From Chromatiales bacterium (GTDB lineage: Bacteria > Pseudomonadota > Gammaproteobacteria > SZUA-152): a DNA stretch of 40,157 nucleotides. Positions within the stretch are counted from its first letter, which is position 1; every line of letters begins with the position of its first letter. Of this stretch, positions 1-40,157 are shown in pieces. Made by a program: the position numbers and the translations under genes. The notes under the pieces were generated by a model, which had not been told where the DNA came from, did no database searches, and saw only the letters and a program-made list of their open reading frames with translations. The DNA lies in assembly GCA_026982555.1 (NCBI GenBank), contig JALSGT010000154.1, forward strand, positions 1 through 40,157. Direction: 5' to 3'.

Positions 1-993
1 GCCGATCTCTCGCTGGAGGCCAATCTCGGCAAACCGCAGATCCAGATTCGCGTCAACCGCGAGCAACTGGCCCGCTACGGTATGAACGCTGATGAGGTGC
101 TCACCGTGGTGCGCACCGGCATCGGCAATGAACCGGTCTCGACCTTGATCGATGGCGTTAAACGTTTCGATATCACCGTGCGGCTCAACGATGCGGCCAA
201 AATGTCGGTGGATGCGATTCGTAATATTCCCCTGCGCAGTAGCGAGGGGGCCATCGTGCCGTTGCACAAGGTGGCGGATGTGTCGGTCACGGAGGGCTAC
301 TCTTTCATCCGCCGCGAACAGTTGCAGCGTTACGCCGTGATTCAGATGGACGTGCGTGGCCGCGATGTGGACAGCTTCGTCCAGGCAGCGGAAGCGGCCA
401 TCGAGGCGCAGGTGGTGATGCCGCCGGGCTACTGGATTGAGTGGGGCGGCGCGTTTGAAAATCAGCAGCGGGCAATGACGCGCCTGGCGATCATCGTGCC
501 GCTGACGATCTTCTTTATCTTCGTACTGCTCTACACCGCGTTCAACTCAATCAAGTACGCCACCCTGATTATCGCCAATGTTCCATTTGCTACCATCGGC
601 GGCATTGTCTCGCTCTATATCAGCGGCCAATATCTGTCGGTGCCCTCGGCGATTGGTTTTATCGCCGTGTTTGGCGTGGCGATGCTCAACGGCATCGTAT
701 TGATAAGCTTCCTCAACGAGCTGCGGGAGAAGGGGCTGTCTGTTTACGATGCCGTACGAAAAGGCGCAGAGATGCGGCTGCGCCCGGTGATGATGACCGC
801 CAGCGTTGCCATACTCGGCCTGGTGCCGATGCTGCTCTCCAGCGGTGTGGGTGCCGAAACCCAGCGGCCTCTGGCCGCTGTGGTGATCGGCGGGCTGATC
901 ACCTCCACCCTGTTGACCCTGGTACTGTTACCAGTGATCTATGAGTGGATGGAGACACGAAAATCAACCAAAGAGTCGGGAGAACAGTCATGA
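1..993 (+). CDS. RND heavy-metal efflux pump inner membrane protein (CusA/CzcA family), 5'-truncated
   Basis: Frame 1 is open from base 1 to TGA 991-993. The C-terminal RND motif and membrane segments are recognisable (GYWIEWGGAFENQQRAMTRL, FGVAMLNGIVLISFLNELRE, LRPVMMTASVAILGLVPML). Confidence 0.9.
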   Translation, partial: ADLSLEANLGKPQIQIRVNREQLARYGMNADEVLTVVRTGIGNEPVSTLIDGVKRFDITVRLNDAAKMSVDAIRNIPLRSSEGAIVPLHKVADVSVTEGYSFIRREQLQRYAVIQMDVRGRDVDSFVQAAEAAIEAQVVMPPGYWIEWGGAFENQQRAMTRLAIIVPLTIFFIFVLLYTAFNSIKYATLIIANVPFATIGGIVSLYISGQYLSVPSAIGFIAVFGVAMLNGIVLISFLNELREKGLSVYDAVRKGAEMRLRPVMMTASVAILGLVPMLLSSGVGAETQRPLAAVVIGGLITSTLLTLVLLPVIYEWMETRKSTKESGEQS

Positions 994-1310
994 AAGAGAT
1001 CAAAGCCTTTATCCACCGCAATCGCATCACCGATGTTATTCACGCCCTGAAGGAGGCCGGTTTTCGCCACCTCTCCATCGTCGATGTAAAGGGGACACTC
1101 AAGGCGTTGGACAATAAAGAACAGAACTACTCCGTTGAGCTGGGAAGCGCGGTCATTACCGAGATAAAACTGGAACTGGTGTGTGATGACGCACAGGTGG
1201 ATGAGGCGACCCAGCTGATTCAGCAACACGCCCGAACAGGCCAAACTGATGCCGGGTGGATTTATGTTATCGATATTGATCAAACGATTCGTATTAATGG
1301 ATCAAAGTGA
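990..1310 (+). CDS. PII-like (GlnB-family-related) regulatory protein, efflux-associated
   Basis: ATG at 990 overlaps the RND stop (ATGA). Protein MKEIKAFIHRNRITDVIHALKEAGF...ARTGQTDAGWIYVIDIDQTIRI matches the PII fold pattern (ARTG..DG.I.V); the T-loop is divergent. Confidence 0.8.
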   Translation: MKEIKAFIHRNRITDVIHALKEAGFRHLSIVDVKGTLKALDNKEQNYSVELGSAVITEIKLELVCDDAQVDEATQLIQQHARTGQTDAGWIYVIDIDQTIRINGSK

Positions 1311-1458
1311 TGAAGCGCTAACAAAAACAAGATTCCCGCCCTGGTGGGATCATCAGAAAAACTTGTGTAAATTTTGAATATAACACAATAGGGTTGACCC
1401 CTACCCAACAGCTACGATACCACTATTGATATTTTCACATAATGCCTAATAAATCTTA

Positions 1459-1670
1459 TTTAAAGGGCTCTGACCTAGGCTGTCGAAATTAGGCGTTTTT
1501 GGTCATTAAGCAGCAACCCGGTTTTTGGATAAAGCAATCCTTGGAAGTGGGACTTTAGTCCCGCAATACGGCGGGACTAAAGTCCCACTTCCAAGTTGTC
1601 AGAGTATCCATAAACTGAAGGAACAAAACGTTCGAAAATCAGTAGATTTCGACAACCTAGCTCTGACCCC
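1459..1670. repeat. Composite palindromic REP/MITE-like element
   Basis: Perfect 25-bp inverted repeat 1540-1564/1571-1595 with 6-nt loop, flanked by outer inverted repeats CTAGGCTGTCGAAAT (1475-1489) and ATTTCGACAACCTAG (1646-1660), 14/15 complementary. GCTCTGACC occurs at both edges. Confidence 0.75.
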
Positions 1671-1988
1671 TTATATGAACCCACTTTGTGGTTTCATTGC
1701 AATACTGCGCAAACCGACACCACTCCTATCACCAAAGAGATAGTTGCAAATCCGCTCCCCCTCCCCTTGGAGCCATTTGCACTCTGGCGGCTCTCTCATA
1801 CACTGAGGGTTATTGAATATTGAATGCATGCCGATAGTGCCATCACCGCCGACAATCATTCCCGGCGGTGGCGCAGTATCCGTCGGGAATATCAGGAAAC
1901 GCCGCATTGGCGCGGTAAAACAGGGCGTTAACAATGCAGACGTTGAAAAAAACAGTTTTATCCGAATGCTATCGAGGAGAACCGGGCC

Positions 1989-3302
1989 ATGGCCGCACAA
2001 ACACCGAAGAATCCTGAGAAACACAGTACGTACCTCCCCAAGACTAAAAAGTCGTCCAAGCCGCTTCATGATACACCGATGCTGGATCAGCTGGAGTCCG
2101 GCCCCTGGCCAAGCTTTGTGACCGGTCTGAAGCGTCTGGCCTATGAAGGCAAACATGCCAATATGATGGTCGATTTGCTGGGGCAGCTGGAGCATTCCTA
2201 CAAAACACGGCTGGGCTACTGGAAGGGGGGGACGGTGTCAATTTTCGGTTATGGCGGTGGTATCATTCCGCGTTTTACCGAATTGATGGACGACGATGGC
2301 AAGCCCATGTTTCCCGAGTCCAAAGAATTTCATACGGTGCGGGTACAGCCACCAGCGGGTAACCATTACAGTACGGATATGCTCCGTCAGCTGTCCAACT
2401 CCTGGAACAAGCACGGGTCCGGTCTCATCGCTTTCCATGGCCAGACCGGCAATATCATGTTCATCGGTACCACGACGGATAATACGCAGCACTTTTTCGA
2501 TGAGATCAACAGCTATGGCTGGGATCTCGGCGGTGCCGGGCCGTGTGTGCGCACGGGTATGTCTTGTGTGGGGGCGGCCCGTTGTGAGCAGTCTTGTGCG
2601 AATGAGCAGAAGATTCATCGTTTGCTGGTGAATAATTTTCTTGATGATATGCATCGCCCCGCCCTGCCGTATAAGTTTAAGTTTAAAGTGTCCGGTTGTC
2701 CTAATGATTGCATGAATTCCATTCAGCGTTCTGATCTTGCGGTGATTGGTACCTGGCGTGATGATATGAAGGTGGATCAGGCGGAAGTGCAAAAGTTTGT
2801 GGCGGATAAAGGCCGTAAGTATGTGGTCGATAGTGTAATCAATATGTGCCCTACCCGCGCGCTGTCATTGAATGATGATGATACGCTGGAGGTGGATAAC
2901 CGCAATTGTGTGCGTTGTATGCATTGCATCAATGTGATGACTCGCGCACTCAGCACGGGTGACGATAAAGGTGTCACTCTGTTGCTCGGCGGCAAACGCA
3001 CCCTGAAAATCGGCGATACCATGGGTACGGTGATTGTGCCGTTTATGAAACTGGATACAGAAGAAGATTACGAAAAACTGGTGGAGCTGGCCGAGGAAAT
3101 CATTGATTTCTGGGCGGAGAATGCGCTGGAGCATGAGCGTGTCGGTGAAACCATTGACCGCATCGGCCTGGTGAACTTCCTCGAAGGCATCGACCTCGAA
3201 GTGGACCCCAACATGATTTCCGACGCGCGTCAGAGCAGTTATGTGCGCATGGATACCTGGGATGAAGAGGCAAACAAGTGGAAAGATCGTCAGACAGGTT
3301 AA
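1989..3302 (+). CDS. dsrA: Dissimilatory sulfite reductase alpha subunit
   Basis: 437 aa with siroheme/4Fe-4S motif CVGAARC...CPNDC and ferredoxin-like CVRCMHC; followed by dsrB. Confidence 0.97.
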   Translation: MAAQTPKNPEKHSTYLPKTKKSSKPLHDTPMLDQLESGPWPSFVTGLKRLAYEGKHANMMVDLLGQLEHSYKTRLGYWKGGTVSIFGYGGGIIPRFTELMDDDGKPMFPESKEFHTVRVQPPAGNHYSTDMLRQLSNSWNKHGSGLIAFHGQTGNIMFIGTTTDNTQHFFDEINSYGWDLGGAGPCVRTGMSCVGAARCEQSCANEQKIHRLLVNNFLDDMHRPALPYKFKFKVSGCPNDCMNSIQRSDLAVIGTWRDDMKVDQAEVQKFVADKGRKYVVDSVINMCPTRALSLNDDDTLEVDNRNCVRCMHCINVMTRALSTGDDKGVTLLLGGKRTLKIGDTMGTVIVPFMKLDTEEDYEKLVELAEEIIDFWAENALEHERVGETIDRIGLVNFLEGIDLEVDPNMISDARQSSYVRMDTWDEEANKWKDRQTG

Positions 3303-3353
3303 TCTTCGGAAACGCCAGACAACGCATAAACGAATATTGATTGGAGATAAAAA

Positions 3354-4427
3354 ATGAGCGAACAACCACGCTTTCCCACTGAAAGTGGTGTGCCGGACGG
3401 ATTTCAGTATATGCACCCGGCTTATATCAAAAACTTTGGTAACTGGGCATATCATGATCGCCCGCGCCCCGGTGTATTGCATCATGTTGCCAAGAGCGGT
3501 GATGAAGTCTGGACGGTACGTGTCGGTACCCAGCGTCAGCTCGGCCCTTATGAAATCAATTTATTGTGTGACATTATCGATCAATATGCCGATGGCTATG
3601 TGCGTTTCACCATCCGCTCCAATATGGAAGTGTCGGTGACCGACGAAGCCAAAGTGCAACCGTTAATCGATGCTTTTGAAGACGCCGGTTATCCGGTGGG
3701 GGGTACCGGCAATTCACTGACCATGATTTCCCATACCCAGGGCTGGTTGCATTGCGACATTCCCGGTACGGATGCTTCTGGTGTGGTGAAGGCGTTGATG
3801 GATGAGCTGTACGATGAATTCCGCTCTGAAGACATGCCCAACCGTGTCCATATGACCACGTCCTGCTGTCAGATCAATTGTGGCGGCCAGGGTGACATTG
3901 CCATTAATGTGCAGCATACCAAGCCGCCGAAGATCAATCATGATCTGGTGGCCAATGTGTGTGAGCGTCCTTCGGTGGTGGCCCGCTGCCCGGTGGCGGC
4001 CATTCGTCCCGCTATTGTTAACGGCAAGCCTTCACTGGAAGTAGACGAGAAAAAATGTATCTGTTGCGGTGCCTGTTTCCCGCCCTGCCCGCCCATGCAA
4101 ATCAATGACCCGGAACATTCCAAACTGGCCATCTGGGTCGGAGGCAAACACTCCAACGCCCGCAGCAAACCCATGTTTCATAAACTGGTGGCTGCCGGTA
4201 TTCCCAATAATCCGCCACGCTGGCCGGAAGTCACGGAAGTCGTTAAAAACATTCTCCACACTTACAAGGCTGATGCCAAAAACTGGGAACGCATCGGTGA
4301 CTGGATCGAGCGTATCGGCTGGCCTCGTTTTTTCGAGTTAACTGAACTGCCGTTCACCAAGTTTCATATTGACAACTGGACCGGTGCGCGCAAGTCGCTG
4401 AATGCGTCCACGCATATTCGCTTCTAA
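3354..4427 (+). CDS. dsrB: Dissimilatory sulfite reductase beta subunit
   Basis: 357 aa, MTTSCCQINCGGQGDIAINVQHTKPPKI and ferredoxin motif CICCGACFPPCPP. Confidence 0.97.
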   Translation: MSEQPRFPTESGVPDGFQYMHPAYIKNFGNWAYHDRPRPGVLHHVAKSGDEVWTVRVGTQRQLGPYEINLLCDIIDQYADGYVRFTIRSNMEVSVTDEAKVQPLIDAFEDAGYPVGGTGNSLTMISHTQGWLHCDIPGTDASGVVKALMDELYDEFRSEDMPNRVHMTTSCCQINCGGQGDIAINVQHTKPPKINHDLVANVCERPSVVARCPVAAIRPAIVNGKPSLEVDEKKCICCGACFPPCPPMQINDPEHSKLAIWVGGKHSNARSKPMFHKLVAAGIPNNPPRWPEVTEVVKNILHTYKADAKNWERIGDWIERIGWPRFFELTELPFTKFHIDNWTGARKSLNASTHIRF

Positions 4428-4446
4428 ACCATCAGGAAAAAAGTCT

Positions 4447-4839
4447 ATGAAATTTTCCGTCATGATCAGCGAAGGCCCGTACACCCATCAGGCATCAGAC
4501 ACAGCCTATAACTTCACCAAAGCCGCACTGGAAGACGGGCATGAGTGTTTTCGTATCTTTTTTTATCATGACGGTGTCAACAACGGCACCCGCCTGGCCT
4601 CTCCCCCACAGGACGACCGCAATATCGTCAATCGCTGGTCTGCGCTGGCAAAAGAACACAAACTGGACCTTGTACTTTGTGTTGCTGCGGCACAACGTCG
4701 TGGCATTGCCGATGCCGATGAAGCCAAACGTAACGGCAAAAATGCTGACAACATTGCTCCCGGCTTTCGCATTTCCGGTTTGGGCCAGTTAATCGAGGCC
4801 GGCATCCAGAGTGACCGTCTGATCACCTTTGGCGATTAA
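4447..4839 (+). CDS. dsrE: Sulfurtransferase DsrE
   Basis: ATG at 4447; 130 aa; Cys at residue 78 in LVLCVAAAQRRGI, DsrE fold. Confidence 0.94.
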   Translation: MKFSVMISEGPYTHQASDTAYNFTKAALEDGHECFRIFFYHDGVNNGTRLASPPQDDRNIVNRWSALAKEHKLDLVLCVAAAQRRGIADADEAKRNGKNADNIAPGFRISGLGQLIEAGIQSDRLITFGD

Positions 4840-4881
4840 TTAAACGGGCCACTGGGCGGGTCAACAAGGGAAATTATTGTT

Positions 4882-5289
4882 ATGTCTGAAACCAAAAAAT
4901 TTTTATACGTTAACCGCAAGGCTCCCTATGGGACGATTTATGCGCTGGAAGCACTGGAGGTCGTGTTGATCGGGGCCGCCTTTGAGCAGGATGTTTCCCT
5001 CGCCTTTCTGGATGACGGTGTTTACCAGATCACCAAAGGACAAGACACCAAAGACCTGGGAATGAAAAACTTTTCACCCACTTACAAGGCGCTGGGTGAT
5101 TACGATGTCAACAAAATTTACGTTGAACAGGAATCACTGGACGCACGAGGCCTGACGCTGGATGACCTGTTACCCCTGACCTGGGAAGACGAAGACGACG
5201 ACTGGGCCGAAAAGGATTCCATCAAAGTGATTTCTGCCACTGAAATGGCAAAAATTATGGAACAATCCGACGTTGTATTCAGTTTTTAG
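4882..5289 (+). CDS. dsrF: DsrF, subunit of DsrEFH
   Basis: KKFLYVNRKAPYGTIYALEALEVVLIGAAFEQDVSLAFLDDGVYQ..., directly after dsrE. Confidence 0.94.
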   Translation: MSETKKFLYVNRKAPYGTIYALEALEVVLIGAAFEQDVSLAFLDDGVYQITKGQDTKDLGMKNFSPTYKALGDYDVNKIYVEQESLDARGLTLDDLLPLTWEDEDDDWAEKDSIKVISATEMAKIMEQSDVVFSF

Positions 5290-5302
5290 GAAAGGATCTG
5301 AT

Positions 5303-5611
5303 ATGTCACAACTACACACGGTTAACAAATCACCTCTTGAGCGAAATGCGCTGGAGTCAGCGATCACCCACGCAGTAAAAGGCAATGCCTTGCTGATGAT
5401 TGAAGACGGTGTTTACGGTGCCATGCAAGGCACGCACAAATCAGCCATGGTTTCTGATGCAATGAGCGACATAGCCTTTTATGTCATGGGGCCCGACCTC
5501 AAGGCGCGCGGAATTGATGAGGCACGCATTATTGATGGTATCAAAATTGTGGACTACAGCGGTTTTGTGGCACTGGTTGCAGAGTATGACGTAACACAGT
5601 CCTGGTTATAA
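5303..5611 (+). CDS. dsrH: DsrH, subunit of DsrEFH (no cysteine)
   Basis: ATG at 5303; 102 aa MSQLHTVNKSPLERNALESAITHA...QSWL, DsrH/TusB family. Confidence 0.93.
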   Translation: MSQLHTVNKSPLERNALESAITHAVKGNALLMIEDGVYGAMQGTHKSAMVSDAMSDIAFYVMGPDLKARGIDEARIIDGIKIVDYSGFVALVAEYDVTQSWL

Positions 5612-5670
5612 CTCCGCATTATTTTATTGACTATTTTATTTAACAACAGACGAACGGAAGGAGAATCAAT

Positions 5671-6003
5671 ATGGCCCTGGAAGTAGGTGGAAAAACAGTC
5701 GAAACGGATGAAGAGGGTTACCTGGAAAACCGTGACGAATGGAACATGGATATTGCCAATGCCATTGCCGTCGCCGAAAACCTGGAAATGTCCGACAGCC
5801 ACTGGGAAGTAGTGAACTTCCTGCGTGAATATTATGAGGAATACCAGATTGCACCGGCTGTGCGTGTGCTCACCAAAGCCATCGGCAAAAAACTGGGCAA
5901 GGACAAAGGCAACAGTAAATATCTGTATGAATTGTTTCCTTATGGCCCGGCCAAGCAGGCCTGCAAAATTGCCGGGCTGCCCAAACCCACAGGCTGCGTT
6001 TGA
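5671..6003 (+). CDS. dsrC: DsrC sulfur carrier protein
   Basis: 110 aa ending in the canonical two-Cys arm KQACKIAGLPKPTGCV. Confidence 0.97.
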   Translation: MALEVGGKTVETDEEGYLENRDEWNMDIANAIAVAENLEMSDSHWEVVNFLREYYEEYQIAPAVRVLTKAIGKKLGKDKGNSKYLYELFPYGPAKQACKIAGLPKPTGCV

Positions 6004-6031
6004 TTTTCCGGGGGCTGGCTATCAAGTTAGC

Positions 6032-6120
6032 GGCTCTTGTCCCCATGCTCCGCGTGGGGATGCATACAGTGCTGTCACTGTATGATGATACAGGCTCCCA
6101 CGCAGGAGAGCATGGGAACC
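6032..6120. repeat. Palindromic repeat between dsrC and dsrM (copy A)
   Basis: GGCTCTTGTCCCCATGCTC...GAGCATGGGAACC with an internal perfect 9-bp hairpin CATACAGTG-CTGT-CACTGTATG (6063-6084). Second copy in opposite orientation at 37728-37797. Confidence 0.75.
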
Positions 6121-6233
6121 AGGATATAAAACTTAACGGCTTAACTTAATGGCAGTAGACTGAGAGCCTGCGTAGCGGAACATTTGTTTTTTATTGGCAT
6201 CACTCATTCTTACCATTATCACCAGGTTAATCA

Positions 6234-6950
6234 ATGACGCTTTCAGTGGTTTACGCCATCCTTTTTTACGCTGCAACACTGCTGCTTGTTGTGGGCGTGG
6301 TGCGTAAAATAATTATTTATGCGCGCACGCCTGCGCCTTTAAAAATACCGGTGACTCCGGCTCCCACCACCAAGGCTGGTGTTGTCTGGCGCATGACCAA
6401 AGAAGTGACGGTCTTTCAAAGTTTGTTCAAAGCCAACAAATGGACCTGGCTGTTTGGCTGGATGTTTCATGTTGCACTGGCCTTCGTCCTCTTTCGCCAT
6501 TTACGATATTTCCAGGAGCCCGTGTGGGCCATTGTTGCTCTGATACAACCCATCGGCCAGTACGCCGGTTTTGCCATGTTAGCGGGTCTGACCGGTTTGT
6601 GGGCACGGCGTTTTCTGGTTGATCGCGTACGTTACATCACCAGCCTGTCCGACCATTTGATGTTGGCCCTGCTGGTGGCTATCGGCCTCAGCGGACTGGC
6701 TATCAAATATCTGGCACATACTGATATCGTGGCACTGAAAACATGGGTGCTGGGTCTGATGTATTTTGATCTGCAACCCTTACCTTCAGATATTTTTGTG
6801 CTGTTGCATCTGGGGCTGGTGATTATTCTGATGGTGATTTTTCCCATCAGCAAACTGTTGCATGTGCCGGGCCTGTTTTTTATGCCCACACGCAATCAGG
6901 TTGATAATCCGCGTGAAGTGCGTCACACAGCGGGCTGGACAGCAAAATAG
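6234..6950 (+). CDS. dsrM: DsrM, membrane cytochrome b-type subunit of DsrMKJOP
   Basis: 238 aa, multiple TM helices, NarI-like; position between dsrC and dsrK. Confidence 0.92.
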   Translation: MTLSVVYAILFYAATLLLVVGVVRKIIIYARTPAPLKIPVTPAPTTKAGVVWRMTKEVTVFQSLFKANKWTWLFGWMFHVALAFVLFRHLRYFQEPVWAIVALIQPIGQYAGFAMLAGLTGLWARRFLVDRVRYITSLSDHLMLALLVAIGLSGLAIKYLAHTDIVALKTWVLGLMYFDLQPLPSDIFVLLHLGLVIILMVIFPISKLLHVPGLFFMPTRNQVDNPREVRHTAGWTAK

Positions 6951-7002
6951 TTTTATTTTTGATTGATCGGGGTAAGGGTTCAATATCAACTTTTATGTAT
7001 TT

Positions 7003-7040
7003 CACCCCTCACCCCAACCTTCCCCTCTCAAGAGGAGAAG
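7003..7040. repeat. REP-like hairpin element between dsrM and dsrK
   Basis: CACCCCTCACCCCAACCTTCCCCTCTCAAGAGGAGAAG; hairpin CTTCCCCTCT-CA-AGAGGAGAAG (7019-7040), 9/10 paired. Confidence 0.6.
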
Positions 7041-7111
7041 CAGTAAAAGAACTTTTAATAACCTGGAATAGCTGTTGCCCGATTAAAGACGCTAAAAAAG
7101 AGAGCTGATAC

Positions 7112-8614
7112 GTGACCGCCAAATTCGATACGCCCGAGTTGTTTAAAAATATCGAGATCATCGATACACCAAAATATGAGGTGGATTCGATGGCGCACAG
7201 CAGCCCGTATCCGGCCAAGGCCCAGCACAATGAAAAACTCGGGTTTCCCGGTGAGCTGGTGGACAACTGGGAAGAAAAAGCCGTTACCCGCCTGGGTGAA
7301 CTGGTGGACGGCTCCCGTGCCCTGCGCACCTTCCTCGACAGTTGCGTAAAGTGTGGCGCCTGCACTGACAAGTGTCATTATTACCTCGGCACCAAAGACC
7401 CCAAAAACATGCCCGTGGCACGTCAGGATTTATTACGCAGCATCTACCGCCGGTATTACACTTTCGCAGGCAAATATTTCCCCAGGCTCGTCGGTGCCCG
7501 CGACATGGATAAAAGCGTACTGGATGAATGGTATAGCTACTTCCATCAATGCTCGCAATGCCGTCGCTGCTCCGTATTTTGTCCCTACGGTATCGACACC
7601 GCCGAAATCTCCATGGCCGCGCGTGACATCATGGACACCGTGGGCCACGGCCAGAAATACTGTAACGAAATTCTGGGTAAGTTGCAGACCATCGGCAACA
7701 ACCTGGGGCTGCCCGAAAAAGCGCTGATTAACACACTGGAAGACCTGGAAGAAGAAGTAGAAGAAGACACCGGTGTTGCGGTGAAATATCCGGTGGATGT
7801 GAAAGGTGCTGATGTATTGCTCGTTGTACCCTCTGCTGATTTTTTTGCCGAACCACACATTGATGGTCTGATTGGTTACGGCAAGGTTTTCCATCAGGCG
7901 GGAATCAGCTGGACGTTGTCCTCGTATGCCTCCGAGGCGGCGAATTTTTCCATGTTTATCGGCAGTGGCGATAACCTGAAAAAAGTGGCCCAGCGCATTC
8001 GGGATGCTGCCGAAGAACTGGGCGTTAAACGTATTATCGTCGGCGAATGTGGCCATGCCTGGCGTGTGGCCTACAGCTTCTGGAACACATTGGTGGGCCC
8101 GTTTGATTTTCTTGATCCCAACTATCCTGCACCGCAGCATATCGTCGAATTTACTTATGATCTGATTCAGCGCGGTGCCTTAAATCTTGACAAGGAAGCC
8201 AATGATCACCGGCGCATTACCTTTCATGACTCCTGCAATGTGGCGCGCGCCTCGCGCATGGGCAACATACCCGGCGGACAATTTATTTTACCCCGTGCAT
8301 TAATCACCGCCTCGGCCAATCACTTTTTTGATATGTCCCCTGAAACTATTCATGAAAATACATTTTGTTGTGGCGGTGGCGGCGGCTTGCTGACCGATGA
8401 CCTGATGGAAATTCGCATCAAAGGTGCCATGCCGCGTATGCAGGCATTGAAGCAGGTGGTGGATGAACACGATGTCAACGCCATGGTGGCCATTTGCGCC
8501 ATTTGCAAAGCTCAGTTCAGCAAAGCGTTGCCCGCGTATCAATTCCCCATGGACATGATTACCAGCTTGCATCAGGTGGTTGGCGATGCCATCCAGCTGG
8601 GGACCAAAGACTAA
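7112..8614 (+). CDS. dsrK: DsrK, HdrD-like iron-sulfur protein
   Basis: GTG start; two 4Fe-4S motifs (CVKCGACTDKCHYY, CSQCRRCSVFCP) and CCG domains (HENTFCCGGGGG). Confidence 0.95.
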   Translation: MTAKFDTPELFKNIEIIDTPKYEVDSMAHSSPYPAKAQHNEKLGFPGELVDNWEEKAVTRLGELVDGSRALRTFLDSCVKCGACTDKCHYYLGTKDPKNMPVARQDLLRSIYRRYYTFAGKYFPRLVGARDMDKSVLDEWYSYFHQCSQCRRCSVFCPYGIDTAEISMAARDIMDTVGHGQKYCNEILGKLQTIGNNLGLPEKALINTLEDLEEEVEEDTGVAVKYPVDVKGADVLLVVPSADFFAEPHIDGLIGYGKVFHQAGISWTLSSYASEAANFSMFIGSGDNLKKVAQRIRDAAEELGVKRIIVGECGHAWRVAYSFWNTLVGPFDFLDPNYPAPQHIVEFTYDLIQRGALNLDKEANDHRRITFHDSCNVARASRMGNIPGGQFILPRALITASANHFFDMSPETIHENTFCCGGGGGLLTDDLMEIRIKGAMPRMQALKQVVDEHDVNAMVAICAICKAQFSKALPAYQFPMDMITSLHQVVGDAIQLGTKD

Positions 8615-8693
8615 AAATGCAGAGTGGGCAGTGCCCACCCTGCACAAGATGGGCGGAGCGCATTCAACACAAGTGGATCAGGAGACTGACGCT

Positions 8694-10667
8694 ATGGCAA
8701 CACCGGCAGATAAAGTAAAAACACACACATTTCGTAAATACAAAGATGGCGACCACGAAGTCACGCGTTGGAGCGAGCAGATTTTCGATGGTGACCGCAC
8801 CCACAAATGTCCTACTTATGTGCATCAAACACCACCATGCCAGGGCAGCTGCCCTTCCGGGGAAGACATTCGCGGCTGGCTGAACATCGTGCGCGGTATC
8901 GAAAAACCTGCCGACGGTATGGACTGGCAGGAATATGCTTTTCGGCGTTCCACCCAGGCCAATCCTTTTCCTTCGGTCATGGGCCGCGTCTGTCCTGCAC
9001 CTTGTCAGGATGGTTGCAACCGCAATCAAGTGGAAGACTTTGTGGGCATTAATGCCGTCGAACAATTCATCGGCGACAGCGCACTGGATGCCGGTCTTGA
9101 ATTTACCCCCGGCGCCGACACCGGAAAAAAAGTCGCCATCATCGGCGGTGGTCCTTGCGGATTATCCGCCGCGTATCAATTACGCCTGAAAGGCCATGCC
9201 TGCACGATTTTTGACGATCACGAAGACCTGGGCGGCATGATGATGTACGGCATTCCCGGCTATCGCACCCCGCGTGATGTGCTGCACGGCGAAATGAACC
9301 GCATCATCAATATGGGTGTGGAAACAAAATTAAAAACCCGCGTGGGTAAAGACATTACCCTGAAACAACTGGAAAAAGATTTTGACGCTGTACTGTTTGC
9401 CATCGGCGCACAATCCGGTCGGGATCTGCCAGTGGATAATTTCAGTGAAGCCAGCAATTGCCTCTCCGGCGTTGCCTTCCTTGCCGCATTTAACGAAGGC
9501 CGCCTGAAAGGTGTCACCGGCAAGGTGGTGGTGATTGGCGGTGGCGATACCTCTATCGACGTGGCCTCCGTGGCCCGCCGCATCGGCAAGATCACCGATG
9601 TTCACGAAAATGACAGACCGGAGCATATCATCCTCGGGCAGACGGCTCACGATGTGGCGGGAGTGGCCAACCGCGAAGGTGCAGACGTCACCCTGCTGTC
9701 GCGCCATCCCGTCTCCAACATGACAGCAGCCCAACATGAAATAGATGATGCCACCCGCGAAGGCGTGGAAATTATCGATTCCATCGACCCGGTTGCCGTG
9801 ATCATGGGTGATAATGGTCGCGCCAAAGCCCTGCGCGTACGCAAGCTAAAATGGGAAGGCAAGAATATGATGCCCATCGAGGATTCTGAATACGACATCG
9901 ATGCTGATCTCATCGTCTCCGCTATCGGTCAAACCGGCAACCTGAAAGGCATGGAAGAATTTGGTAATGACCGCGGCCTGATCGATGCAGACAAAAACTT
10001 TCAAGTCCCCAATAAACCCGGCTTCTTTGTTGCAGGCGACATCGTGCAACCCCATCTGTTAACCACGGTGATCGGTCAGGCATCGGTGGCAGCCGAAAGC
10101 ATCGACCACTACCTGAAAAATGAAGAAGCCGGTAAACGTCCAAAAGTGGACGTGCATCATTTCAACCTGCTGAACAAACTGCGTGAAACCCATCATGAGC
10201 CTGCACACTTTACCCCTGAAGGTGACGCAAAAGTGCGTGGCATTGACCGAGGCCTGCATGGCACCGCAGATGCTGACTTTGCAATTCATAACTACGAAGA
10301 TCGCTCCGCACAGCAGATAATTTCTGCGGACAAACTGTTCCTCGGGCACTTCGCCCACGAAGCACGCCATGTGCGCACGGAAGACGTACCCGGCTCTGAC
10401 GAAGTATTGGGTCACTTTGAAGAACGCATTCATGCATTATCCGAAGAGGATACCGTTGCCGAAGCCAAACGCTGCATGAGTTGCGGCATGTGCTTTGAAT
10501 GTGACAACTGCATTATTTACTGTCCGCAGGATGCCGTGTTCAAAGTGAAAAAAGAGGAATCGACAATGGGACGCTACGTCGCTACCGATTATTCCAAATG
10601 CATCGGCTGTCACATCTGCGCGGATGTCTGCCCCACCGGTTACATCCAGATGGGTCTGGGCGAATAA
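8694..10667 (+). CDS. dsrL: DsrL, NAD(P)H-dependent flavin/Fe-S oxidoreductase
   Basis: ATG 8694 preceded by AGGAG (the ORF track extends to 8580, overlapping dsrK). GltD-like FAD motif IIGGGPCGLSAAYQLRLKG, second GGGDTSIDVA, C-terminal ferredoxin domain CMSCGMCFECDNC...CIGCHICADVCP. Confidence 0.94.
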   Translation: MATPADKVKTHTFRKYKDGDHEVTRWSEQIFDGDRTHKCPTYVHQTPPCQGSCPSGEDIRGWLNIVRGIEKPADGMDWQEYAFRRSTQANPFPSVMGRVCPAPCQDGCNRNQVEDFVGINAVEQFIGDSALDAGLEFTPGADTGKKVAIIGGGPCGLSAAYQLRLKGHACTIFDDHEDLGGMMMYGIPGYRTPRDVLHGEMNRIINMGVETKLKTRVGKDITLKQLEKDFDAVLFAIGAQSGRDLPVDNFSEASNCLSGVAFLAAFNEGRLKGVTGKVVVIGGGDTSIDVASVARRIGKITDVHENDRPEHIILGQTAHDVAGVANREGADVTLLSRHPVSNMTAAQHEIDDATREGVEIIDSIDPVAVIMGDNGRAKALRVRKLKWEGKNMMPIEDSEYDIDADLIVSAIGQTGNLKGMEEFGNDRGLIDADKNFQVPNKPGFFVAGDIVQPHLLTTVIGQASVAAESIDHYLKNEEAGKRPKVDVHHFNLLNKLRETHHEPAHFTPEGDAKVRGIDRGLHGTADADFAIHNYEDRSAQQIISADKLFLGHFAHEARHVRTEDVPGSDEVLGHFEERIHALSEEDTVAEAKRCMSCGMCFECDNCIIYCPQDAVFKVKKEESTMGRYVATDYSKCIGCHICADVCPTGYIQMGLGE

Positions 10668-10687
10668 GAGCAGGAGCAAAGGAAAAA

Positions 10688-11089
10688 ATGAAAGCGAAAA
10701 GAAATACACAAAGGTTCTGGCTTGCCGCCTTTATCTTTGTGCTTTTCTCCTTTGGAGTGATGGCTGATGTGCCCGTACCCGATATACCCGAAGCTGTAAA
10801 AGGTGAGCAATGTGTGGAAGAAACCGGCTTCATGCGCAGAAATCATATGGAACTGCTGTTGCACCAGCGTGATGACACCCTGCGCAAAGGCATTCGCACC
10901 CAAAAACACAGCCTGAAAAACTGTTTTACCTGTCATGTGGTCAAGGGTGCGGACAATCAGCCGGTCACCGTAAAAGACTCTCGCCATTTTTGTCGCGAAT
11001 GCCATGACTACGCGGCCGTGCAGGTTGATTGTTTTCAATGCCATACATCCGTACCCGGCGGCGCCAAAACAACGGGGACAAGACCATGA
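10688..11089 (+). CDS. dsrJ: DsrJ, periplasmic triheme cytochrome c
   Basis: N-terminal signal sequence and three CxxCH motifs (CFTCH, CRECH, CFQCH). Confidence 0.94.
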   Translation: MKAKRNTQRFWLAAFIFVLFSFGVMADVPVPDIPEAVKGEQCVEETGFMRRNHMELLLHQRDDTLRKGIRTQKHSLKNCFTCHVVKGADNQPVTVKDSRHFCRECHDYAAVQVDCFQCHTSVPGGAKTTGTRP

Positions 11090-11844
11090 GCAATACACAG
11101 GATCATATTCAAGACGATAATCAAATCGACAGTTACCGCCGCAAGCTGTTAGGAGGCGGTGCCGCACTTGCCGGTGCAGCGGCCCTTGGCTCCGGCGTAT
11201 TTTTTACCAGCATCGCCCGTGCCAAGCCGGATGCCGAACCCGCCAGCAGTGAAATACGCTGGGGGTTTCTTATCGACACCAACAAATGCGCGGACAACTG
11301 CGACAAGTGTGTAACGGCTTGTAATGACGAATTTAATCTTACCGGTTTTGGTCGCCCCGAAACCGATGCGCAATGGATTCGCACCGTTACCCTGCGCGAT
11401 AAAAAAACCGGGCACACCACCAAACTGCCGTTGATGTGCCAGCACTGCGCACATCCGCCCTGTGTAGACGTGTGCCCCACCGGTGCCTCTTTTAAACGCC
11501 CTGACGGCATTGTACTGGTGGACAAACACACCTGCATCGGCTGTCGTTATTGCATGATTGCCTGCCCTTACAAGGCCCGTTCTTTTGTGCATGAGACTAT
11601 TGAAAACCAGAAGGAGTACGGACCACGCGGCAAAGGCACAGTGGAAAGCTGCACCCTGTGTGTGCATCGTGTGGACAAGGGGGAAATTCCTGCCTGTGCC
11701 GAAGCCTGTCCGGAAAAAGCGATTTTGTTTGGCAACATGAATGATGCCAACAGCGACATTGCCCGACGCATGGCCAGCACGGTCTCCACCGAAATCCGGG
11801 GTGACCTGCGCCTGGACCTGGGGGTGCGTTACCAGGGTATTTAA
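11086..11844 (+). CDS. dsrO: DsrO, periplasmic iron-sulfur protein (Tat substrate)
   Basis: ATG 11086 overlaps the dsrJ stop; twin-arginine leader SYRRKLLGGGAALAGAAALG; multiple 4Fe-4S motifs. Confidence 0.95.
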   Translation: MSNTQDHIQDDNQIDSYRRKLLGGGAALAGAAALGSGVFFTSIARAKPDAEPASSEIRWGFLIDTNKCADNCDKCVTACNDEFNLTGFGRPETDAQWIRTVTLRDKKTGHTTKLPLMCQHCAHPPCVDVCPTGASFKRPDGIVLVDKHTCIGCRYCMIACPYKARSFVHETIENQKEYGPRGKGTVESCTLCVHRVDKGEIPACAEACPEKAILFGNMNDANSDIARRMASTVSTEIRGDLRLDLGVRYQGI

Positions 11845-11847
11845 CCG

Positions 11848-11880
11848 GTAGGTTGGGGTTCATGCCTCACCCCAGCCTAC
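11848..11880. repeat. Small palindromic REP-like element between dsrO and dsrP
   Basis: GTAGGTTGGGGT-TCATGCCTC-ACCCCAGCCTAC: 12-bp arms with one G-T type mismatch. Confidence 0.65.
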
Positions 11881-11904
11881 GAAATGATGAATGAGCGATA
11901 AACA

Positions 11905-13119
11905 ATGAAACCAACGACTTTCCGTGAAATCACCGGCAACAGCAAGGGTTACTATATGCTGTTAGCCTTGCTGGGCCTGACGGTTGCCGCTGGACTGGGT
12001 TCGGCCTGGTACATGGAACACAATGGCCACTGGGTCACCGGCATGAACAACCAGATTGTCTGGGGCATGCCCCATGTGTTTGCGGTATTTCTGATTGTCG
12101 CCGCTTCCGGCGCACTCAACGTGGCCTCCATGTCATCGGTATTCGGCAAAACCTCATACAAACCACTGGCCCCGCTCTCGGGCCTCATGGCCATCACCCT
12201 GCTGACAGGAGGACTCATGGTACTGGTACTGGATCTGGGCCGGCCGGACCGCCTCATCGTGGCCATGACCACTTACAACTTCAAATCTATCTTTGCCTGG
12301 AACATGATTTTGTATAACGGCTTTTTCCTTATCGTCGGCATCTACCTGTGGACCATGATGCAACGCAACCTGAACCAATATTCAAAAACCGCAGGCTTCT
12401 TCGCCTTTTTATGGCGACTGGCACTGACCACCGGTACCGGTTCCATTTTTGGTTTCATTGTCGCCCGTCAGTTTTACGATGCCGCTATCATGGCACCCAT
12501 GTTTATCGTCATGTCCTTCGCCTTCGGCCTGGCCTTTTTCCTGATCTTCCTGCTAGCGGCCTACAAATGGACTGGCCGCGAAATCGGCAGCTACCTGATC
12601 AACCGCCTGCAAAAACTGCTGGGGCTGTTTATCGCCGCCGTATTACTCTTCGTAGTGATTTTCCATCTCACCAACCTTTACGTCACCCAGCATCATGGCG
12701 TAGAAGACTTCATTCTCGCAGGCGATAACATTTACAGCGGTCTGTTCTGGGTGGGCTACCTACTGCTGGGCACTATTTTTCCGCTGATCATCTGCTACAC
12801 CTCTGCCTTCCGCGCCTCCATCGGCTGGACAACTGCTGCCGCCATTCTGGTCATTGCAGGCGGACTGTCGCAGATGTACATCATTATCATCGGGGGTCAG
12901 GCTTTTCCTCTGGACATGTTCCCCGGCAAGGAAGTCAGCAGCAGTTTCTATGACGGTGTGATCGTAACCTATTCACCCACCGCGCCAGAAGTCATGCTCG
13001 GTTTGGGTGGTGTTGCACTCGCATTTGCAGCCACCCTGTTTGCGGTCAAAATCCTGCGTTTTCTGCCCTTGAGTCTGGCCAATGCCAAAATTGACCCACA
13101 TCATTCTGCGCAGGGCTAA
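11905..13119 (+). CDS. dsrP: DsrP, NrfD-family integral membrane protein
   Basis: 404 aa polytopic NrfD/PsrC-like protein directly downstream of dsrO. Confidence 0.95.
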   Translation: MKPTTFREITGNSKGYYMLLALLGLTVAAGLGSAWYMEHNGHWVTGMNNQIVWGMPHVFAVFLIVAASGALNVASMSSVFGKTSYKPLAPLSGLMAITLLTGGLMVLVLDLGRPDRLIVAMTTYNFKSIFAWNMILYNGFFLIVGIYLWTMMQRNLNQYSKTAGFFAFLWRLALTTGTGSIFGFIVARQFYDAAIMAPMFIVMSFAFGLAFFLIFLLAAYKWTGREIGSYLINRLQKLLGLFIAAVLLFVVIFHLTNLYVTQHHGVEDFILAGDNIYSGLFWVGYLLLGTIFPLIICYTSAFRASIGWTTAAAILVIAGGLSQMYIIIIGGQAFPLDMFPGKEVSSSFYDGVIVTYSPTAPEVMLGLGGVALAFAATLFAVKILRFLPLSLANAKIDPHHSAQG

Positions 13120-13178
13120 CCGGAGTATATCCAGCACACTTCAGGCAGGGGTCAGACGTCAGAACCCTTTAAACCCTG

Positions 13179-14162
13179 CTAAACATCCCACAACGCCCGG
13201 ATCGCTGCCACTCCCTGCGCTCCATGGACAAACGCCTGTTGTAAATCAGCGGGTGTCATTCCGCCCAGCGCATAAACGGGACAATGCGCCAACTCTGCCA
13301 GCACCTGAAACTGTTCCCAGCCCAGCGGTACAGTATCGGGATGACTCGCCGTCGCTGCCACCGGGGACAACATCATAAAGTCCGCTCCCAGCTTTTCCGC
13401 CTGACGCAATTGCGCTGGCGAATGACAGGATGCTGATACCCATTTAACGTCAGGCCGCTCAGACAGAGACTCAAGCCGCCCACTATCGAGATGCGCGCCC
13501 GCCGCACCCACTTCGGCCACTAATTCCGGGTCAGCATTCAACATCAGAGCAGCATCATGTCGCTCACATAATCCCTGACATTGTTTGGCCAGGATCAAAT
13601 AATCAGTGTCAGAAAGTGTTTTGGCGCGTAACTGCACCAGCCGAATCCCCCCGCGCAGGCAGGTGTCCAGCTGTGCAAGGAAAGCGGAAAAATCATCGTC
13701 AGGATTCGGGGTAACAAGATAATAATCCGGCAACTGTACTGCCGTGACGATGGGAATATTGGCCGCAGGAAAATCGTACCCCGACAACTCATGCGGCTGC
13801 ACCCAAACCAGAGACTGACCTTCGCGTCCCTTCCCGGCAACAGAAGGCGCTTCGCTGCCAAAACCATCCACGCGCCACACATCCAGTAATACTGATTTAT
13901 CGGGATAATCGTGACGTACGCGAATTAATGGCCGCGCCCGTTGCACGTCGATCCCCAATTCCTCGCGTAACTCGCGGGCCAATGCATCACGCACGGTTTC
14001 ACCCCTCTCCACTTTACCGCCGGGAAACTCCCACAGGCCTCCCTGGTGTACATGCACCGGTCGTCGAGCAATTAACACACGACCCTGCTCATCAAATATT
14101 GCAGCAGCAGCAACATGCACCACAGACTCAGGTGGCCGGGAATCAGCTCCGGTATTCAGCAT
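13179..14162 (-). CDS. Nudix (MutT-like) hydrolase fused to a ThiE-like TIM-barrel domain
   Basis: Nudix box [25 protein letters not shown]-terminal TMP-synthase-like LVQLRAK...HLDSGRL...[22 protein letters not shown]. Start taken at internal Met (14162); the ORF track goes to 14222. Confidence 0.88.
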
Positions 14163-15360
14163 TGATGCGCACATAATCGTAGGACAGGTCACAGGTCCAT
14201 ACCTGTGCCGTGGCATCGCCACGGTTCAACACCACACGCACGGTAATTTCCGTTTTATCCATCACCTGTTGACCCAATTCTTCACGGTAACCGGCAGCAC
14301 GGCCACCATCGCGTGCAAGGCACACATCATCCAGATACAGCTCAATGGCATTGATATCCAGACTCACCAATCCAGCTCGTCCCACTGCTGCAAGAATACG
14401 TCCCCAGTTCGGGTCACTGGCAAAAAAAGCTGTCTTCACCAACGGTGAATGAGCAATGGTATACGCCACTTGCAGACACTCGGCTTCATCACGACCACCT
14501 TCCACCAGCACGGTAATGAGTTTGGTGGCGCCCTCACCATCGCGCACAACAGCCAGTGCCAGTTGCTCGCACACATCGGTCACTGCTGCACACAGCGCAT
14601 CAAAAGTATCGCCTTCAGCTTGATCAATCGTTGCCGCCGACTGCCCGGTCGCCATCAGCAGACAGGCATCATTGGTGGACGTATCGCCATCCACCGTAAT
14701 GCGATTAAAGGATTTATTCACCGCACGGGCCAGACACGTCTGCAATACATTTTGCGGCACGCTGGCATCTGTGGCGATATAGGCAAGCATCGTCGCCATG
14801 TCAGGCCGGATCATGCCTGAGCCTTTGGCAATACCGGTAATGGTGACCATGTGGCCGTCTATTTTCAGCTGCCGGGAAACGCCCTTGGGCACGGTGTCCG
14901 TCGTAAGAATACCGTGAGCAGCATCGACCCAGCCATTTTCATCCAGTGCGGCCAGCGCTTTGGGCACCGCATTACAAATGGCCGTGACTTGCAGGGGCTC
15001 GCTGATCACCCCCGTAGAAAAGGGCAACACCGCTTCACGAATACAGTTTGCTGTTTGCGCCACAGCATCACAACAAGCCAGAGCATCTGTCATGCCCTGC
15101 TCGCCCGTGCCTGCGTTGGCATTACCTGTATTGATCAACAAATACCGGGGAGACGTTTGTGCCCGGTGCTCACGGGCCACAATCACTGGCGCGGCACAAA
15201 AAGCATTACGGGTAAAAACCGCAGCCACCTGACTGCCCTCGCACAATTCCATTACCACCAGATCACGGCGATCCGGTTGTTGGATACCGGCACAGGTCGT
15301 GCCCAGGCGCAGGCCTGCGACAGGATGTAAAACAGGAAGCGTATGAATGTTTGAAGTCAT
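14143..15360 (-). CDS. argJ: Glutamate N-acetyltransferase / amino-acid N-acetyltransferase
   Basis: 405 aa; autoprocessing-site region [20 protein letters not shown] and [17 protein letters not shown] are characteristic of ArgJ. Confidence 0.95.
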
Positions 15361-15679
15361 AGCGCGAAAGATACAAGAGAGAACGAGCAGAAGAAAGATA
15401 AAAAGCTGACAATCACTGACGGGAGACCTTCGTTATAACCCCGTTTTAATGTGAAATAAGCGCCAAAAACACCTGTTTTTAAAGAATCACCGGGTATTTT
15501 TTACACAAAGATTACAAAAAGGCAGCGCGCTATACAGGTCGTAGCGACTCACTCAACCAGTAAATGCGCCAAAACCACCCAACAGGCTATTTATCAACAA
15601 TGTTAATACATCCTCGAAGCGGTCAACTGCGGAATTTAGGTTTATAACTTACCGTCTGTCAGCGCCGCTACAACTGTCT

Positions 15680-18406
15680 TTACGCCAACCGGCCATGGCA
15701 TTGTTTGTATTTTTTACCGGAACCACAAGGACAAGGCTCATTGCGTCCCACTTTGCGGCCTTCGCGCACAAAGGGTTTCTCGGATTCTGCGGCCGCTTTC
15801 GCCTCATCTGGTACTTCACCTGCCGTTGGTGCCGCTATTTCGTCATGACGATAAGAAACCGGTGCCGTACTGCGACGCTGTTCATCAATAGCCGCCACAT
15901 CCTCTTCGGCCTGAATCTGTATTTTGGACAGCAGCTCTACCACTTCCCGTTTGACCCGCTCCAGCATCTGCGAAAATAATTCAAACGCTTCACGCTTGTA
16001 CTCCTGCTTGGGGTTTTTCTGCGCATAACCACGCAGGTGAATACCCTGACGCAAGTGATCCATCATGCCCAGATGGTCTTTCCACTGCTCATCCAGCACC
16101 TTGAGCATCACCGCCTTTTCAAAATGACGCAGCACGCTCCTGCCAACCATGGCTTCTTTTTCAAAATAGCTTTGTTCCATCGCCTCCAGAATACGTTTGC
16201 GCAGTGTCTCTTCATGCAGGTCATCATCGTCATCCAGCCACTGCTGAATAGGGATGGAAAGCATAAACTCACCGGCCATTGCCTTTTCCAAACCAGCGAC
16301 ATCCCACATTTCCTCCAGACTTTCCGGCGGAATATAAGCGCTGATGACTTCATTAACAACAGCCTCACGCATCGCGGCAATGGATTCGGACACATCATCT
16401 GTTTCCATTAATTCTGCACGTTGCCCGTAAATCACCTTACGCTGATCATTGGCAACATCATCGTATTCCAGCAGGTTTTTGCGGATATCGAAGTTGTGGC
16501 CCTCTACTTTACGCTGGGCATTTTCGATAGCCTTGTTAACCCACGGATGTTCAATGGCTTCACCTTTTTCCATACCCAGCTTTTGCATCAACCCGGCGAC
16601 ACGATCCGAGGCAAAAATGCGCATCAGATTATCTTGCAGGGACAGATAAAAACGACTGGAACCGGGGTCTCCCTGGCGACCGGAGCGGCCACGCAACTGG
16701 TTATCCACGCGCCGTGACTCGTGGCGTTCGGTACCCACCACATGCAAACCACCCGCCGCCAGCACCGTATCGTGATGTTTCTGCCAGTCAGCCACTATCT
16801 GTTGACGTTTGTCCTCGCTGATATCCCCCGCCTCAGCCAATTCAGCTTCAAGGTTGCCGCCCAATACAATGTCAGTACCACGGCCCGCCATGTTAGTGGC
16901 AATGGTAATCGCACCTGGCGCACCGGCCTGGGCAATAATCTGCGCTTCTTTCTGGTGAAACTTGGCATTCAGTACATTGTGTTTGATGTTTTGCTTGTCC
17001 AGCAAACCGGAAAGATACTCGGACGTTTCAATGGATGCCGTACCCACCAGCACTGGCTGCTGGCGCTCACGACAGTCTTTAACATCTTCCACAATCGCAG
17101 CAAACTTCTCTTCCGGCGTCAGAAATACCAGATCAGCATGGTCTTTTCGCGCGACCTGCCTGGAGGTAGGAATAACCACCACTTCCAGACTGTAAATCTG
17201 CTGAAACTCAAAGGCTTCGGTATCGGCAGTACCGGTCATGCCAGCCAGCTTGTTGTAGAGACGGAAAAAATTCTGAAAGGTAATTGAAGCCAGGGTTTGA
17301 TTTTCATTTTGTATCTGCACACCTTCTTTGGCTTCTACCGCCTGATGCAAACCATCAGACCAGCGACGCCCCGGCATAGTACGGCCAGTGAATTCATCAA
17401 CGATAATCACCTCGTTGTTTTTAACAATGTAATCCACATTGCGCTGAAACAATGTGTGCGCACGCAAGGCAGCCGTGGCGTGATGCATCAGTTTGATGTT
17501 GGCAGCATCGTAAAGGCTTTCATCTTCGCCCAGCAAACCCACCTCAACCAGAAACTCCTCCACATGCTGATGCCCCAGCTCGGTGAGAAAAACCTGCTTG
17601 CTCTTTTCTTCGAGATAATAATCGCCTTCTTCTTCACCCTCTTCGAGCTTCTCACCCGCCTGCTTCACCAATCTGGAGCCGACAGCATTGATTTTTTCAT
17701 ACAGCTCAGAGCTGTCTTCCGCAGGCCCGGAAATAATCAGCGGGGTACGCGCCTCATCAATGAGAATGGAGTCCACCTCATCAACAATGGCGAAGTGCAA
17801 ATCGCGCTGCACCTTGTCTTCGGCACTGAAAGCCATATTGTCACGCAGATAATCGAAACCAAACTCATTGTTGGTGCCGTAGGTAATATCCGCCGCATAG
17901 GCTTCGCGTTTTTGTTCGGCATCCTGACCGGAAAGAATCACCCCGACGGAAAGTCCAAGGAAGTTGTACAGTTTGCCCATCCACTCGGCATCACGTTTTG
18001 CCAGGTAATCGTTAACGGTCACCAGGTGTACACCTTTGCCGGACAAGGCATTGAGATACACCGCCAGCGTCGCCACCAGGGTTTTACCTTCACCCGTGCG
18101 CATCTCTGCAATTTTGCCGTCATTGAGCACCATGCCGCCGATCAGCTGCACATCAAAGTGACGCATGTTCAATGCGCGCTTACCCGCCTCCCGCACCACG
18201 GCAAAGGCCTCGGGCAGCAAGTCATTGATGCCTGTACCATTGGCGATACGTTCACGAAACTCGTCGGTTTTGGCGCGCAACTCCTCATCCGAAAGCGGCT
18301 CCACCCCTGCTTCCAGTGAAGTGATTTGTGCCGCCACTTTATTCAGGCGTTTAATCAGCCTGGCATTGCGGGAACCGAAAATTTTATTCAGAAAGTTACT
18401 TGCCAT
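15680..18406 (-). CDS. secA: Protein translocase ATPase subunit SecA
   Basis: 908 aa; [37 protein letters not shown]-terminal zinc motif [14 protein letters not shown]. Confidence 0.99.
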
Positions 18407-18630
18407 AGTTTTGGATTATGCGTCTTTTATTGTCAGTTTTTATTGTGTGTTTTGCTGTAATTTCAAGCTAATGCTTTTATGCCTGTCTGGGCAAAATACG
18501 GAAAATATGTCGGCGACGGCAACATCCGTCCCTGTCAAAGCTTGGGGATTATAGCGGGGATCCGGGCTTTAGAGAATGGCCACGCCGGATTCGGCACAAC
18601 CTAAGTGATCAGTTTAACGAAAACAAGCGC

Positions 18631-19557
18631 CTAACGCGCCGCCAAAATATACTTTTTGGGGTCAACTGCCTTGCCTTTGTACAGCACCTCAAAATGCACA
18701 TGAGGGCCAGTAGAGCGGCCTGTAGACCCCATCAATGCTAACACCTGGCCTTTTTTCACAGCATCACCCACCTGCACCAGCACCTCCTTGCTGTGACCAT
18801 AGCGTGTGGCATAACCGTTACCGTGATTCACCTCTACCAGCTTGCCGTAACCATAGCGATCACCTGCCCAGGTCACCACACCGGCACCCACAGCAATCAC
18901 CTCACTGCCCTCTTTACCTGCCAGATCCATCCCTTTATGATGCTCGCGACGCCCTGTAAAAGGATCAGTACGCATACCATAATAGGAAGAAATCCACCCG
19001 CGTTTGATGGGACGCCCTGCAGGACTTACTTCATCTTCGAGATTACGGCTCATCAGCATGCTTTCCAGCAGGCCCAGCTGAGCACTGCGATCATCCACCT
19101 GTTTCGACAACGACTCCAGCGACGCAACAAAGCCCGGTACGCTGATAGAATCCACAGCTGCTGTACTTTCAGGTCCACCCACGGCAGGCAAACTGGAAAA
19201 ATCAAATTCTCCACGGTCCAGTTTGGCAATCTCGGTGAGACGCTCACCCAACGCATCCAGGCGGATCATCCTGGCCTGTAACTCACCCAGACGTAACGCC
19301 AAAGCGTCTATATCTTCATCCACTTTCTGGCGGGCAGTGGCAATTTCTTTGCGCTGCACATCCATTTCGCCTTGCCAGGCGACCAATAATGCCTTTTCCT
19401 GATCCGGTGTGGCCTGCGTAGCCGTAAAATAGCCACCATAAAACATAAGGGAAGGGATAACGGCCAGTGCCAGCATTGCGCCCAAAATAACACCCGGAGA
19501 ACCCAGTTTAAGGGTTTTGGTCTGTCGTCCGCGCCTGCCGATAAAAATAATGTTCAT
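18631..19557 (-). CDS. M23 family (LytM-type) peptidase, membrane-anchored
   Basis: N-terminal TM, coiled-coil, Zn-ligand motifs HHKGMDLA and GPHVHFEV. Confidence 0.92.
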   Translation of the reverse strand: MNIIFIGRRGRQTKTLKLGSPGVILGAMLALAVIPSLMFYGGYFTATQATPDQEKALLVAWQGEMDVQRKEIATARQKVDEDIDALALRLGELQARMIRLDALGERLTEIAKLDRGEFDFSSLPAVGGPESTAAVDSISVPGFVASLESLSKQVDDRSAQLGLLESMLMSRNLEDEVSPAGRPIKRGWISSYYGMRTDPFTGRREHHKGMDLAGKEGSEVIAVGAGVVTWAGDRYGYGKLVEVNHGNGYATRYGHSKEVLVQVGDAVKKGQVLALMGSTGRSTGPHVHFEVLYKGKAVDPKKYILAAR

Positions 19558-19693
19558 CGTTGAAACAACCCTTATACTTCAAGACTTTGAATAATTGCAC
19601 ATTGCCAATGTATATCGGCTTTTTTACTGATAACTACAGCATTTGCCGCTAAAGTCCAGACAATTCAGTGAATTACTGCCACAATATCAAGCT

Positions 19694-20143
19694 ATGTCAT
19701 CCAAACCCGTTGCTAAAATTCTGTCACGCCGAGACGGTGCGCTAAACTCGCTGCTCCAACGCGCCCAATACCTGCAACAGCTGACACAGGCGCTGCGCGA
19801 CAGTCTCGATGGACACCTTGCGGCACACGTCACCGTGGCCAACCTGCGCGAGCAGACAATCGTCATTACCACCGACACACCTGCCTGGTTAACCCAGTTA
19901 CGTTATCAGGCACCCACAATCCTGCGTTTACTCAAAACGCTGCCCGGCCTGCAAAAGTTGCAAAAAGTGCAATTTAAAATACAACCTGACAGTTTCAGTT
20001 CACCGACACCGCCCTCACGTCGCGCCAACCTGTCCACCACCAGCGCACATTTACTGGAAAGCGCAGCCTCCGGCACAGAAGACCCCGAACTTGCCGAAGC
20101 CCTTTATCGCCTTTCCCGACACAAAAACACCCATAAACAATAA
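19694..20143 (+). CDS. DUF721 / DciA-like protein
   Basis: ATG 19694 (ORF track starts at TTG 19643); LLQRAQYLQQLTQALRDSLDGHLAAHVTVANLREQTIVITTDTPAWLTQLRYQAPTIL resembles DciA/DUF721 in this lpxC-secA context. Confidence 0.8.
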   Translation: MSSKPVAKILSRRDGALNSLLQRAQYLQQLTQALRDSLDGHLAAHVTVANLREQTIVITTDTPAWLTQLRYQAPTILRLLKTLPGLQKLQKVQFKIQPDSFSSPTPPSRRANLSTTSAHLLESAASGTEDPELAEALYRLSRHKNTHKQ

Positions 20144-20322
20144 GTTGGCCTTGCCGAGCAAGCTTTGCTGCCATATTTTCATGGCAACTATTGTGACAGG
20201 GATGCAAAACGGGTCGCCAAAGGTACCAACAAGCATCCGGACTGACAAGCAGGAAAAGTATATTTCCAGTCAGGAATGACAAATGTCGGGTTTTTGGAGG
20301 AAATGTGAGCAACCAACGAACA

Positions 20323-20349
20323 ATGCAGCCATCTCTGTAATGGCTGCAT
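20323..20349 (-). terminator. Candidate terminator hairpin downstream of lpxC
   Basis: Perfect 10-bp inverted repeat ATGCAGCCAT-CTCTGTA-ATGGCTGCAT just downstream of the lpxC stop; weak U-tract. Confidence 0.5.
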
Positions 20350-20369
20350 GAAAAACAGCAGTTTCGTAA

Positions 20370-21281
20370 TTAATTGGCCAGGAGAGGGTGGGTATAAGAA
20401 ATGGGAGCCAGCTTGGGATCATCAAAAGTTGCTGCTTCCCAGGCATCTTCGTTGGCCAGCAGGGTCCGCAACAGGCGATTATTGAGTTCATGGCCTGATT
20501 TGTAGCCACTGAATTCACCAATCAGACTGCAACCCAGCAAATACAGGTCGCCAATGGCATCCAGCACTTTGTGTTTAACAAACTCATCACGATAACGCAG
20601 ACCGTCTTCGTTGAGCACACGGTAATCGTCCATCACGATAGCATTATCGAGACTGCCACCCAGCACCAGATTATTTTCACGCAATTGCTCGATGTCACGC
20701 ATGAAACCAAAGGTGCGCGCCCGACTGACTTCTTTTACAAAAGAAGTGCTGGAAAAATCCACTGTGGTGGTCTGCGACTGGGACTGAAACACCGGATGTT
20801 GAAAATCAATATTGAACGAAACCTTGAAACCTTCAAAAGGATCAAAGCGCGCCCATTTATCGCCATCTTCCACAATGACTGTTTTTTTAATACGGATAAA
20901 ACGCTTGGCGGCATTCTGTTCTTCAATGCCTGCGGACTGAATCAGGAATACAAACGGTCCCGCACTGCCGTCCATGATGGGCACTTCAGGAGCGCTGACA
21001 TCAATGTAGGCGTTGTCGATACCCAGCCCGGCCATGGCAGAAAGCAGGTGTTCGACAGTGGAAACCCGCACATTATTGTGAATCAATGTGGTGGAAAGAC
21101 GTGTGTCCCCTACGTTGTCCGGGGTCGCCGCAATCTCCACGGGTTCATCCAGATCCACCCGGCGAAAGACAATTCCGGTATCCACAGCCGCAGGACGCAA
21201 GGTCAGGTAGACCTTATCGCCGGTATGCAGGCCAATGCCCGTTGCACGAATGATATTTTTTAATGTCCGCTGTCGAATCAT
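20370..21281 (-). CDS. lpxC: UDP-3-O-acyl-N-acetylglucosamine deacetylase
   Basis: [57 protein letters not shown]. Start assigned at second Met (ORF track to 21293). Confidence 0.97.
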
Positions 21282-21420
21282 CTGACTAATCACAATTATC
21301 CCCTGCTATCGCCCAAATCAGGCGCGCAGAATCGGGGAATGTTACCACACCCCCCCTGATTCTACCTAGTGAGCAAGCTCACAATTCTTTAACCACCCGG
21401 CATATTTCAGCCAGAGGCAT

Positions 21421-22569
21421 TTAGTCCGCCTGACGTCGCAAGAATGCCGGAATATCCAGATAATCCAGATTACCGTCAGTGGCTGCACCGTAGCGTTCAC
21501 CAGCAACCTTGTTACGAATCACCGTGGGCCGATCCAGCTGACCATAATCCACGATACCATCCGGGCCTTCGGGAGCCACCAGCACTGGCGGTTTTTCCAC
21601 ACTGGCCTGCACTTTTTGTCCCAGGCCAGTCGCCACCACGGTCACCCGCAGCCCTTCGGACATTTCCGGATCGATGACCGTACCCACCACCACGGTGGCA
21701 TTGTCGGAGGCAAATTCCTTGACGGTGCTGCCGACTTCGTCAAATTCACCAATCGACATGTCCAGGCCTGCTGTCACATTCACCAGAATGCCGCGCGCAC
21801 CGGCCAGATCGACGCTTTCCAATAACGGACTGGCCACTGCCGATGCCGCCGCCGCCCGGGCACGGCCTTCGCCGCTGGCAAAACCGGTACCCATCATCGC
21901 CATACCCATTTCAGACATCACCGTGCGCACATCCGCAAAGTCAACGTTGATCAGGCCCGGGCGGGTAATCAAATCCGCAATCCCCTGCACCGCTCCCAGC
22001 AACACATCATTGGCCGCCTTGAACGCATCCAGCAGAGAAACGTCCTTGCCCAAGACATCCATCAACTTTTCGTTAGGGATAGTGATCAGTGAATCAACAT
22101 ACTCGGATAATTCCTTGATACCCTGATCCGCAATGGCCATCCGTTTTTTACCTTCAAAGGGGAAAGGCTTGGTGACCACTGCCACCGTCAGCACGCCCAG
22201 GTCTTTGGCGATCTGTGCCACCACGGGCGCACCACCAGTACCCGTGCCACCGCCCATACCGGCGGTGATAAAAACCATATCAGCTCCTTCCACCAATTCG
22301 ACGATACGGTCACGATCTTCCAGTGCCGCTTGCCGACCGACATCGGGATTGGCTCCTGCACCCAATCCTTTGGTGACGTTATTACCCATTTGCAGCACAG
22401 TACGCGCCGCAGAGTTTTTCAGTGCCTGCGCATCCGTGTTGGTGCAAATAAACTCAACACCATCGATGTTTTGTTCCACCATGTGCTCAACCGCATTTCC
22501 GCCACCACCACCGACTCCGATGACCTTGATAACTGCACCTGCAATATTGGTTTCCATCAGCTCGAACAT
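21421..22569 (-). CDS. ftsZ: Cell division protein FtsZ
   Basis: Tubulin signature [18 protein letters not shown]-terminal [12 protein letters not shown]. Confidence 0.99.
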
Positions 22570-22625
22570 TGTCGTGCCCTCCTGTTGAATAATTCAGTTT
22601 TCAAACGTTATTTAAAAAATATGAC

Positions 22626-23861
22626 CTAAAAATTTCCCTGGAACCAACTCTTCATTCGTGACCACAAACCTTTGCCGTTCCATTCACTCTTACGTTCTTT
22701 ATGGCTTTCACCATGGTGTTTATGTCCATACAACAACAAACCAACTCCCGTTGCATGAATCGGGTTTCGCACAACATCCACCAGCCCTGAAACGTGCTGC
22801 GGCATACCCAGGCGCACGGGCATATGGAAAACTTCTTCCGCCAGTTCAATCACGCCTTCCATCTTTGAACAGCCACCCGTCAGCACGATGCCAGCGGCAC
22901 ACATTTCTTCAAAACCACTGCGACGTAATTCGTTTTGCACCAGAATTAATAATTCTTCGTAACGTGGCTCAATGACTTCAGCCAGCGTTTGCCGCGCCAA
23001 ACGTCGTGGCGGCCGGTCACCCACACTGGGCACTTCGATGCTTTCTTCCGGGCTGGCCAGTTGTGTCAGCGCACAGGCATATTTGATTTTAATTTCTTCT
23101 GCGTATTGCGTCGGTGTACGCAGTGCCACGGCGATATCATTGGTGACCTGATCACCGGCAATGGGAATCACAGCGGTATGACGAATCGAGCCGTCGGTAA
23201 ACACCGCGATGTCGGTAGTACCGCCACCCATATCCACCAGACACACACCCAGTTCTTTTTCGTCTTCCGTCAATACCGCATAACTGGAAGCCAGTTGTTC
23301 GAGAATCACATCGTCCACTTCCAGCCCGCAACGGCGCACACATTTGATAATATTTTGTGCCGCACTCACCGCACCGGTCACCATGTGTACCTTGGCTTCG
23401 AGACGCACACCGGACATACCCACCGGCTCACGGATGCCTTCCTGATCGTCGATCAAAAACTCCTGCGGCAAAATATGCAGCACTTTTTGATCTGCCGGAA
23501 TGGCCACCGCCCGAGCGGCATCAATCACCCGCTCCACATCCGCTTGCATCACTTCTTTGTCACGTATTGCCACAATGCCGTGAGAATTCAAACTGCGAAT
23601 ATGACTACCGGCAATACCGGCATACACCGAGTCAATCTGGCAACCTGCCATCAGCTCTGCTTCTTCCACTGCGCGCTGAATGGACAACACGGTGGATTCG
23701 ATATTCACCACCACACCCTTTTTCAAACCACGGGAAGGATGTGTCCCAATACCGATAATGTCGATTTCACCTTCCGGTGTCAGGTCCGCCACAATCGCCA
23801 CCACCTTTGACGTGCCGATATCCAGACCTACCAATAAATTTTGATCAGACTTTTTGCTCAT
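22626..23861 (-). CDS. ftsA: Cell division protein FtsA
   Basis: NLLVGLDIGTSKVVAIVAD, CLVDMGGGTTDIAVF, ATGVGLLLYG. Start chosen at MSKKSDQN (ORF track to 23915). Confidence 0.97.
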   Translation of the reverse strand: MSKKSDQNLLVGLDIGTSKVVAIVADLTPEGEIDIIGIGTHPSRGLKKGVVVNIESTVLSIQRAVEEAELMAGCQIDSVYAGIAGSHIRSLNSHGIVAIRDKEVMQADVERVIDAARAVAIPADQKVLHILPQEFLIDDQEGIREPVGMSGVRLEAKVHMVTGAVSAAQNIIKCVRRCGLEVDDVILEQLASSYAVLTEDEKELGVCLVDMGGGTTDIAVFTDGSIRHTAVIPIAGDQVTNDIAVALRTPTQYAEEIKIKYACALTQLASPEESIEVPSVGDRPPRRLARQTLAEVIEPRYEELLILVQNELRRSGFEEMCAAGIVLTGGCSKMEGVIELAEEVFHMPVRLGMPQHVSGLVDVVRNPIHATGVGLLLYGHKHHGESHKERKSEWNGKGLWSRMKSWFQGNF

Positions 23862-23911
23862 CACCGCATTCCCCGGACCAATAGCTGTTTTTGCTTTGTC
23901 ATTTTTTTGTT

Positions 23912-24703
23912 TCAACCAAGCTTTGATTTGTTCACAGGCGTTTTCCAGCGCACCGCAAAACCGTTGGTGTACCGTAAATCCACTGACTGAATATTTTCCA
24001 GTTTTTCAACTGGCATGCTGTTGTATGCATTGGTAAAACGTGACAACTGTGTATCCGCCATCGCTCGCCCAAACAATAAGTGCATACCGTTATCAAGCGA
24101 CACCCGCCATGCGCGTCGTTCATTCAAAGTTAGCGCCACAACCGCCAACTCCATTTTTGCCAGAGGCATCGATAACAACTGGTAACGTTCAGCGAGTATT
24201 TTTGCGGTACCTTCCGGCCCGTTAAAAACCGGTAAATCACCCAGCGAATCTGTCGCTGCAAGCGGCACAACATCACCATGCCGATTAACCATGCCACCTT
24301 CCTGCCAGCGGGCCAGTGGTATTTGTTCACGAATATCAATGTGCAAAGTATCCGGCCAGATTCGCCGTACCGATGCGCTGTCTACCCAGGGCATCGTCTC
24401 AGCAGCCTGTTTCACCGCTCGCACATCCACATTAAAAAATCCGGCATTCGCCAAATCACCAACGGCTTTGTATAAATCCTTTTTGTCGAGATAAACAAAC
24501 TCGCCCTTTACCTGGACCTGCTGAATCGGCAGGGTATCCGGCTGGGCCAGCTGCCACACGGTAAAGCCCGACAAACCACCCAGTCCGCCGAACAGTAATA
24601 CGCCTCCCAGCAAACGGCGTGTCAGCCAACGCTCAAACATTGGCTTTGCCGGTGAGCGGGGCTTTTTCGTACTGGTTTTTTTCACAATGCGTTTAGCGCC
24701 CAT
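23912..24703 (-). CDS. ftsQ: Cell division protein FtsQ
   Basis: Single TM then POTRA-like region; LPWVDSASVRRIWPDTLHIDIREQIPLARW-type motif; between ddl and ftsA. Start approximate. Confidence 0.93.
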   Translation of the reverse strand: MGAKRIVKKTSTKKPRSPAKPMFERWLTRRLLGGVLLFGGLGGLSGFTVWQLAQPDTLPIQQVQVKGEFVYLDKKDLYKAVGDLANAGFFNVDVRAVKQAAETMPWVDSASVRRIWPDTLHIDIREQIPLARWQEGGMVNRHGDVVPLAATDSLGDLPVFNGPEGTAKILAERYQLLSMPLAKMELAVVALTLNERRAWRVSLDNGMHLLFGRAMADTQLSRFTNAYNSMPVEKLENIQSVDLRYTNGFAVRWKTPVNKSKLG

Positions 24704-25634
24704 TGTCTGCCTCCCCTGCACTGTCCGGCACCGTTGCTGCCAACAAAATACGCCGAATCAGTTCATCAAAATCAATGCCCGCCGCCTGCGCTGCCATGGG
24801 CACCAGACTGTGATCCGTCAGCCCCGGGACGGTATTGTTTTCCAGTAACCAGGGGGCACCGTTTTTGTCTAACATGAAATCGATACGCCCCCAGCCTGTC
24901 GCGCCCAACACCGTGAAGGCACGCAATGCCAATACCTGAAACTGCTGTTCGTCAGCCGCAGATAACCCGCTGGGGCAGTGATAACGTGTATCGTCGGTGT
25001 TGTACTTGGCTTCGTAATCGTAAAACTCTCGCGGCGTTTCCAGACGAATCACCGGCAGGGCTTCGCCGTCCAGAATGCCGACGGTGTACTCTTCACCAAT
25101 AATCCAGGGCTCGGCCATTACCGTTGCATCAAATTCCGCCGCCTTACGCCAGGCCGATGCCAGGTTTTTCAAATGTTCCACCCGTGTTGCACCCAGACTG
25201 GAGCCTTCATGCGCGGGCTTTACCGCCAGCGGCAAACCCAGTTCGTCGATCACAGCGGACCCGTCACTGTCCTCATTCAGCACAGCAAAAGCCGGGGTCG
25301 GCAAACCGGCTGCCTGCCATACCTGTTTGCTGCGTATTTTGTCCATGGACAGCGCACTGCCCAATACGCCGGAACCGGTATAGGGGATATTCAGCGTTTC
25401 CAGTACGCCCTGAATCACACCATCTTCACCACGTCGCCCGTGCAGGGCGATAAACGCGCAATCAAACCGGCCATCCTGTAAAACCGAAACAATGTCGTGC
25501 CCCACATCCACACCGTGCGCATCAATATTTTGTCGTTGTAACGAGCCCAGCACTGCTGCGCCGCTGCGCAAGGAGACTTCACGTTCCGCTGACAGCCCAC
25601 CCAGAAGTACAGCAACTTTGCCAAAGCTGTTCAT
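24693..25634 (-). CDS. ddl: D-alanine--D-alanine ligase
   Basis: VAVLLGGLSAEREVSLRSG, KPAHEGSSLGATRV, LLENNTVPGLTDHSLVPMAA. Start at MNSFGKV (ORF track to 25661). Confidence 0.97.
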   Translation of the reverse strand: MNSFGKVAVLLGGLSAEREVSLRSGAAVLGSLQRQNIDAHGVDVGHDIVSVLQDGRFDCAFIALHGRRGEDGVIQGVLETLNIPYTGSGVLGSALSMDKIRSKQVWQAAGLPTPAFAVLNEDSDGSAVIDELGLPLAVKPAHEGSSLGATRVEHLKNLASAWRKAAEFDATVMAEPWIIGEEYTVGILDGEALPVIRLETPREFYDYEAKYNTDDTRYHCPSGLSAADEQQFQVLALRAFTVLGATGWGRIDFMLDKNGAPWLLENNTVPGLTDHSLVPMAAQAAGIDFDELIRRILLAATVPDSAGEADNGR

Positions 25635-25713
25635 AAGCGACCTCCGGAAAACACAATGCAAAGACGTGGAAACGCAAAGGAAACTGGTTTAAAAAAAATC
25701 GTTGCAAAGAGTG

Positions 25714-26616
25714 TCACGCGGCCTCTCCCACAATATGTATTTCGCGCTGTAACTGCACCGCCTGTTTCTCTTTAACCTCTTGCATGATTCGTTCGATCAA
25801 GGTTTCAACGTCACATGCTGTTGCGCCACCTGTATTGATAATAAAATTAGCGTGTTTATCCGAAACGCAGGCCGCACCCTCGCATTGCCCTTTTAAACCA
25901 CAGGCTTCAATCAGACGTGCCGCAAAATCACCTTCGGGGTTACGAAACACCGAGCCGGCATTGGGTAATGATGTGGGCTGACGGTCACCACGCCTGGCAA
26001 GCAAGGCTTTAATACGCGCCTGTAATACCTTCGGCTCACCACCGGGTTCTAACTGTAATTGTGCAGCCACAAACCATTCCCCTTTGGGACCGGAGACATG
26101 ACGATAAGTAATGTCAAAATCTTCAGGCTTACGGTGTCGGCACTGCCCTTGCTGACCCAGCATTTCCACCGCCGCGACCACGCCCCAGGTTTCACCACCG
26201 AAGGCACCGGCATTCATCGCCAGTGCGCCACCCATGGTACCGGGGATGCCCGCGAGAAATTCTGCGCCCGAAAGACCCGCACGCGCGCAAAAACGTGCCA
26301 CTTTGGCACAGGCCACACCGGCCTCGGCACGCACTGTTTTTTCATCAAGCTGTTCCAGCCCGTCCAGCACACCACTGGTCGCAATCACCGTGCCGCGAAT
26401 ACCCCCGTCACGTACCAATAGATTGCTACCCAGGCCCAACCAGTAAACCGGTTCTGTTTCCGCCAGCTGTGATAAAAACAGTGACAGATCTGCAATATCA
26501 GCAGGCTGATAATAACGGTCTGCCGGGCCACCAATGCGCCAGCTGGTGTGTTTAGACATGGGCTCGTCTAACAGTAAAGTGCCGCGTAACTCACTGGTTT
26601 GCAGTGCTGCATTCAT
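25714..26616 (-). CDS. murB: UDP-N-acetylenolpyruvoylglucosamine reductase
   Basis: [62 protein letters not shown]. Confidence 0.97.
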
Positions 26617-28085
26617 GACAAACCCTCCTTCAGCTGCTGCGGCAACTGGCCGGCAACAACACCAATAGAGCCCGCACCCAGCGTCAGCAACACATCACCC
26701 TCACGCAACACGCTTTGCAGAGTCGTTGCAAGATCATCCACATTTTCCACAAATACCGGGTCCAGCTGCCCACGGGTGCGTATCGCGCGACACAGGGCAC
26801 GGCCATCATCACCGCCCTGCGATTGTTCACCTGCCGCAAACACTTCTAACAATAACAAGACATCTACTTCGCAAAGCACTTTGACAAAATCTTCAAACAG
26901 GTCACGGGTGCGCGAAAAACGGTGCGGCTGAAAAGCCAGCACCAAACGCCGGCCAGGCCAGGCCTTGCGTGCGGCCTCCAGCGTCGCCGCTACTTCACGC
27001 GGATGATGGCCATAGTCATCGACCAACAGCACGTTACCTGCGGCGGTTTGCAATTCACCATAAACCTGAAAGCGTCGGCCAATACCTTCAAAACCCGCCA
27101 GTCCGTTTTGAATGGCTTCGTCACTGACACCCAGCTCAGTGGCCACGGCAATGGCTGCCAGGGCATTCAGCGCGTTATGCGCGCCGGGCATATTCAGCGT
27201 CACCGCCAGTTCGGTTTCGTGATCCTTGCGCTGCACCCGGAAGTGGGTGTGTGGTCCCTGTTGCTGCAAATCCAGTCCGCGCACATCGGCGTCTACAGAT
27301 TCAAATCCGTAGGTCAGCACCGGCTTGGAAATTTCCGGCAGCAGTTCGCGTACCACCGGGTCATCGATACACATCACGGCCAAACCATAAAAAGGCAGAT
27401 GATGTAAAAATTCGAGAAAAGCCTGACGCAAATTGGCAAAATCACCGCCGTAGGTTTCCATGTGGTCGGCATCAATATTGGTGACCACGGCCATCATCGG
27501 TGCAAGGTACAAAAACGAGGCGTCACTTTCGTCGGCTTCGGCCACCAGATAACGGCTCTCACCAAGGCGTGCGTGGGAACCGGCACTGTTAAGCAGACCA
27601 CCGATAACAAAGGTGGGGTCCAGCCCGTCTTCGGCCAGCAGACTCGCCGTCAAACTGGTGGTGGTCGTCTTGCCATGCGTTCCCGCAATGGCAATGCCAA
27701 AACGAAAACGCATCAGTTCAGCCAGCATTTCAGCACGGGGCACAACGGGAATACGCGCTTCACGCGCGGCCATGACTTCCGGGTTGTCTGCCGATACAGC
27801 CGTGGACGTAACCACCACGTCACAACCTTTTACGTTCGCTGCATCGTGGCCTTTGAATATGTCAGCGCCCAGGTTAGCCAGCCGACGGGTCACCGCATTG
27901 TCCCGCAGATCCGAACCGGATACGGCATAACCCAAATTAGATAACACTTCGGCAATGCCACCCATGCCCGCACCACCGATGCCCACAAAATGTACACGAT
28001 GAATACGCCCCCAGGCCGGATGTGACTCACCCTTGAGATCCTGCCCTCTGCGCTCAATTCTTGGATTGACGCTTCGTTTAACCAC
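26613..28085 (-). CDS. murC: UDP-N-acetylmuramate--L-alanine ligase
   Basis: [28 protein letters not shown] Mur ligase P-loop. Confidence 0.97.
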
Positions 28086-29187
28086 GGGTCACCTCCTGCC
28101 TGCCGCCCCGCGCCACCGCCAGACATTGCTCGACCACTTGCGTGGTGGCATCCAGCAATGCCCGCTTGCGTGCGGCTTCAGCCATGGCCGTTAATTTATC
28201 GGCATTAAGCGATAACAAAATCTCACCCAGATATTCGGCTGTCAGCTGCGTTTGCGGCAGTAACACGGCTGCCTGTGCATCCGCCAGATAACGCGCATTG
28301 GCCGTCTGATGATCGTCCACTGCAAAAGGAAAGGGCACCAGAATGGACGGCACGGCGGCAGCCGCCACTTCGGCAATGGTCATGGCACCAGCGCGACACA
28401 GCACCACATCAGCCCAGGCGTAGGCAGCAGCCATGTCGTCAATAAACGCTTCCAGTCGCACATCAATACCCGCTGCTGCATAGGCAGAACGTGCATCATC
28501 AATGTTTCGTTTGCCCGCCTGATGCCAGACCTCGGGACGGGCGGCAGCGTCCAGTGCTGCCAGCGTCTGCGGCACTACCTCATTGAGCCGCGCCGCGCCC
28601 AGACTGCCGCCCACTACCAGCAGGCGCAGTGCAGGGTTCTCTGTATTGACGGTTGCCTTATCAGGCACGGCATCAATAAATGTTTTGCGCAGGGGATTAC
28701 CGGTGTGCAGCACTTTTTCAGAAACGGCAAAAGTGCCGGGGAAAGCTTCCATCACCCGTCGCGCCAACGGTGCCAGCAGACGATTGGTCAATCCGGCACG
28801 GGCATTTTGTTCGTGAATCAGCAATGGCCGCCGTTTCAGCCATGCCGCCAGCCCACCAGGGCCGGAGACAAAACCACCCATGCCCAGCACGGCCGCAGGC
28901 TGGCGCCGGGCAATAATTTTCACGCTTTGTGATAAGGCCAGCAGCAACTTCACCGGTGCCATGAGCAGACTCAATACACCCTTGCCACGCAAGCCGGACA
29001 CCTGCACATAATCAATGGGGAAACCGGCACGCGGCACCACCTCCGCTTCCAGCCCCTGACGTGTCCCCAGCCAGCTGACTTCCACACCACGCGCACGCAG
29101 TTCATCGGCCACCGCCAATGCGGGAAACACATGGCCACCAGTGCCACCGGCCATGACCATGATGCGTAGCGGTTGCGGATTGTTCAC
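28078..29187 (-). CDS. murG: Lipid II synthase glycosyltransferase MurG
   Basis: [54 protein letters not shown]. Confidence 0.98.
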
Positions 29188-30446
29188 GAACCACGCCTCC
29201 GTTTCGTTACCGCTTTCTGCGCGGTTTTTTGCACGGTGGTTTGTAATGTCGGCACTGTCCGTCGTGCCGCCGGTTGCTTGTCCACCGGATGCTCGTGGGA
29301 AATCCGCAATAACAACGCCACCGCAACACAGCTCATTACAATGCTGGAGCCACCGTAACTCATCAGCGGCAGGGTCAGCCCCTTGGTGGGCAGCACACCC
29401 ATGTTCACACCGAGATTAATAAACGCCTGCAAGCCCAGCCATATGCCAATGCCATACGCCGTATAAGCACCAAAGCGATTACCGCCTTGTGCCGCTGACT
29501 GTCCCACCACAAAGGCACGCCACACAAGCAGCACAAACAGACCAATCACCAGCACCACACCGATCAGGCCCAGTTCTTCGGCCAGTACGGCAAACAAAAA
29601 ATCCGTGTGTGCTTCGGGCAGGTAAAACAGTTTCTGCACGCTGCTCCCCAGGCCCACTCCCAGCCACTCACCACGACCAAAGGCAATCAATGCCTGAGTG
29701 AGCTGGAAACCACTGTCAAACGGGTCTGCCCAGGGGTTCACAAATGACGTTAGACGCTCTACCCGGTAGGGGGAAGACACCGCCACAGCCGCGACTACGG
29801 CAGACATGCCAAGGAACAGCACGGCAAACTGCCACAACCGTACACCGCCCAAAAACATCATGCCCAGTACGGTGGCGGTGATAACGGCGGCTGCACCAAA
29901 ATCAGGTTCCAGTAATAACAGCACACCAATCAGGCCTACCAGCATCATGGGTTTGAGAAAACCTTTTACCGATTCACGCACCTCGTCGCCACGCCGCACC
30001 AGATAACCCGCCAGATAAATCACGATAAACAACTTCATCATTTCCGACGGCTGGACATTCACCGGTCCCAGTGACAGCCAGCGCACGCTGCCGTTGATTT
30101 CACGCCCGAGAAACAGCACGCTGACCAGCAAACTCATGCCCAACAGCAAAAACCAGGGGCCGAGACGTTCCCAATACACCAGGCGCACATTCAATACCGC
30201 AAAACCAATCAGCAAACCCAGCGTCACAAACGCGCTCTGTCGCCATAAATAAAAAAGCGGGTCATTCATCTGACGTTCGGCAATGGACACCGAGGCCGAG
30301 GCCACCATGACCAGCCCCACGGCCAGCAACATAATGGCTGCCGTCAACAAAACGGCATCCAGCGGGAAACGCCCATGACGCTGATTCGCTGTCACATTCG
30401 CGGTATGGACAAAATTACGCAGTACAGGAATCGTATCAGCACTCAT
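29184..30446 (-). CDS. ftsW: Peptidoglycan polymerase FtsW (SEDS family)
   Basis: Polytopic; GSSVQKLFYLPEAHTDFLFAVLAEELGLIG, LPLMSYGGSSIV. Confidence 0.97.
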   Translation of the reverse strand: MSADTIPVLRNFVHTANVTANQRHGRFPLDAVLLTAAIMLLAVGLVMVASASVSIAERQMNDPLFYLWRQSAFVTLGLLIGFAVLNVRLVYWERLGPWFLLLGMSLLVSVLFLGREINGSVRWLSLGPVNVQPSEMMKLFIVIYLAGYLVRRGDEVRESVKGFLKPMMLVGLIGVLLLLEPDFGAAAVITATVLGMMFLGGVRLWQFAVLFLGMSAVVAAVAVSSPYRVERLTSFVNPWADPFDSGFQLTQALIAFGRGEWLGVGLGSSVQKLFYLPEAHTDFLFAVLAEELGLIGVVLVIGLFVLLVWRAFVVGQSAAQGGNRFGAYTAYGIGIWLGLQAFINLGVNMGVLPTKGLTLPLMSYGGSSIVMSCVAVALLLRISHEHPVDKQPAARRTVPTLQTTVQKTAQKAVTKRRRGS

Positions 30447-31891
30447 AACCCGTCTCCCTCAACGACTGGCAATGCACGTACAGCGGCCATAAAGGCTTCA
30501 CCCCGTGCAACAAAACCGGAAAACATATCGAAACTGGCACAGGCTGGCGACAACAGCACCGTATCGCCGGGTTGCGCAAGCGACTGCGCCTGTATCACGG
30601 CTTCTGCCATCGCATCTTTTGTAGAAGATATCCGCACCACTGGCACAGCATCCGCCAGGGCTTTTTCCATCAGTGCCGCATCTTCACCCAGCAAAATGAC
30701 AGCACGCACCTTGCCTTTTATGGCATCCGCCAGCGGTGAAAAATCAGCACCTTTGCCCTGCCCGCCCGCAATCAACACCAGCGGCCCGGCCAAACCCTGC
30801 ACCGCAGACAGTGTGGCTCCCACATTGGTACCTTTGGAATCATTGATCCAGCGAATACCACCAGTCTCGGCGACAAACTGCGTACGGTGCGGCAAACCGG
30901 GAAAGGTTTTCAGCGTGGCTAACATATCCACCATGGGCAGTCCCATCACCTCACCCAGCGCCAGCGCGGCCAGTGCATTGGCCTGAGCCTGTTCACCTGC
31001 CATGCGTATCTGTGCAACCGGCAGCAAAGCTTCTGTACCACGCGCTAACCATAATTCATTGTTTGCGTTATTCAGGCTGATGCGCCCGAATTGATCTTCA
31101 GCGGGGACATCCAGACCAAAACTGATTTTTTGCTGCGGTACGTTATCTGCCAGCATCGCCACCACCTGTGAATCATCACGGTTAAACACCGCCACACCCT
31201 GTGCAGCCAGTCCGGCATCACTGTAAATACGCTGCTTGCTGGCCACGTAATGGGCCAGGTCATCGTAACGATCCAGATGATCGGCACTGATGTTCAGCAC
31301 CACTGTGGCAGCGGCACGTAAGGAATATGTGCTGTCCAGCTGAAAGCTCGACAATTCCAGCAGGTAAAAATCCGGCTCGTTTTCCTTGAGCAATTCCAGC
31401 GCCGGTATGCCAATGTTGCCGCCCGTGCGCACATCCCGGCCAGCCGTTTTTGCCATTTCACTCAACAGCGAAGTAACTGTACTTTTCCCGTTAGAACCGG
31501 TGATGGCCACAATGGGTGCCTGCGCCATTCGTGCAAAAATGTCGATATCACCCATCACTTCCACACCGCGACGTTGCGCATCGACAATCAACGGCTCGCG
31601 CAATGAAATACCCGGGCTGACAATCAGGCGCTGCGCCCAGGCAAACAGCTTTTCATCAAAACCACCCAGGCTGGTTTTCACTGTGGGACATTCAGCACGC
31701 AGGGCGACAATACCCGGCGGCTGTTCGCGACTGTCCGTCACCGCAAACGGCACGCCCTGTTGAACCAGAAAACGTACACAGGACAAACCGCTTTGTCCCA
31801 GGCCCACCACCAGCGTCGGCACGGGGGTTAAACCGTTGTTATGTGTTGTGACGTTTATCATGTTCAGGGTTGCGTTCAAAGTTGCGTTCAT
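30443..31891 (-). CDS. murD: UDP-N-acetylmuramoyl-L-alanine--D-glutamate ligase
   Basis: VGLGQSGLSCVRFL, ITGSNGKSTVTSLL, NDSKGTNVGAT. Confidence 0.97.
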   Translation of the reverse strand: MNATLNATLNMINVTTHNNGLTPVPTLVVGLGQSGLSCVRFLVQQGVPFAVTDSREQPPGIVALRAECPTVKTSLGGFDEKLFAWAQRLIVSPGISLREPLIVDAQRRGVEVMGDIDIFARMAQAPIVAITGSNGKSTVTSLLSEMAKTAGRDVRTGGNIGIPALELLKENEPDFYLLELSSFQLDSTYSLRAAATVVLNISADHLDRYDDLAHYVASKQRIYSDAGLAAQGVAVFNRDDSQVVAMLADNVPQQKISFGLDVPAEDQFGRISLNNANNELWLARGTEALLPVAQIRMAGEQAQANALAALALGEVMGLPMVDMLATLKTFPGLPHRTQFVAETGGIRWINDSKGTNVGATLSAVQGLAGPLVLIAGGQGKGADFSPLADAIKGKVRAVILLGEDAALMEKALADAVPVVRISSTKDAMAEAVIQAQSLAQPGDTVLLSPACASFDMFSGFVARGEAFMAAVRALPVVEGDGL

Positions 31892-31901
31892 TGCAAAGTA
31901 T

Positions 31902-32984
31902 TTAACGTATTTTCAACGTGGCCAGGCCGACCAGAACCAGAATGACAGTGATGATCCAGAAGCGCACAATCACCCGGGGTTCAGGCCAGCCTTTTAGTTC
32001 AAAATGATGGTGTAACGGTGCCATGCGGAAAATACGCTTGCCGGTCAATTTGTAGGACGTTACCTGCATGATTACCGACAGGGTTTCAATCACAAACACC
32101 CCGCCCATGATCACCAGCACCAGCTCCTGACGTGTGACCACGGCAACAATACCCAGCGCCGCGCCCAGTGCCAGCGCACCGATGTCTCCCATAAACACCA
32201 TGGCGGGATAAGTGTTAAACCAGAGAAACCCCAGACCGGCACCCACCAGAGCGCCGCAAAAAACCACCACTTCACCCACGCCGGGGATATACGGAATGGC
32301 AAGATATTCTGCAAATTTCATGTGACCCGTGACATAGGCAAAGAGCCCCAGGGCACCGGCCACCATCACCGTTGGTAAAATGGCTAAACCATCAAGACCG
32401 TCGGTAAGATTCACTGCATTGCTGGAGCCCACAATAGTCAGATACACCAGCAGGATAAACATCGGCCCCAGCACAATGGCCACGTCCTTGAAAAACGGGA
32501 CAAACAATTGTGTCTGCGCCGGAATGCTTGCAGCATCATATAAAAACCAGGCAGCTCCCAGCGCAATCAGCGATTGCCAAAAATATTTATAGCGTGCAAT
32601 CAATCCGCGCGAGTCTTTTTTGACTAACTTCTTGTAGTCATCCACCCAGCCAACCACACCAAACAGAATGGTGACCAACAACACCACCCACATGTAGGAA
32701 TTGCTCAGGTCTGACCACAGCAATGTGCTGACCGAAATTGCCACCAGAATCAATGCACCCCCCATCGTGGGTGTACCGGCTTTTTGCAAATGACTTTCCG
32801 GACCATCGTCACGCACGGTCTGACCAATCTGATAATGATTGAGCCGGCGGATCATCGTCGGACCCACCACAAATGAAATCAGCAGCGCCGTTAATGCGCC
32901 AAGAATGGCGCGCAAGGTCAAATACTGAAACACACCAAAGCCGCTGTGGAACTGGGTCAGATAATCGGCGAGATAAAGCAGCAT
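31902..32984 (-). CDS. mraY: Phospho-N-acetylmuramoyl-pentapeptide transferase
   Basis: [39 protein letters not shown]. Confidence 0.99.
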
Positions 32985-34402
32985 TAGTTTATCCCCTCCA
33001 CAGCCCCGGCCACAGACAGCGCAGTCACCACATTTTCCATCTGTGCCGAGCGTGAGCCTTTCACCAACAGCGTAACGTCTTCGTGCAGGTCTTCCTGCAA
33101 GTGGGAGATCAATTCATCTTGTGCCGCAAAATGCTCGCCGTGTTCACCAAAAGCCTGTACAGCGTATAGAGAATACTCACCCACTGCATACAAACGACTG
33201 ACACCGGTCTTGCGTGCCTGATAACCTGCCTGCTGGTGGTATTCCACTGCCTTTGCACCCAGCTCCGCCATATCACCTAACGCGAGATAGTGATCACCAC
33301 GACATTGCGCCAATACATCCAATGCCGCATTTAACGATGCCGGGTTGGCGTTGTAGGTATCATCAATAATCTGTGCGCCATGAATGCCCGCTTTGCGTTG
33401 CAGACGACCCGACACCGGCTTCATTGATTCCAGACCGGTTTTCACATTTGCAAGACTGGCACCTGCGGCCAGCGCCGCTGCCGTGGCCGCCAATGCATTG
33501 GCGGCGTTATGACGACCTTCCAGCGGCAGAGTCACTTGTACCTCACCCGCCGGGGTAAATATTTGCAGGGTGCCATCGAGAGTGCCATCGGTGATTAATA
33601 CACCACGCACTTCGGCATCAACACCGGCATCGCCTTCCGCTTCCGCAGACAAAGAAAAACGCACAATTGTGCGCGGTTCCGCCTGCGCCTGCCATAACCC
33701 GGCAAAAACATCATCCGCATTAATAATGGCCACGCCATTTGCCGCCAGGTTTTCAAAAATCTCGCCCTTGGTTTTTGCCACCACATCCACTGAACCAAAA
33801 CCTTCCAGATGCGCACCTGCTGCATTGGTGACAATGGCCACAGTGGGTTGTACAAATGCCGTCAGGTAAGCGATATCACCAGGACCACTGGCACCTTCTT
33901 CAACCACCGCCGCAACATGTTCCGCACGCAGAGCCAATAAGGTACGCGGCACACCCACTTCATTATTAAAATTGGCCTGAGTGGCCAATACACTGCCCTT
34001 GCACGACATAATCGCCGCCAGCATTTCCTTGACGGTGGTTTTGCCGTTGCTGCCGGTAACCGCAATGAGCGGAATCGCAAACTGCTGTCGCCAGTTGGCC
34101 GCCAGTTGTGCATAAGCACGTTGGCTATCACTGACAATAATCTGCGGAACCACTGTATCAACCGGCTGCGTCACTACGACCGCTACCGCACCTTTTTGTA
34201 CGGCATAGGCAACAAAGTCATGGCCATCAAAATGTGGTCCGCTCAACGCCACAAATAATTGGCCCGGTACCACTTCACGGGTGTCTGTACTGATACCGGA
34301 AAAGGATATTGTTTTTCCATCGCCCCGCAGTTCGCCCTGCAACAGTTCGCAAGCGGCTTCCACGGTATTGATGCCGGGTGAAATCTGACGGGCATTCATC
34401 AC
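32984..34402 (-). CDS. murF: UDP-N-acetylmuramoyl-tripeptide--D-alanyl-D-alanine ligase
   Basis: [51 protein letters not shown]. Confidence 0.97.
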
Positions 34403-35958
34403 GATAGCCCTCCAGCGGATTTGCGCAGCGCCAGCACCCGCTCAACTTCATGAGCATCACTGAATGGCAAACGCTCATCACCGACAAGCTGCACATCTTC
34501 ATGTCCCTTGCCGGCAATCAGCACCACATCATCTTCCGCTGCGGAGAGAATCGCTTTCTCAATAGCGCTGGCACGATCTGCAATGATCAGCACATCATCC
34601 ACCCGGGTAAACCCCTGAAGAATATCGGCGACAATCACCTGCGTATTTTCCGTGCGCGGATTGTCATCGGTCACAATCACTTTATCCGCCAGTTGCTCCG
34701 CTGCCGCTGCCATTAGCGGACGTTTGCTGCGATCCCGGTCACCTCCGCAACCAAATACGCACCACAGATCGGGAGCCATGACGACACCGGCCTGTGCTGC
34801 GGTATGTGCCCGCACGGCAACCAGCACCTGCTGCAAAGCGTCCGGGGTATGCGCATAATCCACCACCACCAAAGGCTGATGATTGCTGCCACCATAACCC
34901 TGCATACGTCCCGGTACCGACTGCACGTCAGACAAACGTTGCAAGGCATCATCAAAAGCAATACCACTGGCCAGTAACGCACCCAGTGCCGCCAACAGGT
35001 TGGACGCATTAAACGCACCCAGCAGCGGCACCTGTAAATCACCTTTACCCCAGTCACTTTCCACATGCATGCGCAGGCCATTACGGTCTAACTGCAAATT
35101 GGAACCCAGCAAAGAAGGCAGAACGTCATCCCGTCCCTTGCCGTCACCAAAACCATAACTCACCGTACCCACCGCACCCGGCATCGAGGTCAGCATTTTC
35201 CGACCATAATCATCATCGATATTGATCACTGCGTATTTCAGGCCTTGGGTCTCGAACAGACGTCGTTTGGCCTGCGCATAATTTTCCATCGTACCGTGAT
35301 AATCCAGATGCTCATGACTGAGATTCGTGAACACCGCCACATCAAATGCCACACCCGCCACCCGTCCCTGATCAAGACCGTGCGAGGATGCTTCCATAAC
35401 CACCCACTTCACATTTTCGTGGCGCAAGTCATCCAGCAGGGTATGCAGGGTAATCGCATCCGGCGTGGTAAAACCGCCTTTTTCCAGCTGGCCAAACACG
35501 CCATTACCCAACGTGCCAAGCACGCCACAGGGTGCTTTTTGTTGCAACGCATGAGCAATAAACTGCGTCACCGAGGTTTTACCATTGGTGCCGGTAACAC
35601 CAATCACAAACTGTTCTTTCGTCGGCTCGCCATAAAATCGCTCAGCGATGCGGCCCACCCTGTTTTTCAAGTCCGGCACACCGTACACCGGCACCTGCCT
35701 GTCACCGCGCATTTCCTGCCGTGCTATAGAAGACGCCCACAACACCGCGCTCGCACCGCGTGCAATAGCGTCATCAATAAATTCCTTGCCATGTACCTGT
35801 TCGCCCTCCAGGGCAAAAAACAGATCGCCCTTTTGTGTCTTTCGGCTGTCCAGGCACAACCCGCCAATGGGCAGCGCAGGTGCCTGCCGAATAAAATAAA
35901 TGCCGGCAATCAGCTCGGCAAAGGTTAATGGTTTTGGTGTGGGCTGCACGCTCATCAT
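34399..35958 (-). CDS. murE: UDP-N-acetylmuramoyl-tripeptide synthetase MurE
   Basis: GVTGTNGKTSVTQFIA, MEASSHGLDQGRVAG, DDNPRTENTQ (meso-DAP recognition motif DNPR). Confidence 0.97.
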   Translation of the reverse strand: MMSVQPTPKPLTFAELIAGIYFIRQAPALPIGGLCLDSRKTQKGDLFFALEGEQVHGKEFIDDAIARGASAVLWASSIARQEMRGDRQVPVYGVPDLKNRVGRIAERFYGEPTKEQFVIGVTGTNGKTSVTQFIAHALQQKAPCGVLGTLGNGVFGQLEKGGFTTPDAITLHTLLDDLRHENVKWVVMEASSHGLDQGRVAGVAFDVAVFTNLSHEHLDYHGTMENYAQAKRRLFETQGLKYAVINIDDDYGRKMLTSMPGAVGTVSYGFGDGKGRDDVLPSLLGSNLQLDRNGLRMHVESDWGKGDLQVPLLGAFNASNLLAALGALLASGIAFDDALQRLSDVQSVPGRMQGYGGSNHQPLVVVDYAHTPDALQQVLVAVRAHTAAQAGVVMAPDLWCVFGCGGDRDRSKRPLMAAAAEQLADKVIVTDDNPRTENTQVIVADILQGFTRVDDVLIIADRASAIEKAILSAAEDDVVLIAGKGHEDVQLVGDERLPFSDAHEVERVLALRKSAGGLS

Positions 35959-37688
35959 TGTTTCCCGCCCAAAAATGCCAGCCGCTGGCTGGCATCCGGG
36001 TTTACGTTATCCGGGGGAATATCCAGCATGCGTAAAGCCCCCGCCATGACCCTGGAAAACACCGGGGCCGCCACAGCACCGCCGTAATATTCTTCACCAC
36101 GCGGCTCGTCAATGATCACCACCATGGCCAGACGCGGATCACTGGCCGGTGCAAGACCGGCAAATAACGCCAGATAGCTATCCTCAACATATCCTCCAGC
36201 ACCGGATTTTTTCACCGTGCCGGTTTTACCGGCAATGCGATAACCCGGTACCGCAGCCCGGGTGCCGGTGCCACCTTCTTCCACAACACGCTCCAGCATT
36301 CGGCGTACCTTGCGTAAACTGTTTTCACTCAATACGGGTTCGTACAGGGAGGCCAGCTCTGCGGCCTGTGCTTCGCTGCGACGTAAAAAACTCACTGGCA
36401 ACGGGCGGCCATCACTGGCCAATGCGGCATAAGCACGCGCCAGCTGCATGGCCGTTACCGACAGTCCGTAACCGTAAGACACCGTGGCGCGCTGGATGTC
36501 ATGCCAGGCACCAAAGTCAGTTAACAATCCCGACGGCTCACCCGGAAAACCGCTGCCGGAGTCTGCACCCAGGCCCACGCTGGCAAAAACCTGCCACAGG
36601 TGTTCCGGGGAAATCGACAATGCCAGCTTGCTGGCACCCACGTTGCTGGATTTTTGCAGGATGGTGGAAACATCAATAACACCGTAATCACGAAAATCAC
36701 GAATGGTTTTACGACCCACTTTCAAGTACCCCGGACGCACATCCACGACCGTGTTGCTGTTAAAACGCCCGGTTTCCAGTGCAGCCGCCACCGTAAACGG
36801 CTTGATGGTAGAGCCGGGCTCAAACACATCGGTTACCGCACGATTACGCAAATGGCTGCTTTTCAATTTACTGCGATTATTGGGGTTGTAAGCAGGCTGG
36901 TTAACCATGGCCAGCACTTCACCGGTACGCACATCAAGAATCACGACCGAACCGGCATCGGCACGATGGCTTTTTACTGCGGCTTTCAGTTCGCGGTAGG
37001 CCAGATACTGCAAGCGGCGATCAATGCTGAGCACAATATCTTCGCCCGGCTGCGGCTCGGAAACGCGCTCGACGTTTTCCACCACGCGGCCAATACGATC
37101 TTTGATCACCCGCTTGGCTCCCGCAATGCTTTTGAGCCGTGCATCGTAGACCAGCTCCATACCTTCCTGACCTTCGTCATCCACATTGGTGAAACCCACC
37201 ACATGGGCGGTGACTTCACCGGCTGGATAAAAACGTTTGTATTCCGGCAGCAAAGCCACCCCTGGCACTTCCAGCGCCATGACTTTTTGTGCCAGACCGG
37301 GAGCGACCCGGCGTTTCAGATACATGAATTCCTTATCGCGTTTTGCCGCCAGCTGACGCGCCAGTACACCGCGCTTGAGTCCCAGCACCCTGCTCAGTTG
37401 CGGCCAGCTGTCACGCGCCAGAATCAACTCCTGAGGATTAGCCCACACCGAATCCACCGGCGTACTGATGGCCAGCGGTTCACCAAGGCGATCTGTAATC
37501 ATGCCACGGTGTGCAGGCTCGGAAACCACGCGCGAATAACGGGCATCACCCTGCCCTTGCAGAAAATCCTTACGCACTACCTGCAAATCCACCGCGCGCG
37601 CCACCAGTGCCAGGCCCGCCAGGCTCAGCACCGCAAGCACCAACAAACGTCGGCCACGATAAGTGGGGATAGATGATGATTCGCTCAT
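35955..37688 (-). CDS. ftsI: Peptidoglycan transpeptidase FtsI (PBP3)
   Basis: Transpeptidase motifs STIK (EPGSTIKPF), SSN and KTG (IAGKTGTVKK). Confidence 0.97.
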   Translation of the reverse strand: MSESSSIPTYRGRRLLVLAVLSLAGLALVARAVDLQVVRKDFLQGQGDARYSRVVSEPAHRGMITDRLGEPLAISTPVDSVWANPQELILARDSWPQLSRVLGLKRGVLARQLAAKRDKEFMYLKRRVAPGLAQKVMALEVPGVALLPEYKRFYPAGEVTAHVVGFTNVDDEGQEGMELVYDARLKSIAGAKRVIKDRIGRVVENVERVSEPQPGEDIVLSIDRRLQYLAYRELKAAVKSHRADAGSVVILDVRTGEVLAMVNQPAYNPNNRSKLKSSHLRNRAVTDVFEPGSTIKPFTVAAALETGRFNSNTVVDVRPGYLKVGRKTIRDFRDYGVIDVSTILQKSSNVGASKLALSISPEHLWQVFASVGLGADSGSGFPGEPSGLLTDFGAWHDIQRATVSYGYGLSVTAMQLARAYAALASDGRPLPVSFLRRSEAQAAELASLYEPVLSENSLRKVRRMLERVVEEGGTGTRAAVPGYRIAGKTGTVKKSGAGGYVEDSYLALFAGLAPASDPRLAMVVIIDEPRGEEYYGGAVAAPVFSRVMAGALRMLDIPPDNVNPDASQRLAFLGGKQ

Positions 37689-37727
37689 TTATGTAAACTC
37701 AATTTACTCAATTATTTTTTTCATTCT

Positions 37728-37797
37728 GGTTCCCATACTGCAATAAAACGCTGGCACGACAGGTATCCCCACACAGGAGAGCATGGGGACAAGAGCC
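37728..37797. repeat. Palindromic repeat between ftsL and ftsI (copy B of the dsrC-dsrM repeat, opposite orientation)
   Basis: Reverse complement begins GGCTCTTGTCCCCATGCTC (19 nt identical to 6032-6050) and ends ATGGGAACC as copy A does. Confidence 0.7.
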
Positions 37798-37811
37798 GAA
37801 AACACCCGCAC

Positions 37812-38087
37812 TCATGGCTTTTTCTCCACCTGTTTCACAATCACCACCTCATCCATTTCAGGGTTCACCATGCGCAGTTTTTCCCGGGCAATACGTTCCA
37901 CCCGGCTGTGCGTCGCCCAGGTACCCTGCTCTAACTGCAACTGTCCCCATTCCACATTCATTTGATCACGCACTTTCTCCAGCGCCTGCAATGCCACAAA
38001 CCGTTTACGGCTCTGATGCTTGGCCTCGATCACACCCACCGCCGAAACCAGCACCGCCAAAATCATTATCACCAGCAATTTGTTCAT
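37812..38087 (-). CDS. ftsL: Cell division protein FtsL
   Basis: 91 aa, one TM plus coiled-coil, between rsmH and ftsI; WGQLQLEQGTWATHSRVERIAREKLRM is FtsL-typical. Confidence 0.92.
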   Translation of the reverse strand: MNKLLVIMILAVLVSAVGVIEAKHQSRKRFVALQALEKVRDQMNVEWGQLQLEQGTWATHSRVERIAREKLRMVNPEMDEVVIVKQVEKKP

Positions 38088-38100
38088 TCAACACAGCCAT

Positions 38101-39048
38101 TCAATGCAACCGCTCCGCCACACGCAACACCGCACTGCGGGCACGCGGATTGGCTGCAATTTCCTCCTCACTGGCCCGGGTCGCCTTGCCAATCAGCTTG
38201 ACGCGCGGCGACAACGCCGACTGCGGAATCGGTAAATCCGGCGGAAAGTCATCCCCCCGCGCCTCTTTGCGCAACAGGCGTTTAACGATACGGTCTTCCA
38301 GAGAGTGAAAACTGATCACCGCCAGTCGCCCACCGGGCCGCAACACCTCAAGCGCCTGTGGCAAACATTGTTTAAGATCATCCAGCTCACCATTAATAAA
38401 AATACGAATCGCCTGAAAACTGCGCGTCGCCGGGTCTTTACCTTTTTCATGCACAGGACTGGCCTCAGCGATTAATGTCGCCAATTGACGGGTCGTGCTA
38501 ATAGGGTTTTCCTCACGCGCCTTCACGATGGCGTAAGCAATGCGTTTGGCAAACTTCTCCTCGCCGTATTCACGTAGCACCCGGCGAATATCATATTCCT
38601 CAGCCCGCGCCAGCCACTGGGCTGCACTCTGTCCGCTTCCCGGGTCCATGCGCATATCGAGATCACCGTCATGGCGAAAACTGAAGCCCCGTTCCGGGTC
38701 ATCCAGCTGGGGAGACGACACCCCGAGATCCAGAAGAATCCCGTCCACGCCACCGGTTTCCGACGCCTGCCACTCTTTCTCTCGCACCAGCCGCTCCAAT
38801 TCAGTGAATGAGCCCTGCGCAATGCTGAAACGCGAATCCGCGCCAAACCGGCTCTTTGCGGCAATTACCGCCTGTGGATCCTTATCAATGGCCAATAACC
38901 GCCCTTGAGAACCCAGACGATCCAGAATGGCACCGGCGTGACCACCCCGACCGAAAGTGCCGTCTACGTAGATGCCGTCGGGCCGGATAGCCAGCGCCGT
39001 CAACACCTCCTTAAACAACACCGGCTGATGCGAGAAATCTTCGCTCAT
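38101..39048 (-). CDS. rsmH: 16S rRNA (cytosine1402-N4)-methyltransferase
   Basis: [67 protein letters not shown]. Confidence 0.98.
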
Positions 39049-39053
39049 CGGCG

Positions 39054-39509
39054 TTATAACGACATCGTCTCCATCTCTGCGGGCAAATCACCAAGATCAT
39101 CGCCCGCCGCCATCCAGTCACTACGGCTTTCTGTCCACAACTCCTCATTCCATAACTCAAATTTATTGCTCTGCCCGATCAACACCACACGTTTTTCCAG
39201 ATCCGCGAATTCACGCAACGGCGGCGGCACCAGCAAACGACCTGTACCATCCATTTCCACCTCAGTCGCGTGACCAATCAACATCCGCTGCAAACGGCGG
39301 GCCTGCCTGTTAAAACTGGGCAGTTTTTGTAACTTGCGTTCAACCACTTCCCATTCCTGCAAGGGGTACAACAATAAACAGCGATCACTGTTATCCACCG
39401 TGATCACCATCTGGCCGTCACAGGTATCCGACAGCCGCTGACGATAGCGCGTAGGCATAGCCACGCGCCCTTTGGCGTCCAGATTGAGAGCATTAACCCC
39501 TCGAAACAA
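39054..39509 (-). CDS. mraZ: Transcriptional regulator MraZ, probable TTG start
   Basis: [26 protein letters not shown], second SpoVT-AbrB motif [19 protein letters not shown]. Start codon TTG with AAGGAG upstream. Confidence 0.95.
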
Positions 39510-39670
39510 TTTTTTTAGCTCCTTGATACAACTCGGTACAACAAACCAATGCCCGCACAGTGTCTACAACAGCATCTACAACAACAGTGCCACGCTTGAT
39601 GTGACAGTATGATCATCCACGTATTCACCACGTTGAGACCCTACTTCTAACGGCAGCGGATTCAAAAAAT

Positions 39671-39694
39671 CCACAATTAACCACTTTTCTCCAC
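39671..39694 (-). promoter_or_regulatory. Candidate MraZ operator upstream of mraZ
   Basis: On the minus strand TGTGGAgaaaAGTGGTtaatTGTGGA: three GTGG cores at exactly 10-nt spacing (CCAC at 39671, 39681, 39691 on +). Confidence 0.55.
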
Positions 39695-40050
39695 ATTATT
39701 GCACCACTATAGGTAGCGTAATCCCCTACTGTCAAGAAAATAACGCGCCAAAGAACAGAAAAAACCTGCTTTCCACACAATGACTTAGAGCGACCTGTTC
39801 AAAAGTCATCCAATCGAAAACCGAGTATTTTTATGTAATCAAATCGTTGGTAAATGAACTTAAAGTAAAACCTTAAGAAGAAACCAAAAGAGGGTTGGGT
39901 ATTATTCCCAAAAATAAAAAATGGTTACTTTTTAACCATAAAAAGAGAAATAAAAGCGGGAAGATCAAAGCAGGAAAACGCACACGCGGGCTGCGCACAA
40001 AAACCGGCATGCCCTGTAAAAATGACCGGCAGATAAAAAAGATAATAGGG

Positions 40051-40157
40051 TGGAAGTCGGCCTGTAAGCCGGGTTCTGTCGTGAACAGTCATTCATCTGG
40101 CCAACGTGTCACCACGCAGCTCAAGCAACCTACCCGGGAACTTATGCGGGCCACATC
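40051..40157 (-). ncRNA. rnpB: RNase P RNA, 3' portion (truncated by window edge)
   Basis: Reverse complement contains the bacterial type A 3' region ...GACAGAACCCGGCTTACAGGCCGACTTCCA, and the adjacent GAACTTATGCGGGCCACATC-type block; located upstream of mraZ. Confidence 0.88.

Follow-up and report, generated by a model that had tools for sequence, protein, structure and literature searches.

The DsrH subunit encoded by a Chromatiales bacterium carries alanine at position 20, the site of a cysteine thought to be essential, and across 126 aligned loci this cysteine appears, from the sequence trees, to have been replaced independently in about nine lineages (8-9, depending on the tree), by alanine or valine and never by serine; this repeated natural swap is the useful result of the analysis. 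DsrEFH supplies sulfur to reverse-Dsr, one of the main pathways by which microbes oxidize sulfur, and we found no report in the open literature of natural loss of Cys20 from a type I DsrH accompanied by oxidative DsrAB. The reading we favor, with a probability of roughly one half, is that the complex is a working type I DsrEFH in which DsrH residue 20 is a small apolar site for packing or docking, usually filled by cysteine and swapped here to alanine (rarely, elsewhere, to valine).

The window, that is, the whole 40,157-nucleotide stretch of DNA that was analyzed, carries on its + strand the gene order dsrA-dsrB-dsrE-dsrF-dsrH-dsrC-dsrM-dsrK-dsrL-like, followed by candidate dsrJOP-type open frames. 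Downstream of dsrA (1989..3302; TIGR02064, 587 bits) and dsrB (3354..4427; TIGR02066, 516 bits) lie the three adjacent genes dsrE (4447..4839, 130 amino acids; TIGR03012), dsrF (4882..5289, 135 amino acids; TIGR03010) and dsrH (5303..5611, 102 amino acids; TIGR03011), whose products scored 162, 111 and 89 bits, each over its curated type I cut-off (89, 94 and 49 bits, respectively). They are linked to dsrA, dsrB and a dsrC (5671..6003, 110 amino acids) whose product exceeded its own curated cut-off (TIGR03342, 167 bits) and has both arm cysteines, Cys98 and Cys109. The gene at 6234..6950 was named dsrM from its best match, NF038037, at 146 bits and thus under the curated cut-off of 300; dsrK (7112..8614; NF045796, 574 bits) was read from the GTG start at 7112 that gives the longest frame; and the dsrL-like gene (8580..10667), encoding an NAD(P)-binding iron-sulfur flavoprotein, was named from NF009410 (711 bits) and its operon position, its open frame possibly starting too early at 8580. 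Judged by its sequences, the order of its genes and its DsrC partner, the complex is a type I DsrEFH, and we infer that the operon is of the reverse-Dsr type, working in the direction of sulfur oxidation. Between dsrC and dsrM, an element of about 100 bases with inverted-repeat ends (6025-6130) gave 13 matches in its own genome at 71-100% identity; with about a dozen copies, variably diverged, it resembles a dispersed repeat of the REP or MITE kind that lies within the dsr operon. Upstream, the dsr genes are preceded by the final part of a gene for an RND-type efflux pump (82-993), named by reading, and by a P-II-like regulator gene (945-1310), named from weak model matches.

Three known systems were compared with this complex. 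The type I DsrEFH of Allochromatium vinosum (2HY5) has the same subunits, the same gene order (dsrABEFHC), DsrE-Cys78 and the DsrC arm cysteines; the window differs from it in DsrH Ala20 and an extra DsrE Cys34. The E. coli complex TusBCD (PDB 2D1P) shares the fold and subunits, and its TusB, 30% identical in the structural match, likewise lacks a cysteine at the matching site, having leucine there and a one-residue gap before it; TusD-Cys78 is given as the only essential cysteine of TusBCD (Numata 2006, as cited in PMC3397948). Unlike the complex of the window, TusBCD serves tRNA thiolation and works without DsrAB. It is recognized by a genome without dsrAB and a TusE without the first arm cysteine, and since the window has adjacent dsrAB and a DsrC with both cysteines, Cys98 included, its complex is not TusBCD. 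The type II DsrEFH of cable bacteria works via one DsrE cysteine, Cys67 (PMC13293266, PMC13047784), and its DsrH-like protein lacks Cys20 (PMC13047784). These proteins are very distant in sequence and are found with reductive DsrAB, whereas the proteins of the window score over the cut-offs of the curated type I models, so a type II assignment does not apply. Absence of Cys20 as such was therefore already known from E. coli TusB and from the distant type II complex.

At the level of the protein, DsrH aligned without gaps to A. vinosum DsrH (2HY5_C) over residues 1-102 (E about 1e-32, 53% identity), with Ala20 facing Cys20, and its AlphaFold2 model (mean pLDDT 92.5) lay within 0.7 Å rmsd of 2HY5_C, residue 20 falling in the first helix (alpha-1, residues 16-23). 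Codon 20 is GCG (5360..5362). Neither DsrH nor DsrF contains a cysteine (zero in the 135 residues of the latter), and DsrE has two (34 and 78) beside the two of DsrC. An earlier note, covering 4882-5611 and so DsrF and DsrH only, with DsrE and DsrC outside, had described exactly these residues, including Ala20 (gcg) and all four cysteines, and its description stands. Its interpretation does so only in part. The cysteine-free DsrF that it pointed out is the norm (116 of 126 rows), and it had proposed that a relay through DsrE-Cys78 only would be a natural variant. In A. vinosum, DsrE-Cys78 alone is persulfidated, sulfur was never found on DsrF or DsrH, and the DsrH C20S exchange left sulfur binding by DsrE and transfer to DsrC unaffected in vitro (PMC3397948); the proposed relay is no variant but what the accepted model already describes.

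To place Ala20 in a wider frame, an even sample of 321 Gammaproteobacteria was used, in which DsrH was present in 136 genomes and dsrA in 102. DsrH was read in 110 loci, 97 of them with dsrA or dsrB on the same stretch, and residue 20 in these 97 was Cys in 84, Ala in 12, Val in 1 and Ser in none; the non-Cys rows (13/97, 13%) fell in seven families besides that of the window. Ten further dsrAB-linked loci from a phylum-level sample comprised 8 Cys, 1 Ala and 1 Val, and Cys20 is retained in about 86% of dsrAB-linked DsrH. Cysteine is thus the usual residue, as the earlier note had stated; the alternative that would have counted against the note, a common absence of Cys20, holds in part, for the 13% minority of dsrAB-linked DsrH in the class sample. 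Given this minority, Cys20 was not treated as defining type I. Loci without dsrAB on the stretch mostly had Cys20, except for TusB-like sequences, most of which showed a gap of one residue with Leu, Met or Gln at the site, like E. coli TusB. Outside the class of the window, the phylum sample contains many dsrEFH sets (L212-L238 and related loci) that had no dsrAB or dsrC inside the few kilobases read and nevertheless keep DsrH Cys20. In one genome (L149), the start region of DsrH was odd (SRAELGDVMAGPYENSNL), possibly through a frame or assembly problem.

The number of replacements was counted on quick maximum-likelihood trees (LG+G4), the first of them built from DsrB, DsrE, DsrF and DsrC with 126 rows and with DsrH excluded. 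There the Cys/non-Cys state required 9 changes, a number that the starred branches by themselves already demand; such counts carry no direction, and loss of cysteine is the simpler one because Cys is present in 102 of the 126 rows. Constraining all non-Cys rows to one clade was rejected (p-AU 0.00014). Spread of one Ala20 dsrH by transfer between lineages also fails as an explanation, since the DsrH tree (column 20 removed) needed 8 changes and the DsrEFH tree 9, seven of the latter forced by starred branches.

Apart from the 102 cysteines, position 20 held Ala in 22 rows and Val in 2, with no Ser, Gly or Thr. Starting from the cysteine codons TGC and TGT, a single base change gives Ser or Gly, and two are needed for Ala or Val. 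That alanine was reached repeatedly in two steps while one-step serine is missing suggests that selection favors a small apolar side chain. The natural alanine is of note because the serine exchange at this site in A. vinosum (C20S) abolished sulfur oxidation in vivo and left sulfur globules undegraded (PMC3397948), a result that the earlier note had overlooked. In the open literature found, this serine mutant is the only one reported, with no C20A mutant of DsrH. Under the favored reading, sulfur would pass from a TusA-type carrier, the presumed donor here, to DsrE-Cys78 and then, as established for relatives, would move to the penultimate cysteine of DsrC (Cys109 here) and on to DsrAB. DsrH would take no part in the thiol chemistry and would serve as a structural or docking subunit, residue 20 on helix alpha-1 probably calling for a small apolar side chain to pack rather than for a thiol; the failure of C20S in A. 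vinosum may then come from the polar serine and not from loss of a sulfur-carrying thiol. We put it slightly below even odds that the in vivo need for Cys20 is that of a small apolar site tolerating Ala or Val but not Ser, and that the accepted reading of Cys20 as a functional or active-site cysteine is wrong. Packing alone would explain the large majority of cysteine weakly.

Explanations that take Ala20 as an error or as a sign of decay can be judged within the family of the window, for which 24 genomes were available here, 20 of them with one DsrH each. The source of the window is a metagenome assembly, 73% complete, and the earlier note had considered a read-level error at codon 20. Alanine, however, was present in 9/9 dsrH-bearing genomes of the genus, encoded by GCG, GCC or GCT, and since nine genomes agree with varied codons, Ala20 is not a read error; the 11/11 genomes of the five remaining genera in the family had Cys20, encoded by TGC or TGT. 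Ala20 also occurred in seven loci (L002-L008) of a separate GTDB contig collection, probably in part from the same species, and in G102 and G154, two genomes from other families that each consist of a single contig, leaving an assembly or sequencing artifact with a negligible probability. A decaying dsrH, or neutral drift in a dispensable subunit, could draw on the fact that DsrH evolves fastest of four proteins in the genus (pairwise pN/pS 0.137 vs 0.071-0.086). Yet this value lies far under 1 and does not exceed that of a Cys20 sister genus (0.162), indicating purifying selection in both, and the site takes only Ala or Val, in an intact frame and a retained operon, so that we regard decay or drift as improbable. 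No second DsrH, Cys20-bearing or otherwise, was found in the genome of the window or in any family genome searched, and the near-complete genus genomes G016 and G023 (both 99%) likewise had a single DsrH.

A more serious competitor, which we hold less probable than the packing or docking reading though well within the plausible range, is that Cys20 is a true functional thiol in Cys-type complexes, making a redox or mixed-disulfide contact with a donor, and that Ala-type complexes have changed the donor or the contact. The in vivo phenotype of C20S speaks for it, as do its authors, who called that result surprising and suggested that Cys20 contacts an unknown sulfur donor (PMC3397948), and so does the status of cysteine as the majority state. 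In an exploratory scan of nine pairs, too few to survive correction for several hundred columns, DsrH Leu21 also tended to change together with Cys20 (about 4 of 9 independent pairs, none the other way round), a trend that does not reach significance once multiple testing is allowed for. A lost TusA/DsrE2 donor module was considered and not seen: tusA and dsrE2 stand side by side in the genome of the window (contig 75) and in sister genera, and a DsrE2-family gene was present in every dsrAB genome of the class sample that lacks Cys20, both of which count against a changed donor. No rhodanese gene beside tusA differed between genera among the matches listed. Nor did any of the most enriched DsrE, DsrF, DsrH or DsrC columns examined in the exploratory scan change in all nine lineages, as a compensating residue might, and the restriction of substitutes to Ala and Val also argues against a lost thiol function. 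The thiol might instead have been relocated, with DsrE-Cys34 (codon 4546-4548) standing in for it. This cysteine was found in 8/9 Ala20 genomes of the genus, with Ile in every sister genus, but L041, the earliest-branching Ala20 member (sequence features as in L007), has Ile34, Cys34 was absent from all other non-Cys20 lineages, and two loci (L168 and L213) carry DsrE Cys34 alongside DsrH Cys20. These observations rule out Cys34 as a general relocated thiol and mark it as a later change within the genus, derived there and gained after DsrH Cys20 was lost; that it stands in for the DsrH thiol is improbable.

The role of DsrH-Cys20 has been a question since 2012, because the serine mutant fails in vivo yet works in vitro. 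The natural series of alanine and valine makes this role directly testable through a comparison of C20A, C20V and C20S, and in natural complexes with so few cysteines the chemistry of DsrE-Cys78 can be traced with little background.
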